Shown: positions 1 through 64,000 of the stretch, in pieces
How the letters are laid out: every line of letters starts with the position of its first letter
Numbering within the stretch: position 1 is the stretch's first letter
Source: Prolixibacter sp. NT017
GTDB taxonomy: Bacteria; Bacteroidota; Bacteroidia; Bacteroidales; Prolixibacteraceae
Direction: 5' to 3'
Assembly: GCF_009617875.1 (NCBI RefSeq)
Contig: NZ_BLAV01000001.1
Span: 434,001 to 498,000, forward strand
Length of the DNA: 64,000 nucleotides
Notes under the pieces: model-generated
Seen by the model: only the letters and a program-made list of their open reading frames with translations
Database searches by the model: none
Told to the model about the DNA's origin: nothing
Position numbers and translations under genes: made by a program

Positions 1-1
1 C

Positions 2-91
2 ACCCGTTCATGGTTTGCCTGGGCTAACACACTTTTCGGGGAGTTAATTCTAAAATTGGTTAACGAAGGAAAAATGAAATGCCTGGAATAA
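2..91 (+). CDS. 3' end of a CDS, possibly GH125 family (partial)
   Basis: Frame 2 is open from the window edge to a TAA at 89-91 and encodes 29 residues, beginning TRSWFAWANTLFGELIL. The other plus frames hit stops early, so this is probably the C-terminus of a gene that starts outside the window. The WFAWANxLFGELIL pattern resembles the C-terminal end of GH125 (metal-independent exo-alpha-mannosidase-like) proteins as I remember them; this is recall rather than a search result. A terminator-like hairpin follows about 60 bp downstream, which supports this being the end of a transcription unit. A fragment this short cannot settle the function. Confidence 0.5.
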   Translation, partial: TRSWFAWANTLFGELILKLVNEGKMKCLE

Positions 92-1164
92 ACAACGACA
101 GAAGACAAACAACTGGCAGGTTTTTTCATAGATAGTAGATTAGCGGACTCTTCTTCCATAACGGGGGAGAGTCCATTTTCAAAGCGCGTCTTATTGCTCA
201 GTCCATGAGAAAACATTTTTACTGGTAGGAAACATCTGATTCTGGTGCTAAATGCCTTTGCGACGCATCAATTTACAACAGAACTTTCAAATGTTCTAAT
301 ACCTTTAAAACTTCATCTTTTTCTGGGAGGCAAATAATCTGTCGTTCATCTCCCTGTTCAAAAACGTGTTTAATTTACTGGGCTCACGTTTAACCAGTCT
401 GTTTTGTCTATATCCCCAGATATTACTCTTTGTATTTTCGACAAGTCAGAGGGAGATTTTTATTTCTTCTTCTTTTCCAGCTCGATATCGTAATAAGTTT
501 GGTAATAATCGTAAAAATACCTTTCATCAATACCCGGTTTTCCCCATTCTGAGGACAAAGGTTGGATTCTACGTTACCCTTTGGTTATAGTCTCTAGTGT
601 CTGAGTAGACTCGTGGAATTCCATGACATTTTTTTCGACTGTTTTCTTTTCTTAAGTTCATATTTCAGAATTTTATCAGATTGTATTCCTTTGTGATTGA
701 GGTTTTTGGAATTGTTTCATAATACTTTGATGAATCAAAAATAAGCAAGATTGTTATTCTTATACACCATGAGGAATGACGTATATTTCTCATCATGAGG
801 TGCTTAATGATTTAGTGGTTTTTCGCATTTGATCCACATTTTTCCTTTTGAAATAAACGTATAACGTGTTTATAATAAATGCATTCTGAATTGCGTGAAC
901 TATAAGGTGATCTGTTTTTAAGCGTTTGCGGCAAATAGTTGTTTTTCATATAAAAGTAAAGAGGGGGTTGAATCCTGGTACCTCGTCGAAAATGAAGGGG
1001 GTAGAGCGATGCTTTAACCCCTTTTTTGTTTGTGATATCTTCTGTTTTCGAAATAAGTCATCAAATGCGAATAAGTGGCAATTATTAATTTACAAAGGGA
1101 AAAAACCGGTATTTGTAAAAGATTCCCGATTGAGACGGATAATTTCAATTTCAAACCGAGACTG
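92..1164. other. Intergenic region, no recognisable gene
   Basis: Apart from the hairpin at 121-178, I see no ORF with recognisable protein features; the short open frames have no family-like composition. At 964-1027 there is a terminator-like structure: GGGGTTGAA can pair with TTTAACCCC (one G-U pair, 40-nt loop) before a run of six T. An alternative shorter stem AAGGGG/CCCCTT overlaps it. No gene ends just before it, so it may terminate a small or lost transcript. Confidence 0.4.
121..178 (+). terminator. Terminator-like hairpin after the partial gene
   Basis: The arms GGACTCT and AGAGTCC form a perfect 7-bp stem around a 16-nt loop, followed by ATTTTC. The stem is preceded by TTTTTTCATAGAT. 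The same arrangement recurs at 57718-57780 with a longer stem, so the two look like copies of one element. Confidence 0.55.
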
Positions 1165-1624
1165 ATGAAACAACCGTTTAACAACCTGACCAAACAAGAT
1201 ATTTATCTTCCTGTGACTCCTGCTTTCCTGTATTATCCAGTTACGAAGCAAAACACCCTATTTGTTCTGTGCGAGATGTAATCAACTGATAAATAATTTT
1301 CCCGCAAATCTTATGGATTCATCAGGGGAGACAATCTGGATAACATAACTGAATTGTTCGAAGGAAGCCAATACGGTCAGAGGAGCCGACATTTGTGCGG
1401 TTTTGTATGCCATCGTTTCTATTGTCAGCTGTTTACTGGTTGACGGGCAAATTGTCCGATTGGATGGGGTGAGCAGCCTTTGGGGCAGCATCAGTGCCGA
1501 AGGGAAAGCGACCGCTGATGAAGCAAATGCCACTACAATTAAAGGAGCGAAAGTCGTTTTTTCTCCGGGCAAAGAGATAAAAGAAATGCTGAAAACAGTA
1601 AGCTGCACGAAAAGGGGGGGATGA
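1165..1624 (+). pseudogene. Broken HU-family (IHF/HU-like) DNA-binding protein
   Basis: The 3' half is open in frame 2 (1403-1624 and a little upstream) and reads like the C-terminal two thirds of Bacteroidota HU-type proteins: EANTVRGADICAVLYAIVS, then DGQIVRL, ISAEGKATADEANA, TIKGAKVVFSPGKEIKEMLK and a basic TKRGG end. Upstream in the same frame lies a matching segment (FPANLMDSSGETIWIT), but a TAA at 1346-1348 interrupts it. The plausible N-terminus (MKQPF...YYPVTKQ, ATG at 1165) is in frame 1 and ends at about 1281. The gene therefore carries at least one frameshift and one in-frame stop. The intact family makes nucleoid-associated proteins of about 130-150 residues. It is probably a dead copy, unrelated to the PUL. 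Confidence 0.65.
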
Positions 1625-2261
1625 CCGTAAAATTCTGCGCCGTGGAAATTTTTTTTTCACAGCACAAAAATAAATTCTCACGGCATAAAAATTTTTTTTC
1701 ACCGCAGAGAATTTAGCACGGGTTTCGGTTTATTTGGAGACGATCATTTTCGGGCGTTTCAGTATTCTGTGGCCGTGAATTATGATGACACGGGGGACTA
1801 TTCTACCATGTTCAAAAGTATTCCGGTTTTTCGCAAGTCCCAAAAGTCTTTCTGCCGATCACCCCATCACTTTGGCTATTCTCATTGTCACAATAGACAA
1901 GACTGGTCTTATCTAAGTTCCACCTCTCTTTGGTAAAGGATTTCGGCAGCAAGAATCGGAAAAAAAAGATTTGATAAAGAAACTGACTATTGTTGAGGGA
2001 AGATGTCATCAATTAAGGTTGGTCGATCCAACTGAATAACCTTCATTATTCGCGAATAAACTCAGTACTCATTCAAACCATCTGATGCTTAATAACAGTT
2101 ATCAAAACCCCAGTGAAATTCTTGTATATATTTGAGGGAGCATGACAAAGCACAGGACATGAGAAGGGTGAATTAGAAGCAGATTTATTTGGATGGCTGT
2201 TTGTATTGTTTAGATTTGTATAATTTACACTTATTCCGGAAATGGAACTTATGTCGAAAAG
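1625..2261. other. Intergenic region upstream of the HTCS gene
   Basis: No convincing gene. At 1629-1714 there is A/T-rich sequence with several inverted segments (AAATTCTC at 1672-1679 against GAGAATTT at 1707-1714, and long T runs). On the minus strand, about 1730-1800 encodes a short basic tail ending RILKRPKMIVSK and a stop, which might be the remnant end of a lost gene. The last 200 bp presumably hold the HTCS promoter; I could not assign a clear -33/-7 pair. Confidence 0.35.
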
Positions 2262-5200
2262 ATGGGGAAAAGTAAGCTTATCATAGTGAAGGGGTTACTC
2301 TTGATGTTTTTGTTGTTTTCAAGTATAGTCTCGTTTTCTGCCAATGTTCAGTTTCATGATATGAACAAGAAATTTGGCATTTCTTTAAGAGAGACTAATG
2401 AAGTCATGAAGGACAATTATGGTTTCATTTGGGTTTCTTCCAAGATGGGAATTTTAAGACTTGCCGAAGATGATTATCACATTTATAAGCTTCCCTATGA
2501 AACCGCTGATGTCATTAGCGTTAAGCTCGCTTTTAACAAGAAAAAATCTGTTCTTTTTGCCTATACGAACAACGGGCAGATTTTTAAATATAACTCTGTC
2601 TATGACCGTTTTGATTTACTGGTCAATCTTAGTAAAATGATGTCCAACCAGTATTTAAGTGTAAATAATATGCTGGTTAGCGACAACAATGTTATCTGGT
2701 TAGGAACATCGGCGGGGCTTTATCGATATGCTGACGGAAAGCTGGCACAAGTTGGAAAGTACGATACTAATATTAATGGCTTGGAATGGTATACAAGAGA
2801 CAAATTATTTGTTGCTCATCTAAACAAGATCACACTATTGGATACTCATGACGGGGACACAGAGCTGTTTTATAAGGGAATACCTGAAGATATCAATGTT
2901 TCAAAATTGTATTACGATAAAAAATCTCAGAGACTGTGGGTCGGAACTTTGTCTAGCGGGATGTTTTATCTCACCTCTGATAATACAAAAGTATCGAGCC
3001 ATAAAATAAATGGTTTACCTAAACAACCGATTTTGGCTGTTGAGGCGAACTCCGATTCAACCCTATTGCTTGGGATCGATGGACAAGGAATTTGGGAGTT
3101 GAATAAAAATAACGATCAGATTCTTAACGTGTACAAACAAGATGCTGATAATCCAACATCTCTTAATGGAAATGGAGTTTACGATATCTTTTGCGATGAT
3201 TCAAGGAGGGTTTGGGTATGCACCTATAGCGGGGGGCTTTCATATTTTGAGCAGGCAACTCCTCAGGTTGAGAGAGTGGAACATATGATTAATAATCACA
3301 ACTCGCTGGTCGATAATGATGTTAATAGTGTTTGTGAAGATGGAGACCGGAATATTTGGTTTGCAACAAATAATGGGATAAGTCGCTGGGATACAAAAAA
3401 CAATAAGTGGAGTTCTTATTACAAAAACGAGAAAAAACAAGCGCAGGTTTTTCTTTCCCTATCTGAAGATAATCGAGGAAGAATTTGGGCGGGTACTTAT
3501 TCTTCGGGTGTATATGTGTTGGATAGTCGGAATGGGAGGGAACTGGCGCATTATTCCAAAGGGATCAGAGGCTCTAAAATTTCGGTTAATTATGTCTTTA
3601 GTATTCTTAAGGATTCTCAGGGAGATATATGGATTGGTGGGGTTCAGGGGGATTTAATTTGTTACTCGGACAAAGAGGATAAAGTTCGTTCCTATCCCAA
3701 TTTTCCAGTTGATGTTATTAAGGAGCTTTCACCCGGGAAGATTTTACTTGGTTGCACCTATGGATTGTTGATGTTAGACAAACGCACCGGAGAAGCGACC
3801 CGGTTGTTGGATGGATTTCTGGTTTATGATATTCTGGTAAGAGGAGATGTTATATGGCTGTGTACCAGTGGGGATGGATTGGTGTGGTATAACGTCAAAA
3901 CTCATAAGTCAGGCACATTCACTACAAAATCGGGTTTACCATCAAATTTTGTCAACAGCATTTCATATGCTAAAGGCTTTTTGTGGTTAGGTACCGAAAA
4001 TGGATTATGTCGTTTCGATCCTAATGACAATAGTGTGCTTGTGTATCCATCTCGTGTGGCTCTTTCTCATGTATCATTTAATCGGGATGCAAACTATCAA
4101 CTTAGGGATGGTCGATTGATTTGGGGTACGAACCGTGGAGCCGTGATATTCAATCCCAAATCAATACATAGGGTAAACCCCAAAGGAAAAATCTATTTCC
4201 AGGATCTTTTGATTTCGGGGCGTTCAATTCGCGATATACCAAAATTCAAGCTAAAAAGCCCTCTTGATAGTCTGAAATCTATTTCTCTAAAGTATACGCA
4301 GAATACGCTGACTCTTAGTTTGGTCTCAGTAGGTACCTCTGTCGCAGATTCGAAATTCTCGTGGAAACTGGAAGGATTGGATAATCAGTGGAGTACGCCT
4401 TCCGGTAATCATACACTTACTTATGCTAATATTCCGAGTGGAGATTATGCGTTGAAAATCAAGATGTATGATGGTTCAATCTCTCATCTGATTGATGAGC
4501 GGACTATCGTTTTGCATATGATTCCCCCTTTTTGGCAACTTGGCTGGTTTAAGTTTTTGATATTCCTTTTTGTCATGGGAATAACAATAATTGTTTTTGC
4601 ATACTATATCGATAGGCTCAAGAAGCAACACTCCGAAGAAAAAATTCGTTTTTTCACAAATACTGTGCATGATATTCGTACTTCGCTGACTCTTATCGGT
4701 GCACCCATTGAAGAACTGAATAAAGAGTCGAATCTGAGTAAACTTGGACGTTATTATTTAAATCTGGCAACCGAACAAGCCCGCCGTTTATCTTCGGTAG
4801 TTACACAATTAATGGACTTTGAGAAGGTTGATGTTGGAAAAGAGCAACTTAACCTGACGATGACAGATGTAGTGAAAGTGATTCAAAATAGAATCCAGAT
4901 GTTTGAATCACTGGCGAAAAGCAAAGATATCCGTCTTGTCTTCGATTCAAATCAATCGAGCTATGAAGCGGCTTTGGATGAAGTTTTGATTGAGAAAGTT
5001 TTGGATAATCTCTTATCAAATGCAATCAAGTATTCTCATCCCAATTCTGAGGTTCACATTAGTTTGGAATGCAACGATAGTAAATGGAGTGTGGAAGTAA
5101 CAGATCATGGTATTGGTATAAGTAAAAAGGCCCAACGGCAGCTTTTTAAAGAGTTTTACCGGGCAGAGAATGCGATAAACTCAAAAATAGTTGGTTCAGG

Positions 5201-6173
5201 CATCGGGCTTATACTGACCAGGAATTATATTCATATGCATGGCGGCGATATTTTTTGCACTAGCCAGGAAAATACAGGAACTACATTTCAGGTGGTTATT
5301 CCAAAGAAAAAAATATTGCCGGATGAAGAGTCCCTCAGGAAAGGTGAAAGAAGCGAGACCACTGTTTCACCTTTATCTGTGGACAACGAGGAGCTCCAAG
5401 AACCACCTGTTCAGGCTCCGCTGACTAGAATGCGGATTTTGGTGGTTGAGGATAATGATGATTTAAGAGGGTTTTTGAGGAATGCATTTCGGGAACAATT
5501 TGAAGTGCACGATGCTGGCGATGGTGATGAGGCGTGGAGGTTCATTCAGAAGAGCATGCCTGACTTGGTTGTTTCGGATATTATGATGCCTAATATGGAT
5601 GGCTTCGAATTGTGCCAAAAGATGAAGTCAACTTACGAGACTTCTCACATTCCTGTCATTCTTCTTACATCTATGTCTGCAAAAGCGCAGAAGTTGCATG
5701 GTCTGGGACTGGGGGCCGATGATTATTTGACCAAACCATTTGATGTGTCTGTTTTGATACAGAAGATAAAATCAATTGTTCAGAACCGAAATGCAGTAAG
5801 GGAAAAGGCTCTGAAATTAATAAGGAGCGACGAGCAGGAATCTATATTGGCAAATGAGATGAATGATAAGTTTGTAAAACAGATGTTAGAGGTTGTCAGG
5901 GCAAATATTTCCAATACCGAATTCAACAAAGATGAATTTGCATCTGCCATGAACGTGAGTTCATCTCTATTGTACAAGAAGGTTAAATCTCTGACGGATC
6001 AATCTCCCACAGATTTCGTAAAAAGCGTTCGGCTGGATCACGCGTTGGAGCTCTTGCAAGGGGGGCGTCACACAGTCACAGAAATAAGCGAATTATGCGG
6101 ATTCTCCAGTGTCGGATATTTTAGTACAGTATTTAAAAAGCACTTTGGAAAATCTCCGACGGATATATTGTAG
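2262..6173 (+). CDS. Hybrid two-component system sensor/regulator (HTCS)
   Basis: A 1303-residue one-protein signalling system of the kind that controls Bacteroidota PULs. In order it shows a signal peptide (about 1-27), a periplasmic two-propeller sensor built of Reg_prop repeats (recurring IWVGT/FWLGTENGL-like motifs, about 40-640), a Y_Y_Y domain (about 660-750), one membrane segment (about 757-783), a HisKA domain with the phospho-acceptor His803 in the motif HDIRTSLT, and a HATPase_c domain (NLLSNAIKYS, DHGIGI, GSGIGL). A receiver domain follows with phospho-acceptor Asp1106 in SDIMMPNMDG, then a C-terminal AraC-type HTH pair (about 1200-1303). Such proteins bind an oligosaccharide in the periplasm and activate the PUL directly. 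Being beside SusCD and xylanases, it probably senses a xylo-oligosaccharide. The usual Pro of the H-box is Ser here, a minor deviation. Confidence 0.95.
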   Translation: MGKSKLIIVKGLLLMFLLFSSIVSFSANVQFHDMNKKFGISLRETNEVMKDNYGFIWVSSKMGILRLAEDDYHIYKLPYETADVISVKLAFNKKKSVLFAYTNNGQIFKYNSVYDRFDLLVNLSKMMSNQYLSVNNMLVSDNNVIWLGTSAGLYRYADGKLAQVGKYDTNINGLEWYTRDKLFVAHLNKITLLDTHDGDTELFYKGIPEDINVSKLYYDKKSQRLWVGTLSSGMFYLTSDNTKVSSHKINGLPKQPILAVEANSDSTLLLGIDGQGIWELNKNNDQILNVYKQDADNPTSLNGNGVYDIFCDDSRRVWVCTYSGGLSYFEQATPQVERVEHMINNHNSLVDNDVNSVCEDGDRNIWFATNNGISRWDTKNNKWSSYYKNEKKQAQVFLSLSEDNRGRIWAGTYSSGVYVLDSRNGRELAHYSKGIRGSKISVNYVFSILKDSQGDIWIGGVQGDLICYSDKEDKVRSYPNFPVDVIKELSPGKILLGCTYGLLMLDKRTGEATRLLDGFLVYDILVRGDVIWLCTSGDGLVWYNVKTHKSGTFTTKSGLPSNFVNSISYAKGFLWLGTENGLCRFDPNDNSVLVYPSRVALSHVSFNRDANYQLRDGRLIWGTNRGAVIFNPKSIHRVNPKGKIYFQDLLISGRSIRDIPKFKLKSPLDSLKSISLKYTQNTLTLSLVSVGTSVADSKFSWKLEGLDNQWSTPSGNHTLTYANIPSGDYALKIKMYDGSISHLIDERTIVLHMIPPFWQLGWFKFLIFLFVMGITIIVFAYYIDRLKKQHSEEKIRFFTNTVHDIRTSLTLIGAPIEELNKESNLSKLGRYYLNLATEQARRLSSVVTQLMDFEKVDVGKEQLNLTMTDVVKVIQNRIQMFESLAKSKDIRLVFDSNQSSYEAALDEVLIEKVLDNLLSNAIKYSHPNSEVHISLECNDSKWSVEVTDHGIGISKKAQRQLFKEFYRAENAINSKIVGSGIGLILTRNYIHMHGGDIFCTSQENTGTTFQVVIPKKKILPDEESLRKGERSETTVSPLSVDNEELQEPPVQAPLTRMRILVVEDNDDLRGFLRNAFREQFEVHDAGDGDEAWRFIQKSMPDLVVSDIMMPNMDGFELCQKMKSTYETSHIPVILLTSMSAKAQKLHGLGLGADDYLTKPFDVSVLIQKIKSIVQNRNAVREKALKLIRSDEQESILANEMNDKFVKQMLEVVRANISNTEFNKDEFASAMNVSSSLLYKKVKSLTDQSPTDFVKSVRLDHALELLQGGRHTVTEISELCGFSSVGYFSTVFKKHFGKSPTDIL

Positions 6174-7234
6174 GTTGGTATGGATTGGTCTGGTCGTGGT
6201 TGCAGCTGATGTATGTTTGTTAAACTGGTATATGAAGAGTCGTCGTATGTCAGTTTTTTTTTATGCATTATTAAATAGTTGATATTTAGGTTATAGAATG
6301 TTGTGTCCGGGTGGTGAAAATCTAAATTTTAAAATCAAAATCTAAAATTACAAAAGTATATCGCCAAGAAGTTTATTTAACATATGACTTAGGATTGAGG
6401 TTAGGGTGTTTGTTGTTAATGTGCACAATGTGAGTGATTTGTATTATTTTTGATTCTCTCCATTTATTTGTATCTCAAATTTAAAAATCTGTGTCTGTAA
6501 TTGAAATATCAAAATAATGTCAGGGTTTAGTTTTACGCCAGTAAGATAAATTTTTCAAACCTAACATTGTTGCTATGAATAAATCATCATTACGACCGGT
6601 AAAGCGTTTGGCTTTTTCTAAAATTAAAATTCCTATGCCCTCATCTTCTTCTTGTTCAGAAGATTGTGCAGTATCACTTATTAATTGCATGAGTTTGATT
6701 GCCTGCTGACTTCGGGTGATAAATCAACGTTGCCAGATGGTAGGTTGATTTGGTGAGTTGGAATGTAAACTGCAATGCAAGAAGATATCTCATTATCATG
6801 ATGATATGAGTCAGTTAAATAGTTTGTTGTGCATAGCTTTAGAAGCTGTATTTGTAAGTGGAGTTATCGGAATACTTATCGGGTATTTTGTGTGTTGGGA
6901 TCTCTTGCGATTCACTCTACTCCAATTGAAGCAGACAAAAAGCATATCATCAGGATTGTAGATTACTTTTTCATTTTCAGGAATTTTCTGACTTCTTCTG
7001 CAGCACGCTTATTTGAGCTTAATACACATGATTCTCATATCAAGTGATTTGTAACTACGACTACTCATTGAATAACTAAAATCGATTTAAAATTCAAGCC
7101 TATGATTAAGACAAAGAACAACTACTGTATGCCTCTTGAGAGGGCAATGATTATTTACGACAAAATAGTCACCTGAATATTTCTTGTTAGTGAAAAACTG
7201 TCAAAAGATATAGATAATGAAATTAATATAGGAA
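6174..7234. other. Long leader/regulatory gap between HTCS and susC
   Basis: About 1 kb with no convincing gene; the short open frames (for example 6758-6961) have no family resemblance. It holds the operator-like direct repeat at 6471-6510, about 725 bp ahead of susC. That distance implies either a long 5' leader or a second promoter nearer the gene. I could not fix a -7/-33 promoter by eye. Confidence 0.5.
6471..6510 (+). promoter_or_regulatory. Candidate HTCS operator A (direct repeat)
   Basis: TATCTCAAATTTAAAAATC is followed 21 bp later by a weaker second half, TGTCTGTAATTGAAATATC. The first half matches the copy at 22441 over TCTCAAATTT. Direct repeats spaced two helical turns apart suit AraC-type DNA-binding domains such as that of the upstream HTCS. 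The binding is inferred. Confidence 0.5.
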
Positions 7235-10200
7235 ATGAAAAACAGAAAGATACAATATCAAACGATTTCTTTATCAGCATTAAGATTGAAGTTGTTTGTC
7301 ACAGGAATCGGGATGGTCTTATTGCTAATTTGCAGTAGTACATCAGTGTTTGCACAAAACGAGACTTACGTTCATGGTACTGTGGTAGACGAACAGCACG
7401 AACCAATTGTCGGAGCTGCAGTTGTGGTAAAAGGAGAGCCAACGATTGGTGTTGTTACTGATGTAAACGGAAAGTTCTCTCTCAAAGTGCCAGAAGGGGC
7501 AAAAGCACTTATGGTTTCTTTCATCGGCATGAAGGCACAGGAAATTCCGGTTGATACAAAAAAGAGTATTACTGTTGTCTTAAAGCCTCAATCGGTTCAG
7601 TTGAATGAAACAGTTGTGGTTGGATATGGTCAGCAGAAAAAGAAGAGTGTGGTTGGCGCAATAGCGCAGACCAAAGGCGAAGTCCTGGAGAAGTCTGGAG
7701 GTGTTCCGACTGTGGGGCAAGCTTTAACCGGTAATTTACCGGGAGTTATAACTGTTTCAACACAAGGAACTCCTGGAGCCGAAGATCCCAAGATTTATAT
7801 TCGGGGTCAAAGTACGTGGAATAACAGCGATCCGCTGATTTTGGTCGATGGAATCGAACGACCAATGAACAGTGTGGATGTTAGTTCGATTGCCAGTATC
7901 TCTGTATTAAAGGATGCGTCGGCTACTGCGGTATATGGTGTAAGAGGCGCGAATGGTGTAATTTTGATTACCACAAAGCATGGAAAGGAAGGTAAGGCTC
8001 AGATACGGGTTACTGCTAATACAACCATGAAATTGCCATCGAAACTGGCGAGTAAATACGACTCTTATGATGCGCTGAATTTGCGAAATCAAGCAATCGA
8101 ACGTGAATTGGCGCTTTATCCGTCAGCGTGGGATGAATACCTGCCTCAGGCAATACTCAATAAGTATCGTAATCCTGCCAATGAAACAGAAAGAGAGCGC
8201 TACCCGAACGTGGATTGGCACGACGTGATGATCAAAAAATTTGCTATGGACCATAACGTCAATGTGAATGCTTCGGGTGGTACTTCTTTCGTTAAATATT
8301 TCACTTCGGTCGACTATCTATACGAAGGTGATATTTTGAAGAAGATCCCCAATGGGAAATCTTATAATCCTGGATATGGATACAACCGTCTCAATGTTCG
8401 AAGTAACTTAGATTTCAATTTGACTAAAACGACTGTTCTGACGGTTAATCTTTCCGGTTCTTATGGTGTTAAGCAGGATGCATACGGCCAGGACGACTGG
8501 GAATATCGTATTTGGAGTAGTATTTACAGTACCCCACCGGACGCCTACTTACCTAAATATCCTGATGGTTCGTGGGGATACTATTTCAAGCACGAGGTTG
8601 ATGCTATTAACTCCGCTGCTACAATAGCCAATAACGGTATCCGGAAAATTACAACTACCCGGATTAATACTGATTATACATTGAAGCAGGATTTAAGTAT
8701 GCTCTTAAAGGGGCTGAATGCGAAAGGTACACTCTCTTACGATAATACCTTTAAAACCGTAGGAGGAATTTATGACAATGGCAATATCCAACAAAAATGG
8801 ATAGATCCTGCTACTGGAGAAGCAACCTATACTCAATATTTAGGGACAAACCAGTTTGATTTTATACCAACGCGTTGGAGTCCCCGGGCTGATGAAACGT
8901 ATACAAACAGATGGGGAGGGAGTGAAAACTACCGTAAGTTATATTATGAGTTACAGCTAAACTATGGCAGAAAATTCGGGCAGCACGACGTAACAGCTAT
9001 GGGAGTGTTTAGTCGTGACCAATACGCTACGGGTAGTGAATTTCAGCATTTTCGTGAGGACTGGGTTTCCCGTGTCACTTATAATTATGCATCCAAATAC
9101 TTTCTTGAGGTAAATGGTGCCTATAACGGTTCGGAGAAGTTTGGCCCCAGCAATCGTTTTGCTTTTTTCCCTTCCGGAGCTGTAGGATGGATGATTAGCC
9201 AGGAAGGATTCATGAAGTCATTGAAATTTCTGGATATGCTGAAACTTCGTGCTTCCTATGGATTGGTAGGAGATGACAACGTGAGTGAACGATGGCTCTA
9301 TATGACCCAGTGGACCTATGGTGGAAATACGCATTTGGGATCAACCAGTTCCGATACCAGTCCTTATACGTGGTGGTCGGAATCCAAAATTGGAAACCCT
9401 GATATTCATTGGGAGAAGGTTGCAAAAGCTAATTTTGGAGTAGATTATTCTTTCCTGAATAACTTATTCGCAGGTAGTGTAGATGTTTTCAACGATTACC
9501 GGACTGATATTCTCTTGGCAGGCAACAGCCGGGCGGTTCCTTCATATTTTGGAGGTACACCGGCAATGGCTAACCTTGGTAAGGTTCGTGTAAAAGGTTA
9601 TGAATTAGAATTACGTGTTAATAAGACATTACCTAACGGAGTTCGCCTGTGGGGGAACTTTAATATGTCACATGCGAAGGATCGGGTTATTGAAGCGGAT
9701 GATCCGCTGCTCAAAGATAATTATTTGAAAACTGAAGGAAAGCAAATTGGGCAAACCCGTTCCATGATAAGTGATGGTTACTATAATACATGGGATCAGG
9801 TTTACAGTAGTACCCGGTTGAATACATATGATGCAGAAAAACTACCAGGGAACCTTTATATCGTGGATTTTAACGGCGATGGAGTGATTGACTCTTACGA
9901 TAATGTGCCCTATGGATATCCCGAGCGTCCTCAGAATACATATAGCGCAAAAATCGGTGTCGATTGGAAAGGATTTAGCGCTTTTGTGCAGTTCTACGGT
10001 GTAAACAATGCCAATCGCTATTTGTCACTGGCCGATTTCTCGGGACATATTGACAGGGCTTACAACAATGGTACAGTTTGGACGAAAGACAATCCGAACG
10101 CGAATATACCGATGCCGCGGTGGGATTCTCACATGGCCTATACGGGAACCACGTATTTGTACGACGGCTCCTACGTTCGATTGAAGAATGCTGAGATTGC

Positions 10201-10390
10201 TTATACGTTCAGGAGCAATATATCATCCTGGCTTGACCGAATTGGTGCTAATTCTCTTCGTGTTTATTTGAACGGCGATAACTTATTGTTATGGACGAAG
10301 ATGCCGGATGACCGTGAAGTTAATATGGGGGCATCTACAGCCTATCCTACAGTGAGACGCATCAATCTTGGGCTTAATTTAACTTTCTAA
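7235..10390 (+). CDS. SusC-like TonB-dependent outer-membrane transporter (pair 1)
   Basis: A 1051-residue TonB-dependent receptor that imports oligosaccharides with its SusD partner. Visible are a signal peptide ending near VFAQ (about 41), a carboxypeptidase-regulatory-like domain (VHGTVVDEQHEPIVGAAVVV..., about 45-125), the conserved LNETVVVGYGQQKKKSVVGAI segment leading into the plug, and the plug signature LKDASATAVYGVRGANGV with ILITTKHGK. The rest is a 22-strand barrel ending in the typical aromatic C-terminus (NLGLNLTF). It starts with an ATG after AGGA at 7229-7234. The SusD gene begins 10 bp after its stop, so the two are co-transcribed. Length and architecture are normal for the family. 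A xylan-oligosaccharide substrate is inferred from the neighbouring enzymes. Confidence 0.95.
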   Translation: MKNRKIQYQTISLSALRLKLFVTGIGMVLLLICSSTSVFAQNETYVHGTVVDEQHEPIVGAAVVVKGEPTIGVVTDVNGKFSLKVPEGAKALMVSFIGMKAQEIPVDTKKSITVVLKPQSVQLNETVVVGYGQQKKKSVVGAIAQTKGEVLEKSGGVPTVGQALTGNLPGVITVSTQGTPGAEDPKIYIRGQSTWNNSDPLILVDGIERPMNSVDVSSIASISVLKDASATAVYGVRGANGVILITTKHGKEGKAQIRVTANTTMKLPSKLASKYDSYDALNLRNQAIERELALYPSAWDEYLPQAILNKYRNPANETERERYPNVDWHDVMIKKFAMDHNVNVNASGGTSFVKYFTSVDYLYEGDILKKIPNGKSYNPGYGYNRLNVRSNLDFNLTKTTVLTVNLSGSYGVKQDAYGQDDWEYRIWSSIYSTPPDAYLPKYPDGSWGYYFKHEVDAINSAATIANNGIRKITTTRINTDYTLKQDLSMLLKGLNAKGTLSYDNTFKTVGGIYDNGNIQQKWIDPATGEATYTQYLGTNQFDFIPTRWSPRADETYTNRWGGSENYRKLYYELQLNYGRKFGQHDVTAMGVFSRDQYATGSEFQHFREDWVSRVTYNYASKYFLEVNGAYNGSEKFGPSNRFAFFPSGAVGWMISQEGFMKSLKFLDMLKLRASYGLVGDDNVSERWLYMTQWTYGGNTHLGSTSSDTSPYTWWSESKIGNPDIHWEKVAKANFGVDYSFLNNLFAGSVDVFNDYRTDILLAGNSRAVPSYFGGTPAMANLGKVRVKGYELELRVNKTLPNGVRLWGNFNMSHAKDRVIEADDPLLKDNYLKTEGKQIGQTRSMISDGYYNTWDQVYSSTRLNTYDAEKLPGNLYIVDFNGDGVIDSYDNVPYGYPERPQNTYSAKIGVDWKGFSAFVQFYGVNNANRYLSLADFSGHIDRAYNNGTVWTKDNPNANIPMPRWDSHMAYTGTTYLYDGSYVRLKNAEIAYTFRSNISSWLDRIGANSLRVYLNGDNLLLWTKMPDDREVNMGASTAYPTVRRINLGLNLTF

Positions 10391-10400
10391 AACAGGCGTA

Positions 10401-12221
10401 ATGAAAAGATATATAAAAAATATTTTAAGAGGTCTGGTCTTTTTCTCGATAATCGGACTGACCGCTTGTACTAAATTTCTCGACAGGGCACCTGAGGCGG
10501 AAGTTTCGTCAACGGATGCTTTTATCAACTTCACTAACTTTCAGGGATATACAGAAATGCTGTATAGTTGCGTTCCTGATTATACTTCGGCGAACTGGGC
10601 CACAGATTGGAATATGGGCGATGCGGTAGTTCATAAAGACGGTGGAATATGGCTGGATGACATATTTGATAAGGGAGATTACTGGGGTTGGACAAACAGC
10701 TCGTGGATTTCCTGGTTAGATAATGGCTCTGTTGTAACTGGAGCTGGTGATCGGGGGAGAGGTCTGTGGCCCAATGCCTGGTATGCTATTCGTAAAGCGA
10801 ATTTAGGCTTGGAGAATTTGGATCTGCTAACAGATGCGACTCAGGAAGAGAAGGATCTGATTAAGGGTCAATTGTTGTTTTTCCGTGGCTGGTTCCATTT
10901 CGAACTGATGACTTACTGGGGAGGACTTCCATACATAAATCATGTGTTATCATCTAACGAAAAACTGGAATTGCCACGTCTGAGTTATCAACAGCTGGCT
11001 GATAGTGTGGCCCGGGACTTTAGGGAAGCTGCCGACCTTTTACCAGTTGATTGGGATAATACTGAGGCAGGGAAGCTTACTTTGGGTAAAAACGAACAGC
11101 GAATCACCAAGATAACAGCGTTGGGCTATTTAGGCAAAGATTATCTCTATGCAGGAAGCCCCCTGATGAATAAATCTTCTACCGGCAGTGCCACATTTAA
11201 CGCTGACTATTGTCAGAAAGCAGCAGCAGCATTTGCTGAATTATTGAAGTATGTCGATAGCGGAGCTACTAAAGTAAGGTTAGTTGATTTCTCGAATTAC
11301 AGCAATCTTTTTTATAGTAGTGGACGAAACGGAGCAATACCGGGATATCCAGAAACCATTTTTCAGTCACCTGTTTATAGCTCTTGGTTTTTAGGTTGTC
11401 CCTGGGGGCCAAGTTCCCTGTTTACGGAGGCAAATATTGGTGGTGGTTATTCATCTCCGAATGCCCGGTTTGTTGAAAATTATGGTATGGCTAATGGTTT
11501 GCCGATCGATGATCCCCAATCTGGTTATGATCCGGCAGATCCCTGGGCTAATCGTGATCCACGCTTTTACCACGACATTGTTATTGACGGCGATCAGGTA
11601 ATTAAAGGTTCCGCTCCGGCTGACAAAGAAAAGTATCGTTATGCGGCACTATACAATGGAGGTCACAGTCGAAATGCCCAGGCTACAGGTCGTACCGGCT
11701 ATCTGCTTCGAAAACTGACGCCAATGACGGCCAATAGTATCGATAATTTTCCCGACAATTACATGCACTTGTCCTATATGCGTTTGGCCGATGTTTACCT
11801 GATGTATTCCGAAGCAGTTTTGCAAGGATATGGTTCGGCAACTGCTAGTTATCCCGGATATATGACTGCTGAGGAGGCATTCAACAAGGTACGAACCCGC
11901 AGTGGAGCTGGTCCGGTTGCACAGAAATATGTAGCCGACAAAGATAAGTTTATGGGCGAAATTGTTCGTGAGCGTGCTGTTGAACTCGGTTTTGAGGGTG
12001 ACTTCCGTTTTAATGATTTAAGGCGTTGGATGCTTGCAGGAGAATTGAAATACCGGGAAAAAACCGAAGTCGATTTTGACCGTGGTCCTGATGGTAAACC
12101 AATCAATATGAAAGAAAAAGTGATTTTGACGCGTCCCTTTGAACCCAAAGACTATTGGTTGCCACTGAAAATTGACGATGTATCACTCTATCCTTCATTT
12201 GGTCAGAATCCGGGATGGTAA
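10401..12221 (+). CDS. SusD-like surface glycan-binding lipoprotein (pair 1)
   Basis: A 606-residue RagB/SusD-family lipoprotein that forms the lid of the SusC transporter and captures oligosaccharides at the surface. It has a lipoprotein signal with lipobox GLTAC and Cys23 (then TKFLDRAPEAEVS), SusD-like helices through the N-terminal half, and the family C-terminal hallmark RERAVELGFEGDFRFNDLRRW, ending in FGQNPGW. It has many Trp/Tyr residues between 45 and 130 (DYWGWTNSSWISW), a composition suited to stacking on sugars. It lies directly after its SusC and 25 bp before the second SusC, so the genes form one operon. Confidence 0.95.
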   Translation: MKRYIKNILRGLVFFSIIGLTACTKFLDRAPEAEVSSTDAFINFTNFQGYTEMLYSCVPDYTSANWATDWNMGDAVVHKDGGIWLDDIFDKGDYWGWTNSSWISWLDNGSVVTGAGDRGRGLWPNAWYAIRKANLGLENLDLLTDATQEEKDLIKGQLLFFRGWFHFELMTYWGGLPYINHVLSSNEKLELPRLSYQQLADSVARDFREAADLLPVDWDNTEAGKLTLGKNEQRITKITALGYLGKDYLYAGSPLMNKSSTGSATFNADYCQKAAAAFAELLKYVDSGATKVRLVDFSNYSNLFYSSGRNGAIPGYPETIFQSPVYSSWFLGCPWGPSSLFTEANIGGGYSSPNARFVENYGMANGLPIDDPQSGYDPADPWANRDPRFYHDIVIDGDQVIKGSAPADKEKYRYAALYNGGHSRNAQATGRTGYLLRKLTPMTANSIDNFPDNYMHLSYMRLADVYLMYSEAVLQGYGSATASYPGYMTAEEAFNKVRTRSGAGPVAQKYVADKDKFMGEIVRERAVELGFEGDFRFNDLRRWMLAGELKYREKTEVDFDRGPDGKPINMKEKVILTRPFEPKDYWLPLKIDDVSLYPSFGQNPGW

Positions 12222-12246
12222 ATAACTTAACTAAAAAGGAAGAATA

Positions 12247-15075
12247 ATGAAACTAATAAGAATAGGATTGATTTTATTCGGAATGTGCTTCGGTTTCATT
12301 GGGGGAGCTGCAGGACAAACTTCCAATATTGAAAATACTGCCACTTCCGGAAATGACTCTTTGGTACATGTGGTTTACGGAGCCGGCGATAAATCGGTGA
12401 ATGTAGCATATAGGACTGAAAAAGAGAAAGACGTGTCCGGTGCTATCTCCGTATTGAATCCTTCAGATTACCTGGATAAGGGGTATAGTACTAATCCGTT
12501 GGATGGTGTTGCCGCTTTTGTTGGTGGAAATAATCTGTGGAATATGGGAAAAGCGTTAGTACTAATTGACGGAGTCCCTCGTTCTATAAACGATGTTACG
12601 CCAAGTGAAATCGCGCAGATTACATTTTTGAAAGGCGCTAATGCAGTAGTACTATATGGTAGTCGTGCTGCCAACGGAGTAATTCAGATTACGACAAAGC
12701 GAGGAAAAGCTGGTAAACGTTGGACTAGTGTTCGCGCTAACGCAGGTGTTAACATGCCGATAGCTTATCCAAAATATCTTGGCTCAGCTGAATACATGAA
12801 GTATTACAATCAGGCTTCAGTGAATGACGGACTTGCTCCTTTGTATGATGATGCCACGATTAGTAATTATGCAACTCAATCAAATCCGTATCGATACCCG
12901 GACGTTAACTACTATTCGTCCGATTATTTACGCAAGTTGTTTAACACCTATTCTGCTAATGCGCAGTTTTCGGGTGGTAACGATCGTGCCCGATTTTATG
13001 CCGAGGTTGGCTTTCAGAACCAGAATTCGTTGTTGAAAATTGGTGAAGGAAACAACGAGACAAATAACCGGTTGAATGTACGTGGTAATATTGATTTAAA
13101 GATTAATGACTATATCACTACTTATGTTAATGTATCAACAGTATTCTATGACAGTCGCTCGGCAAATGGTAATTATTGGAATGAGGCGGCTTCTATTCAG
13201 CCTCATCGTTTTTCACCACTTATCCCGATTGATTTAATTTCGAAAACCTCGGATGCTGCTCAGCAGTTGGTGGCTAACAGCCGGCATATTATTGATGGAA
13301 AATATTTGTTGGGAGGCTCTCAGCAATATCTCACCAACCCGATTGCCGATGCATATGCGGCTGGACATACTACTTTCACCAGTCGTCAGTTTCAGTATAC
13401 TGGCGGAGTTAACGCCGACCTTAACAAGTTTTTGCAAGGCTTGTCCTTTCATGGACAAATGAGTGTAGACTATTCGAATACGTATAATGAATCGATTAAT
13501 AATACTTATGCTGTCTATGTGCCGACTTGGGACGCTAATAATGATTCCATTACCAGTCTTACCAAATACAATAAAGATAGTAATACCGGGACTCAAAACC
13601 TGAGTGACAATTGGAACGATCAGGTGATTGATTTTAATTTTCACTTCGACTATGTGAATACTTTCAAGGAAAAGCATAACGTATCTGCCATGTTGGTTGC
13701 TGCGGCAACCCGGCAACGACAAACCGGCAATTTCCAGTATGGCACTAACGCCAATCTTGGAGTTCAGATGGCATACAATTACGCGCACAAATACTACGTC
13801 GACTTCAGTGGCGCTGTTGTTAACTCGACTAAATTGTCTACCAAAAAACGAGTTGCTTTTTCACCAACTCTGAATCTGGGATGGGTATTGAGCGATGAAG
13901 GTTTTCTGAAAGGTTCCGACGTTGTTAATCGCTTAAAGCTGACCGCCTCCGCTGGTGTTGTCAACACCGATTTGGATATTGACAACTATTATTTGTACGA
14001 TGCTGTTTACGCTCCCACTGCCTATTTTTCATGGCAGGATGGAAATTTCACGAACAGAACGACCACCATTTTACGTGGGGCAAACAGAAATTTGGCCTAT
14101 ACCAAGCGAAAGGAAGTCAATTTCGGAATAGAAAGCTCTTTGTTTAACCGGAAACTGGATCTCAAGGCGACTGCATTCTTTATCAAAAAGGATGGAATGC
14201 CTGTTCAGGCTTATACGCAATATCCGAGTTATTTTTATACTTCTTACCCCGAAACCTCTTTTGTGCCTTATACAAATTTTGAAGCAAACAGCTATCATGG
14301 ATTTGATTTTCAGTTGAATTTCCATAAACAGTTGGGAGAAGTGAATTTGACGATTGGTGCAGCCGGAACCTATGTAAAGACAAAAGCATTGAAGCGCGAT
14401 GAGCTTTATGAAGACTCGTATCGCAATCGTGCCGGTAAACCGGTTGATGCTATTTTCGGCTTGCAGAGCGAAGGTTTTTTCGCCGACCAAGCTGATATTG
14501 ACGGCCATGCATTGCAGAAATTTGGTGAGGTTAAGCCGGGTGATATTAAGTACAAAGATCAGAACGGAGACGGTGTGATTGATGAACGAGATGAAGTAAT
14601 GATCGGACATTGGGGAAGTACGTTTACCGGCGGATTAAATTTTACAGCCCAATGGAAAGACTTGACACTTTTTGTCCTGGGAACAACGTCGATTGGAGGA
14701 ACAGGCATGAAGAACAGTGACTATTATTGGGTATACGGTGATAGAAAGTATTCAGATGTCGTCCGCAACAGCTGGACTGAAGAAAATAAGAATACTGCAA
14801 CCTATCCTCGGTTAACTACTCTAAGTGGAAACAATAACTTCCGTAACTCAGATTTCTGGACTTACAGTACTGATCGTGTCGATCTTTCTAAGGTACAGTT
14901 GACTTATTCTTTGCCGAAGAGTGTTTTGCAAAACTCTTATCTGAAAGGTTTGAATATTTATGTCAGTGGCTCAAACCTGCTGACTATTTCAAAGAATAAG
15001 GATATTCTGCAGCTGAACGTTGGTGGGGTACCCCAGACACGCTTCTACAATATGGGTATCAAAGCTGAATTTTAA
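12247..15075 (+). CDS. SusC-like TonB-dependent transporter (pair 2), short form
   Basis: A 942-residue SusC-family barrel. The signal peptide ends near GAAGQ (about 24). Unlike the first SusC, it lacks the N-terminal carboxypeptidase-regulatory-like domain: after a short linker it goes straight into plug sequence (SVNVAYRTEKEKDVSGAIS; later LKGANAVVLYGSRAANGV, IQITTKRGKAGK). A calcium-loop-like segment DQNGDGVIDERDE sits in an extracellular region. The C-terminus NMGIKAEF fits a barrel strand. Absence of the extra N-terminal domain is known in part of the SusC family, so this is probably a functional variant, not a truncation; the start is supported by a complete signal peptide. The linked SusD follows after 17 bp. 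Confidence 0.93.
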   Translation: MKLIRIGLILFGMCFGFIGGAAGQTSNIENTATSGNDSLVHVVYGAGDKSVNVAYRTEKEKDVSGAISVLNPSDYLDKGYSTNPLDGVAAFVGGNNLWNMGKALVLIDGVPRSINDVTPSEIAQITFLKGANAVVLYGSRAANGVIQITTKRGKAGKRWTSVRANAGVNMPIAYPKYLGSAEYMKYYNQASVNDGLAPLYDDATISNYATQSNPYRYPDVNYYSSDYLRKLFNTYSANAQFSGGNDRARFYAEVGFQNQNSLLKIGEGNNETNNRLNVRGNIDLKINDYITTYVNVSTVFYDSRSANGNYWNEAASIQPHRFSPLIPIDLISKTSDAAQQLVANSRHIIDGKYLLGGSQQYLTNPIADAYAAGHTTFTSRQFQYTGGVNADLNKFLQGLSFHGQMSVDYSNTYNESINNTYAVYVPTWDANNDSITSLTKYNKDSNTGTQNLSDNWNDQVIDFNFHFDYVNTFKEKHNVSAMLVAAATRQRQTGNFQYGTNANLGVQMAYNYAHKYYVDFSGAVVNSTKLSTKKRVAFSPTLNLGWVLSDEGFLKGSDVVNRLKLTASAGVVNTDLDIDNYYLYDAVYAPTAYFSWQDGNFTNRTTTILRGANRNLAYTKRKEVNFGIESSLFNRKLDLKATAFFIKKDGMPVQAYTQYPSYFYTSYPETSFVPYTNFEANSYHGFDFQLNFHKQLGEVNLTIGAAGTYVKTKALKRDELYEDSYRNRAGKPVDAIFGLQSEGFFADQADIDGHALQKFGEVKPGDIKYKDQNGDGVIDERDEVMIGHWGSTFTGGLNFTAQWKDLTLFVLGTTSIGGTGMKNSDYYWVYGDRKYSDVVRNSWTEENKNTATYPRLTTLSGNNNFRNSDFWTYSTDRVDLSKVQLTYSLPKSVLQNSYLKGLNIYVSGSNLLTISKNKDILQLNVGGVPQTRFYNMGIKAEF

Positions 15076-15092
15076 GGGACAAAAAAACAGAC

Positions 15093-16856
15093 ATGAATAT
15101 GAAAAAGAAATTAATCATATTGTTAGCCATAGCCTTGGTTTTCTCCGGTTGTCAGGATTTTCTATCTCCTGCTGATGAAAACAACCGTGGTTTGGACGAT
15201 ATATATAGCGATGCAGCATTTGCAGAGGGACTCCTGCTAAACGGTTACGTTCGGTTACCCTCCGGAAGTTATTCATTCAATGATGTTGCTACAGATGATG
15301 CGGTAACGAATGACGGAAATAACCAATATCTCTCGATGGCTACTGGTCAATGGTCGGCTATGAATAATCCGATGGAAGAATGGACCAGCGGTTTTGCAGC
15401 CATTCAATATTTAAATAGGATATTGAAAGAAACCGATAAGGTCGATTGGGCGACCACCGGTGAGTACACTAAAGAAATGTTCAATGATCGGACTAAAGGA
15501 GAAGCGTACGGATTACGTGCTCTCTTTATGTACTACCTTTTACAGGCTCATGGTGGATGGACTTCAGACGGTAGACTTTTAGGAGTACCGATCTTGACTG
15601 AACCTTTGGATGCTAAGTCTGATTTTAATCTGCCGCGTAATACATTTGAAGAGTGTGTGCAGCAAATTTATAAGGATCTCGATCAAGCCGAGAAATATTT
15701 GCCTCTCGACTTTGAGGATATCAATAGCACCAGTGAGATACCAGACAAATATGCAGGTAAAACAAATGTTTCTGATTATAACAGGGTGTTTGGTGCCTAC
15801 AATCGACAACGACTAACTGCTCGCATTGTTAAAGCAATACGTGCCCGGATTTCGTTACTCGCAGCAAGTCCTGCCTTTAATCAGGGAACCACTGTAAAGT
15901 GGTCGGATGCAGCGGATGATGCGGCGAAGGTTCTTGATTTGATTGGTGGTGTCTCTGGTATGGCAAGCAATGGAGGCTCCTGGTATGCCAAGTCTAACTC
16001 GGGTGAGATTGATGGTTTATCCGCAGGGGCTAATCCTGCTGAGGTGCTTTGGAGAACAAATATAAGTGATGAGAATAGTTTGGAATCGGATAATTATCCA
16101 CCGAGTCTGTATGGTAAGGGACGAGTTAATCCAACCCAAAATTTGGTGAACGCTTTTCCAATGGCCAATGGTTATCCCATCACTGACGCTAACAGTGGTT
16201 ATGATCCCAACAACCCTTATGCGAATCGCGACCCTCGGTTAAACAAGTATGTTGTTGTGAACGGAAGTTCGGAAGGTCCCGGTGGATCGACTGTCTATAC
16301 CGAGGTAGGAAAAACCGACGACGGACTGGATGCTATTTCAACCTCTACACGTACCGGTTACTATATGCGCAAACTGCTTCGTGAAGATGTCAATCTTGAC
16401 CCAGTGAATACCAATACACAAAAGCATTATGTTGCGCGTATTCGTTATACCGAGATATTCCTCGATTATGCAGAGGCGGCAAACGAGGCCTGGGGACCTG
16501 ATGGTGAAGGAACTCACGGATATTCTGCACGTGATGTCATTGCTGCATTACGTGAAAGAGCTGGTATTTCTCAACCTGATGACTATTTGGCATCCATTAG
16601 CACAAAGGAGGATATGAGAAAACTGATCCACAACGAAAGACGATTGGAATTGTGCTTCGAAGGTTTCCGCTTTTGGGATCTGCGCCGTTGGAAGGAAAGC
16701 ATTACTGATCCTGCCCTGGGAGTCCGTATTACCGGTGGAAATTTCCAGTTTAGTACTGTCGAGAAAAGGCAATATAGTGATTACATGTACTATGGACCGA
16801 TTCCATATAATGAAATACTTAAAGCAAATAATCTGGAACAGAATGCAGGTTGGTAA
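15093..16856 (+). CDS. SusD-like surface glycan-binding lipoprotein (pair 2)
   Basis: A 587-residue SusD-family lipoprotein, partner of the short SusC. The lipobox is VFSGC with Cys20 (an internal ATG at 15099 would shorten the signal by two residues). The conserved C-terminal signature NERRLELCFEGFRFWDLRRW is present and the protein ends LEQNAGW, as SusD proteins commonly do. The segment YDPNNPYANRDPRL, with a counterpart in the first SusD (YDPADPWANRDPRF), is a family hallmark near the binding face. Tandem SusCD pairs are typical of large xylan PULs, where the pairs may prefer different oligosaccharides. Confidence 0.94.
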   Translation: MNMKKKLIILLAIALVFSGCQDFLSPADENNRGLDDIYSDAAFAEGLLLNGYVRLPSGSYSFNDVATDDAVTNDGNNQYLSMATGQWSAMNNPMEEWTSGFAAIQYLNRILKETDKVDWATTGEYTKEMFNDRTKGEAYGLRALFMYYLLQAHGGWTSDGRLLGVPILTEPLDAKSDFNLPRNTFEECVQQIYKDLDQAEKYLPLDFEDINSTSEIPDKYAGKTNVSDYNRVFGAYNRQRLTARIVKAIRARISLLAASPAFNQGTTVKWSDAADDAAKVLDLIGGVSGMASNGGSWYAKSNSGEIDGLSAGANPAEVLWRTNISDENSLESDNYPPSLYGKGRVNPTQNLVNAFPMANGYPITDANSGYDPNNPYANRDPRLNKYVVVNGSSEGPGGSTVYTEVGKTDDGLDAISTSTRTGYYMRKLLREDVNLDPVNTNTQKHYVARIRYTEIFLDYAEAANEAWGPDGEGTHGYSARDVIAALRERAGISQPDDYLASISTKEDMRKLIHNERRLELCFEGFRFWDLRRWKESITDPALGVRITGGNFQFSTVEKRQYSDYMYYGPIPYNEILKANNLEQNAGW

Positions 16857-16886
16857 TGCTCAGTTACAACTTTAAACTTTAGAACA

Positions 16887-17930
16887 ATGAAAAGGATTTT
16901 TTATATCTTATTAATAGCTCTTCCTTTCCTGATGAGTGCTTGCCATAATCAGGACTGGTCGTTCCCTGATTATAAATATACTACGGTGTATTTTCCTTAC
17001 CAGGCTCCGGTGAGGACATTGGTACTCGGAAAGGATATCTACGACAACACCCTCGATAATGCGCACAAATGCAAAATTATGGCAACTATGGGAGGAGTGT
17101 ACAATAATAACGTTGACAGGATACTTCACATTGAAGTAGACAATTCGCTCTGTGACAATCTGAAATTTGATGATGCATCCGGAGATGATGTGATCGCTAT
17201 GCCATCAAATTATTACACGCTTTCAAGTGATAAGCAGCTCGTCATTCCTGCTGATTCCATCGTGGGGGGAATTGAAGTGCAACTTACCGATGCCTTCTTT
17301 GCTGATCCCCGTTCGATTAAAAACACGTTTGTTATTCCTGTGCGTATTACGTCGGTAGAAAATGCTGATTCGATATTGAGCGGAAAGAGCAGTATGGATA
17401 ACCCTGATCCGCGGGTGGCTGCTGATTGGACAATTGTTCCTAAGAATTACATTCTTTACGGTGTCAAGTATGTGAATCCTTGGAATGGTAGTTACCTGAG
17501 AAGAGGTGTAGACGACGTGAAAGGCAATGGTGGAAACAGTTCTCTGGATACGACAATCGTTTATCATCAGGAATATACGGTAGATGATGAAGTTGTTACC
17601 GCGAAAACGTTGTCGATGGATGAGGTTTCTATTGTGCTTAAAACAGTAAACAAAGGAGATGCAACCGAAATGCCTTTCGAACTCAGAATTAAAGTGGATG
17701 ATTCAGGGAAATGCACTGTCTCTAATCCTGATTCTGCTGGTTATACTATCACGGGTAGTGGTGATTTTGTAGAAAATGGAGATTCCTGGGGCGGTGAAAA
17801 ACACGATGTGATGCACCTGAAATACAACGTCGATTTTGGAACGACAACACATTCGTTTACCGATACACTGGTCATTCGGGATCGGAACGTAAAAATGGAA
17901 ACGTTTACCCCCTATGTTGTCGGCAATTAA
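16887..17930 (+). CDS. DUF1735-type surface lipoprotein, likely glycan-binding
   Basis: A 347-residue lipoprotein with signal MKRIFYILLIALPFLMSAC (Cys19). The N-terminal half (to about 170) has the pattern of DUF1735 proteins (PDYKYTTVYFPYQAPVRTLVLG, VDNSLCD, MPSNYYTLSSDKQLVIPA, IPVRITSVENADSILSGK). The C-terminal half looks like the beta-sandwich often fused to it (DUF5627-like). These proteins sit after SusCD in many PULs and act as extra surface glycan-binding proteins; no catalytic motif is visible. It ends the SusCD operon, 23 bp before a strong terminator. The function is inferred from position and family. Confidence 0.8.
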   Translation: MKRIFYILLIALPFLMSACHNQDWSFPDYKYTTVYFPYQAPVRTLVLGKDIYDNTLDNAHKCKIMATMGGVYNNNVDRILHIEVDNSLCDNLKFDDASGDDVIAMPSNYYTLSSDKQLVIPADSIVGGIEVQLTDAFFADPRSIKNTFVIPVRITSVENADSILSGKSSMDNPDPRVAADWTIVPKNYILYGVKYVNPWNGSYLRRGVDDVKGNGGNSSLDTTIVYHQEYTVDDEVVTAKTLSMDEVSIVLKTVNKGDATEMPFELRIKVDDSGKCTVSNPDSAGYTITGSGDFVENGDSWGGEKHDVMHLKYNVDFGTTTHSFTDTLVIRDRNVKMETFTPYVVGN

Positions 17931-17952
17931 TCAAATAAGTTAGAGCTATATC

Positions 17953-17990
17953 ATATTGGAGAGGTCTTCAAAGCCTCTCCAATATTTTTA
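17953..17990 (+). terminator. Rho-independent terminator of the SusCD operon
   Basis: ATATTGGAGAGG (17953-17964) and CCTCTCCAATAT (17974-17985) form a perfect 12-bp stem around a 9-nt loop, followed by a T run. Confidence 0.9.
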
Positions 17991-18248
17991 TATGAGAAGG
18001 CGTGTGTGACATCAGCTAGATGTCGTAACGATTCTCGTTGAAGGCCCTTGTCAGTCATTTGGATACGTGATGGGGTCGGTATATGGAAAAATGAAGGTGT
18101 CGTCAGCGAAGGATATTACGCAAAGTATACAAATGTGCCTGGTGCATGACATCACACTAGGAGTGATATGGAGGTCGTCGGGATTTCATATCGGGAGAGC
18201 AGAATTTCTCATCTTATTAAAACATCAAAGTTAAAAACGGTTTATAGC

Positions 18249-20498
18249 GTGAAAAAGATATTTTTTGTCCTGTTATATATGATTATATATATGCTGGGGA
18301 CTAATGCTGCTCATTGTCAGTCAGTATCATTTAAAACCTACAATAATCCGGTAATTCCGGGCGATCATTCCGACTGTACATTGACAAAAGTTGGACACGA
18401 CTTTTATACAACGGGCTCGTCTTTTAATCCGACTCCGGTTATTTATCACTCGACCGATTTAGTGCACTGGGAAGCTATTGCTCAACCTGTATCAGCAAAT
18501 TGGAAAGATTATGGTGATAAGCCGCAGGGCGGTTGCTGGGGTGGACAGATGGTTTTCTACAATCATAAGTATTGGTTTTTCTTCAGCCATGGGAGTATGT
18601 ACTTTACAACTGCAGATAAACCTGAGGGACCATGGAGCATGCCGGTGAAAGTTCAGAATCCTCCACAATTACCATATCCGCTCGGATATGATAATTCTAT
18701 CTTCATTGATGATGATGGGAAATGGTATATGGTGGTAAAAAATGGCCAACAGAATAATGGAATAGTTGAATTGAGTAAGGATGGCCAACCGACTGGTGTT
18801 GTTTATAATTTAAAGTGGTTGAATGCAAAGGATTCTAATGGACGTTTCCCATATAGTTGGGCAGAGGGACCTGTTATGTGGAAGCGTAATGGGTACTATT
18901 ATTATTCATTTGCAAGGGATGTAAGTGGTGGTCAAAAATACATGAGGAGTAAAACATTGACCGCTGATTCTTCAGCCTGGACAAGTCCTGTCGATTTTTT
19001 TAATGAAAACGACCCGGGGAAAGCCACTGCCATATTTTCCGGACCAAATCATAGCTCGGCTGCAGTGATGATTGATGATAGTACCAGTTGGGTTGTACAT
19101 CCCGTATGGGCCAGAGGTAACAAGGGGGAATGGTTTGGCCAGGGAAGGCAAGGCTTATTAAATCAGGTTCACTATGATGCAAATAATAATGCGGTAGCCG
19201 ATTATCCTTCTAACCGAAGTTTTACCGCACCCAAATTATCCAGTAGCGGAATACCGTGGATGGTTCCCAAAGCTGACTTTTTTACCAGTGACAAGCTTAA
19301 TCCGGAATGGTCTTTTTTAGGCTATACACCTGATAATACATGGTCTCTGACTGTTCGTCCGGGTTGGATTCGGTTAACGCCGAAATCAATTGAGAAACCC
19401 AATACAATTATTAAAACCGATCCGGAACATAACTATTCGCTGATAACCAGGGTTGATTTCAGTCCATCTTCTACTAATGATGAAGCAGGAATTCGTATCA
19501 TGAACGGTAAGGAAAACCTTTTTGCAAAGGTTTTCTGTACGCTAAATTCTGACGGAAAAAAAGTTGCACGGTTCAGTTATGGTAATGCTATCTATAATTC
19601 AGCAAATCAGACCGGGAATGTCATCTGGTTGAAACTGCTAAGAAATGATCATATACTTTCTGGCTATTACAGTACAGATGGATTTGATTGGATCAAAGTG
19701 GGGAGAGATATTGATGTTTCAAAAATGGATAGTTACAGTGCCGATTTTAATGGCTGGTGCGGTAACCGGCAGGGATTATATGTACAGGGCAGCAGGAGTG
19801 CAGATTTCGATTTGTATATCTACCGGGATGCCTACACGCCTATTCTGGCTGAGTGTCCGGCAAACCAGCTTGGTACCAGGCGCATCCAGGTGTCAGCAGG
19901 TGAATATGCATTGGGTGATATTCATAACGGAGACTGGGCATTGTATGCAGGTGTTGAGTTTGGTAGTGATGATTATGCTAAGACCTGTGATTCTGTAAAG
20001 ATTACGGCTTCATGCGTTCACGATGCGACCGTAGAGGTTTGGCTGGATTCGATTGGCACCGGAAAGAAAATAGCAACCTGTAAGATTTCAAATACCGGTG
20101 GTTCGGGTTCATTTAAAATCTTTACTGCCCCAACTATTGCAACAACCGGCATGCATGACGTTTATCTCAGATTTATCGGGCGAGACAATGAAAATTTCAT
20201 GACGGTAAAAAATCTGGTTTTTGCAACGTCTTCCAGACCAACCTCTGTAAATGACCTGAGAGCGCGAGGTACCCTGAAAATATTTCCTAATCCGACAGAG
20301 GATAAAATCAATGTCACGTCCGATTTTTATTTTAAGGATTTGTCGATTTATGATATGCTGGGAAGGGGCATGGCAAAGAAATCTTATAGTGCAGAAATTA
20401 ATGCTACCACTTTAAGACTTGAATTAAACAAGGATATGTATATCCTGAAAGTATCGAACAATACTTTATCGGCCAGTTCCAAAATATTTGTTCAATAA
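18249..20498 (+). CDS. GH43 glycosidase with CBM6-like and T9SS sorting domains
   Basis: Probably a secreted beta-xylosidase or alpha-L-arabinofuranosidase. The GTG at 18249 is preferred to the ATG at 18168 because it starts directly at a signal peptide (KKIFFVLLYMIIYMLGTNAAHCQ) and drops 27 unlikely residues. The five-bladed GH43 domain shows the general base in PGDHSDCTL, the second Asp in YDNSIFIDDDG and the general acid Glu in WAEGPVMW. Then come a DUF1349-like beta-sandwich (FTSDKLNPEWSFLGYTPDN...), a CBM6-like domain (around the ISNTGGSGSFKIFTAP segment), and a C-terminal type IX secretion domain of about 85 residues (LKIFPNPTEDKINV, YDMLGRG, YILKVSNN). It is the only T9SS-tagged enzyme in the PUL. 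Confidence 0.88.
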   Translation: MKKIFFVLLYMIIYMLGTNAAHCQSVSFKTYNNPVIPGDHSDCTLTKVGHDFYTTGSSFNPTPVIYHSTDLVHWEAIAQPVSANWKDYGDKPQGGCWGGQMVFYNHKYWFFFSHGSMYFTTADKPEGPWSMPVKVQNPPQLPYPLGYDNSIFIDDDGKWYMVVKNGQQNNGIVELSKDGQPTGVVYNLKWLNAKDSNGRFPYSWAEGPVMWKRNGYYYYSFARDVSGGQKYMRSKTLTADSSAWTSPVDFFNENDPGKATAIFSGPNHSSAAVMIDDSTSWVVHPVWARGNKGEWFGQGRQGLLNQVHYDANNNAVADYPSNRSFTAPKLSSSGIPWMVPKADFFTSDKLNPEWSFLGYTPDNTWSLTVRPGWIRLTPKSIEKPNTIIKTDPEHNYSLITRVDFSPSSTNDEAGIRIMNGKENLFAKVFCTLNSDGKKVARFSYGNAIYNSANQTGNVIWLKLLRNDHILSGYYSTDGFDWIKVGRDIDVSKMDSYSADFNGWCGNRQGLYVQGSRSADFDLYIYRDAYTPILAECPANQLGTRRIQVSAGEYALGDIHNGDWALYAGVEFGSDDYAKTCDSVKITASCVHDATVEVWLDSIGTGKKIATCKISNTGGSGSFKIFTAPTIATTGMHDVYLRFIGRDNENFMTVKNLVFATSSRPTSVNDLRARGTLKIFPNPTEDKINVTSDFYFKDLSIYDMLGRGMAKKSYSAEINATTLRLELNKDMYILKVSNNTLSASSKIFVQ

Positions 20499-20606
20499 TA
20501 AGGAGTATACTTAAATCACGATAAATATATCTGAAGTCGATATCTGTCATATCCGATTTGATGCTAACGATGGATAAACCAATTGATTAAACTGAGCTAA
20601 ATAAAA

Positions 20607-22229
20607 ATGAATAACCTGCCGAAATACATGAAATGGTGCTTTTGGGGGATTCTCTTTTTGTTCGTTGCATGTAGTAAAAACTCCGGGGATATTGTACCGA
20701 AGAATGCTTCGCTTTCGTTCATTGAGAGTACCGTTCCCTTGGAAGAACTTTCAACGGATGGCGGAACGATCAGCATTGAAGTGGAATCGTCCTATACAAC
20801 CTGGAATATAAAAGCTGGCGATGCGAAAGAAGGGCAGAAGTTTATCACCCAAATTACTCCGGCTAATGCTGGTTCAGCCTATGAAGAGAACACGCAGACT
20901 TCTGTCAGCATCATATATGGCTCTAATCTGACGAGTACCCAAAATCGTCAGCAGGTTATTATCTCTTCTGTTACGGATAATCTGAGCGATACCATTGTTA
21001 TTATCCAGGCTGCCAAACCTGTCGTGAAACAGAATGTGACAATTGATCCCAGCATCACTTACCAAACTGTGTCCGGGTTTGGCGGTGCTAACGCCATTTG
21101 GGGAACAGATTATCTATCATCTTCAGAAATGGATTTGGCTTTTGGCACAGGAGACAATGATTTGGGACTGTCAATTTTGAGAGTACGGTTGTCTTCTGAT
21201 AAAAACGATTGGGCAGGCCTGGTCAACAGTATTAAAGGTGCCAATGCCCATCATGTGAAAGTATTGGCTACTCCCTGGTCGCCACCTGCTGTATGGAAAA
21301 GTAACAACAGTGTGGATGGCGGTGGTTCTTTGCTGGAGACACATTATGCCGACTTTGTTAATTACATAAATGAGTTCATCCAGTATATGAGCTCACAAGG
21401 TGCTACTGTCGATGTGGTTTCCATACAGAACGAACCCGACTGGAAAGCACCATACGAGGGATGCGAATATACGACTTCGGAGATGTTCAATTTTGTGAAA
21501 AACTATGCCGGTGGCATTAAGGGAGCTAAGGTGCTGGCGGCCGAATCGCTGAATTTCAATCAGGCATATACCGACGATATTTTGAATGACCCGGTTGCCG
21601 CTGATAATCTGGATATTATTGGTGGTCACTTGTATGGAGCGGGCCTTGAACCTTATCCGTTAGCCGTACAAAAAGGGAAAGAAATTTGGATGACGGAACA
21701 CTTATTAAATCTCGATAGCGGTAATAATCCTGATAACTGGACCGGGAATACGGGTGTGAAAACCATTTGGGATGAATCAATGAAGATGGTCAGAGAGATT
21801 CAAACCGCTATGATGGATAACTGGAACGCATACATTTGGTGGTACATTCGTCGTTATTATTCCTTTCTGGGCGATGGTGAAAGAGGAACAACCCGGGGAC
21901 AGATTTTAAAAAGAGGTTATGCCATGTCTCAGTTTGCCAAATTCGTCAGGCCAGGATATGTTCGAATACAAGCCCGGCTTGAGAATACATCATCCGGATT
22001 GATAATTACTGCCTACAAAGGAGACAATAAAATTGTTGTGGCAATTGTTAATCCAACCAATGTGGATGTTCCGGGTGTCAACCTGATCAATTCAACGGTC
22101 GTCTCATCAGCTGTGGCATATACAACCTCAGAGTTTGTCAACCGGAAAATGGAAAATCTGACCCCGGATAATACTAATGTAACTGTGGATATAACTGCCA
22201 ATAGTGTTACAACGATTGTCATTGAATGA
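20607..22229 (+). CDS. GH30 (subfamily 8-like) glucuronoxylanase lipoprotein
   Basis: A 540-residue surface lipoprotein (lipobox LFVAC, Cys22) predicted to cut glucuronoxylan. After the anchor comes a BACON-like beta domain (about 35-135; TDGGTISIEVESSYTTWNIK), then a GH30 TIM barrel. The acid/base is Glu276 in SIQNEPDW and the nucleophile is Glu364 in WMTEHLL. The segment DILNDPVAADNLDIIGGHLYG and the block WWYIRRYYSF then RGYAMSQFAKFVRPGYVRI closely follow subfamily 8 XynC-type enzymes. In those, an Arg in the WYIRR motif contacts the glucuronic acid of the substrate. Known family members cleave xylan at a set position from the methylglucuronic acid. Subfamily placement is by motif recall. 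Confidence 0.88.
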   Translation: MNNLPKYMKWCFWGILFLFVACSKNSGDIVPKNASLSFIESTVPLEELSTDGGTISIEVESSYTTWNIKAGDAKEGQKFITQITPANAGSAYEENTQTSVSIIYGSNLTSTQNRQQVIISSVTDNLSDTIVIIQAAKPVVKQNVTIDPSITYQTVSGFGGANAIWGTDYLSSSEMDLAFGTGDNDLGLSILRVRLSSDKNDWAGLVNSIKGANAHHVKVLATPWSPPAVWKSNNSVDGGGSLLETHYADFVNYINEFIQYMSSQGATVDVVSIQNEPDWKAPYEGCEYTTSEMFNFVKNYAGGIKGAKVLAAESLNFNQAYTDDILNDPVAADNLDIIGGHLYGAGLEPYPLAVQKGKEIWMTEHLLNLDSGNNPDNWTGNTGVKTIWDESMKMVREIQTAMMDNWNAYIWWYIRRYYSFLGDGERGTTRGQILKRGYAMSQFAKFVRPGYVRIQARLENTSSGLIITAYKGDNKIVVAIVNPTNVDVPGVNLINSTVVSSAVAYTTSEFVNRKMENLTPDNTNVTVDITANSVTTIVIE

Positions 22230-22327
22230 TTGATTTAGGAAAACCGGGCATTGAAGTGAGTTTTTATTTAGTATCTGCAATAATTAGCTTGTCAATAGAG
22301 CATCATTTATTGATAACTAAAAACAGG

Positions 22328-22358
22328 ACAGAGCCAGAATTATCCGGGCTCTGTTTTT
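22328..22358 (+). terminator. Rho-independent terminator after GH30
   Basis: ACAGAGCC (22328-22335) pairs with GGCTCTGT (22347-22354) across an 11-nt loop, followed by a run of T. Confidence 0.85.
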
Positions 22359-22440
22359 ACGTTATCCAATTTAAGTCCTGAATATTTCCCTCTTTTTAAA
22401 ACGATTGATAACGAGTAATTTTTTTTAACGGGAAGTTTCG

Positions 22441-22486
22441 TGTCTCAAATTTGAAGTGAAATATCTCAAATCAAAAGTCCATATGG
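22441..22486 (+). promoter_or_regulatory. Candidate HTCS operator B (double direct repeat)
   Basis: TGTCTCAAATTTGAAGTGA is followed by ATATCTCAAATCAAAAGTC with exactly 21 bp between the two CTCAAAT cores. It is the clearest of three related sites. The second half is identical over 15 nt (CTCAAATCAAAAGTC) to the site at 55741. It lies about 330 bp upstream of the symporter gene. Confidence 0.6.
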
Positions 22487-22817
22487 GGTGGTATCGATAA
22501 TTTTAGCCATCTAACTTGATTAAGGATTTTGAATTGAGCCTGATAGTCGTCGAATAATAGAAGATCATGAGGTGTTTAATTCTTTCTCCGCCCGATAAAT
22601 AAAACAGACAAAATGAATCCAGACACTACATGCCTTCTAAACGTAGAACTCCACCGTGATGTGAGTCTTAACAGGAAATTACTCTGGTGAAAAACCGGAA
22701 TTTTATTATGCAATGAGTGTCTCAATTGAGATTGCTTAACAATTCCGAACCAAAAAATCAATTTGTGCAAAACGTGGTGGCTCGTCACATTTGATTGGCA
22801 CGATAAAAAATCTACAA

Positions 22818-24281
22818 ATGAAAACAACTTCTTCGAAAGTTACCGTTCTCGAAAAAATCGGTTACAGCTTGGGTGACCTGGCTGCGAACCTGATTTTTCA
22901 AACCTTAATGACCTTTTTGGCATTCTTTTATACGGACGTATACAAAATTCCACCGGGAACAGCATCAGCCATTATATTCACAGGTGGTATGGTTGGCGCA
23001 TTTTTTAATCCGGTTATGGGCATCATCGCTGACCGGACCAATACACGCTGGGGTAAGTTCCGGCCCTGGATATTATGGACCGCTTTCCCATTCGGTATCA
23101 TTGCCATACTAGCCTTCAGTACTCCCGATTTTAGCCCGGGAGGAAAAATTGCCTATGCGCTGATTACATACATTTTATTGGTTATTACCTATTCAGCGAA
23201 TAACCTGCCTTATGCATCACTGAGTGGCGTACTAACGGGGGATATGGCTGAACGTAACAGTATCTCGTCTTACCGCTTTGTTGCCGTAATGATTGCCCAG
23301 TTTATTGTGCAGGGATTGTTGTTACCCCTCGTACTTATTTTGGGAGATGGAGACAAGACTAAAGGATTTGAACATACAATCGGCATTTTCGCTGTAACCG
23401 GAGTTGTTTTCTTTTTGATCACGTTTCTGACTACCCGCGAACGGGTTGTGCCTAATCCGGAGCAGAAAACCAGTGTAAAAGACGACCTGAAGGATTTGGT
23501 TCGAAACCGGCCCTGGCTCATTATGCTTGTCCTTACCATATTCGTTTTCATCACGTTATCGCTTAAGGGGGGAATGTATGTTTATTATTTTGAAAACTAT
23601 CTGAGTGCGAAACATCTGGCCGATTTCCTTCAGAATATTGGATTCAACGATTTTATTAATGGATTGAACAACTTGCTTATCAGGATGGGACTGCATGGTT
23701 TTACGTGGCCCAAGGATGCCCCGACCTCCGGGTTTAGCCTTTTCAATGGGGGAGGTATCATCATGATGATTGTGGGAATTGCTTTTTCAAAAAGACTGGC
23801 TGATAAATATGGAAAGCGTGATGTTTTTGGAGCTAGCCTGTTTCTTTCGGCTGTGTGCCTGTTGCTTTTCCTGTTTTATGGTCCGCAATCTATTGCGCTG
23901 GTTTTCGGAACTCAACTTGCCCATGGATTCTTTTACGGAATATCAACACCTTTATTATGGGCAATGATTGCCGATGTGGCCGACTATTCCGAGTGGAAGA
24001 ACAAACGCCGGGCAACTGCTATCGTATTTTCGGCCATGATTTTTGGATTGAAAGCCGGGCTTAGTATTGGTGGGGCATTAGTTGCCGGCATATTGGCTGT
24101 ATATGGCTACGATCCACAATTACCAGTTCAATCTCCCGGTACAATTACCGGTATAAAACTATCTGTTAGTGTTTTTCCTGCTTTGACTTTTTGTATCGGG
24201 GTTGCCTTTCTGTTCTTCTATGAGATTGATAAGAAAAAGGAAATCCAAATACAGGAAGAGTTGATGCTTCGAAGAAAATAG
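22818..24281 (+). CDS. GPH-family sugar:cation symporter (xyloside transporter)
   Basis: A 487-residue inner-membrane transporter of the glycoside-pentoside-hexuronide family within the MFS, with about 12 hydrophobic segments. Family signatures are EKIGYSLGDLAANLIFQ at the N-terminus, GIIADRTNTRWGKFRPWIL in the first cytoplasmic loop, and ADVADYSEWKNKRRATA in the second half. The ATG at 22818 is chosen over 22791 because the protein then begins MKTTSSKVTVLEKIGYS as relatives do. Placed before a xylanase and a cytoplasmic beta-xylosidase, it probably carries xylobiose or xylo-oligosaccharides, as XynP/XylP-type proteins do. The 3' neighbour follows after 26 bp. Confidence 0.9.
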   Translation: MKTTSSKVTVLEKIGYSLGDLAANLIFQTLMTFLAFFYTDVYKIPPGTASAIIFTGGMVGAFFNPVMGIIADRTNTRWGKFRPWILWTAFPFGIIAILAFSTPDFSPGGKIAYALITYILLVITYSANNLPYASLSGVLTGDMAERNSISSYRFVAVMIAQFIVQGLLLPLVLILGDGDKTKGFEHTIGIFAVTGVVFFLITFLTTRERVVPNPEQKTSVKDDLKDLVRNRPWLIMLVLTIFVFITLSLKGGMYVYYFENYLSAKHLADFLQNIGFNDFINGLNNLLIRMGLHGFTWPKDAPTSGFSLFNGGGIIMMIVGIAFSKRLADKYGKRDVFGASLFLSAVCLLLFLFYGPQSIALVFGTQLAHGFFYGISTPLLWAMIADVADYSEWKNKRRATAIVFSAMIFGLKAGLSIGGALVAGILAVYGYDPQLPVQSPGTITGIKLSVSVFPALTFCIGVAFLFFYEIDKKKEIQIQEELMLRRK

Positions 24282-24307
24282 AATTTGTAAATAATAGATT
24301 GATTCCT

Positions 24308-25465
24308 ATGAAAATAAACAAAAAACGAAACCAAATCGCCAGGGTGTTGTTGCTCGCCACGATAGTGATAAGTGGCTGTGCAAAGAGCCCGGAAACAAGA
24401 GAAGACCTTACGTTGAAAAATGCATTTGCCGGTAAATTCCATATTGGCACAGCACTAAATATTCCGCAGATACTTGGAAGAGATTCTGGTTCACTGAAGG
24501 TGGTTAAAAAACAGTTTGATGCGATCGTTGCTGAAAATTGTATGAAGAGCGGGCATCTCGAACCCCAGGAAGGTTTTTTTGACTTTTCGACGGCTGATAA
24601 GTTTGTGAAATTTGGATTAGATAATCATTTGTTTGTCACCGGTCATACCTTAATCTGGCATTCTCAGGCTCCTCGGTGGTTCTTTACAGATAGTCTGGGA
24701 CACGATGTGTCGCGTGACGTTATGATTGCGCGGATGAAGAAATACATTTCCACCGTGGTGGAGCACTTCAAAGGAAAAGTTAAAGGATGGGACGTAGTTA
24801 ATGAAGCAGTACTGGACGACGGTTCCTTACGGAAAAGCAAGTTTTACCAAATCATTGGTCCCGATTTTATCAAGCTTGCCTTCGAATTTGCCCATGAAGC
24901 GGATCCCAATGCCGAACTATACTATAACGATTATTCGATGGCCAATCCGCAAAAAAGGGAAGGAGTCATCCGGATGGTAAAAGAACTTCAAAGCGAGGGC
25001 GTCCGGATTGATGGCATTGGCATGCAAGGGCATATTGGATTAACACACCCTGATATTGATGAGTTTGAAAAAAGCCTCGAAGCCTTTGCCGGTTTGGGTG
25101 TGAAAATAAATATCTCCGAATTGGATCTCTCTGTTCTACCTAACCCGGACTTCCATACAGGCGCGAATGTGTCTGACAATTTCAAGTATGATAAGAAATT
25201 GAATCCTTATGCAGAAGCACTTCCCGACAGTGTAGCCCAGGCATTCAACCAGCGCTACCTGGACTTCTTCAAACTCTTTTTGAAACATCAGGATGTAATC
25301 GAACGGGTTACGCTCTGGGGAGTAAACGACGGACAGTCGTGGAAAAATAACTGGCCGGTCAGAGGTCGCACCGATTATCCGCTGTTGTTCGATCGGAATA
25401 ATCAGCCTAAACCTGTAGTAAAAGAAATTATTGATGCGGCAATGAATTATCCGAAAGCCGATTAA
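24308..25465 (+). CDS. GH10 endo-beta-1,4-xylanase lipoprotein
   Basis: A 385-residue xylanase. The open frame extends to a TTG at 24299, but the ATG at 24308 is the natural start and gives signal MKINKKRNQIARVLLLA, then a lipobox VISGC. The catalytic barrel is compact, without the CBM insertions common in gut Bacteroides GH10 enzymes. The acid/base is Glu166 in WDVVNEAV and the nucleophile is Glu271 in INISELDLS. HTLIWHSQAPRWFF and TLWGVNDGQSWKNN are further family blocks. It should be membrane-anchored, giving xylo-oligosaccharides for uptake. It sits between the symporter and the cytoplasmic GH43, 5 bp before the latter. Confidence 0.96.
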   Translation: MKINKKRNQIARVLLLATIVISGCAKSPETREDLTLKNAFAGKFHIGTALNIPQILGRDSGSLKVVKKQFDAIVAENCMKSGHLEPQEGFFDFSTADKFVKFGLDNHLFVTGHTLIWHSQAPRWFFTDSLGHDVSRDVMIARMKKYISTVVEHFKGKVKGWDVVNEAVLDDGSLRKSKFYQIIGPDFIKLAFEFAHEADPNAELYYNDYSMANPQKREGVIRMVKELQSEGVRIDGIGMQGHIGLTHPDIDEFEKSLEAFAGLGVKINISELDLSVLPNPDFHTGANVSDNFKYDKKLNPYAEALPDSVAQAFNQRYLDFFKLFLKHQDVIERVTLWGVNDGQSWKNNWPVRGRTDYPLLFDRNNQPKPVVKEIIDAAMNYPKAD

Positions 25466-25470
25466 TTTAT

Positions 25471-26448
25471 ATGTCAATGAAAAAATCAAGATACCTGGTT
25501 GAACACATGTATACAGCCGATCCGGCAGTACACGTTTTTAATGGCAAACTGTATATCTACCCTTCACACGACATCGATGCGGGCATTCCTGAGAATGATA
25601 ACGGCGACCATTTTGATATGCGTGACTATCACGTATTTTCAATGGACTCCATTGACGGAGAAGTGACTGACCATGGAGTGGCACTGGATGTAAAAGACAT
25701 CCGGTGGGCCGGAAGACAACTGTGGGATTGTGATGCAGCTTTTAAGAATGGGAAATATTATTTGTACTTTCCGTTGAAGGACAAGACTGATATTTTCCGA
25801 ATCGGCGTCGCTGTGAGTGAGAAACCGGAAGGACCTTTCGTTCCGCTTGACAATCCAATCAGAGGGAGTTATTCGATTGACCCCTGTGTTTTTTGTGACG
25901 ACGATGGTACTCATTACATGTATTTTGGTGGCTTGTGGGGTGGCCAATTACAACGCTACCGCGATAACAAAGCCATTGAATGCGGACAGCTTCCCGATGA
26001 CGAACAGCCTGCATTGCCTTCGCGGGTGGTGAAACTCGATGACGATATGCTCGAATTTGGCGAGGAGCCGAAAGCGGTAATTATACTTGACGAAAACGGA
26101 GAGCCGTTGAAAGCAGGTGATAACGAACGCCGGTTCTTTGAGGCATCGTGGATGCACAAATACAAAGGGAAATACTACTTCTCGTATTCAACGGGTGACA
26201 CTCACAAACTGTGTTATGCAGTTGGTGACAACCCTTACGGTCCTTTTACTTACCAGGGAGTGATTCTTACACCGGTGGTTGGCTGGACAACTCACCATTC
26301 CATTGTGGAGTTTAAAGGCAAGTGGTACCTGTTCTATCACGACAGTGTTCCGTCGGGCGGCAAAACATGGTTGCGAAGCATGAAAGTGATTGAACTGGAA
26401 TATACGAAAGAGGGGAGCATTAAAACGATTGAAGGAATAGAAGATTAG
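25471..26448 (+). CDS. Cytoplasmic GH43 (subfamily 1-like) beta-xylosidase
   Basis: A 325-residue single-domain GH43 without a signal peptide, so cytoplasmic. The three catalytic acids are visible: Asp17 (TADPAVHVF), Asp137 (SIDPCVFCDDDG) and Glu224 (RFFEASWMHKYKGKYY). The block IYPSHDIDAGIPENDNGDHF is typical of subfamily 1 enzymes, whose characterised members are beta-xylosidases or exo-oligoxylanases acting on short xylo-oligosaccharides. With the GPH symporter and GH10 in the same operon it completes a transport-and-hydrolyse path to xylose. An ATG at 25477 is an equally possible start. Confidence 0.9.
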   Translation: MSMKKSRYLVEHMYTADPAVHVFNGKLYIYPSHDIDAGIPENDNGDHFDMRDYHVFSMDSIDGEVTDHGVALDVKDIRWAGRQLWDCDAAFKNGKYYLYFPLKDKTDIFRIGVAVSEKPEGPFVPLDNPIRGSYSIDPCVFCDDDGTHYMYFGGLWGGQLQRYRDNKAIECGQLPDDEQPALPSRVVKLDDDMLEFGEEPKAVIILDENGEPLKAGDNERRFFEASWMHKYKGKYYFSYSTGDTHKLCYAVGDNPYGPFTYQGVILTPVVGWTTHHSIVEFKGKWYLFYHDSVPSGGKTWLRSMKVIELEYTKEGSIKTIEGIED

Positions 26449-26546
26449 AATTGAGATACCTAAAGTATCTGTCAGAATAAACATTTCCAAAGTTGTTATA
26501 GAAATAGGTTTAGTTAGTTTTGTTTCAGTTAGATTGACTATTAAAT

Positions 26547-26577
26547 ATCGGAAGCTTCTTTTTAAGGAGCTTCCGAT
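26547..26577 (+). terminator. Rho-independent terminator after the cytoplasmic GH43
   Basis: ATCGGAAGCT (26547-26556) and AGCTTCCGAT (26568-26577) form a perfect 10-bp stem over an 11-nt loop, followed by TATTTATTT. Confidence 0.8.
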
Positions 26578-26798
26578 TATTTATTTAGCACATGTTATTC
26601 TGGTATGTTCATTTACATTCTTCTGCCATTCGGGTTAAAGATATTTCCAGGTAGTTATGAATGACTGTTTATAACAATAAAGTGTACTGTGACGGAATAT
26701 TCAATATCGCCAGAAAGAGTAGTGAATGAGTTGTATAGCTGGGGTTGAACCATCGCAAGAAGATGTTAAATGATGATTAATTTCCGGACGGTGAAAAC

Positions 26799-26922
26799 TT
26801 ATACTGTTCTCTTGTCATCTTTATACTGTTCTCCCACCGTCTTTATACGTTTCTCACCTCACCCTTTATACGTTTCTCGCGGCGTCTTTATACGTTTCTC
26901 TTTCCATCGTTATACGTAGAAA
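26799..26922. repeat. Six-unit tandem repeat, 22-23 bp period, 13-bp core
   Basis: Cores start at 26799, 26821, 26843, 26866, 26888 and 26910. The first two read TTATACTGTTCTC, the next three TTATACGTTTCTC, and the last is diverged (TTATACGTAGAAA). Spacers of 9-10 bp vary in sequence. The period is close to two helical turns, and the array lies between two terminators where no promoter is expected. It is too short in unit and spacer for CRISPR. Function unknown. Confidence 0.9.
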
Positions 26923-27080
26923 GATGGAAACCTTCTGCGTTTAGGTTTTGAACACGAGTGGCAGATGGTTTGGGAATTGTAATTCCGGTGTTTAAAGGTG
27001 GACTTCATTTCACATAAAATTCGCTTTACTCTTATGGCATATAACGACGGAGAGTTTCCTGCTTTTTTTTGAGCTGCAAC

Positions 27081-27113
27081 AAAAAAAGGCCGTCCGAAAA
27101 ACGGACGACCTTT
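27081..27113 (-). terminator. Rho-independent terminator of the minus-strand cluster
   Basis: Read on the minus strand, AAAGGTCGTCCG and CGGACGGCCTTT pair over a 5-nt loop (one G-U pair), followed by a run of T (A at 27081-27087 on the plus strand). It lies 65 bp past the GH95 stop. Confidence 0.88.
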
Positions 27114-27177
27114 GCAGTAGTTGGTTGTTTGATTAAGGTTTGCTTTTATTCCTTATTGCATGTCGTTATTTATCAAA

Positions 27178-29634
27178 CTACATTTTCCTTACTTCAATAA
27201 CATCTCCCTTTCGGGTCGGGATATCATACTCGTATACTTTTTTCAGTTTGGGCAAGTCTAACGGAACTTTTGAGTGTACCAGCGGACTCTTCTGAGGCGG
27301 AATGGCGAAAAAAGGATTGGTATTCTGCCCTTTGGCTTTCTTCAGTCCTTTGCCCTTTAGCGGAACATATGAGCGCAGGCGGCAATTACCTCCGTCGGTT
27401 GAGTGGATGGTTGCGTAGGCCAGTTCACCGTTTTTCCATTTTATATCGACTGTGAAACCACCCCGGGCCCTGAGTCCTGATATGCTACCTTCTTTCCATG
27501 CCGTTGGAAGTGCCGGCAACAGCTGAACGGCGCCATCCTGGCTTTGTAACAACATCTCTGCAATACCCGAGGTACAGCCGAAGTTACCGTCAATTTGGAA
27601 CGGGGGATGGGCATCGAACAGGTTGGGGTAGGTGCCTCCGCCTTCCATTCCTCTCGAATGGTTCACCGGTCTCAGCTGGTCCGTGATTAATTTATAGGCA
27701 TGGTTTCCATCGAGCAGCCGCGCCCAGAGGTTTACTTTCCATCCCATCGACCACCCGGTCGATTCATCGCCGCGTGCCAAAAGCGATGTTCTGGCAGCAG
27801 AAAACAATTTTGGGGTACGGTATGGCGAAATTTGATTCGACGGGTATAAGCCATACAAATGCGATACATGGCGGTGATGATCATTCGGACTATCCCAGTC
27901 GTGCAACCACTCCTGTAACTGCCCCCAGCGCCCGATTTGCATAGGAGGAAGACGTTTGATCGCATCCTGAAGCCGGGCAACAAAGGCATCGTCGGTATGC
28001 AGGATTTTTGCGGCCATGATGGTTTTGCTAAACAGATCGAACGCCAATTGATTATCCATGGTAGCGCCGGCAGTTAAAGAAGTGCTGTGTCCCGGCGGAA
28101 TATGCTCCGGCGAAATGGAGGGACAAACAACCAGCCAGTGATGTTCCGGCTCTTCCACCATGAAATCGAGCAGAAACTTTGCCGCTCCTTTCACTACCGG
28201 GTAGATGGACTTCAGGTATTCTTTATCGCCACCGAAGGCGTATTTGTAGAACAGATGCTGTGAAAGCCATACGCCGCCCATGGGCCACATTCCCCAGTTG
28301 GCTCCGTCTATGGGGCCGGTAATGCGCCAGATATCGGTATTGTGATGGGTTGTCCAGCCACCGGCTCCGTACATATCTTCAGCGGTTTTTATTCCGGTTT
28401 GCGAAAGTTCGCGAACCATCTGAATCAAGGGCTCGTTCATCTCCGTCAGGTTTGTGACTTCCGACGGCCAGTAGTTCATTTCGGTATTGATGTTGATGGT
28501 GTATTTGCTGTCCCATGGTGGGTAAAGCTGGTTGTTCCATATTCCCTGCAGGTTCGCCGGCTGTCCTCCCGGTCGCGAAGAAGAGATGAGCAGGTAGCGG
28601 CCAAACTGGAAGTACAGAGCTACCAGTTGCGGATCATTATCGCCGGCAAATTGCGCAAGGCGAACATCGGTGGGATTTTTCACCGAATCCGTTACTCCCA
28701 GGTCGAGTATTACCCGTTGAAAATATTTCCGGTAGTCGGCTGTGCTGGCTTTCTGTATCTGCTCGTAGCTTTTCTTTAGCGCCTGCTGAAGATAGGAACT
28801 TGCCAAAGCATCGGCATTGCCACTGATGTCGTTGTAGTTTTTAACGTTGGTGGCAATGGAGATGTAGATGGTTGCCGCATCGGCATTGGAAACTTTTACG
28901 ACGGTATCGTTGGCGGATACTGTACCGCCCCGGGGAACCACTTTTACCCGGGCTTCGAATCGGACGGCGCCTTTAACCGTCTCGTGGTCGCTGGTTGTAC
29001 CCGACAGTACGAGTTCGTTGTTACCTTGTGTTGACAGGTTGAGCATTTTAGACGGTCCCGGACGGTCCATTGTGGCGGAAAAGCTGACGGCGCCCGGTTT
29101 ATCGGCCGAAATACGGGCAACAATTACCTGGTCGGGATACGAGGACAGTACATGTGTCGTATAATGTACGCCGTTCACGTTATACCGACTGCTCGCTACG
29201 GCTTTGTCGATGTCGAGTTCACGGTAGTAGTCCGAGTAGTTTTCGTGTCCCGGAAAGGAAAGACGAAGGTTGCCTACCGTTTGGTAGGGCATGCCCTGAG
29301 ACTTTTTGCTGATAAAATCCTGGTTAACCAGTGTCTCTGCTTCTTTGTATTTCCCTTCAAAAATCAATTTGCGGACTTCGGGCAACGCCTCTTTGGCCTT
29401 CAGGTTATCGTTCCGGTTGGGTTGACCGGCCCACACGGAACTCTCGTTCAGTTGAATGGTTTCGTGATTTGGGTCGCCAAAGACCATCGCCCCCAGGCGG
29501 CCATTCCCGACAGGCAGAGCTTCGACCCATTGTTTGGCCGGGTGCAAATACCAAAGCTTCAAAAGTGAGTCGTTTTGGGCGTAGGCACCGGCTACACACC
29601 CCATCACGAGCCAGAATAAAAGGATTCTCTTCAC
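27178..29634 (-). CDS. GH95 glycosidase (alpha-L-galactosidase or alpha-L-fucosidase)
   Basis: An 818-residue secreted enzyme. The start is a GTG at 29634, giving the signal KRILLFWLVMGCVAGAYAQ. The N-terminal beta-sandwich begins WYLHPAKQWVEALPVGNGRLGAMVFG, typical of GH95, followed by the (alpha/alpha)6 barrel. Residues matching the family's catalytic set as I recall it are Asn381 and Asn383 (NINTEMNYW), Glu510 (CPSISPEH) and Asp682 (IDGNFGCTSG). GH95 enzymes hydrolyse alpha-1,2-L-fucosides or, in complex-xylan PULs of Bacteroides ovatus, alpha-L-galactose on arabinoxylan. The xylan setting favours L-galactose; the fucose operon further along keeps fucose possible. It is the last gene of the minus cluster, 5 bp after GH51. 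Confidence 0.9.
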   Translation of the reverse strand: MKRILLFWLVMGCVAGAYAQNDSLLKLWYLHPAKQWVEALPVGNGRLGAMVFGDPNHETIQLNESSVWAGQPNRNDNLKAKEALPEVRKLIFEGKYKEAETLVNQDFISKKSQGMPYQTVGNLRLSFPGHENYSDYYRELDIDKAVASSRYNVNGVHYTTHVLSSYPDQVIVARISADKPGAVSFSATMDRPGPSKMLNLSTQGNNELVLSGTTSDHETVKGAVRFEARVKVVPRGGTVSANDTVVKVSNADAATIYISIATNVKNYNDISGNADALASSYLQQALKKSYEQIQKASTADYRKYFQRVILDLGVTDSVKNPTDVRLAQFAGDNDPQLVALYFQFGRYLLISSSRPGGQPANLQGIWNNQLYPPWDSKYTININTEMNYWPSEVTNLTEMNEPLIQMVRELSQTGIKTAEDMYGAGGWTTHHNTDIWRITGPIDGANWGMWPMGGVWLSQHLFYKYAFGGDKEYLKSIYPVVKGAAKFLLDFMVEEPEHHWLVVCPSISPEHIPPGHSTSLTAGATMDNQLAFDLFSKTIMAAKILHTDDAFVARLQDAIKRLPPMQIGRWGQLQEWLHDWDSPNDHHRHVSHLYGLYPSNQISPYRTPKLFSAARTSLLARGDESTGWSMGWKVNLWARLLDGNHAYKLITDQLRPVNHSRGMEGGGTYPNLFDAHPPFQIDGNFGCTSGIAEMLLQSQDGAVQLLPALPTAWKEGSISGLRARGGFTVDIKWKNGELAYATIHSTDGGNCRLRSYVPLKGKGLKKAKGQNTNPFFAIPPQKSPLVHSKVPLDLPKLKKVYEYDIPTRKGDVIEVRKM

Positions 29635-29639
29635 TGTTA

Positions 29640-31169
29640 TTATTTTTTGATTTCCACTTTTATCTGGGTAAACGAATGGGGAAGAAATGAGTAGGTCAAC
29701 CCGGTTTTGTTTGTTTTGATTTCCTTCGTTACCGGAATATATTGTGATTGTTTATCGAACGAGAACGGTGTCTCGAGCGACTGACTGTCGATGATGCCGG
29801 CCACTGCTTTCCCTGTCATTTCGCCGGAGGTGGGCAGTATATCGGCGGTAATTGCCTTGTCCTTGTTCCGGTTAATCACGTTGATGTAAAGTGTTTGGGT
29901 TTCGGGCGAATAGACCGACGTAACGTCGAGGTACGGAATGCCTTTGTATTTTTCGGTATTAAAGGTATCGCAAGCCACATAGGTATCGACCGAATTGCCG
30001 AGGCAATTGTTGGAAAATGACTTGAAAATGTAGAACAGCGGCGTTTTGTAGGTTCCTTTTTCGCGGTCGCTTCCCAGCAATGAGGTAAACATGGTAAAGT
30101 TGGCCATCTTCACTACATCGGCGTGACGAACAAAGGAATTCAGGCATTGTGCCACGGACAGTACCGACCGGAAATTACTCCCGAAAGCGCCATATTCATC
30201 TACCGAAACATAAATCGGGTTGGTGAAGTCTTTCTTTGCTTTAGCTGTTTGAATTTCATCGGCGGTTATGCGAATCTTTTCGTCAAAATCCATTGCACTT
30301 TGGCCCATGTAGGTGTAATAGTCGGGTGACTTTTCCCAGTAACGGTGAATGGAGAGGTAATTAATTTTATCGCCAAGACCTTCCAGTACCTTCCGGTTCC
30401 AGTCAATCCATTTGCCGGTACTTTCGTAGTACGACGATCCGGAAGCAACAAAACGGATGGTCGGGTCGATGGACTTCATTGCCTTGGCGGCTTCCCTTGC
30501 TGTTTTCACATAATCATCGGCCGTTTTGTGGCCCAGTTCCCACGGAGCGCCGTCTACTTCGTTACCAAGGTCCCATATTTTGATGTTGTAAGGTTCTTTA
30601 TGCCCGTATTTAATGCGTAAATCCGAGTAGTAGGTTCCCTTCGGGTAGTTACAGTATTCCAGCCAATGGCATGCGTTTTGGATGTCTCCAAGGCCGAGGT
30701 TGACACACACAACGTTGTCACTTCCGATGGACTTATTTAATTCCACCCATTCGTCGGTTCCTACATGGTTGTTATCGGTTCCGCCCCAGGCCATATTCAC
30801 GCGAACGGGGCGCTGGCTTTTCGGCCCGATACCATCTTCCCAGTTATAGGCCATCACGTAGTTCCCGCCCGGCCAGCGCATGTTTGTTACCTTAAGTTCT
30901 TTCGCGGCGTCGATGTAATCCTTCCGGAAACCGTCTTTATCGGCAAGCGGGGAGGAGGGATCGTACAAATTCCCGTAAAGGGTATTGAAGCTTACCGTAT
31001 CGGGTAATCCCATCCTTGCTCCGTTAAAGTGGATAGGCTCCATAAATACACCATAAATATTCGGATCAATCTTTCCGATAGTCCGGTCAACATCGATTCT
31101 AATTTTAGCTGTTTGGGCGCTCAGGAAAAGAGGAAGAGCAAGGCCCAAAAGCGTGAATACTTTTTTCAT
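29640..31169 (-). CDS. GH51 alpha-L-arabinofuranosidase
   Basis: A 509-residue secreted or periplasmic enzyme (signal MKKVFTLLGLALPLFLSAQ). The TIM-barrel catalytic residues are visible: acid/base Glu204 in DLGNEVDG and nucleophile Glu325 in VSVDEYGAF. NIYGVFMEPIHFNG and VTNMRWPGGN are further family blocks, and a C-terminal beta-sandwich follows. GH51 removes terminal alpha-L-arabinofuranose from arabinoxylan and its oligosaccharides. Its length matches the family, without an N-terminal CBM. It sits between a GH43-CBM6 and GH95 in the debranching cluster. Confidence 0.95.
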   Translation of the reverse strand: MKKVFTLLGLALPLFLSAQTAKIRIDVDRTIGKIDPNIYGVFMEPIHFNGARMGLPDTVSFNTLYGNLYDPSSPLADKDGFRKDYIDAAKELKVTNMRWPGGNYVMAYNWEDGIGPKSQRPVRVNMAWGGTDNNHVGTDEWVELNKSIGSDNVVCVNLGLGDIQNACHWLEYCNYPKGTYYSDLRIKYGHKEPYNIKIWDLGNEVDGAPWELGHKTADDYVKTAREAAKAMKSIDPTIRFVASGSSYYESTGKWIDWNRKVLEGLGDKINYLSIHRYWEKSPDYYTYMGQSAMDFDEKIRITADEIQTAKAKKDFTNPIYVSVDEYGAFGSNFRSVLSVAQCLNSFVRHADVVKMANFTMFTSLLGSDREKGTYKTPLFYIFKSFSNNCLGNSVDTYVACDTFNTEKYKGIPYLDVTSVYSPETQTLYINVINRNKDKAITADILPTSGEMTGKAVAGIIDSQSLETPFSFDKQSQYIPVTKEIKTNKTGLTYSFLPHSFTQIKVEIKK

Positions 31170-31199
31170 GACAGATATTTTTATTGATTTAGTTTTTTC

Positions 31200-32561
31200 T
31201 TACCGTTTAAATTGGACCCAGTCAATTTCGACCGGTGAGTTGGATTGTTGTACAACGACCAGGTTGTGAACTCCTTTTTGATAGTTCGAAGCGGGCACAT
31301 CGGTGGTTGCCCATTGGTTTCCTTTGGGAATTTTTACTTCGGACAACAGGGGACCGTCAGGTTTGTCCAACCGTATCTGTATTTTTCCTCCCTGTTGTGA
31401 CAGGGCTCTCACCTGAACCGACTTGAGTTTTTTATTCCCGAAGTCGACCGCATTGTACTTTACCCAGGCGCCTTGGGTATTAAATAGGGTCTTCCAGCCT
31501 TTAAAGGTATCGAGCGAATCGAGGAACGCAACGGATACGCCCTTTCCGCTGATGTGACTGTACCGGTCAATCTGGATTTCCCGGGTTGCCGGGGTTGTTC
31601 CCACTCCGCGTAACGTTGGTGTTACTTTTTGTATGGTTCCGTCAGGATTGAAGAACAGGCTGTCGATACAAACTGACCTGTTCTTATCGAAGTTGGGCGA
31701 CAAGGCATCCTGATGATAGAAAAGATACCATTGATTCTTATATTGAATCATTGATTGATGGTTGGTCCAGCAATGCATTGGCGATTCATCCATGACGACA
31801 CCGGTAACTTTGAATGGCCCCATCGGATTATCACCAATGGCGTATTCCAACCGTTCAATTTTATGTTCTACATGCGGATAAGTCAGGTAGTAAATTCCCT
31901 TTCGTTCGAATAAATAAGGGCCTTCTTTCAATCCTTTTTCAGGAAGGTTTTCAATCTTCTGAGGTTCTGAGGCTAGTTCCAGCATGTTGTCTTTCAGTTT
32001 GGCCACATAAATATTTCCCATGGCCCAGTAGAGATAGGCCTGTCCGTCTTTGTCGATAAATACGTTCGGATCAATTCCATGGACCCCTTCGATTGGCTTT
32101 GCCTGCGGAACATACGGGCCTTCCGGTTTGTCGGCTATAGCCACGCCTATTCCGAAGTTCTTTCTGCCGTTTGGGCCAACCGTTTTTGTATTGGCCGGAA
32201 AATAGAAATAATACTTCCCGTTTCGTTCAATGCAATCGGGCGCCCACATGCTGTAGGACGTTGAGTCGACCCAGGGGACATTGTATTGGCTCACGACGAT
32301 ACCATGATCCGTCCAATCAGTCAGGTTGGAGGATGAAAACACATGATAGTCTTCCATGCAGAACCATTTTTCTCTCAACCCTTTCCCGGGGGGCGTAGGG
32401 ATGTCGTGCGACGGGAAGAGGTATATTTTCCCGTTGAATACTCTTACTGAAGGGTCAGCAGTAAACTGATTACGGATGATTGGATTTTGAGCTTGCGTAT
32501 TGTTCAGGCAAAAGAGTATCAGGATGATTAGTACGGACAATTTGCGATGGTGTTTTTTCAT
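31200..32561 (-). CDS. GH43-CBM6 glycosidase
   Basis: A 453-residue secreted protein (signal ending NNTQAQ). The GH43 propeller covers about 27-320, with base Asp36 (TADPSVRVF), the second Asp in GIDPNVFIDKDG and the acid Glu in KEGPYLFERKG. Residues about 325-453 form a CBM6-like beta-sandwich (KGVSVAFLDSLDTFKGWKTL, then GVHNLVVVQQSNSPVEIDWVQF). GH43-CBM6 enzymes of xylan PULs are usually arabinofuranosidases or xylosidases; the linkage cannot be read from sequence. The active-site lip FPSHDIPTPPGKG differs from the paralogues nearby, so it may have its own specificity. Confidence 0.9.
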   Translation of the reverse strand: MKKHHRKLSVLIILILFCLNNTQAQNPIIRNQFTADPSVRVFNGKIYLFPSHDIPTPPGKGLREKWFCMEDYHVFSSSNLTDWTDHGIVVSQYNVPWVDSTSYSMWAPDCIERNGKYYFYFPANTKTVGPNGRKNFGIGVAIADKPEGPYVPQAKPIEGVHGIDPNVFIDKDGQAYLYWAMGNIYVAKLKDNMLELASEPQKIENLPEKGLKEGPYLFERKGIYYLTYPHVEHKIERLEYAIGDNPMGPFKVTGVVMDESPMHCWTNHQSMIQYKNQWYLFYHQDALSPNFDKNRSVCIDSLFFNPDGTIQKVTPTLRGVGTTPATREIQIDRYSHISGKGVSVAFLDSLDTFKGWKTLFNTQGAWVKYNAVDFGNKKLKSVQVRALSQQGGKIQIRLDKPDGPLLSEVKIPKGNQWATTDVPASNYQKGVHNLVVVQQSNSPVEIDWVQFKR

Positions 32562-32614
32562 TGGTTTAAGCTTTTGATTGATGAACTGATTTGTCAGATT
32601 TAAAATTTCGGCAA

Positions 32615-34300
32615 TTACCTGTGTTTTTTATTTAAGTCGATTTCAATTCGGTCTATGTCAGGTGCCCAGTCCGTAGCATTTGAAATGCGAATGATATTGT
32701 AGCCTTTATGCAATTTGACCGGTAGCGTTTCCCGGGCAATTTTATCCCATCCGCCTGAGTTGAGGCAGGAGAGGGGAATATCGGTTCCGTTGACAGAAAG
32801 CGTTGCGTTACGGTCTTCTCCCGATAGGTAGTAAAGAGAGAGGTTGTATTGGCCGGCCTTCCGGGCGTAAACATGCTGAAATTCGATATAATTATCGGGC
32901 CGGTTACCGATTTGAATGACTTTTGCCTTACCAGAGCAAATGCTGTCTCCGACAGGTTTTGCCAGTCCCGGAAGTGTCTCACTGTGTTGTGTCAGGTTAA
33001 AGTCGTTGAGCCACGCATACTCTGCTTCGAAAACATCTTTCAACTTCGTTTTATGGGCTGTTACCTTAATGAATGAAATACCGTGGCCCGGTACGGTTGC
33101 TGAATACACAGAATCTCTTGAACCCAAATCCGCACGGGCCCAGAGGTCGCGCACTTTAGCGCTTCCAACGATATTTAAGTCCTTCCATTTAACCGAAATG
33201 GTTGCCGGGGTCATGCTCTGATTCAATAACGCCACGGCAAATTCTTTACTTTGTCGCCCGTTCAGATGCTTTGCCCAAACTTGCAAGCTGTCTTGTTCAT
33301 ACAGTAAGTGGGCCTGTAAGCCCGTTGTATCCTGATTGACGGCGATAACTTCCGGGTTGGTAATGATGGCCTTCGTTTCCTCGCTCATTTTGGTCATGTC
33401 CAGACCCAGTACCAAAGGCGACGAAAGGATGCACCACATCGAAAAGTGGCTTCTGTCTTCATTGGCAGTCATTCCCCGGCCAACTTCCAGCATGTCCATA
33501 TCATTATAATGGCCCGGACTGGCATAAGGAGCTAGGTATTTGCTCAGGTTGATAATGCTGATGATACTTTTCCATTTGGGTTTGGAACCGGGGACGTAGT
33601 TGATGTCATGCGACATTCGCCATGAACTGGCTATTCGGGTAACCCAGGTACCGGGGAATTGCCACCGGCAAACGTTAAAGTTGATATCTGTGCGACCAGT
33701 GTTGTCAATCGCTTTGCGAATTTCGGTATACCGTGTTTTTTCGTCGAGCTTTTGCTTCAGGCCGCCGCAATAATCTACCTTCAGGAAATCGAATCCCCAT
33801 GTTTTAAAAATCAGGTTGATGTCTTGCTGGTCGTGGCCGTAAAGTCCGCCACCAACACCACCGGGCTGGTGGCTGTATATCGAACCGCAGGTGTTTTCTC
33901 CGGCTTCCGTATAAAAGCCGGCTTTTAATCCTTTGGAGTGAATATAATCGGCCACAGCCTTCATCCCGTCAGAAAATTTCACCGAATCAATTCTTAATTT
34001 TCCGTCGGGATAGCGGCCATCGAAGAAACCATCATCGATATTGATGTATTGAAATCCTGCAGCTGATAATCCTGACGATACCATGGCGTCGGCTTGCCGT
34101 TTAATCAGGCTTTCGCTGATATGGGGACCGAACTGATTCCAGCTGGCCCATCCCATCAGCGGTGTCTGGGAATGGCTGGTATCCGACTTCTGCTGAGCTT
34201 TAACCGGAACCGAAAAAAGTAAAGCAAGCAGTGAGGATATCACCACTTTTCTGATTGCTGTCATCCGATATTTTCCGGGTGTTGATTTATGTGTTCTCAT
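32615..34300 (-). CDS. GH27 alpha-galactosidase-like enzyme with C-terminal CBM
   Basis: A 561-residue secreted glycosidase. The barrel begins PLMGWASWNQFGPH; the nucleophile is Asp176 in FLKVDYCGG and the acid/base Asp232 in SSWRMSHDI. GFYTEAGENTC and DMDMLEVGRGM are conserved GH27 blocks. After the beta-sandwich (about 340-420), residues about 425-557 look like a CBM35/CBM6-type module (ARKAGQYNLSLYYLSGEDRN, KGYNIIRISN). The family includes alpha-galactosidases and beta-L-arabinopyranosidases. In a xylan PUL it may remove terminal galactose or arabinopyranose. An ATG at 34264 would give a more compact signal (MTAIRKVVISSLLALLFS) and may be the true start. Confidence 0.9.
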   Translation of the reverse strand: MRTHKSTPGKYRMTAIRKVVISSLLALLFSVPVKAQQKSDTSHSQTPLMGWASWNQFGPHISESLIKRQADAMVSSGLSAAGFQYINIDDGFFDGRYPDGKLRIDSVKFSDGMKAVADYIHSKGLKAGFYTEAGENTCGSIYSHQPGGVGGGLYGHDQQDINLIFKTWGFDFLKVDYCGGLKQKLDEKTRYTEIRKAIDNTGRTDINFNVCRWQFPGTWVTRIASSWRMSHDINYVPGSKPKWKSIISIINLSKYLAPYASPGHYNDMDMLEVGRGMTANEDRSHFSMWCILSSPLVLGLDMTKMSEETKAIITNPEVIAVNQDTTGLQAHLLYEQDSLQVWAKHLNGRQSKEFAVALLNQSMTPATISVKWKDLNIVGSAKVRDLWARADLGSRDSVYSATVPGHGISFIKVTAHKTKLKDVFEAEYAWLNDFNLTQHSETLPGLAKPVGDSICSGKAKVIQIGNRPDNYIEFQHVYARKAGQYNLSLYYLSGEDRNATLSVNGTDIPLSCLNSGGWDKIARETLPVKLHKGYNIIRISNATDWAPDIDRIEIDLNKKHR

Positions 34301-34333
34301 CGGTTTGGATAATTGTCTGTGGTATTACTTATT

Positions 34334-35911
34334 TTAATCTTCTGACGAAATGTGATTAGCTATGTGGAAATAATCGAAATCGACATAACCGCCAGGGGTT
34401 TGGGTGGCATAATTGAATAGTCCGAACCGGTACCCCATGAACTGTGGAATGGTGTATTGCATTTGAAGTTGTGCTCCGATTGATTTCCATGATTTGCCAT
34501 CGAGGCTATAGAAAAAATGCGCTTTGTCGGTACGGTTTCTGAAATCACATTCAGCTTTCAGGTAAACTGTTTTCTGGTTCAACGGAATACTTGTAATCTC
34601 AACCGGCTCTCCCGATTCGGCGCTTACCATCACAATCGATTTCCCGCTGTTTTTGAATTTAACTCCTACCAGTCCGTATTTTTTCTGCAAAAGAGCAAGC
34701 CCGGCAAAATCGCCTTCTTTCATGTTCGACACATCAAGTGAGGTAGCCCCGGAGCATACCGGTCCGATTGTACGTTGAGTCAGGGTGTTTCGGACCATCA
34801 GGAAACTGGTATCAACACGGCCGGTTGTCAGGCGCAGGTACCCTTTCCGCTGGGCTACCGACCACAATTTATTGTCGGGGTTATGATTCCATTGCCAAAC
34901 CAAAGGCAATGCAGCTTCTCCTTTGCTCCGGTTAAAATCATCGGAGTTAACAATTCCCGGAATTAAGCTTTTATTGGCGGGAAGCCCCGGCAGGACATCA
35001 GGCACTTTGCCGTTAACTCCCAATACCGGCCAACCATTTTCCCATTTTACGGGAACGAGATACGGGATACGTCCAACGGAGCCATGATCCTGAAATAAGT
35101 AGGCAAACCATTTTCCATCCGGTGTATCAATCAAACCGCCCTGGGCTACTCCTTTGTCCTGTAATCCCAGTTTTCCTTCATAAGGCCCCGTAATTTCATC
35201 GGCCCGGTGGATAACGACCGTACGCATTCCGCCACGCGGCCAGGTAATGTTAAACAGGTAGTATTTGCCATTCACTTTAAACAGCTGGGAGCCTTCGGCG
35301 CCGAGCATGATGTTCGAACCGGCAGGCGCGCTTGCATTCTCGATAAGCACCCGATCCGAGCCTTCTCTCACACCCGAAAGATCTTTCTTCAATTCGACCA
35401 GGTGAAGTTTTCCGGCACCGTAAATCATGTAAATGCGGCCATCATCATCAAAAAACAGCGAGTTATCGTGGAAGCTGGGGCGGAATGAAGATTCTTTCCA
35501 GGGACCTTTTTCAATATCCTTTGTTGAATAGATGTAGGTCTTCCCGGTTGTTTGGGCGAAGGTGGAGACATAGTAAGTACCGTTGTGGTACCGCAAGCTA
35601 CTGGCCCACGATCCTCTTCCGTAAGAACTTTTTCCATTTACAAGGTTCAGAGCATCCACATTGGCCAGTGTATCGTAAGCATAACTCACGATTTGCCAGT
35701 TGACAAGATCTTTCGACTTCATGATCGGCACTCCCGGACTCATGTGCATGGTAGTGCTACTCATGTAATAGGTATCGCCCACCCGAATCATTGACTCGTC
35801 CGGAACATCGGCATATATGATGGGGTTATGCGCTGATTTTTCCTGAGCAAATGTTTTTATTGAAAAACTAGTGAGCAGGATGATTATGAAAATGAAACTT
35901 AATTTTTTCAT
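34334..35911 (-). CDS. GH43 (subfamily 12-like) glycosidase with C-terminal beta-sandwich
   Basis: 525 residues from the ATG at 35911, which gives the signal MKKLSFIFIIILLTSFSIKTFAQ; the open frame runs 18 codons further upstream without a sensible signal. The GH43 domain shows NPIIYADVPDESMIRVGDTYYM (base), HDNSLFFDDDG (second Asp) and MLGAEGSQLFKVNG (acid Glu). The YYMSSTTMHMSPGVPIMKSKD run is typical of subfamily 12, which contains arabinofuranosidases. The C-terminal 190 residues form the DUF1349-like beta-sandwich that often closes the active site in such enzymes (NSDDFNRSKGEAALPLVWQW...). It is secreted to the periplasm or surface, in line with GH27 and GH43 neighbours. Confidence 0.9.
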   Translation of the reverse strand: MKKLSFIFIIILLTSFSIKTFAQEKSAHNPIIYADVPDESMIRVGDTYYMSSTTMHMSPGVPIMKSKDLVNWQIVSYAYDTLANVDALNLVNGKSSYGRGSWASSLRYHNGTYYVSTFAQTTGKTYIYSTKDIEKGPWKESSFRPSFHDNSLFFDDDGRIYMIYGAGKLHLVELKKDLSGVREGSDRVLIENASAPAGSNIMLGAEGSQLFKVNGKYYLFNITWPRGGMRTVVIHRADEITGPYEGKLGLQDKGVAQGGLIDTPDGKWFAYLFQDHGSVGRIPYLVPVKWENGWPVLGVNGKVPDVLPGLPANKSLIPGIVNSDDFNRSKGEAALPLVWQWNHNPDNKLWSVAQRKGYLRLTTGRVDTSFLMVRNTLTQRTIGPVCSGATSLDVSNMKEGDFAGLALLQKKYGLVGVKFKNSGKSIVMVSAESGEPVEITSIPLNQKTVYLKAECDFRNRTDKAHFFYSLDGKSWKSIGAQLQMQYTIPQFMGYRFGLFNYATQTPGGYVDFDYFHIANHISSED

Positions 35912-35967
35912 GGTAATGTATTTGGGCTTACTTAAAAACCAGTTTTGATGATGGATTGAAAACAAAA

Positions 35968-36933
35968 TTATTTAACAGGTTCTACCCCCTTCTTGGTCTG
36001 TATTACTTTCTTTATCGTCCCATCGGGGTTGTAATACATATAGTCCACGCATATCGAACGCCGGTAGCTTCCTCCTGTCGGAAGTGCCCCGTTGTGATAA
36101 AAGAAGTAGGTCTCGCCGTGATAGTCGATGATGCCGGGATGGGTTGTGAAGCTGTTTTCGACATTTCCCTCGATGATTCCCCGGTAGGTCCACGGTCCTT
36201 CCGGACTTTTCGCCGTGCAGTACTCAATCATTTCGGGTTTGGTTCCGGCCCCGGCATAGACTAAATAATACAAGCCTTTTCGTTTATAAACCCAGGGACC
36301 TTCAATGTAGTGTTTGGGCTTAAACGTATGGATGGGACCGTCAGCTTCAATCATATTATCTTTGAGCTTAATCCACTTGCAACTCCCGTTTCCCCAGAAT
36401 AGATAAGCCTGCCCATCGTCGTCGATAAATACCGTCGGGTCGATATCATCCCAGCCATATTTCATGTCGGTTGTCATTTCGTTTGTGATGAGTGCTTTCC
36501 CAATCGCATCCTTAAACGGGCCGGTGGGTCTGTCGGAAACAGCCACGCCAATAGCTGCTCCTCCATTGCTATTTTTGTCCTTTTTGTGAAAAGTCGCCAC
36601 ATACCAATAGAATTTGCCATTACGATAGATACATTGTGCAGCGTAGGCATCTCCGGTAGCCCATGAAAAGGTTTTCGGCGATAAGCAGGCGCCATAATCT
36701 TTCCAGTGAACCATATCTGTAGACGAGAAAACATGCCAGTCGGGCATGTGATAATTGGTTGCCGTTACAGATGCTGTATCGTGTCCGGTATACAGGAAAA
36801 CCGTATCATGGTAAACCATCGGTGCCGGATCGGCTGTAAACAATTTGGTGATGATAGGATTCTGTGCTCGCCCGCTTTCAACTGCCACCATCGCAATTAA
36901 AAGCAGGATGTACGTTTTTAGCTGTCTTTTCAT
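35968..36933 (-). CDS. GH43 glycosidase, single domain
   Basis: 321 residues from the ATG at 36933 (the upstream TTG is rejected), with signal MKRQLKTYILLLIAMVAVESGRAQ. The catalytic pattern is TADPAPMVY (base), DDIDPTVFIDDDGQAYLFWG (second Asp) and IEGPWVYKRKGLYYLVY (acid Glu). It ends soon after the propeller and has no CBM, unlike the close relatives at 49224 and 50588, which share the TADPAPMVY and DDDGQAYL motifs. Probably a beta-xylosidase or alpha-L-arabinofuranosidase of the periplasm. GH31 lies 18 bp upstream in the transcript. Confidence 0.9.
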   Translation of the reverse strand: MKRQLKTYILLLIAMVAVESGRAQNPIITKLFTADPAPMVYHDTVFLYTGHDTASVTATNYHMPDWHVFSSTDMVHWKDYGACLSPKTFSWATGDAYAAQCIYRNGKFYWYVATFHKKDKNSNGGAAIGVAVSDRPTGPFKDAIGKALITNEMTTDMKYGWDDIDPTVFIDDDGQAYLFWGNGSCKWIKLKDNMIEADGPIHTFKPKHYIEGPWVYKRKGLYYLVYAGAGTKPEMIEYCTAKSPEGPWTYRGIIEGNVENSFTTHPGIIDYHGETYFFYHNGALPTGGSYRRSICVDYMYYNPDGTIKKVIQTKKGVEPVK

Positions 36934-36951
36934 CTCGAACAATATTTTGAA

Positions 36952-39564
36952 TTAGTTCATCTTTATTTCAATTCTTTTTCCGGTATATTTCACCCTTTTC
37001 GGAGTTTTCTCAACACCTGTACCGATGCCTTTCGATGTACTCACCAATACGAGGTTGAAGTAGCGTTCCATCAGACATCCGGGATATTCTCCCCGGCGCT
37101 TTCCAATGGTAAGCGTTTGCCGTTGGTCGTTCCATGTGAATGGAATCAATGTGTAGCTGCCTTTTTCGTAATCGTAACTATCTCCTTCGTCTTCGTATAG
37201 AGTGAACCGGCCATCGGCGCCTTTGTAGATGCGCACCTCAATTGTATCAGCAGATTTTTGTCCGGTATACTGCTGGAATTTTCCCATTGGAACAATGGAA
37301 CCGGCTCTGACGAACAACGGAATTTGGTCCAACGGAGCGGCTGCATGGATTGTCTTTCCGCCGTCTAATTGTCGTCCGGTCCAGAAATTGTACCAGGAAG
37401 TTCCCCGGGGCAAATAGACTGGCCAATCGTGCATACCGGATTGGGTCACGGGAGCTACGAGGAATGCCTTGCCAAACATGTATTCCGCCTGCTGTTGCAT
37501 AGCGGTAGTATCTCCATTGAAATCCATCACCAAAGGCCGCATCATGGTTGAACCATTATGGGTAATTTGCCATGCGTTGGAGTAGATGTAGGGCATTAGC
37601 CGATAGCGTAGCTCAAGCATTTTCCGCATATCATCCTCAACTTGTTGGCCGTACTTCCATGCTTCGGTTTCTGACTGGTAGCCATGAATACGGAAAATTG
37701 GGTTAAAAACTCCCCACTGGTACCAGCGGATGAGCAATTCATGATATTTTTTATCGGTATATTGAGAATTGCCTGGACGGAAAAATCCTCCAATATCGGT
37801 TGTCCAGTACGGCATTCCTGTCAGTGAATAGTCGAGACCAGCCACAATTTGTCTTCTAAAAGAATCCCACGTGCCGCCAATATCTCCCGACCAGTTGATG
37901 GTCCCGTAGCGTTGCTGACCGGCAAAAGCCGAACGGGTTAAAATGCAAACTCTTTTGGCGGATGTTGTATGGCGTTGTCCTTCGTAGACGGCTTGGCTTA
38001 CGAACAATGGATAGGTAAGCCGGTAAAAATCGCCCAATCCAAACCAGGTATGCGTGCCCGCCAATGCATCGTTTTCGGGCTCCGTTGCATCCATCCACCA
38101 CGAATCGACTCCGTGGTCAAATAAATTTGTTTTAAGCGTATTCCAATACGTTTCTCTGGTTTTTGGATTGAAATAGTCCAACCATTTTGTGTCAGGAATG
38201 AATAGTTTTTGGGCTACGTACCTCTTTCCCAGTTCTGAATTCTTATCGGGATTTGACCAGATAGAAATGCAGAAATGAGCATTTAGTTCGTGTAGTTCTT
38301 TGATAAACCCGGAAGGATTCGGATAATTTGTTTTGTCCAGGATGGGAACTCCCCAGCCATTTTTGCCCCAATACTGCCAATCCTGAACAATCACGTCCAT
38401 GGGCAACTTTTTTTTTCGAAACTCCTGAACGGTTTCAACCAGCTGCTTACTCGATGAATAACGTTCCCGGCACTGCCAAAATCCATAGGCCCAAAGCGGA
38501 AGCATCGGAACATTGCCGGATAAATTGCGATAGCGCCGAACGACTTCATCCGCATTCTTCCCATAGAAAACTATGTAGTCCAGCGATTTTGCATCGGGCG
38601 AACGGAATGCTGTTTCATCGTTTACCGGTTTCCACGATAATGTTGGAGTATTGGACGACTTGCAGATCACTTTCGCCTGATGTTTCCCGGCTTTTAGCGG
38701 AATGGTTGTACTGATTGCCGGGGGGAGCCATAGATTCGACTCATCAATGCAAATGGAATCGTCTACGGTTAAAAAATAGCGACTATCCATTTTCCCAAGG
38801 TCGAGCATTAGGGTATATTTCCCGTTTGCCGGAACAGTAAACTGTCCGGAATAGAGGGATTGCTGCCGCGAAACTTTCTGTGTTCCCGAGGTCGTTGTTA
38901 CATCTACATCCTGATTACCTCCTGTTGCTTCATTTTTCTTTGTCAATGGCACCTTATTATCGGCCGGATTGAAATACGTCAGTCCGTACTGATGCCAGAG
39001 AATTCCGTATCCTCTGCTCGAATAAAGAAAGGGAATGGATATTTGTGAATTGACCTGTATCAACTTTCGACTGACATTCCGCAAGTTGAGATGTCCATCC
39101 TGGAATTGTCCCAAACCAAACAAGTATTCGTTTTTGGGCGAATCGAAACTTTGTTCAGCAACAAAACATGGCTCACCCATTATGGTATTGGACTTTAGTT
39201 TCCGACTCCCCGGAGTTTCGCTCAGAAATACTTTTCCGTTTTTATCGGTAAACCTGATTGCTCCGCTTGCCTTGTCAAATATTACGCTTACCGCTTTGGT
39301 ACTTAACCGAAGATTTGAATCACTTTCCGAAAACCTGAACTTTGGAACGGGAAGTTTATTGATAAGGATGAGTTCCCGCTTTTCTTTCATCGAGTCTTTC
39401 TCAAACCGGATTCTGATAGCATAATCTGATAACGGAATAATATCCAGCACACCCTTATCGAGTTGTATGGAAAGGCGGTCATTCTGCAGCGTATATGTTT
39501 TATATACCTTTCCGAATGCAATCGAAGGTATCAGGCAAATCAGCAAGAGGAGTTTTCGTTTCAT
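36952..39564 (-). CDS. GH31 alpha-xylosidase-like enzyme with PA14 insert
   Basis: An 870-residue secreted GH31 (signal MKRKLLLLICLIPSIAFG). The nucleophile is Asp492 in SWWMDATEPEND and the acid/base Asp561 in WSGDIGGTW. A PA14-like domain is inserted in the N-terminal sandwich at about 225-335 (SGQFTVPANGKYTLMLDLGK, DDSICIDESNLW, KAGKHQAKVICK). Such an insert is known in bacterial alpha-xylosidases acting on oligosaccharides. In complex-xylan PULs, GH31 removes alpha-linked xylose from arabinosyl side chains. Other activities of the family (alpha-glucosidase, alpha-xylosidase on xyloglucan) cannot be excluded. Confidence 0.9.
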   Translation of the reverse strand: MKRKLLLLICLIPSIAFGKVYKTYTLQNDRLSIQLDKGVLDIIPLSDYAIRIRFEKDSMKEKRELILINKLPVPKFRFSESDSNLRLSTKAVSVIFDKASGAIRFTDKNGKVFLSETPGSRKLKSNTIMGEPCFVAEQSFDSPKNEYLFGLGQFQDGHLNLRNVSRKLIQVNSQISIPFLYSSRGYGILWHQYGLTYFNPADNKVPLTKKNEATGGNQDVDVTTTSGTQKVSRQQSLYSGQFTVPANGKYTLMLDLGKMDSRYFLTVDDSICIDESNLWLPPAISTTIPLKAGKHQAKVICKSSNTPTLSWKPVNDETAFRSPDAKSLDYIVFYGKNADEVVRRYRNLSGNVPMLPLWAYGFWQCRERYSSSKQLVETVQEFRKKKLPMDVIVQDWQYWGKNGWGVPILDKTNYPNPSGFIKELHELNAHFCISIWSNPDKNSELGKRYVAQKLFIPDTKWLDYFNPKTRETYWNTLKTNLFDHGVDSWWMDATEPENDALAGTHTWFGLGDFYRLTYPLFVSQAVYEGQRHTTSAKRVCILTRSAFAGQQRYGTINWSGDIGGTWDSFRRQIVAGLDYSLTGMPYWTTDIGGFFRPGNSQYTDKKYHELLIRWYQWGVFNPIFRIHGYQSETEAWKYGQQVEDDMRKMLELRYRLMPYIYSNAWQITHNGSTMMRPLVMDFNGDTTAMQQQAEYMFGKAFLVAPVTQSGMHDWPVYLPRGTSWYNFWTGRQLDGGKTIHAAAPLDQIPLFVRAGSIVPMGKFQQYTGQKSADTIEVRIYKGADGRFTLYEDEGDSYDYEKGSYTLIPFTWNDQRQTLTIGKRRGEYPGCLMERYFNLVLVSTSKGIGTGVEKTPKRVKYTGKRIEIKMN

Positions 39565-39722
39565 CGTTTATCCATAAAATTGTTCGTTGGAGGCATTGTC
39601 ATGTTCTCCCTAATTTTCCGATGGGAGCGGTTTCTCTCCCGGTCGGTTGCTTCCGAGTGGTTGCACGGATGCTGTCGTCCCTTGACCGATATCATGGGCG
39701 AGCCAGGAACCATCGCTCTTCT

Positions 39723-39769
39723 TCATCCGTCAAAGATTGAAGAGTTGGTTGTCGATCTTTGACGGATGA
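39723..39769. repeat. Intercistronic hairpin, 15-bp perfect stem
   Basis: TCATCCGTCAAAGAT and ATCTTTGACGGATGA pair over a 17-nt loop, between the GH31 and carboxylesterase genes. There is no T run on either side, so a processing or stability element is more likely than an intrinsic terminator. It shares its outer arms TCATCCGT/ACGGATGA with the hairpin at 46590. Confidence 0.8.
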
Positions 39770-39859
39770 TCCAATATCCCACCATTATTATCCTTAGGAG
39801 TGGGTTCTACATTATTGCTAAATGCCGAACCTGGCTGTACAAATCAGTGCAACCACAAT

Positions 39860-41425
39860 CTATTTCGCCCAGGCTTCACCTTCCGGTGTTCTTCTCCATT
39901 TGAAATAGTCATCCAAAACCTGTAAAGATTCTGCACTGGGCACAGGCCCCACATGCGGTGTCTGACTGAAATACATCACATCCGGGTTGGCATTGCTAAA
40001 AGCAGGCCATTGGGGCAGTCCTTCACCGTTTGGATCACCGTATTTGGCAAAGTTGGTCCAATAGGTTGCCATGGCATCTGAGATTTTCACATCTGTCGCA
40101 GAGGTATGTGGGCTATTTGGATCGATATGATTGAATACATAGGCCACTTCCTGCCCATGCGGCGAACCATGCCCCGCCCATGGAGAATCTTTGGGGTAGT
40201 CGGGGTGCTGGTCGAAGTAATAATAGAAAACTTTTGATTTACCGGTTTTCGATTGAAGCCGAGCCCAACTCCAGGTCTGCCATCCAAATGCGGCATCACG
40301 CATCAGGTCGCGTGCTGTTTTCGGTACTGTATTTGTTCCGGCCGGATAGGCTTTGATTAATACATCTGCAAATTTGCCATAACGTTTTTTTACATCTGCA
40401 ATGTAATCTTCCGGAGTCTTGTAATGAGAAAAACTTGCACCTTCATCGGAGTTGTAGCCGATTAGAACCGGAACATCGTTATATTTTCCTTCTTCGTACA
40501 GATTGTGCTGGTCGCCGGGAATGACATAACCATCTACAATTGGCCAGCCTCCAGCCATTGCCCATCCTGAAGGGATAAATTTTTCTGCATCCATCTTACG
40601 AAGTTCGGCAATGGACGAAGCACCAAGTTTATGCATGTAAGCTTCGCCATCTGCTTCCGCTTGTTTGAGCGTTTTCATGTTTTCGCCGGGATACGTTGTC
40701 GGTCGTGTTGGGCCAAATGATCCGCCGCTTTCCGAAATTGCTCCTTCGAACAATCCTTTGGCTAACGGTGAGGCACACAGCATGCTCACGGAAATTCCGC
40801 CTGCAGACTCACCGAAAATGGTCACCCTGTTTGGGTCGCCACCGAATGCGGCAATATTTTTCTTAATCCATTTTAATCCGGCTATCTGGTCGAGTAAACC
40901 ATAATTTCCTGAAACGTGATTTGGACTTTCAGCACTCAATTCGGGATGAGCCAAAAATCCAAGCTGACCGACACGATAGGCTATGCTTACCAGCACGACA
41001 CCTTTTTTTGCCAGTTTCGCTCCGTTATATCCAGGTTCTGACGTGGAGCCAAAGCTAAAGCCTCCACCATAAATCCAAACGAGTACCGGAATCTTGTCGT
41101 TGGCTGATTTGGCCGGAGTCCATACGTTCAGATACAGACAATCTTCGCTTTTACCCGAAGGTGGATTTCCTCCCTGCATTGGGGCCGGGGCAAATTTAGT
41201 TGCCTCTCTCACACCTTTCCATTTTGCAGCGGGTTGAGGTGCTTTCCAGCGCAAGTCGCCCACAGGAGGTGCTGCAAAGGGAATCCCCTTGAAAATCGTC
41301 AGACTATCGGTGACTGTTCCCTGCAAAACTCCCTGTTCCACTCTAACTTGCCCAGGTTGGAGCGAAGTGCTGCACCCACAGGCAATTATCATAATCGATG
41401 CAATTAAAAAAGATATTCGTTTCAT
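39860..41425 (-). CDS. Type-B carboxylesterase lipoprotein
   Basis: 521 residues from the ATG at 41425, giving signal MKRISFLIASIMIIACGC with a probable lipid-anchored Cys; the longer frame begins at a TTG and would overlap the upstream gene. Alpha/beta-hydrolase fold of the carboxylesterase/cholinesterase type: oxyanion loop IYGGGFSFGS, nucleophile elbow GESAGG (Ser207), and a late His in the YFSQ/HVGP region not pinned down by eye. In xylan PULs such enzymes may remove acetyl or aromatic acyl groups; the exact ester is unknown. It follows the CE1 gene at 17 bp on the minus strand. Confidence 0.85.
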   Translation of the reverse strand: MKRISFLIASIMIIACGCSTSLQPGQVRVEQGVLQGTVTDSLTIFKGIPFAAPPVGDLRWKAPQPAAKWKGVREATKFAPAPMQGGNPPSGKSEDCLYLNVWTPAKSANDKIPVLVWIYGGGFSFGSTSEPGYNGAKLAKKGVVLVSIAYRVGQLGFLAHPELSAESPNHVSGNYGLLDQIAGLKWIKKNIAAFGGDPNRVTIFGESAGGISVSMLCASPLAKGLFEGAISESGGSFGPTRPTTYPGENMKTLKQAEADGEAYMHKLGASSIAELRKMDAEKFIPSGWAMAGGWPIVDGYVIPGDQHNLYEEGKYNDVPVLIGYNSDEGASFSHYKTPEDYIADVKKRYGKFADVLIKAYPAGTNTVPKTARDLMRDAAFGWQTWSWARLQSKTGKSKVFYYYFDQHPDYPKDSPWAGHGSPHGQEVAYVFNHIDPNSPHTSATDVKISDAMATYWTNFAKYGDPNGEGLPQWPAFSNANPDVMYFSQTPHVGPVPSAESLQVLDDYFKWRRTPEGEAWAK

Positions 41426-41441
41426 TGGTTGATTGGTTTTT

Positions 41442-42623
<1,182 letters not shown>

Positions 42624-42630
42624 TTATGTC

Positions 42631-43794
<1,164 letters not shown>

Positions 43795-43800
43795 TCACGA

Positions 43801-46416
43801 TTAGAGGACGGTAATGTTGGTCTTTTTTAAATCGTTTGAATCCGAACTGGTTCCGTAAAATACTTCATATTCACCAGAGGTTACCTTCATTCGACGTGTA
43901 TTCCAATCATAGAATTCGAACGATGAAGGTGGAAGCATAATGGTTGCCTGCTCTGTTTTGCCGGTAGTAACACGGACTCGTTTAAACCCTTTCAGTGTTT
44001 TTATGGGGCCATCAATGTCATTGACCTTATGTACATACACCTGCACGATTTCAGTACCGTCTCTTTCACCTGTGTTGGTCACCGGGATCGTCATTCGAAT
44101 AGATTCATCCCGATTAATCTTTGTCTTATCAAGTTTGGCTGTACCAATATCAAATGTTGTGTAGCTCAATCCATAACCGAAAGGGAACAGGGCATCGTTC
44201 ATGTAACGATACGTGCGGCCCTGCATCGAATAGTCTTCAAAGTCTTTGAGCTGATCGGAACTTTTATAGAATGTGATCGGTAGTTTCCCCGATGGATTGT
44301 AATCGCCAAAAAGCACGTCTGCAACTGCTTGTCCGCCCGATTCACCGCCATACCATGCCTGCAAAATAGCATCGCAACTTTCAGTTTCAGGAGTTAAAGC
44401 GATAGCAGAACCCGAGCAATTCACAAAAATCACCTGCTTGCCTGCTTCTTTCAACGCTTTTAAACAATTGCGCTGTACGGCTGGAAGATCTATATTGGTG
44501 CGGTCACCTCCTTTGAATCCGGGATACGAAACCGGCATTTCTTCGCCTTCCAACTTACCGGAAAGACCACCAACAAAGACCACCTCATCAATGCCTTTCA
44601 GTTTCTTAATCAGGTCGGTATAATCCACATCCACTTCTTTTCCAAAATTGAATTCGATGTTTGCCTGCCAGTTATTCAGCTGTGCGTAGCGAATTTCAAT
44701 AGAATATTTTTTACCCGCTTCAACCTTAAAAGGAACTCTTGATGAAAGTGTTCTCCAGTTGTCATATTTTTTCAGGAATTCTCCATTCACCAACAATTCA
44801 AAATGCCCGGTTGCGCCGCCTTTAAACACGATTTCTTCAGTAGTTTTAGGTACAAATTCGGTTTGGTACACAGCCGAAAAACCTTCCAGTTTCACACCCG
44901 ATGCAAATTCGTGTTGCCCGGCAGTTGTCATCTTTATCGGATTGACAATCTGCTGCGTGATTACAGCATCTCCTTTGCGGTCGGGATTATTCCAATAGGT
45001 TGCTTTAAATCCGGGTTTGCCGTCAAACGAGCATTGAGCGAAATAACTTTGGGTTACTTTATCTTCGACCAGATCACACCCCTTATCGTATAGAATCTTT
45101 CCAGCCGGAAGTTTTGTTTTTATCCCGTCCAGAATTGAGATGGTACGCACGGGTGTACCGTTGTAATTGCCCCACAACATTGGTTTGTCGTCGGCATTGG
45201 GTCCAATCACGGCTATTTTCTTTCCCGATTTTGACAGTGGTAGGACATGATTTTTATTCTGAAGCAGCGTCATGGTTTCACGTGCCATCTCAAGGGCAAG
45301 CTCCTGATGTTCTTTTTCATTCAAAACCGATGGCGGGATTTGTGCCCAGGGAACGATTGAATCGGGATCCATTTCTCCCAGGTCGAACCGTCCTTCCAGC
45401 ACACGCATCAAACTTTTGTTGATGTCTTCTTCCCTGATCAAACCTCTCTCAACTGCATCTGTCAATTTCTTAAAAGGATAATTTTGCCAGACACATTCCA
45501 CATCGGTCCCGGCTAATACGGCCTTTGATGCCGCGTGAACTGCGTCGGAAGAAACTTTGTGTGACGTAAAAAAATCGGTGATGGCACCACAGTCTGATAC
45601 AACCAAATATTTATATCCCCAGTCATCACGAAGAATCCGTTGTAACAAGCGGGTGCTTCCACAGCACGGTTCGTCATCCAGACGCTGATAAGCGCACATT
45701 ACCTGCCGCACGTCTGCTTTTTGTACCAGTGCTTTAAATGCCGGCAGATAGGTTTCGTATAGCTCCCGCGGACTAACACTATTCAGGTTGAGTTCGTGGC
45801 GGCTCCATTCCGGACCTGAATGAACAGCAAAGTGTTTGGCACAAGCCAGTAATTTACGGTATTTAGCATTCTCCGGACCCTGTAATCCTCTGACCACCTG
45901 TATGCCCATCCGCGAAGTCAGGTAGGGGTCTTCGCCATACGTTTCCTGACCACGTCCCCAACGAGGGTCACGGAAGATATTTACATTTGGCGTCCACACC
46001 GAAAGGCTGAGAAAGCGCTTATTTTCATTTCCCGCCTTGATCCATTGGTTGTATTTGGCACGGGCTTCGTCTGAAACGGCGTTGTAAATTTTATACAGCA
46101 ACGCATCGTCGAAGGAAGCAGCCATACCGATTGGTTCAGGAAAAACCGTAACATTATCATTGTTGGCATATCCGTGTAACGCTTCGCTCCACCAGTTGAA
46201 CCGTTTGATCCCTAATCGGGGTACCGGATCTGACTGGTCGCACATCAGCGTTACTTTTTCATCGAGGGTTAGTCTTGAAACTAAATCCTTAGCTCTCTCC
46301 TTAGTAGTTAATTGAGGATTCTGAAATGGATATTGTTGTGCCCGGACAGTCGTTGAAGCCCAGAAGCAAACAACTAAAATCAAGTATTTTTTCACAATTG
46401 CTTTAATTAGGTTCAT
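43801..46416 (-). CDS. GH3 beta-xylosidase with PA14 domain
   Basis: An 871-residue secreted GH3 (signal to about residue 26, ending TTVRAQ). The nucleophile is Asp275 in VVSDCGAI; the SDCGAI sequence with bulky residues is usual in xylan-active GH3 rather than glucosidases. RDPRWGRGQETYGEDPYLT and GPEWSRHELN belong to the (beta/alpha)8 domain. A PA14-like insert occupies about 470-600 (GKPGFKATYWNNPDRKGDAV; ELLVNGEFLKKYDNW), and a fibronectin-III-like domain ends the protein (SYTTFDIGTAKLD...). It should trim non-reducing xylose from debranched oligosaccharides in the periplasm. Confidence 0.93.
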   Translation of the reverse strand: MNLIKAIVKKYLILVVCFWASTTVRAQQYPFQNPQLTTKERAKDLVSRLTLDEKVTLMCDQSDPVPRLGIKRFNWWSEALHGYANNDNVTVFPEPIGMAASFDDALLYKIYNAVSDEARAKYNQWIKAGNENKRFLSLSVWTPNVNIFRDPRWGRGQETYGEDPYLTSRMGIQVVRGLQGPENAKYRKLLACAKHFAVHSGPEWSRHELNLNSVSPRELYETYLPAFKALVQKADVRQVMCAYQRLDDEPCCGSTRLLQRILRDDWGYKYLVVSDCGAITDFFTSHKVSSDAVHAASKAVLAGTDVECVWQNYPFKKLTDAVERGLIREEDINKSLMRVLEGRFDLGEMDPDSIVPWAQIPPSVLNEKEHQELALEMARETMTLLQNKNHVLPLSKSGKKIAVIGPNADDKPMLWGNYNGTPVRTISILDGIKTKLPAGKILYDKGCDLVEDKVTQSYFAQCSFDGKPGFKATYWNNPDRKGDAVITQQIVNPIKMTTAGQHEFASGVKLEGFSAVYQTEFVPKTTEEIVFKGGATGHFELLVNGEFLKKYDNWRTLSSRVPFKVEAGKKYSIEIRYAQLNNWQANIEFNFGKEVDVDYTDLIKKLKGIDEVVFVGGLSGKLEGEEMPVSYPGFKGGDRTNIDLPAVQRNCLKALKEAGKQVIFVNCSGSAIALTPETESCDAILQAWYGGESGGQAVADVLFGDYNPSGKLPITFYKSSDQLKDFEDYSMQGRTYRYMNDALFPFGYGLSYTTFDIGTAKLDKTKINRDESIRMTIPVTNTGERDGTEIVQVYVHKVNDIDGPIKTLKGFKRVRVTTGKTEQATIMLPPSSFEFYDWNTRRMKVTSGEYEVFYGTSSDSNDLKKTNITVL

Positions 46417-46742
46417 TTGGACTTAAAGTTAATAATTGAGTCTCTGTTGCGTTTTTAATTTTAGATACGCTGTTTTAAAATTGGGATATATGGTGTGCTT
46501 CAGGCTATGGCAGAATGGATATTCCTGATCACTACGAGATAAAATGTGACGAAAAGAATAACCGGAACCTGTTTCCAATGCACGTTTAACTCATCCGTTG
46601 TTCCGGGAGTGCGGCTCCTGAACAACGGATGAGCATTTATTCTGATTTTTCCTGTCGTGGGATGATTTATTTCGTTCTTCGAACGCTACCTAATCCCCCG
46701 ATATCGGATATCGGTAACCGTTATGTTCCCAGAGCGGGCAGA
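46417..46742. other. Gap within the minus-strand cluster
   Basis: 326 bp with no gene, largest gap inside the cluster, so the GH3 gene may have its own promoter here. The main feature is the long hairpin at 46590-46633. Confidence 0.5.
46590..46633. repeat. Intercistronic hairpin, 14-bp perfect stem plus 6 bp inner stem
   Basis: CTCATCCGTTGTTC and GAACAACGGATGAG pair perfectly, and the inner CGGGAG/CTCCTG adds six more pairs (one G-U) around a 5-nt loop TGCGG. There is no adjacent T run. The outer arm TCATCCGT is the same as in the hairpin at 39723. Confidence 0.85.
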
Positions 46743-49202
46743 CTAAAGTTTTACCGATAATTTCTTTCCGGTATAGGTCACGGTTTTGCCGGCACCGTTG
46801 TTGGGCGAAACCAGAATGATTCGAAATTTTCGTTGCCCGAGCATTCCCGGGAAAGTCCCTTTCCGGCTGTTGATGGTTAAAATTTTTCGTGCATTATTCC
46901 AGTTGAAGGTAATGGTCGAATAAATTCCTTTTTCATAATCATAATTGTCGTTTTCATCTTCATATAAGGTGAATTGACCATTAGCGCCGGGATAAACACG
47001 TATTTCCAAGTCGTCCCATTTTTTCTGGGTGGCATACTGTACTTTGGGTCCGAACGGAATGATGCTTCCGGCTTTGATGTACAAAGGAATCTCGTCAATC
47101 TCTGTTTTCTGATTAATTTCCTGACCGCCTTTGTGCTTCTCATTTGTCCAGAAGTCATACCATACAGTTCCGGCAGGTAAATAAACCTTTTTCGATTTTG
47201 ACTGAGTAAAATCAATGGCAGTCGCTTTGGGCTTATTTTCCGTATTATTATTCTTGTTCCACCCGGAGTTTGGATCCGTTTTGACTATCGTTTCGGGTGT
47301 GTATTGGGCATGGACAATCGGGGCTACCAATATTGATTTCCCAAACATGTACTCATTATTCATATTCCTGACTTTTGGATCGTTAAAATCCATCATCAGG
47401 GCCCGCATCATAGTCGACTGGTTGTGTGTGACCTGCCACGCATCGGCGTATATATAAGGTAGAAGGGAATAACGCAGATTTATGGCTTTTGCTATTGCAT
47501 CGTAAACAGGCTCTCCCTTTTTCCCAAATTGATAAATTTCCCTGGGAATATCGGTTCCGTGCGAACGCATCATTGGTGTGAATGCTCCAAACTGCAGCCA
47601 TCGAACGTAGAGCTCCTGGAATAATGGATTTTTTGCTCCCTTACTGCCATTCCAACTTCGGTTATAGGCACCGGCAAAGAAACCGCCGATATCGCAATTC
47701 CAGTAAGGAATACCACTTAAGGAGAAGTTCAGCCCGGCAGGAATTTGATTGCGCAATGATTGCCATGACGAGCTAACATCGCCTGACCAGGTATTGGCAG
47801 CATAACGCTGCTGACCGGCAAATGCCGACCGGGTAAGGATGAACACGCGTTTGGCAGAAGTGACAGCGCGCTGGTGCTTATAAACCCCGCCGACTGTCAT
47901 CAATGGATAGGCATTCCGAACTTTACGGAACGGGCCCAAATAGGTTTTTTCATCCAGGTCGGAAGGTTTGAATTCCAGGTGATCCGGTTCGGTGGAATCC
48001 ATCCACCATCCGTCGATTCCCAGAGAGAAAATACCTTTGTTCGAATACTTCCAGTAAATGTCGCGTGCTTTGGGATTATATGCATCATAAACTCTGACGC
48101 CTGACGGATAGTCCATATTGGGCGGCCACTTTTGAACGCCCGATTCAGGCCAGGTTTTAAAGCTTAAAAGTGCACCTATTTTGTTTAAATCCCGGTAAGG
48201 TTTGGTCATTGGGCCAAACGACGACCAAATGGAGATAATCATGTGTGCGTTCATACTGTGCACATCATCCACCATTTTTTGTGGATTGTAGTACTCCGTA
48301 TTCAGGAACTCCATGGCATTCCACAGGTAATTGTTGCCCCAATACTGCCAGTCCTGTATAATTCCATCCAACGGGACGCCTAACTCACGGTATTTCCTGA
48401 CTACTCCAATCAGTTCGTCCTGGCTTTTGTACCGTTCCTTACTTTGCCAATAGCCAAATGTCCACAAAGGGAACATAGGAGCTTGCCCGGTCAGGTCACG
48501 CATACGTGCGATTGCTCCGTCGGGACTATTGCCGTACATAAAATAGTAGTCAACACAATTACCTACGTCTGATTTGAAGAATGTCCTTTCCTGGTTGTCA
48601 GAAAAGGTGGTTGGAGAGTAGTTATCCCAAAACATTCCATAGCCTTTGTCCGACACGAAAAAGGGGACATAATCGTCAGTATTTCCCTGTATCATGTGTA
48701 GTTTCAGGTTTCGCTGAACCAGTCTTCCTTGCTGCTGCTGCCCCAGCCCATAAATGTCTTCGTTCTTATCCAGAACAAATGCCTGGTATACATTGTATGT
48801 TTTTTCCCCGGCATCGTTGTAGTTGGTGAATTTAACGCCCGACTTTTCTTCCTTTAGCAGCGGTTTCCCTGATGAAGTAGAAAATTCAACCTGTCCGCTG
48901 GATAAATTCAGACTGATCTGGAGCTTCTTACTTTTAAGTAAGAGGTTGCCACCTGACTGCCTGACCCGAAAATCTGTTTTTTGTGGCTTTTCAATAACCG
49001 AAAGGCTTTTTTTTGTAAAGGTTGTTCCTGCCGGCCATTTTAATATCCGTACCGTTGAAGGAGAATAAAACTGGATTTCAATCCCTACAGATGCAACCAC
49101 CGTACGGATCCCGGTATCTGTTTTCTGATAGGATTGTCCTTTGGCAGTCATGCTCATAGCAAGAACCAGGGACATCAATATGCCAGTGCGTAATAACTTC
49201 AT
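46743..49202 (-). CDS. GH31 alpha-xylosidase-like enzyme without PA14
   Basis: An 819-residue secreted GH31 (signal MKLLRTGILMSLVLAMSMTAKGQ). The nucleophile is Asp402 in WWMDSTEPDH and the acid/base Asp475 in WSGDVSSSW. It has no PA14 insert, and the loop after the acid/base differs from the other GH31 (VSSSWQSLRNQ against IGGTWDSFRRQ), so the two probably act on different side chains. The region FAPIVHAQYTPE to NENKPKATAID is an insert in the post-barrel domain. Candidate activities are alpha-xylosidase or alpha-glucosidase. It is 21 bp downstream of the GH43-CBM6 gene. Confidence 0.9.
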   Translation of the reverse strand: MKLLRTGILMSLVLAMSMTAKGQSYQKTDTGIRTVVASVGIEIQFYSPSTVRILKWPAGTTFTKKSLSVIEKPQKTDFRVRQSGGNLLLKSKKLQISLNLSSGQVEFSTSSGKPLLKEEKSGVKFTNYNDAGEKTYNVYQAFVLDKNEDIYGLGQQQQGRLVQRNLKLHMIQGNTDDYVPFFVSDKGYGMFWDNYSPTTFSDNQERTFFKSDVGNCVDYYFMYGNSPDGAIARMRDLTGQAPMFPLWTFGYWQSKERYKSQDELIGVVRKYRELGVPLDGIIQDWQYWGNNYLWNAMEFLNTEYYNPQKMVDDVHSMNAHMIISIWSSFGPMTKPYRDLNKIGALLSFKTWPESGVQKWPPNMDYPSGVRVYDAYNPKARDIYWKYSNKGIFSLGIDGWWMDSTEPDHLEFKPSDLDEKTYLGPFRKVRNAYPLMTVGGVYKHQRAVTSAKRVFILTRSAFAGQQRYAANTWSGDVSSSWQSLRNQIPAGLNFSLSGIPYWNCDIGGFFAGAYNRSWNGSKGAKNPLFQELYVRWLQFGAFTPMMRSHGTDIPREIYQFGKKGEPVYDAIAKAINLRYSLLPYIYADAWQVTHNQSTMMRALMMDFNDPKVRNMNNEYMFGKSILVAPIVHAQYTPETIVKTDPNSGWNKNNNTENKPKATAIDFTQSKSKKVYLPAGTVWYDFWTNEKHKGGQEINQKTEIDEIPLYIKAGSIIPFGPKVQYATQKKWDDLEIRVYPGANGQFTLYEDENDNYDYEKGIYSTITFNWNNARKILTINSRKGTFPGMLGQRKFRIILVSPNNGAGKTVTYTGKKLSVKL

Positions 49203-49223
49203 TTTATCAATTTTTAATTCAGT

Positions 49224-50555
49224 TTATTGTGCCTTGAACTTCCACCAGTCGAAGTTGAATAAATTGCCTTGAGCACCTTTGAAAACAAAGAAGAGATCAT
49301 GAACCCCCTTTACTTTTTTCACCTTGCAGGATTGGAGCGACCATTCCTGCCATCCGCCGGTATCTTTGACAGGACACACACCCAATAACGTACCGGTTTC
49401 ACTATCAAGATGAATTTCAATTTTACCTCCTTTGGAAGCAGACGCGACGCCGGCTTCGAATGACTTAGCGCCTTTTTGAAAATCGACACCCTGTACCTTA
49501 ATGTAATTGCCACTATCGACGTCTGTTACGTAAACTCCCACCTTGCTGTTCTGCCTTGTTTTCAGACCGTGACTCCAGGCAATGGTTTCGGCTTCCACTC
49601 TTTGATACGGATCTACCGTTCCTAATCTTTTGGGACCTGTTGCTGACCAATACGGTAGTTTTTGGATGATCCCGTCATCGTTGTAGGTCATTTGATCGAC
49701 CGACACGGAACGACGCTCGAAATGTTTTTGGGTGGTCTCTTTGAGTAGATCATAATTCAGGCCGAAACAATACGAATTTCCTTTGTAGTCAATAATTCCG
49801 GGATGGTTTCCCCGGGACTTCGGTGTCACGTCCATGATCATCCCTTTATATTCCCAGGGACCTGTGGGCGAATCACTCATTGCATAGCCAATGGCTTCCG
49901 GACAACAGGTGGAGGCGTAGGCCAGGTAGTAATGTCCGCTTCGCTTCCAAACCCACGGACCTTCCTGATAATTTTGAGGCTTGGATGCTACCTTGACGAT
50001 TTCGCCGGAGTAGGAAATCATATCTTTATTTAGTTTCACGTAGTAAAGATCAGGGTTTCCCCAATATAAATAAGCCTGTCCATCGTCGTCAATCAAAACG
50101 GTCGGATCAATATCATTCCAGATGTGGTCATCGTTGATCAACCTCGTTCCCAGCGGATCTTTAAAGGGGCCGTACGGACTGTCGGAAACCAAAACACCAA
50201 TTCCACCGCCGTGCATCGGGCAATAGAGGTAGAACTTTCCGTTCCGCGCTACACATTGCGGAGCCCAGGCACCATTATCCTGCCTGGCCCAGCTAAAATT
50301 CTTCAATGAGGCTACAATTCCGTGGTCGGTCCAGTTTACCATATCCGTAGAGGTATAGAGCAACCAGTTGAGCATCTTGAAACCGGTCGCATCGTCTTCA
50401 TCATGAGTTGTATAAAGGAATACGGTGTCGTTATAGACCATGGGAGCCGGGTCGGCGGTATATTTGGTTTGGATAATGGGGTTCTGTGCCGTAGCGGTAA
50501 AAGTGATTGTCAGCAAGGCTGACAATGTCGTAAGTATTCGGGATGAAATTTTCAT
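49224..50555 (-). CDS. GH43-CBM6 glycosidase
   Basis: A 443-residue secreted enzyme (signal to about 24, ending FTATAQ). Catalytic pattern: Asp35 (TADPAPMVY), DIDPTVLIDDDGQAYLYWG, and the acid Glu in YQEGPWVWKRSGHYYL. CBM6-like domain at about 315-443 (RVEAETIAW, KGAKSFEAGVASASKGGKIE, DLFFVFKGAQGNLFNFDWW). Its CBM6 is very like that of the adjacent gene at 50588, including a 42-nt identical stretch at the DNA level. It has the plain five-blade layout that the neighbour has lost by duplication. Likely an arabinofuranosidase or xylosidase on arabinoxylan. Confidence 0.92.
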   Translation of the reverse strand: MKISSRILTTLSALLTITFTATAQNPIIQTKYTADPAPMVYNDTVFLYTTHDEDDATGFKMLNWLLYTSTDMVNWTDHGIVASLKNFSWARQDNGAWAPQCVARNGKFYLYCPMHGGGIGVLVSDSPYGPFKDPLGTRLINDDHIWNDIDPTVLIDDDGQAYLYWGNPDLYYVKLNKDMISYSGEIVKVASKPQNYQEGPWVWKRSGHYYLAYASTCCPEAIGYAMSDSPTGPWEYKGMIMDVTPKSRGNHPGIIDYKGNSYCFGLNYDLLKETTQKHFERRSVSVDQMTYNDDGIIQKLPYWSATGPKRLGTVDPYQRVEAETIAWSHGLKTRQNSKVGVYVTDVDSGNYIKVQGVDFQKGAKSFEAGVASASKGGKIEIHLDSETGTLLGVCPVKDTGGWQEWSLQSCKVKKVKGVHDLFFVFKGAQGNLFNFDWWKFKAQ

Positions 50556-50587
50556 TGTTGTCGATTAAGCTGTTTTTATTTTTAAAG

Positions 50588-52375
50588 TTATCGGGCGTTG
50601 TGTGAATGTAGTTGCCACCAGTCGAAGTTGAATAAATTGCCTTGAGCACCTTTGAATACAAAAAATAGATCATGTACTCCTTTCACATTTTTTACACCAC
50701 AGGATTGAATATCCCAGTGTTGCCATCCGCCGGTGTTTTTGACAGGGCATGCACCCAATAGGGCACCGGTTACACTATCGAGGTGAATTTCAATTTTGCC
50801 TCCTGTGGAAGCAGATGCGACGCTGGCTTCGAACGACCCGGCTCCCTTGCCAAAATCGACACTGCGTACTTTAATATAGTCACCATTGTCGATATCGGTT
50901 ACATAAATGCCGGTAATACTGTCTGAAGCTGTTTCTACACCTTCTTCCCATGCGATTGTTTCGGCTTGCTGGCGGATATACGGATTCAGGTTGGCAACTC
51001 CTTTCACGACTCCCGCTTTTGTCGCGGCAATTCTCGGAATGGTGCCATCCGGATTGTATTTAAATTCTTCAACACAAACAGAACGGTCGAAACCGCCGCC
51101 ACCAGGTAAGGCTCCATCATGATAAAAGAGGAACGATTTCCCTTTATAGTCAATAATTCCGGGATGATTGGTGAAAGCACCACCTTTGCCAATGACCGGC
51201 ATGATTGTATCCTGGTATACCCATGGCCCGGTCTGGCCTGTACTGGTAGAGTAGGCCAAATGTTCAGGTACGCCACCGGCCGGATATATCAGATAATACA
51301 AGCCATTTCGTTTGTAGAACCATGGTCCTTCCTCATAGGTCGTAAATCGTTTGCCGGTGCTGTTTACTGTTCTTTTTATTTTGGAAACAAACCAATCTTT
51401 TTTGTCCGAGGGAATTGGCCTGATACCGACCTTTTGATCGTACGAACTCATATCACTGTTAAGCTTTACATACCAAAGCTTTGAATTTCCCCAGGTTAAA
51501 TAGGGTTGTTTGGCGTCGTTAAAGACAATTGTCGGGTTAATGTTCCCTTTACCGCAATGTTCCGAAATCAAGGGTTTACCAAGGACATCCGTGAACGGGC
51601 CGATGGCTTTATCACCGACGGCCACGCCAATAACTTTTTTATTTGTTCGCTTATCGATTGCGCTTACATACCAATAGTACTTGTTGCCGGAAGTGTTTTT
51701 AACGGTATGCGATGCCAGCCCGTTAATTGATTTAGCCCACTTAAAAGTTTTTTTAGCGTTGATAATCCTGAGTTTAAAACTCTTTGCAGTGAGCGGAACT
51801 TTCACAATTCCCACATTCTTGTCATACGAAATCATGTCTTTATTGAGCTTGACATAGTAAAGCTGCGGATTTCCCCAGTACAGATAGGCTTGTCCATCAT
51901 CGTCGATATACACGGTAGGATCAATATCTCCCCAGCCGGTGGTCACAAGCAGTTTGCCAAGTGCATCAACAAAGGGGCCTGTTGGCCTGTCGGATACAGC
52001 AACGCCAATTGCCATGCCTTTACCATTGTCTTGATTCATGGGTACATACCAATAAAATTTGCCATTTCGTTCGATACACTGTCCTGCCCATGCATCCTTT
52101 TTAGCCCATTTGAACTTTTTGAGTGACAATGGTGAACCATGGTCTGTCCAGTTAACCATGTCGGTGGTGGAATAAACATGCCAGTTCTTCATGGTGAACC
52201 AGTTGGAGCCATCTTCGTCATGCCCCGTATATAAGTATACTGTATCGTTATAGACCATTGGTGCCGGATCGGCTGTATAAATGGTCTGAATGATTGGGTT
52301 TTGAGCATGTCCTGCAAAAGGCGTTATCAATAAGGACAGTAATATTATAGATATGATTTTTGAAAAATTCTTCAT
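50588..52375 (-). CDS. GH43-CBM6 with internally duplicated half-propeller
   Basis: A 595-residue secreted protein (signal ending FAGHAQ). The GH43 domain is about 120 residues longer than its neighbour's because a segment occurs twice: residues about 88-199 (FKWAKKD..., YWYVPM, GDIDPTVYIDDDGQAYLYWG, YVKLNKDMISYD) and about 211-325 (FKWAKS..., YWYVSA, GNINPTIVFNDAKQPYLTWG, YVKLNSDMSSYD). The base Asp36, the second Asp152 (first copy) and the acid Glu349 (YEEGPW) are all kept. The equivalent of Asp152 in the second copy is Asn280, so that copy is non-catalytic. A CBM6-like domain ends the protein. It may have extra blades or a new substrate platform. Confidence 0.92.
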   Translation of the reverse strand: MKNFSKIISIILLSLLITPFAGHAQNPIIQTIYTADPAPMVYNDTVYLYTGHDEDGSNWFTMKNWHVYSTTDMVNWTDHGSPLSLKKFKWAKKDAWAGQCIERNGKFYWYVPMNQDNGKGMAIGVAVSDRPTGPFVDALGKLLVTTGWGDIDPTVYIDDDGQAYLYWGNPQLYYVKLNKDMISYDKNVGIVKVPLTAKSFKLRIINAKKTFKWAKSINGLASHTVKNTSGNKYYWYVSAIDKRTNKKVIGVAVGDKAIGPFTDVLGKPLISEHCGKGNINPTIVFNDAKQPYLTWGNSKLWYVKLNSDMSSYDQKVGIRPIPSDKKDWFVSKIKRTVNSTGKRFTTYEEGPWFYKRNGLYYLIYPAGGVPEHLAYSTSTGQTGPWVYQDTIMPVIGKGGAFTNHPGIIDYKGKSFLFYHDGALPGGGGFDRSVCVEEFKYNPDGTIPRIAATKAGVVKGVANLNPYIRQQAETIAWEEGVETASDSITGIYVTDIDNGDYIKVRSVDFGKGAGSFEASVASASTGGKIEIHLDSVTGALLGACPVKNTGGWQHWDIQSCGVKNVKGVHDLFFVFKGAQGNLFNFDWWQLHSHNAR

Positions 52376-52431
52376 TCCAATGTTTTTATCACTTTAACCA
52401 GTTTTCGCACTTCGCGATGTACAACGTTTAG

Positions 52432-53286
<855 letters not shown>

Positions 53287-53367
53287 TTAGCTTATTTTAT
53301 GTTCGTTATTATTTAATCGGTTGTTATCAGGTGCATTTCAGAAAAAGCGGTAAGGAGCATCAAGTAG

Positions 53368-53415
53368 TTAACGTTGTATTTTAAAAGTGTTTGAACGTTA
53401 AAATTGCCGACGCAA
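53368..53415. repeat. Inverted repeats between two esterase genes
   Basis: TTAACGTT (53368-53375) and AACGTTAA (53394-53401) form an 8-bp stem, and just beside it AATTGC/GCAATT pair over CGAC. Read on the minus strand the second stem is followed by TTTTAACG, so it may act as a weak terminator after the esterase gene at 53482. Confidence 0.45.
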
Positions 53416-53481
53416 TTGAAGGGAGCGACCGCCCCTTTTGCTTCTTTTATTGGTGCTTTTAGTGAATGCGATGGCGGCTTA

Positions 53482-54414
53482 TTAATCATCAATTAAGTTC
53501 GAATCCTTCATCCATTGAAATAGAGGGACCATCCAACCTTCCTGTCTGAAAATAAAGCCATGGCCGCCTTTTTGGTAAATATGCAATTCCGCAGGAACGT
53601 GGAGATGTCTCAATTTCTCGAAATAGATGATGCTGTTGTCCACGTCAACTAATGTATCGTCACCTGCATGGGTTATATATGCGGGTGGAGTATTTTCATT
53701 GACATGCAATTCGTTTGAGAATTCGTCAATCGTAGCCTGGGTGGGATTCTTACCCAGTAGCATGATCCTCGAACCGAAGTGTGTCAAACTATCCTCCATG
53801 CTTATGACCGGGTAAGCCAAAATTTGAAAATCGGGACGAAGGCTTGTATGATGATTGTTTTCAATGAGTGCCTTCTTATAATGGGTTGCTTCAGTTGAAG
53901 CCAGATGTCCGCCGGCCGAAAAGCCCATGATTCCAATTTTGTTTGGAGCAATTCCCCATTTGGCTGCGTTTTCCCGGACTACTTTAATGGCTTGTTGCGC
54001 ATCCTGCAGAGGGCCAATTGTTTTATTCCTCATGGTCGAATCATCGGGAAGCCGGTATTTAAGCACAAAAGCAGCAACTCCGTGCGCCGCAAATTTCTTT
54101 GCCGTCGATACGCCTTCTCCCTGGTAAACCAACACACTGTATCCACCGCCCGGGCAAATCACAACGGCCGTTCCGGAAGCATTTTCTTTTTCAGGAAGAT
54201 ATATTTCGAGAGTGGGGTGGGTCACTCCTCTGTACATTCCTGAGGTATATACTTCTTTTATGTCGTTGACCTTTGCGTTCGGGATAGTGTCGGGATATAA
54301 TTTGATGATCTTTTGTGCATTTACTAATGTGGGAAACAAAAGCAAAAGCAGCAGACAGCTGATTCCTAAATTCAGCGGATAAATTGGTTTGTTTCGTATT
54401 TTTTTCATCTTCAT
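53482..54414 (-). CDS. Alpha/beta-hydrolase esterase (BD-FAE-like)
   Basis: A 310-residue secreted hydrolase (signal to about 33, ending TLVNAQ; an ATG at 54408 is a possible alternative start). The oxyanion block CPGGGYSVLVYQGEG, nucleophile Ser166 in GFSAGGHLAS, acid in HAGDDTLVDVDN and His in GGHGFIF give a complete triad of the BD-FAE/acetylxylan-esterase type. In xylan PULs such proteins deacetylate xylo-oligosaccharides or remove aromatic acids. The substrate is not deducible. No accessory domain. Confidence 0.85.
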   Translation of the reverse strand: MKMKKIRNKPIYPLNLGISCLLLLLLFPTLVNAQKIIKLYPDTIPNAKVNDIKEVYTSGMYRGVTHPTLEIYLPEKENASGTAVVICPGGGYSVLVYQGEGVSTAKKFAAHGVAAFVLKYRLPDDSTMRNKTIGPLQDAQQAIKVVRENAAKWGIAPNKIGIMGFSAGGHLASTEATHYKKALIENNHHTSLRPDFQILAYPVISMEDSLTHFGSRIMLLGKNPTQATIDEFSNELHVNENTPPAYITHAGDDTLVDVDNSIIYFEKLRHLHVPAELHIYQKGGHGFIFRQEGWMVPLFQWMKDSNLIDD

Positions 54415-54552
54415 TGAAATAGCGAGTGAACAGTTGTTTTGGCCATTGTGTGGGGACCGGGTTCATAGGCATATGCTCGTCCTCCCGTCTTGCATCAGGT
54501 CAAATTGTCAACGTATCTCGTTCGGGTAAATTTTTTGTTTTCCCCTATATCG

Positions 54553-55912
<1,360 letters not shown>

Positions 55913-57631
55913 ATGACTAGACTGCTTTCTTACATTTATTTGGGGCTGATCTCTTTGTGTTGTTTTTCGCTTTCGGGTTGTTCCTCTGGCGCAAAATCAA
56001 AAACAGCTCATTTCTCGAAAGATGGTTTTGTAGCCCATTTTGATTATTTCAATTATCGTGGGGACGATGATTTTTACAAACAAAATCCTTTGCCGGGCGA
56101 CGATTACTTCTACAATCCGATTTTGCCCGGATGGTATTCCGACCCCAGCATTTGTAAAAATGGCGATGATTATTTTCTTGTAACATCCACTTTTTCATAT
56201 TTCCCTGGTGTACCGATTTTTCATAGTAAAGACCTGGTAAATTGGAAGCAAATCGGGAACGTTCTGGACAGGCCTTCTCAATTAAAGCTCAATGGACAAC
56301 GAGTAAGCCAGGGAATTTTTGCTCCGGCTATAAGTTATAATCCCCATAACCAGACTTACTATATGATTACCACCAATGTTGGAGGCGGAAATTTCTTCGT
56401 GAAAACAAAAGATCCGTTTGGTGAATGGTCCGATCCTGTTTGGTTACCTGACGTGCATGGAATTGATCCTTCTTTCTTTTTCGATGATGACGGTAAAGCA
56501 TACATTGTCAATAATGACGAGCCGGTTGGTGGTTCGAAATATGAAGGACATCGGGCCATCCGTATTCAACAGTTTGATGTAGAAAAGGAGAAAACGTTTG
56601 GTCCAAGGATTATGTTGGTTAATGGTGGGGTGAACCTCGCTGAAAAGCCGATATGGATTGAGGGGCCTCACATGTATAAGATCAATGGTAAGTATTACCT
56701 GATGTGTGCGGAGGGAGGCACATCGGTCAATCATTCGGAAGTGATATTCAGAGGCGATACACCTATGGGAAAATTCACTCCCTGGGACAAAAATCCAATT
56801 CTGACTCAGAAGAATCTTGACCCGAACCGGCCTGTTCCAATTACATGTGCAGGCCATGCAGATTTGGTACAGAAGGGAAACGGAGAATGGTGGGCCGTTT
56901 TTCTGGCGTGTCGTCCCATCGGGAATAAGTTTGAGAACCTGGGACGTGAGACTTTTTTGTTGCCTATAAAATGGAGCGATGATGGCTTCCCATACATAAC
57001 AAAGGGTAATGAGGTAGTTCCCAGAATCGTTCGCATGGTGGGTGTGAAAAGAGATTCAATTTGCACATTTGGGAATTTCGAAAAGGACGATGATTTTAAC
57101 TCCGGGAAGCTGGATGATGAATGGATGACTTTAAGAGAACCGATCGATTCCCTTTACTCTTTAACTAGTAATCCCGGATATTTAAGCCTTAAGTGTGCGG
57201 ATGTTTCCTCTACAGAGCTGAAAGCTCCCGCTTATGTTTGTCGAAGAATGCAACATCACAAATTTGTATGCACGACAAAATTGTATTTCGAGCCAACCAA
57301 TGAAAAAGAAACCGCCGGACTTTTGCTCTTGAAAGATGAAAAGCATCAATATTTTCTTTCAGTAGGAAAACTGGATGGAGGCAGAAAAGTAAGTCTTGAG
57401 AAGATAACGGATTCAGGAGACTTCACTTTAGCAAGTAATCGGATTGCCGGAGGAACTACCCCAATTCGATTGAAAGTTGTTTCCAAAGGAAAGACTTATG
57501 ACTTTTACTATGCATCCGGCGATGGAGCTTGGCAAAGCCTTTGCAAGGATATAGATGCTTATTATTTATCCACCGCCAATTCATTTGGATTTACGGGAAC
57601 AACCATTGGAATGTATGCTACACGCAAGTAG
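55913..57631 (+). CDS. GH43 lipoprotein with C-terminal beta-sandwich (beta-xylosidase-like)
   Basis: A 572-residue surface or periplasmic lipoprotein (lipobox LSGC, Cys23). The GH43 domain has base Asp77 in GWYSDPSIC, second Asp in HGIDPSFFFDDDGKAY and acid Glu in WIEGPHMYKINGKYYL. The layout NPILPGWYSDPSIC...FYLVTSTFSYFPG-like with the DUF1349-type C-terminal sandwich (FEKDDDFNSGKLDDEWMTL...) resembles two-domain beta-xylosidase/arabinofuranosidase members. It stands alone on the plus strand, divergent from the esterase cluster, with its own operator-like site and a strong terminator after it. Confidence 0.9.
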   Translation: MTRLLSYIYLGLISLCCFSLSGCSSGAKSKTAHFSKDGFVAHFDYFNYRGDDDFYKQNPLPGDDYFYNPILPGWYSDPSICKNGDDYFLVTSTFSYFPGVPIFHSKDLVNWKQIGNVLDRPSQLKLNGQRVSQGIFAPAISYNPHNQTYYMITTNVGGGNFFVKTKDPFGEWSDPVWLPDVHGIDPSFFFDDDGKAYIVNNDEPVGGSKYEGHRAIRIQQFDVEKEKTFGPRIMLVNGGVNLAEKPIWIEGPHMYKINGKYYLMCAEGGTSVNHSEVIFRGDTPMGKFTPWDKNPILTQKNLDPNRPVPITCAGHADLVQKGNGEWWAVFLACRPIGNKFENLGRETFLLPIKWSDDGFPYITKGNEVVPRIVRMVGVKRDSICTFGNFEKDDDFNSGKLDDEWMTLREPIDSLYSLTSNPGYLSLKCADVSSTELKAPAYVCRRMQHHKFVCTTKLYFEPTNEKETAGLLLLKDEKHQYFLSVGKLDGGRKVSLEKITDSGDFTLASNRIAGGTTPIRLKVVSKGKTYDFYYASGDGAWQSLCKDIDAYYLSTANSFGFTGTTIGMYATRK

Positions 57632-57739
57632 GAAGTGAATTGTTGACAGAAATTCTTAGTAGCTAATTAACAGAATTTTTGCTTTGTAAGCCATCGTTAT
57701 GTTTTAGGATATCGACATTTTTTCATAGATGTAGCAGCT

Positions 57740-57780
57740 GATGGACTCTGATTTGGAATAGAACAGAGTCCATCTTTTTT
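57740..57780 (+). terminator. Rho-independent terminator after the GH43 lipoprotein
   Basis: GATGGACTCTG (57740-57750) and CAGAGTCCATC (57764-57774) form a perfect 11-bp stem over a 13-nt loop, followed by TTTTTT. It is preceded by TTTTTTCATAGAT, as is the hairpin at 121. Confidence 0.92.
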
Positions 57781-57831
57781 ATATTCAACATAGTTTGACA
57801 AATGTGCAAGTGAAGCGAAGGGGATGTCTAC

Positions 57832-58848
57832 TTACCTATTTCGTACCGACGAGGCTCTTTCTATTAGATTTGTTTTGAGGATGCTAACATGATGTGTGTC
57901 TTGATACTTCATCCTTTTAAAAAATTGTTTAGCCGCTTCCTGGCCAATTTTAAATGTCGGATGTGTGATGGAGGTTAGTGGAGGCTCCACGACCGTTGCA
58001 TGGAACTCATCTGTAAATCCCACTAAACCAATGTCTTTTGGGATTCGTAGTTTTTGTTCCTTTATTTCCTTCATCGCACCGAAAGCAACTGTGTCATTGA
58101 TACCAAAAACAGCATCGGGAGGATTGGGTAATTGTAACAGTCGACTCATGGCTGATTTGGCTGACTCCAAACTTAAATTACACTGTTCAACCAACTCTGG
58201 AGAAAAAGGATAACCAGCTTCATTCAAACCTTCCATGTAACCAGCTAATCGTTCCTTTGAAATATTTAAATGACGAGGTCCGGATATGAATGCAATACGC
58301 TTGTAGCCTTGGTTTTTAAAATGGTGTACAATTCGCTTGGAAGCATCTATATTGTCTGCAGTAACGCAAGAAACCCGGTTTTCCAGGCAAACCCGGTCGA
58401 AGAAAACCAGCGGAATATTTTGTTCGATTATTTTTTCGAAATGGTGGTAGGTTTGTGTTTCCTGACTTAGGCATACAATCAGGCCGTCTACTCTTGCTTT
58501 TACCAGGTTTTCAACGGCTTCAACCTCTTTTTCGTATGATTCGCCCGAACTGGCAATCACAACAAAATAGCCTTTTTTTCGTGCAAGGCTTTCAATCCCG
58601 GCAATGATAGAAGCATAAAAATGGGTTACCACATCAGGAACAATAACACCTATCATCCCGGTCGTCTGTTTCAGTAATCCCATGGCCAGCGGATTAGGAG
58701 AATAGTTTCTCTCCTGCGCCAGCTTTTTTACTTTCTGCCGCATTTCCACACTGATATCCGGATGATCTTTCAGTGCTCTGGAAACGGTCGATATAGAAAC
58801 ATGCAGTTCGTTTGCCAGATCTTTCAACGAAATATACCGATTCCCCAT
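57832..58848 (-). CDS. LacI-family transcriptional regulator
   Basis: A 338-residue repressor-type protein: N-terminal LacI HTH (ISLKDLANELHVSISTVSRALKDHPDIS), hinge helix region (NYSPNPLAMGL) and a periplasmic-binding-protein-like sensor domain (GMIGVIVPDVVTHFYASIIAGIE, FFDRVCLENRVSCVTADN, PDAVFGINDTVAFGAMKEIKE). It is divergent from the fucose-type operon, with a doubled palindrome in the shared gap. It probably controls that operon and itself in response to a sugar or pathway intermediate; the effector is not deducible. Its expression appears independent of the HTCS. Confidence 0.93.
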   Translation of the reverse strand: MGNRYISLKDLANELHVSISTVSRALKDHPDISVEMRQKVKKLAQERNYSPNPLAMGLLKQTTGMIGVIVPDVVTHFYASIIAGIESLARKKGYFVVIASSGESYEKEVEAVENLVKARVDGLIVCLSQETQTYHHFEKIIEQNIPLVFFDRVCLENRVSCVTADNIDASKRIVHHFKNQGYKRIAFISGPRHLNISKERLAGYMEGLNEAGYPFSPELVEQCNLSLESAKSAMSRLLQLPNPPDAVFGINDTVAFGAMKEIKEQKLRIPKDIGLVGFTDEFHATVVEPPLTSITHPTFKIGQEAAKQFFKRMKYQDTHHVSILKTNLIERASSVRNR

Positions 58849-58931
58849 AGATGATGCGATTCTTGCTCAAAGCTAATTAATTTATCGCGGATGATTTCTT
58901 CAACAATGTTATTAAACATTTTTTAGTGACC

Positions 58932-58955
58932 GCAAAGCTTTGCGCAAAGCTTTGC
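58932..58955. promoter_or_regulatory. Candidate LacI operator: two adjoining perfect palindromes
   Basis: GCAAAGCTTTGC occurs twice back to back (58932-58943 and 58944-58955). The whole 24-bp block is also a perfect palindrome centred on GC|GC. It lies 84 bp upstream of the LacI start and about 157 bp upstream of the mutarotase start, as expected for a divergent operator. Confidence 0.75.
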
Positions 58956-59112
58956 ATGAAGAAGTCTGCATATCTTGTGTTGTTTGATTTTCAATTTTAT
59001 AGAACTTGTTGAAAAATGTTTTCAAGAAACGAGCCGTGACAAGGAATCTATAAAGACATTCATATGTTATCGGCGGGTTCTACGCGGCAATTAAAAAATA
59101 AGATATAAGCAC

Positions 59113-59505
59113 ATGAAATATAAACGCTATTGTAAGACTTTGTCTTTGGAAAACGATCCGCGGTTAATTGATGCCTATAAAAAGGTACATGCGCCTGGAG
59201 CATCGTGGCCGGAGATAACGGAGGGCATGAAAGCAGTCGGAATTCTGGATATGGAAATCTACATACATGGTAATATTCTATTCATGATAATGGATACTGT
59301 GCCCGAATTTGACCATGAACGGGATATGAAACGATTAGCAGCGATGCCCCGTCAGTCTGAATGGGAGGCTCATGTATCTAAGTACCAGCAAAGCTCTGAT
59401 AAAGCTTCGGCAGATGAGAAGTGGCAACTGATGGAACGCATTTTCGAGATGGACCAGCAAGAGGTTTATTCTGCCAGTGAAGGGCAGCTAAAAAAGAACG
59501 ATTAA
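59113..59505 (+). CDS. L-rhamnose mutarotase-family protein (likely L-fucose mutarotase)
   Basis: A 130-residue cytoplasmic protein of the RhaM/DUF718 type: AYKKVHAPGASWPEITEGMKAVGILDMEIYIHGNIL matches the family core (Y-x3-H...WPE...I Y). The family interconverts sugar anomers. Here it probably supplies the anomer needed by the sugar dehydrogenase next to it. Its stop overlaps the next start as TAATG, indicating translational coupling. Because the neighbours are of fucose type, L-fucose is a likelier substrate than rhamnose, though rhamnose is not excluded. Confidence 0.85.
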   Translation: MKYKRYCKTLSLENDPRLIDAYKKVHAPGASWPEITEGMKAVGILDMEIYIHGNILFMIMDTVPEFDHERDMKRLAAMPRQSEWEAHVSKYQQSSDKASADEKWQLMERIFEMDQQEVYSASEGQLKKND

Positions 59506-60548
59506 TGAGCGAGCAAAGAACGCTTGGTAAAACAGGCATTTGTTTTCCACCGATCATCTATGGAACCAGTTTTCTGGGAAATCTTTATCGGGAGCTGACG
59601 GAGGATGAAAAAATGGCCATTATGAAGGCCTGGTTTCACGAATCTGAAGGTCCTGTAATGATTGACAGTGCCGGTAAATATGGTGCCGGTTTGGCCCTGG
59701 AGGTAATTGGTGCCGGTTTGGAAAAACTGGGAGTTCATCCTGAAAAGGTGATAATCAGTAATAAACTGGGGTGGTACCGTGTTTCCCTGGAGGGAAGTGA
59801 ACCTTCATTTGAAAGGGGAGTTTGGGCGAATCTCCGGTTCGATGCGGTACAGAAAATTAGTTATAAAGGAATTTTAAAGTGCTGGAAACAGGGAAACGAT
59901 TTATTGGGGAACAGGTACAAAAGTGAGGTGGTTTCGGTGCATGATCCGGATGAGTATCTTGCCGGGGCTTCAAATGAGCAGGAACGAGAGGAGCGTTTGG
60001 AAGATATCGTTGAAGCTTATCAAGCTCTGTTTGAGCTGAAGAATAAAGGATTGGTGCGAGCAGTAGGTATTGGTGCCAAAGATTGGGCCGTTATCAGGGA
60101 ATTATATCACCGTATAGGCTTCGACTGGGTGATGTTTGCCAATTCATTTACAATATATGATCACCCCGCTGAGTTGCTTCGCTTCATGGATGAATTGGAA
60201 CAAGATAGTGTATGCGTGATAAACTCAGCTGTTTTTAATGCCGGATTCCTGACTGGTGGAGCTTATTTTAATTATCGAAAGCTGAATCCTGAGCTTCAGG
60301 AGGACCGTCAGCTGTTTGGTTGGCGCGATAATTTTTTCCGTATCTGCAGTAAGCACAATGTAAAGCCGGGAGATGCCTGCCTGAAATTTGGTATTTCGCC
60401 ACACGCTGTGAAGGCAGTGGCACTGAATCCGAGTAAACCTGAACGTATCGCAGACAATAGGAAGGTATTGGAAAACACATTGCCAACGGATTTTTGGGAG
60501 GAGCTGAAGAAAGAGGAAATAATTAGTAGAAATTATCCATACCTGTAA
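59505..60548 (+). CDS. Aldo/keto reductase (L-fucose dehydrogenase-like)
   Basis: A 347-residue cytoplasmic aldo/keto reductase: RTLGKTGICFPPIIYGTSFLGN at the N-terminus, a DSAGKYGAGLALEVIGAGL segment replacing the usual DTAxxYG active-site start, and LVRAVGIGAKDW later. It resembles the D-threo-aldose 1-dehydrogenase/L-fucose dehydrogenase group, which oxidises L-fucose or L-galactose at C1 to the lactone. This would be the first oxidative step, feeding the lactonase next door. The start overlaps the mutarotase stop by one base. Tyr of the tetrad is in the SAGKYGAG segment. Confidence 0.88.
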   Translation: MSEQRTLGKTGICFPPIIYGTSFLGNLYRELTEDEKMAIMKAWFHESEGPVMIDSAGKYGAGLALEVIGAGLEKLGVHPEKVIISNKLGWYRVSLEGSEPSFERGVWANLRFDAVQKISYKGILKCWKQGNDLLGNRYKSEVVSVHDPDEYLAGASNEQEREERLEDIVEAYQALFELKNKGLVRAVGIGAKDWAVIRELYHRIGFDWVMFANSFTIYDHPAELLRFMDELEQDSVCVINSAVFNAGFLTGGAYFNYRKLNPELQEDRQLFGWRDNFFRICSKHNVKPGDACLKFGISPHAVKAVALNPSKPERIADNRKVLENTLPTDFWEELKKEEIISRNYPYL

Positions 60549-60561
60549 CAATTGTATTTGT

Positions 60562-61389
60562 ATGATCATTGATGCACATCATCATTTTTGGGAATATGAT
60601 CCGGTGGAATATAACTGGATTGATGATGAGATGTCCGCTATCCGAAGAGATTTCTTACCGGTAAACCTGCAGGAAACCATATTGGAAACACCGGTTGAGG
60701 GAGTTGTTTCAATACAGGCACGACAATCGATTGAGGAAACTGACTGGTTATTGAAACTGGCATCAGAAAACGAATTTATCAAAGGAATTGTTGGGTGGTT
60801 GCCGCTTCGCCAAAGGAATATAAAAGATTTGCTCGAAAAGTATTCCGGGTTCTCAGCGTTGAAAGGCGTACGACATGTTGTGCAGGGAGAGCCGGAGCCG
60901 GAATTTTTGATGGGCCGTGAATTTAACAGGGGAATTGCCCTGCTAAAAGATTACGGACTTGCTTATGATGTATTGATTTTTGCTCATCAGTTGCCTGCAG
61001 CTATCCGCTTTGTAAAACAACATCCCGAACAGCTTTTTGTACTGGATCATATTGGCAAACCGGAAATCAAACAGAACAAAATTACCCGGTGGAAACAAGA
61101 CCTGAAGGAGCTGGGGCGCTGCGATAATGTATTTTGCAAGGTAAGCGGGATGGTGACAGAAGCCAATTACCGGACCTGGACGGAGGAGCAGCTTCAACCT
61201 TATTTGGAAACGGTGTTGGATGCTTTTGGGCCAGGGCGTTTGCTCTTTGGCTCCGACTGGCCAGTGTGTTTGGTCGCAACAGAATATAGTAAGTGGTTTG
61301 ATTTGGTTTTGCGTTTTTTTTCGACGTTAAGTCATGATGAACAAGAGCTGATTTTCGGCGGGAATGCACAATATGTATATCATCTGTAA
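60562..61389 (+). CDS. Amidohydrolase-2 lactonase (L-fuconolactonase-like)
   Basis: A 275-residue cytoplasmic metal hydrolase. It begins MIIDAHHHFWEYDP, the HxH metal site of the amidohydrolase-2 family, and ends with FGSDWPVCL carrying the late catalytic Asp. LDHIGKP is another family block. Members open L-fucono-1,4-lactone, L-rhamnono-lactone or related lactones. After a C1 dehydrogenase, an L-fucono- or L-galactono-lactone is the expected substrate. It sits 13 bp after the reductase. Confidence 0.9.
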   Translation: MIIDAHHHFWEYDPVEYNWIDDEMSAIRRDFLPVNLQETILETPVEGVVSIQARQSIEETDWLLKLASENEFIKGIVGWLPLRQRNIKDLLEKYSGFSALKGVRHVVQGEPEPEFLMGREFNRGIALLKDYGLAYDVLIFAHQLPAAIRFVKQHPEQLFVLDHIGKPEIKQNKITRWKQDLKELGRCDNVFCKVSGMVTEANYRTWTEEQLQPYLETVLDAFGPGRLLFGSDWPVCLVATEYSKWFDLVLRFFSTLSHDEQELIFGGNAQYVYHL

Positions 61390-61400
61390 AGAAAAATCAA

Positions 61401-62417
61401 ATGAAGACAATCGAGATAGTAGAACCGGGATTAATAAGTATTAATGAACGGGAAAAACCCATCCCGGGGACTGGTGAAATACTGTTGAAAGTGAAATATG
61501 TTGGTTTCTGCGGTTCCGACCTAAGTTCATATCTTGGGAAAAATCCGCTGGTAAGCTATCCCAGAATACCCGGGCACGAGATTTCGGCTGTTATTGAGGA
61601 ACTGGGAGCTGATGTTCCCGAAAGTTTTCTGAAAGGACAGCAGGTAACAGTTGTGCCTTATACCAATTGCGGGCAATGTATGGCCTGCCGGCAAAAAAGG
61701 TTCAATGCCTGTAAGAACAATGAGACGTTGGGTGTACAGCGCGATGGTGCTATGGCCGAATACATATCGGTACCATGGCAAAAGGTATTGTCGGAAGATG
61801 CATTGAATGAAAAACAGCTGGCACTGGTCGAACCTTTAACGGTTGGTTTTCATGCCGTGGATAACGGGATGGTGACCGACTGGGATACGGTGCTGGTTAT
61901 CGGGTGCGGTATGATTGGTTATGGAGCGATTGTTCGGGCGAACCTTCGTGGAGCAACAGTTATTGCGGCAGATGTGGATGATGTAAAACTGGAAAAAGCC
62001 AAATCTGCCGGAGCGAACTATGTGATTAATTCGGTCCGACAGGATCTTCATGAAGAATTGATGAAAATAACCAGAGGTAACGGTCCTTCGGTGGTGGTTG
62101 AGGCCGTGGGCAGGTCAGAAACCTATCAGGCAGCCATTCAGGAGGTGAGTTTTGCCGGACGAGTGGTTTGCATCGGCTATGCGAGCGACGAAATTCAGTT
62201 TAAAACGAAGCTGTGGGTCCAGAAGGAACTGAAGATAATGGGAGCTAGAAACGCTAGTCCCTCCGACTTTGAATCAGTCATCCGGTTTCTCAAGTCAGGC
62301 AGTTTAAATGAAATAAATTTGATTTCCGATATTGTAAAACCGGAGGAGGCGGGAACGGCAATGCAGAAGTGGACCGAGAATCCGGGAAAAGTTATGAAAA
62401 TACTGGTCCGGTTTTAG
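61401..62417 (+). CDS. Zinc-dependent alcohol dehydrogenase (MDR family)
   Basis: A 338-residue medium-chain dehydrogenase. Catalytic zinc ligands are visible in GFCGSD (Cys) and GHEIS (His-Glu), the structural zinc in CGQCMACRQKRFNAC, and the NAD-binding glycine motif in VIGCGMIGYGA. GVQRDGAMAEYI is typical of sorbitol/galactitol-type dehydrogenases. In oxidative fucose pathways a dehydrogenase acts on 2-keto-3-deoxy-L-fuconate; this gene is a candidate for that step or another polyol step. A fuconate dehydratase is not in the window. Confidence 0.85.
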   Translation: MKTIEIVEPGLISINEREKPIPGTGEILLKVKYVGFCGSDLSSYLGKNPLVSYPRIPGHEISAVIEELGADVPESFLKGQQVTVVPYTNCGQCMACRQKRFNACKNNETLGVQRDGAMAEYISVPWQKVLSEDALNEKQLALVEPLTVGFHAVDNGMVTDWDTVLVIGCGMIGYGAIVRANLRGATVIAADVDDVKLEKAKSAGANYVINSVRQDLHEELMKITRGNGPSVVVEAVGRSETYQAAIQEVSFAGRVVCIGYASDEIQFKTKLWVQKELKIMGARNASPSDFESVIRFLKSGSLNEINLISDIVKPEEAGTAMQKWTENPGKVMKILVRF

Positions 62418-62465
62418 TAATTCCAGTGTCAAATTTCAATGAAACGCTATTAAATCCATCATCCA

Positions 62466-63770
62466 ATGAATAAGTCTTTACCTGTGGTCGAACGAAAATA
62501 TCTTTTCCCTTTTGTTTTGATCACCAGTTTGTTTGCCCTGTGGGGATTTGCCAATGATATCACCAATCCGATGGTGGCAGCCTTCCGGACCGTAATGGAG
62601 ATATCCAATGCCAGGGCAGCGTTGGTACAGTTTGCTTTTTACGGAGGCTATGCTACCATGGCGATTCCCGCGGCTTTATTTATCCAGCGTTTTAGCTACA
62701 AGAAGGGAATTTTAATGGGGTTGGGGTTATATGCCATCGGGGCACTGATGTTTTATCCTGCGGCCCGGTTTGAAATGTTTGGATTCTTTTTGCTGTCTCT
62801 GTACATTTTGACCTTCGGACTGGCATTTCTGGAAACCACATCCAATCCGTTCATCCTTTCTATGGGCAGGAAAGAAACGGCAACCCGGAGATTGAATCTG
62901 GCACAGGCATTCAACCCTATGGGCTCACTTTTAGGCATGTTTGTGGCTTCAACATATATTCTTAATTCATTGCAATCGAGTGCTAAGGACTCGACAGGGA
63001 ATTTGATCTTTAATACACTGGGAGCTTCACAAAAAGCAGTTATCCGGGCTCACGATCTCATGATTATCAGGAACCCCTATGTTTTGCTTGGGATTGTGGT
63101 TTGCGTGATGTTCGTGGTAATAGCATTGGCTAAAATTCCGGTAACCAATCCGGAACATCAAATTCACATCAGAAAAACGACAAAACGTTTATTGAAAAAC
63201 AAGTTATACAGGGAAGGGGTAATCGCCCAGCTGTTTTATGTGGCGGCCCAAATTATGTGCTGGACTTTCATTATTCAATATGCCGATCATCTGGGTATTT
63301 CTTATTCAGCAGCCGAGGGGTATAATATGGTAGCAATGGGTGTTTTTCTGGGTAGCCGCTTTATCAGCACCTTTTTGATGAAATATGTCAATTCCCGGAA
63401 ATTATTGACCGTATTTGCGCTAGGCGGAATTATTACATCGGCAGGGGCGATTTTTATTCAGGGTATGGGCGGTCTATACAGCCTCATTGCCACATCGGCC
63501 TTTATGTCGTTGATGTTTCCCACAATTTATGGAATCGCATTGGAGAAAGTTGATCCGAATGATACGCCTTTGGGCGCATCCGGACTTGTGATGGCGATTG
63601 TGGGAGGCGCTTTGCTTCCACCATTGCAGGGAGCTATCATTGATTTGGGACAGGTGGCCGGTTTGCCAGCGGTTAATTTTTCATTTATCCTGCCGCTCTT
63701 CTGTTTTATCATTATCGCTTTGTATGGCTGGCGGTGCCAGCGGTTCAACTTGCCATCGGGTAATGCATAG
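62466..63770 (+). CDS. fucP: L-fucose:H+ symporter (FucP-like MFS transporter)
   Basis: A 434-residue, 12-segment inner-membrane MFS transporter of the FHS family. It matches FucP: FVLITSLFALWGFANDITNPMV in the first helix, FYGGYATMAIPAALFIQRFSYKKGI, and LEKVDPNDTPLGASGLVM near the end. It imports L-fucose, and related proteins take L-galactose. It follows the dehydrogenase by 48 bp and precedes a GH29 fucosidase, so the operon releases, imports and oxidises L-fucose. The gene symbol reflects family recognition; the substrate is not proven. Confidence 0.9.
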   Translation: MNKSLPVVERKYLFPFVLITSLFALWGFANDITNPMVAAFRTVMEISNARAALVQFAFYGGYATMAIPAALFIQRFSYKKGILMGLGLYAIGALMFYPAARFEMFGFFLLSLYILTFGLAFLETTSNPFILSMGRKETATRRLNLAQAFNPMGSLLGMFVASTYILNSLQSSAKDSTGNLIFNTLGASQKAVIRAHDLMIIRNPYVLLGIVVCVMFVVIALAKIPVTNPEHQIHIRKTTKRLLKNKLYREGVIAQLFYVAAQIMCWTFIIQYADHLGISYSAAEGYNMVAMGVFLGSRFISTFLMKYVNSRKLLTVFALGGIITSAGAIFIQGMGGLYSLIATSAFMSLMFPTIYGIALEKVDPNDTPLGASGLVMAIVGGALLPPLQGAIIDLGQVAGLPAVNFSFILPLFCFIIIALYGWRCQRFNLPSGNA

Positions 63771-63825
63771 CTGCATCGATGAAATAAATACTTGATTAAT
63801 TGTCCAATATCATAAAGCCATTGAC

Positions 63826-64000
63826 ATGAAACGAAGATCACTGATTAAATTGCTGGGATTATCGGTGCCGGGAGTGATGCTGGCGCGTCAAAGCGTTGCA
63901 TCCGGCCTGCTTAACCCACAATCGGAAGATGAAATAGCCGGGGGGCCATTTGCACCTGATTGGGATTCCTTGCAACGCTACGAGGTGCCGGAATGGTTTC
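63826..64000 (+). CDS. Start of a GH29-like alpha-L-fucosidase (partial)
   Basis: An ATG at 63826 opens a frame running past the window edge (58 full codons). It starts with a Tat-like or Sec leader MKRRSLIKLLGLSVPGVMLA and continues to FAPDWDSLQRYEVPEWF, which matches the first residues of mature GH29 alpha-L-fucosidases (x-PxWESLxxYxxPxWF). It would release L-fucose for the adjacent FucP and catabolic genes. Only the N-terminus is visible, so the family call is tentative. Confidence 0.65.
   Translation, partial: MKRRSLIKLLGLSVPGVMLARQSVASGLLNPQSEDEIAGGPFAPDWDSLQRYEVPEWF

Follow-up and report, generated by a model that had tools for sequence, protein, structure and literature searches.

The window, the whole stretch of 64,000 nucleotides of Prolixibacter sp. 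NT017 that was analyzed, carries on its reverse strand a gene encoding a 595-residue protein with a GH43 domain followed by a CBM6 module. The initial annotation had described the product as a GH43 enzyme, and this assignment was borne out by the Pfam profile PF04616, which matched with 202.7 bits against a cut-off of 32.2 (E = 1e-59, split into two stretches), and by the presence of the triad Asp36, Asp152, and Glu349. The CBM6 profile PF03422 matched residues 470–590 with 117.3 bits. GH43 enzymes are five-bladed β-propellers that hydrolyze xylosides or arabinofuranosides with inversion, and from family knowledge we take Asp36 to be the catalytic base, Asp152 the modulator, and Glu349 the general acid. 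The three residues, already reported as intact, were invariant in all 12 proteins of alignment A1 (D13, D129, and E326 in the mature protein, in which residue n corresponds to n + 23 of the full-length chain). The N-terminus looks, by eye, like a signal peptide, and the protein is probably a secreted xylosidase or arabinofuranosidase. The features, with the evidence for each, are as follows:

50588–52375, reverse strand: GH43-CBM6 protein with duplicated blades 2–3, 595 residues (open reading frame and Pfam)
52121–52300, reverse strand: blade 1 region, residues 26–85, with Asp36 at 52268–52270 (model strands E11-19, E22-30, and E39-47; D36 in 12/12)
51782–52120, reverse strand: copy 1, that is blades 2–3, residues 86–198, with Asp152 at 51920–51922 (repeat alignment; D152 in 12/12)
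51398–51751, reverse strand: copy 2, that is blades 2'–3', residues 209–326, with Asn280 at 51536–51538 replacing Asp152 (repeat alignment; N280 in 5/5; clade support 100/100)
51344–51397, reverse strand: exit linker, residues 327–344, up to Glu349 (model helix; DKKDWF in 5/5)
50996–51343, reverse strand: blades 4–5, residues 345–460, with Glu349 at 51329–51331 near the start (model strands; E349 in 12/12)
50606–50968, reverse strand: CBM6, residues 470–590 (PF03422, E = 6.6e-34)
49224–50555, reverse strand: tandem GH43-CBM6 paralogue without the insert, 443 residues, used as comparator (Pfam and local alignment)

Within the window, the gene is surrounded by a GH3 gene, two GH31 genes, further GH43 genes, a GH95, an α-galactosidase-like gene, several esterases, and a LacI-type regulator. 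This setting fits a function in hemicellulose use. The region 25471–57631 is a dense hemicellulose cluster in which PF04616 was found in six proteins (starting at 31200, 34334, 35971, 49224, 50588, and 55913), with a seventh GH43-like ORF at 25471 detected by BLAST only. A SASA gene (52432–53277) lies directly upstream of the insert-bearing GH43 gene and is separate from it. In a genome of the same family (G004), a 599-residue frame (L018:625-2421) is, by eye, an apparent fusion of a SASA-like esterase and a GH43.

Duplication of blades 2 and 3

The best local alignment paired residues 86–198 with residues 209–326, with 54 identities in 113 aligned pairs and a BLOSUM62 score of 252. Chance similarity of the two copies was ruled out, as 2000 shuffles gave a mean score of 32.0 (s.d. 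5.4) and a maximum of 65. The initial annotation had placed the repeats at residues 88–199 and 211–325, within a few residues of these bounds, and the two motif changes that it had listed proved correct in the repeat alignment. DIDPT (150–154) corresponds to NINPT (278–282), with Asn280 of copy 2 facing Asp152 of copy 1, and DDDG (158–161) became NDAK (286–289) in copy 2 of the window protein. Moreover, Trp96 of copy 1 is replaced by Leu220 in four of the five insert-bearing proteins presented below. As these active-site residues are changed, copy 2 should hydrolyze nothing. Cys100 of copy 1 and Cys274 of copy 2, at positions that are not equivalent in the repeat, are each invariant in the five proteins.

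At the DNA level, a 21-nt repeat is found at 51731–51751 and 52100–52120, at the start of copy 2 and of copy 1; its two occurrences are 81% identical and 369 nt (123 codons) apart. A second repeat family, of 111 nt, has one site in the neighboring gene and one in each copy, the latter being 61% and 78% identical to that of the neighbor. Codon identity between the copies amounts to 61% at position 1, 66% at position 2, and 36% at position 3. The duplication was taken as old because of the low identity at third positions, which also rules out a recent event.

The neighboring paralogue (49224–50555) matched residues 81–200, covering copy 1, with 74 of 103 positions identical, and residues 201–341, covering copy 2, with 48 of 119 (best local matches). 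These alignments confirmed that it has no insert, as had been noted from the reading frames. The proposal of an in-frame internal duplication of half of the propeller, the unit being blades 2–3, is supported.

Occurrence, history, and conservation of the insert

A family search for the same insertion, suggested at the outset as a check, found it in four other genomes. A genome-contig collection of 84,980 species was scanned with six short patterns, all drawn from one protein, with which distant carriers would escape, and relatives of the insert were retrieved at six loci. Four carry the insert, namely those of Prolixibacter bellariivorans (L057), a Paludibacter MAG (L058), Bacteroides luti (L059), and Bacteroidales UBA1309 (L060), making five insert-bearing proteins with that of the window; the other two (L061 and L062) encode GH43 proteins without it. 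One genome of the same genus, G001, evidently P. bellariivorans, carries a protein with 95% identity over residues 1–588. The GH43 protein at L062:2006-3064, from a MAG contig labelled Roseburia (Bacillota), pairs with a Flectobacillus MAG protein (100/99), and this contig may be misbinned.

The insert architecture is rare. Among 140 genomes of the family, matches above the ordinary GH43 level were found only in the window genome (1.9e-109) and in G001 (4.9e-104), the next best match, to a 453-residue frame, being 4.2e-26. Two other genomes of the genus (G002 and G003) gave no match at the level of the insert, which leaves two carriers among the four genomes of the genus searched. A single carrier, always the window genome, was found in each of the samples of the order (393 genomes), the phylum (395), and the class (395), with at most nine candidates per genome scored among the matches listed. 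A scan of viral contigs with alignment A2 gave 62 pattern matches with no relative among them. The four other carriers ruled out a private feature of the window genome. They also refute an assembly or annotation artefact, in favor of which nothing was seen, since G001 and three genomes outside the genus share the architecture independently; moreover, the window genome is a single contig.

When 52 half-propeller segments were placed in a tree, all five second copies grouped in a single clade (100/100), which fits a single origin. A 53rd segment, from the truncated copy of the window gene in L003, was left out, and five of the 53 proteins listed (L010, L019, L022, L026, and the window's ORF at 25471) are not represented, their matches being too short to yield a segment. 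The copy 1 segments did not form one clade (3 changes). Copy 1 of B. luti was placed among five proteins lacking the insert (99/96), and its Paludibacter counterpart (L058:3422-6579) fell inside a 20-member group that includes tandem insert-less paralogues (99/91), which suggests gene conversion between adjacent genes. A second tree, of the C-terminal half, likewise showed insert-bearing and insert-less proteins interleaved (3 changes, at least 2 of them forced); it was built from 34 hand-chosen proteins out of 53, the 19 omitted being distant relatives, near-duplicates of retained members, and the L003 fragment. The mixed placement in both trees indicates that loss, transfer, or recombination of the insert followed its origin. 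A single origin could account for it if the insert was later lost or transferred, or if paralogues converted copy 1. Fusion of copy 2 from another GH43 seems less likely; the copy 2 clade has a long branch (0.87) and sits at an open fork of the tree, but the best matches of copy 2 beyond this clade are copy 1 and same-group proteins that lack the insert.

The order insert-bearing GH43, GH43, GH31 is common to the window (46743–52375) and to Paludibacter (L058:3422-8489), with identities of 74, 69, and 65%, the Paludibacter GH31 being cut by the end of the locus. This block may have moved as a unit. In B. luti, the gene is flanked on one side by a relative of the large window ORF 2214–6170 (59%) and on the other by a carboxylesterase relative (73%); a GH3 relative (78%) follows further along.

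We then consider how copy 2 was kept. NINPT is present in the five insert-bearing proteins, and the residue corresponding to Asp152 of their copy 1 is an Asp in all five, in agreement with the loss of the catalytic-type Asp from copy 2 that had been proposed from the window protein. Several residues are invariant in copy 2 and different or variable in copy 1, such as S238-A239-I240-D241-K242, N280, and T294, and the DKKDWF motif (324–329) that closes copy 2 is invariant in 5/5. Such residues argue for a specific role. With the window/P. bellariivorans pair set aside, the five proteins have mean pairwise identities of 0.74 in copy 1 and 0.71 in copy 2, next to 0.72 in blade 1, 0.76 in blades 4–5, and 0.67 in CBM6; copy 2 is thus almost as well conserved as copy 1. 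Between the window and P. bellariivorans, dN/dS is 0.12 for blade 1, 0.07 for copy 1, about 0.13 for copy 2, 0.08 for blades 4–5, and 0.18 for CBM6. By these identities and ratios, copy 2 is under purifying selection, approximately as strict as that on blade 1 and less strict than that on copy 1 and blades 4–5, and is maintained by it. The description of the duplication as tolerated and then diverged must therefore be corrected, given that the copy 2 clade (100/100) spans several genera and that copy 2 is under this selection. The insert is probably useful to its carriers, as it is kept in related enzymes of other bacteria.

Predicted structure and candidate roles of copy 2

The mature protein was modelled with AlphaFold2 at a mean pLDDT of 78.0 (70.5–78.0 over five models) and a pTM of 0.55. 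In mature numbering, copy 1 shows strands at 76–80, 83–91, 98–105, 121–124, 131–134, 140–144, 149–154, and 166–169, and copy 2 at 191–204, 209–218, 224–231, 259–262, 268–272, and 278–282. Copy 2 thus repeats six of the eight strands of copy 1, the counterparts of 121–124 and 166–169 being one- or two-residue bridges. Helices at 174–187 and 300–312 flank copy 2, and the exit linker (327–344) holds most of the second one (323–335 in full-length numbering). From this strand pattern, the predicted order of blades along the chain is 1-2-3-(2'-3')-4-5.

Within the full chain, 10-residue blocks of copy 2 had a pLDDT of 72–93, and the entry helix one of about 39–67. The low values of this helix and the pTM of 0.55 make the placement of the module unsure. 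When copy 2 was modelled alone with a 5-row alignment, pLDDT fell to 44.6 and pTM to 0.40. An alignment of five sequences may be too shallow, the isolated copy may fail to fold by itself and need the chain or a partner, or copy 1 may lend copy 2 its confidence within the full chain. The structure prediction called for in the initial annotation recovered six strands of the repeat in the full chain, and the isolated copy was not predicted with confidence.

Foldseek aligned the model to the five-bladed GH43 structures 3qed, 3qee, and 3qef with a target TM of 0.85–0.88 and an rmsd of 3.3 Å, and to 4nov with 0.85 and 4.9 Å. These alignments occupy 435–446 columns for targets of 296–306 residues, an excess of about the length of the insert. 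Weaker matches were obtained with 5a8c and 3qz4 (TM 0.81, 3.9–4.1 Å) and 5a8d (0.74, 5.8 Å). The poorest matches to single-domain GH43 entries (4mlg, 5glk/5gll, and chains of 6xn0/6xn1/6xn2) had a TM of 0.66–0.71 and an rmsd of 14–16 Å, which we read, in alignments that come without a residue mapping, as straying into copy 2 or CBM6. The whole-chain match to 8hcj had an rmsd of 14 Å, and here CBM6 or the insert is probably positioned differently. For comparison, crude toy rings were superposed: five contiguous blades of a seven-blade ring on a five-blade ring gave a TM of 0.67–0.70 and an rmsd of 5.8–6.6 Å, and a six-blade ring 0.82 and 3.7 Å. A half-propeller looped out of the ring near the active site is favored over a seven-bladed ring because of the matches at TM 0.85–0.88, and overall the prediction does not look like a regular seven-bladed ring, with blades counted from alignments. 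Of the two structural options in the initial annotation, the prediction therefore leans to a side module or platform and away from an enlarged propeller. Identity to 8hcj in Foldseek was 41–42% of 571–572 columns, if columns are counted; copy 1 in the ring corresponds to 245 identities by phmmer and copy 2 in the ring to about 222, and this weakly suggests copy 1 as the slightly better fit.

We tentatively favor, at somewhat less than an even chance, a duplicated half-propeller that is looped out from an intact five-bladed GH43 domain and has a role in shaping substrate binding. In this reading, blades 2 and 3 (~123 codons) were duplicated in tandem and in frame in an ancestor, and the second half-propeller came to lie in the link from blade 3 to blade 4. 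Blade 1, copy 1, and blades 4–5 would then form an ordinary five-bladed catalytic propeller with D36, D152, and E349, and copy 2 would be looped out as a two-bladed, non-catalytic module. In propellers, the connection from the outermost strand of one blade to the innermost strand of the following blade lies on the face that bears the GH43 catalytic residues, which are located where the innermost strands begin. The chain rejoins the sequence common with 8hcj at ~342, some seven residues ahead of E349. From the position of the insertion in the blade 3–4 connection and from this rejoining point, we infer that the module lies on the active-site face, at the rim of the active site. Its most likely role would be to shape access and binding of a branched xylan-type substrate.

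The open-edged two-bladed half may instead be an oligomerization module that pairs across chains into a composite propeller or a dimer, much as lectin monomers with few blades jointly form a propeller; we regard this explanation as unlikely. By eye, copy 2 retains most of the hydrophobic positions invariant in copy 1, and its pLDDT of 45 in isolation is as expected if the edges need a partner. The monomer of the Ralstonia solanacearum lectin RSL has two blades. The trimeric lectin is described as assembling into one β-propeller (PMC9668655). However, the insert could just as well pack against the chain that carries it, and several hydrophobic residues of copy 1 were lost in copy 2 (I157 to F/T/V/R, Y166 to T, V191 to a polar residue, and L195 to S/A). 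Closure of the chain as one enlarged seven-bladed ring, 1-2-3-2'-3'-4-5, with a wider central pocket appears improbable. The order of the sequence permits it, both copies mostly have high pLDDT in the full-length model whereas copy 2 alone is low, and the poorest GH43 matches lie in the TM range of the toy ring, although their rmsd does not. On the other hand, 3qed, 3qee, 3qef, and 4nov fit better (3.3–4.9 Å) than the toy, and widening would part D152 from E349, yet both are invariant. Given the values of the crude six-blade toy, the ring may be mildly distorted.

It is likewise improbable, in our estimation, that the insert is a relic, neutral or nearly so, that is tolerated and does nothing beyond leaving the fold undisturbed. 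A relic would be in line with the rarity of the insert (1/393 genomes of the order, 1/395 of the phylum, and 1/395 of the class, the window genome each time, and 2/4 of the genus) and with the intermixing of carriers and insert-less proteins in the C-terminal-half tree, so that the insert may have been lost several times. Nevertheless, the duplication is old, with third positions at 36%, and yet dN/dS is 0.13 versus 0.07–0.12 in the catalytic parts, and copy 2 has its own invariant residues in 5/5. Copy 2 might also be an assembly device, in which the two-blade units of neighboring chains complete a composite propeller and assembly or glycan binding at this propeller is transmitted to the Glu349 active site; transmission is proposed because the unit rejoins the catalytic fold ~7 residues before this residue. 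We consider this a long shot. If true, a glycosidase would have made an oligomerization or regulatory domain from its own catalytic fold.

The number of blades is normally fixed in enzymatic propellers because the active site sits at the axis. Here, the sequence points to a working glycosidase in which two of five blades are duplicated, and the altered copy was then conserved across genera. The insert-less close relatives, such as L039, L041, and L042 (67–79% identical in shared segments), make it possible to test cleanly, in natural proteins, how partial duplications of a propeller persist, whether looped out, swapped, or paired between chains. The duplication may also represent a novel route to a changed substrate range within the large GH43 family.

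Comparison with known systems

In the open-access titles and abstract openings searched, no conserved half-propeller duplication was described for GH43 or other propeller glycosidases. The kind of enzyme, GH43-CBM6, is already known, and the conserved duplication of half of its propeller appears undescribed within the open-access literature searched. The likeness to RSL is an analogy only: its propeller is completed between chains (PMC9668655), but it is a lectin and not an enzyme insert, and it had no kinship to the window protein by any test used here.

By sequence, the nearest solved relatives of the window protein are 8hcj, a GH43 xylan 1,4-β-xylosidase of Pseudopedobacter saltans, and 9x3m, which has the same molecule name. 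They have the same GH43-CBM6 layout, and 8hcj shares 245 identities with the window protein by phmmer, summed over both matched stretches. Both lack the insert, the two stretches skipping query residues ~208 to ~342. Xsa43E of Butyrivibrio proteoclasticus (4nov) also matched in two stretches (phmmer E = 1.9e-107), and its chain of 345 residues is too short for the insert plus CBM6. Among 32 distinct PDB sequences found by phmmer, the closest matched in two stretches around the insert, and none had a best stretch spanning the insert with both flanks. The endo-arabinanases 2x8f, 2x8t, 4cot, and 2x8s showed a weak stretch over residues 12–278, which reaches into copy 2.

The window protein may belong to GH43 subfamily 29. 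This idea is suggested by a similar module order in two R. cellulolyticum enzymes, GH43_29-1231 and GH43_29-1235, arranged as signal-GH43_29-CBM6 (PMC6556953). In the available part of that paper, a half-propeller duplication is not mentioned for these enzymes. The order of modules is the same as in the window protein, but the R. cellulolyticum enzymes also carry a dockerin. From wheat arabinoxylan, -1231 is reported to give xylose and -1235 xylose with about 20% arabinose (PMC6556953).
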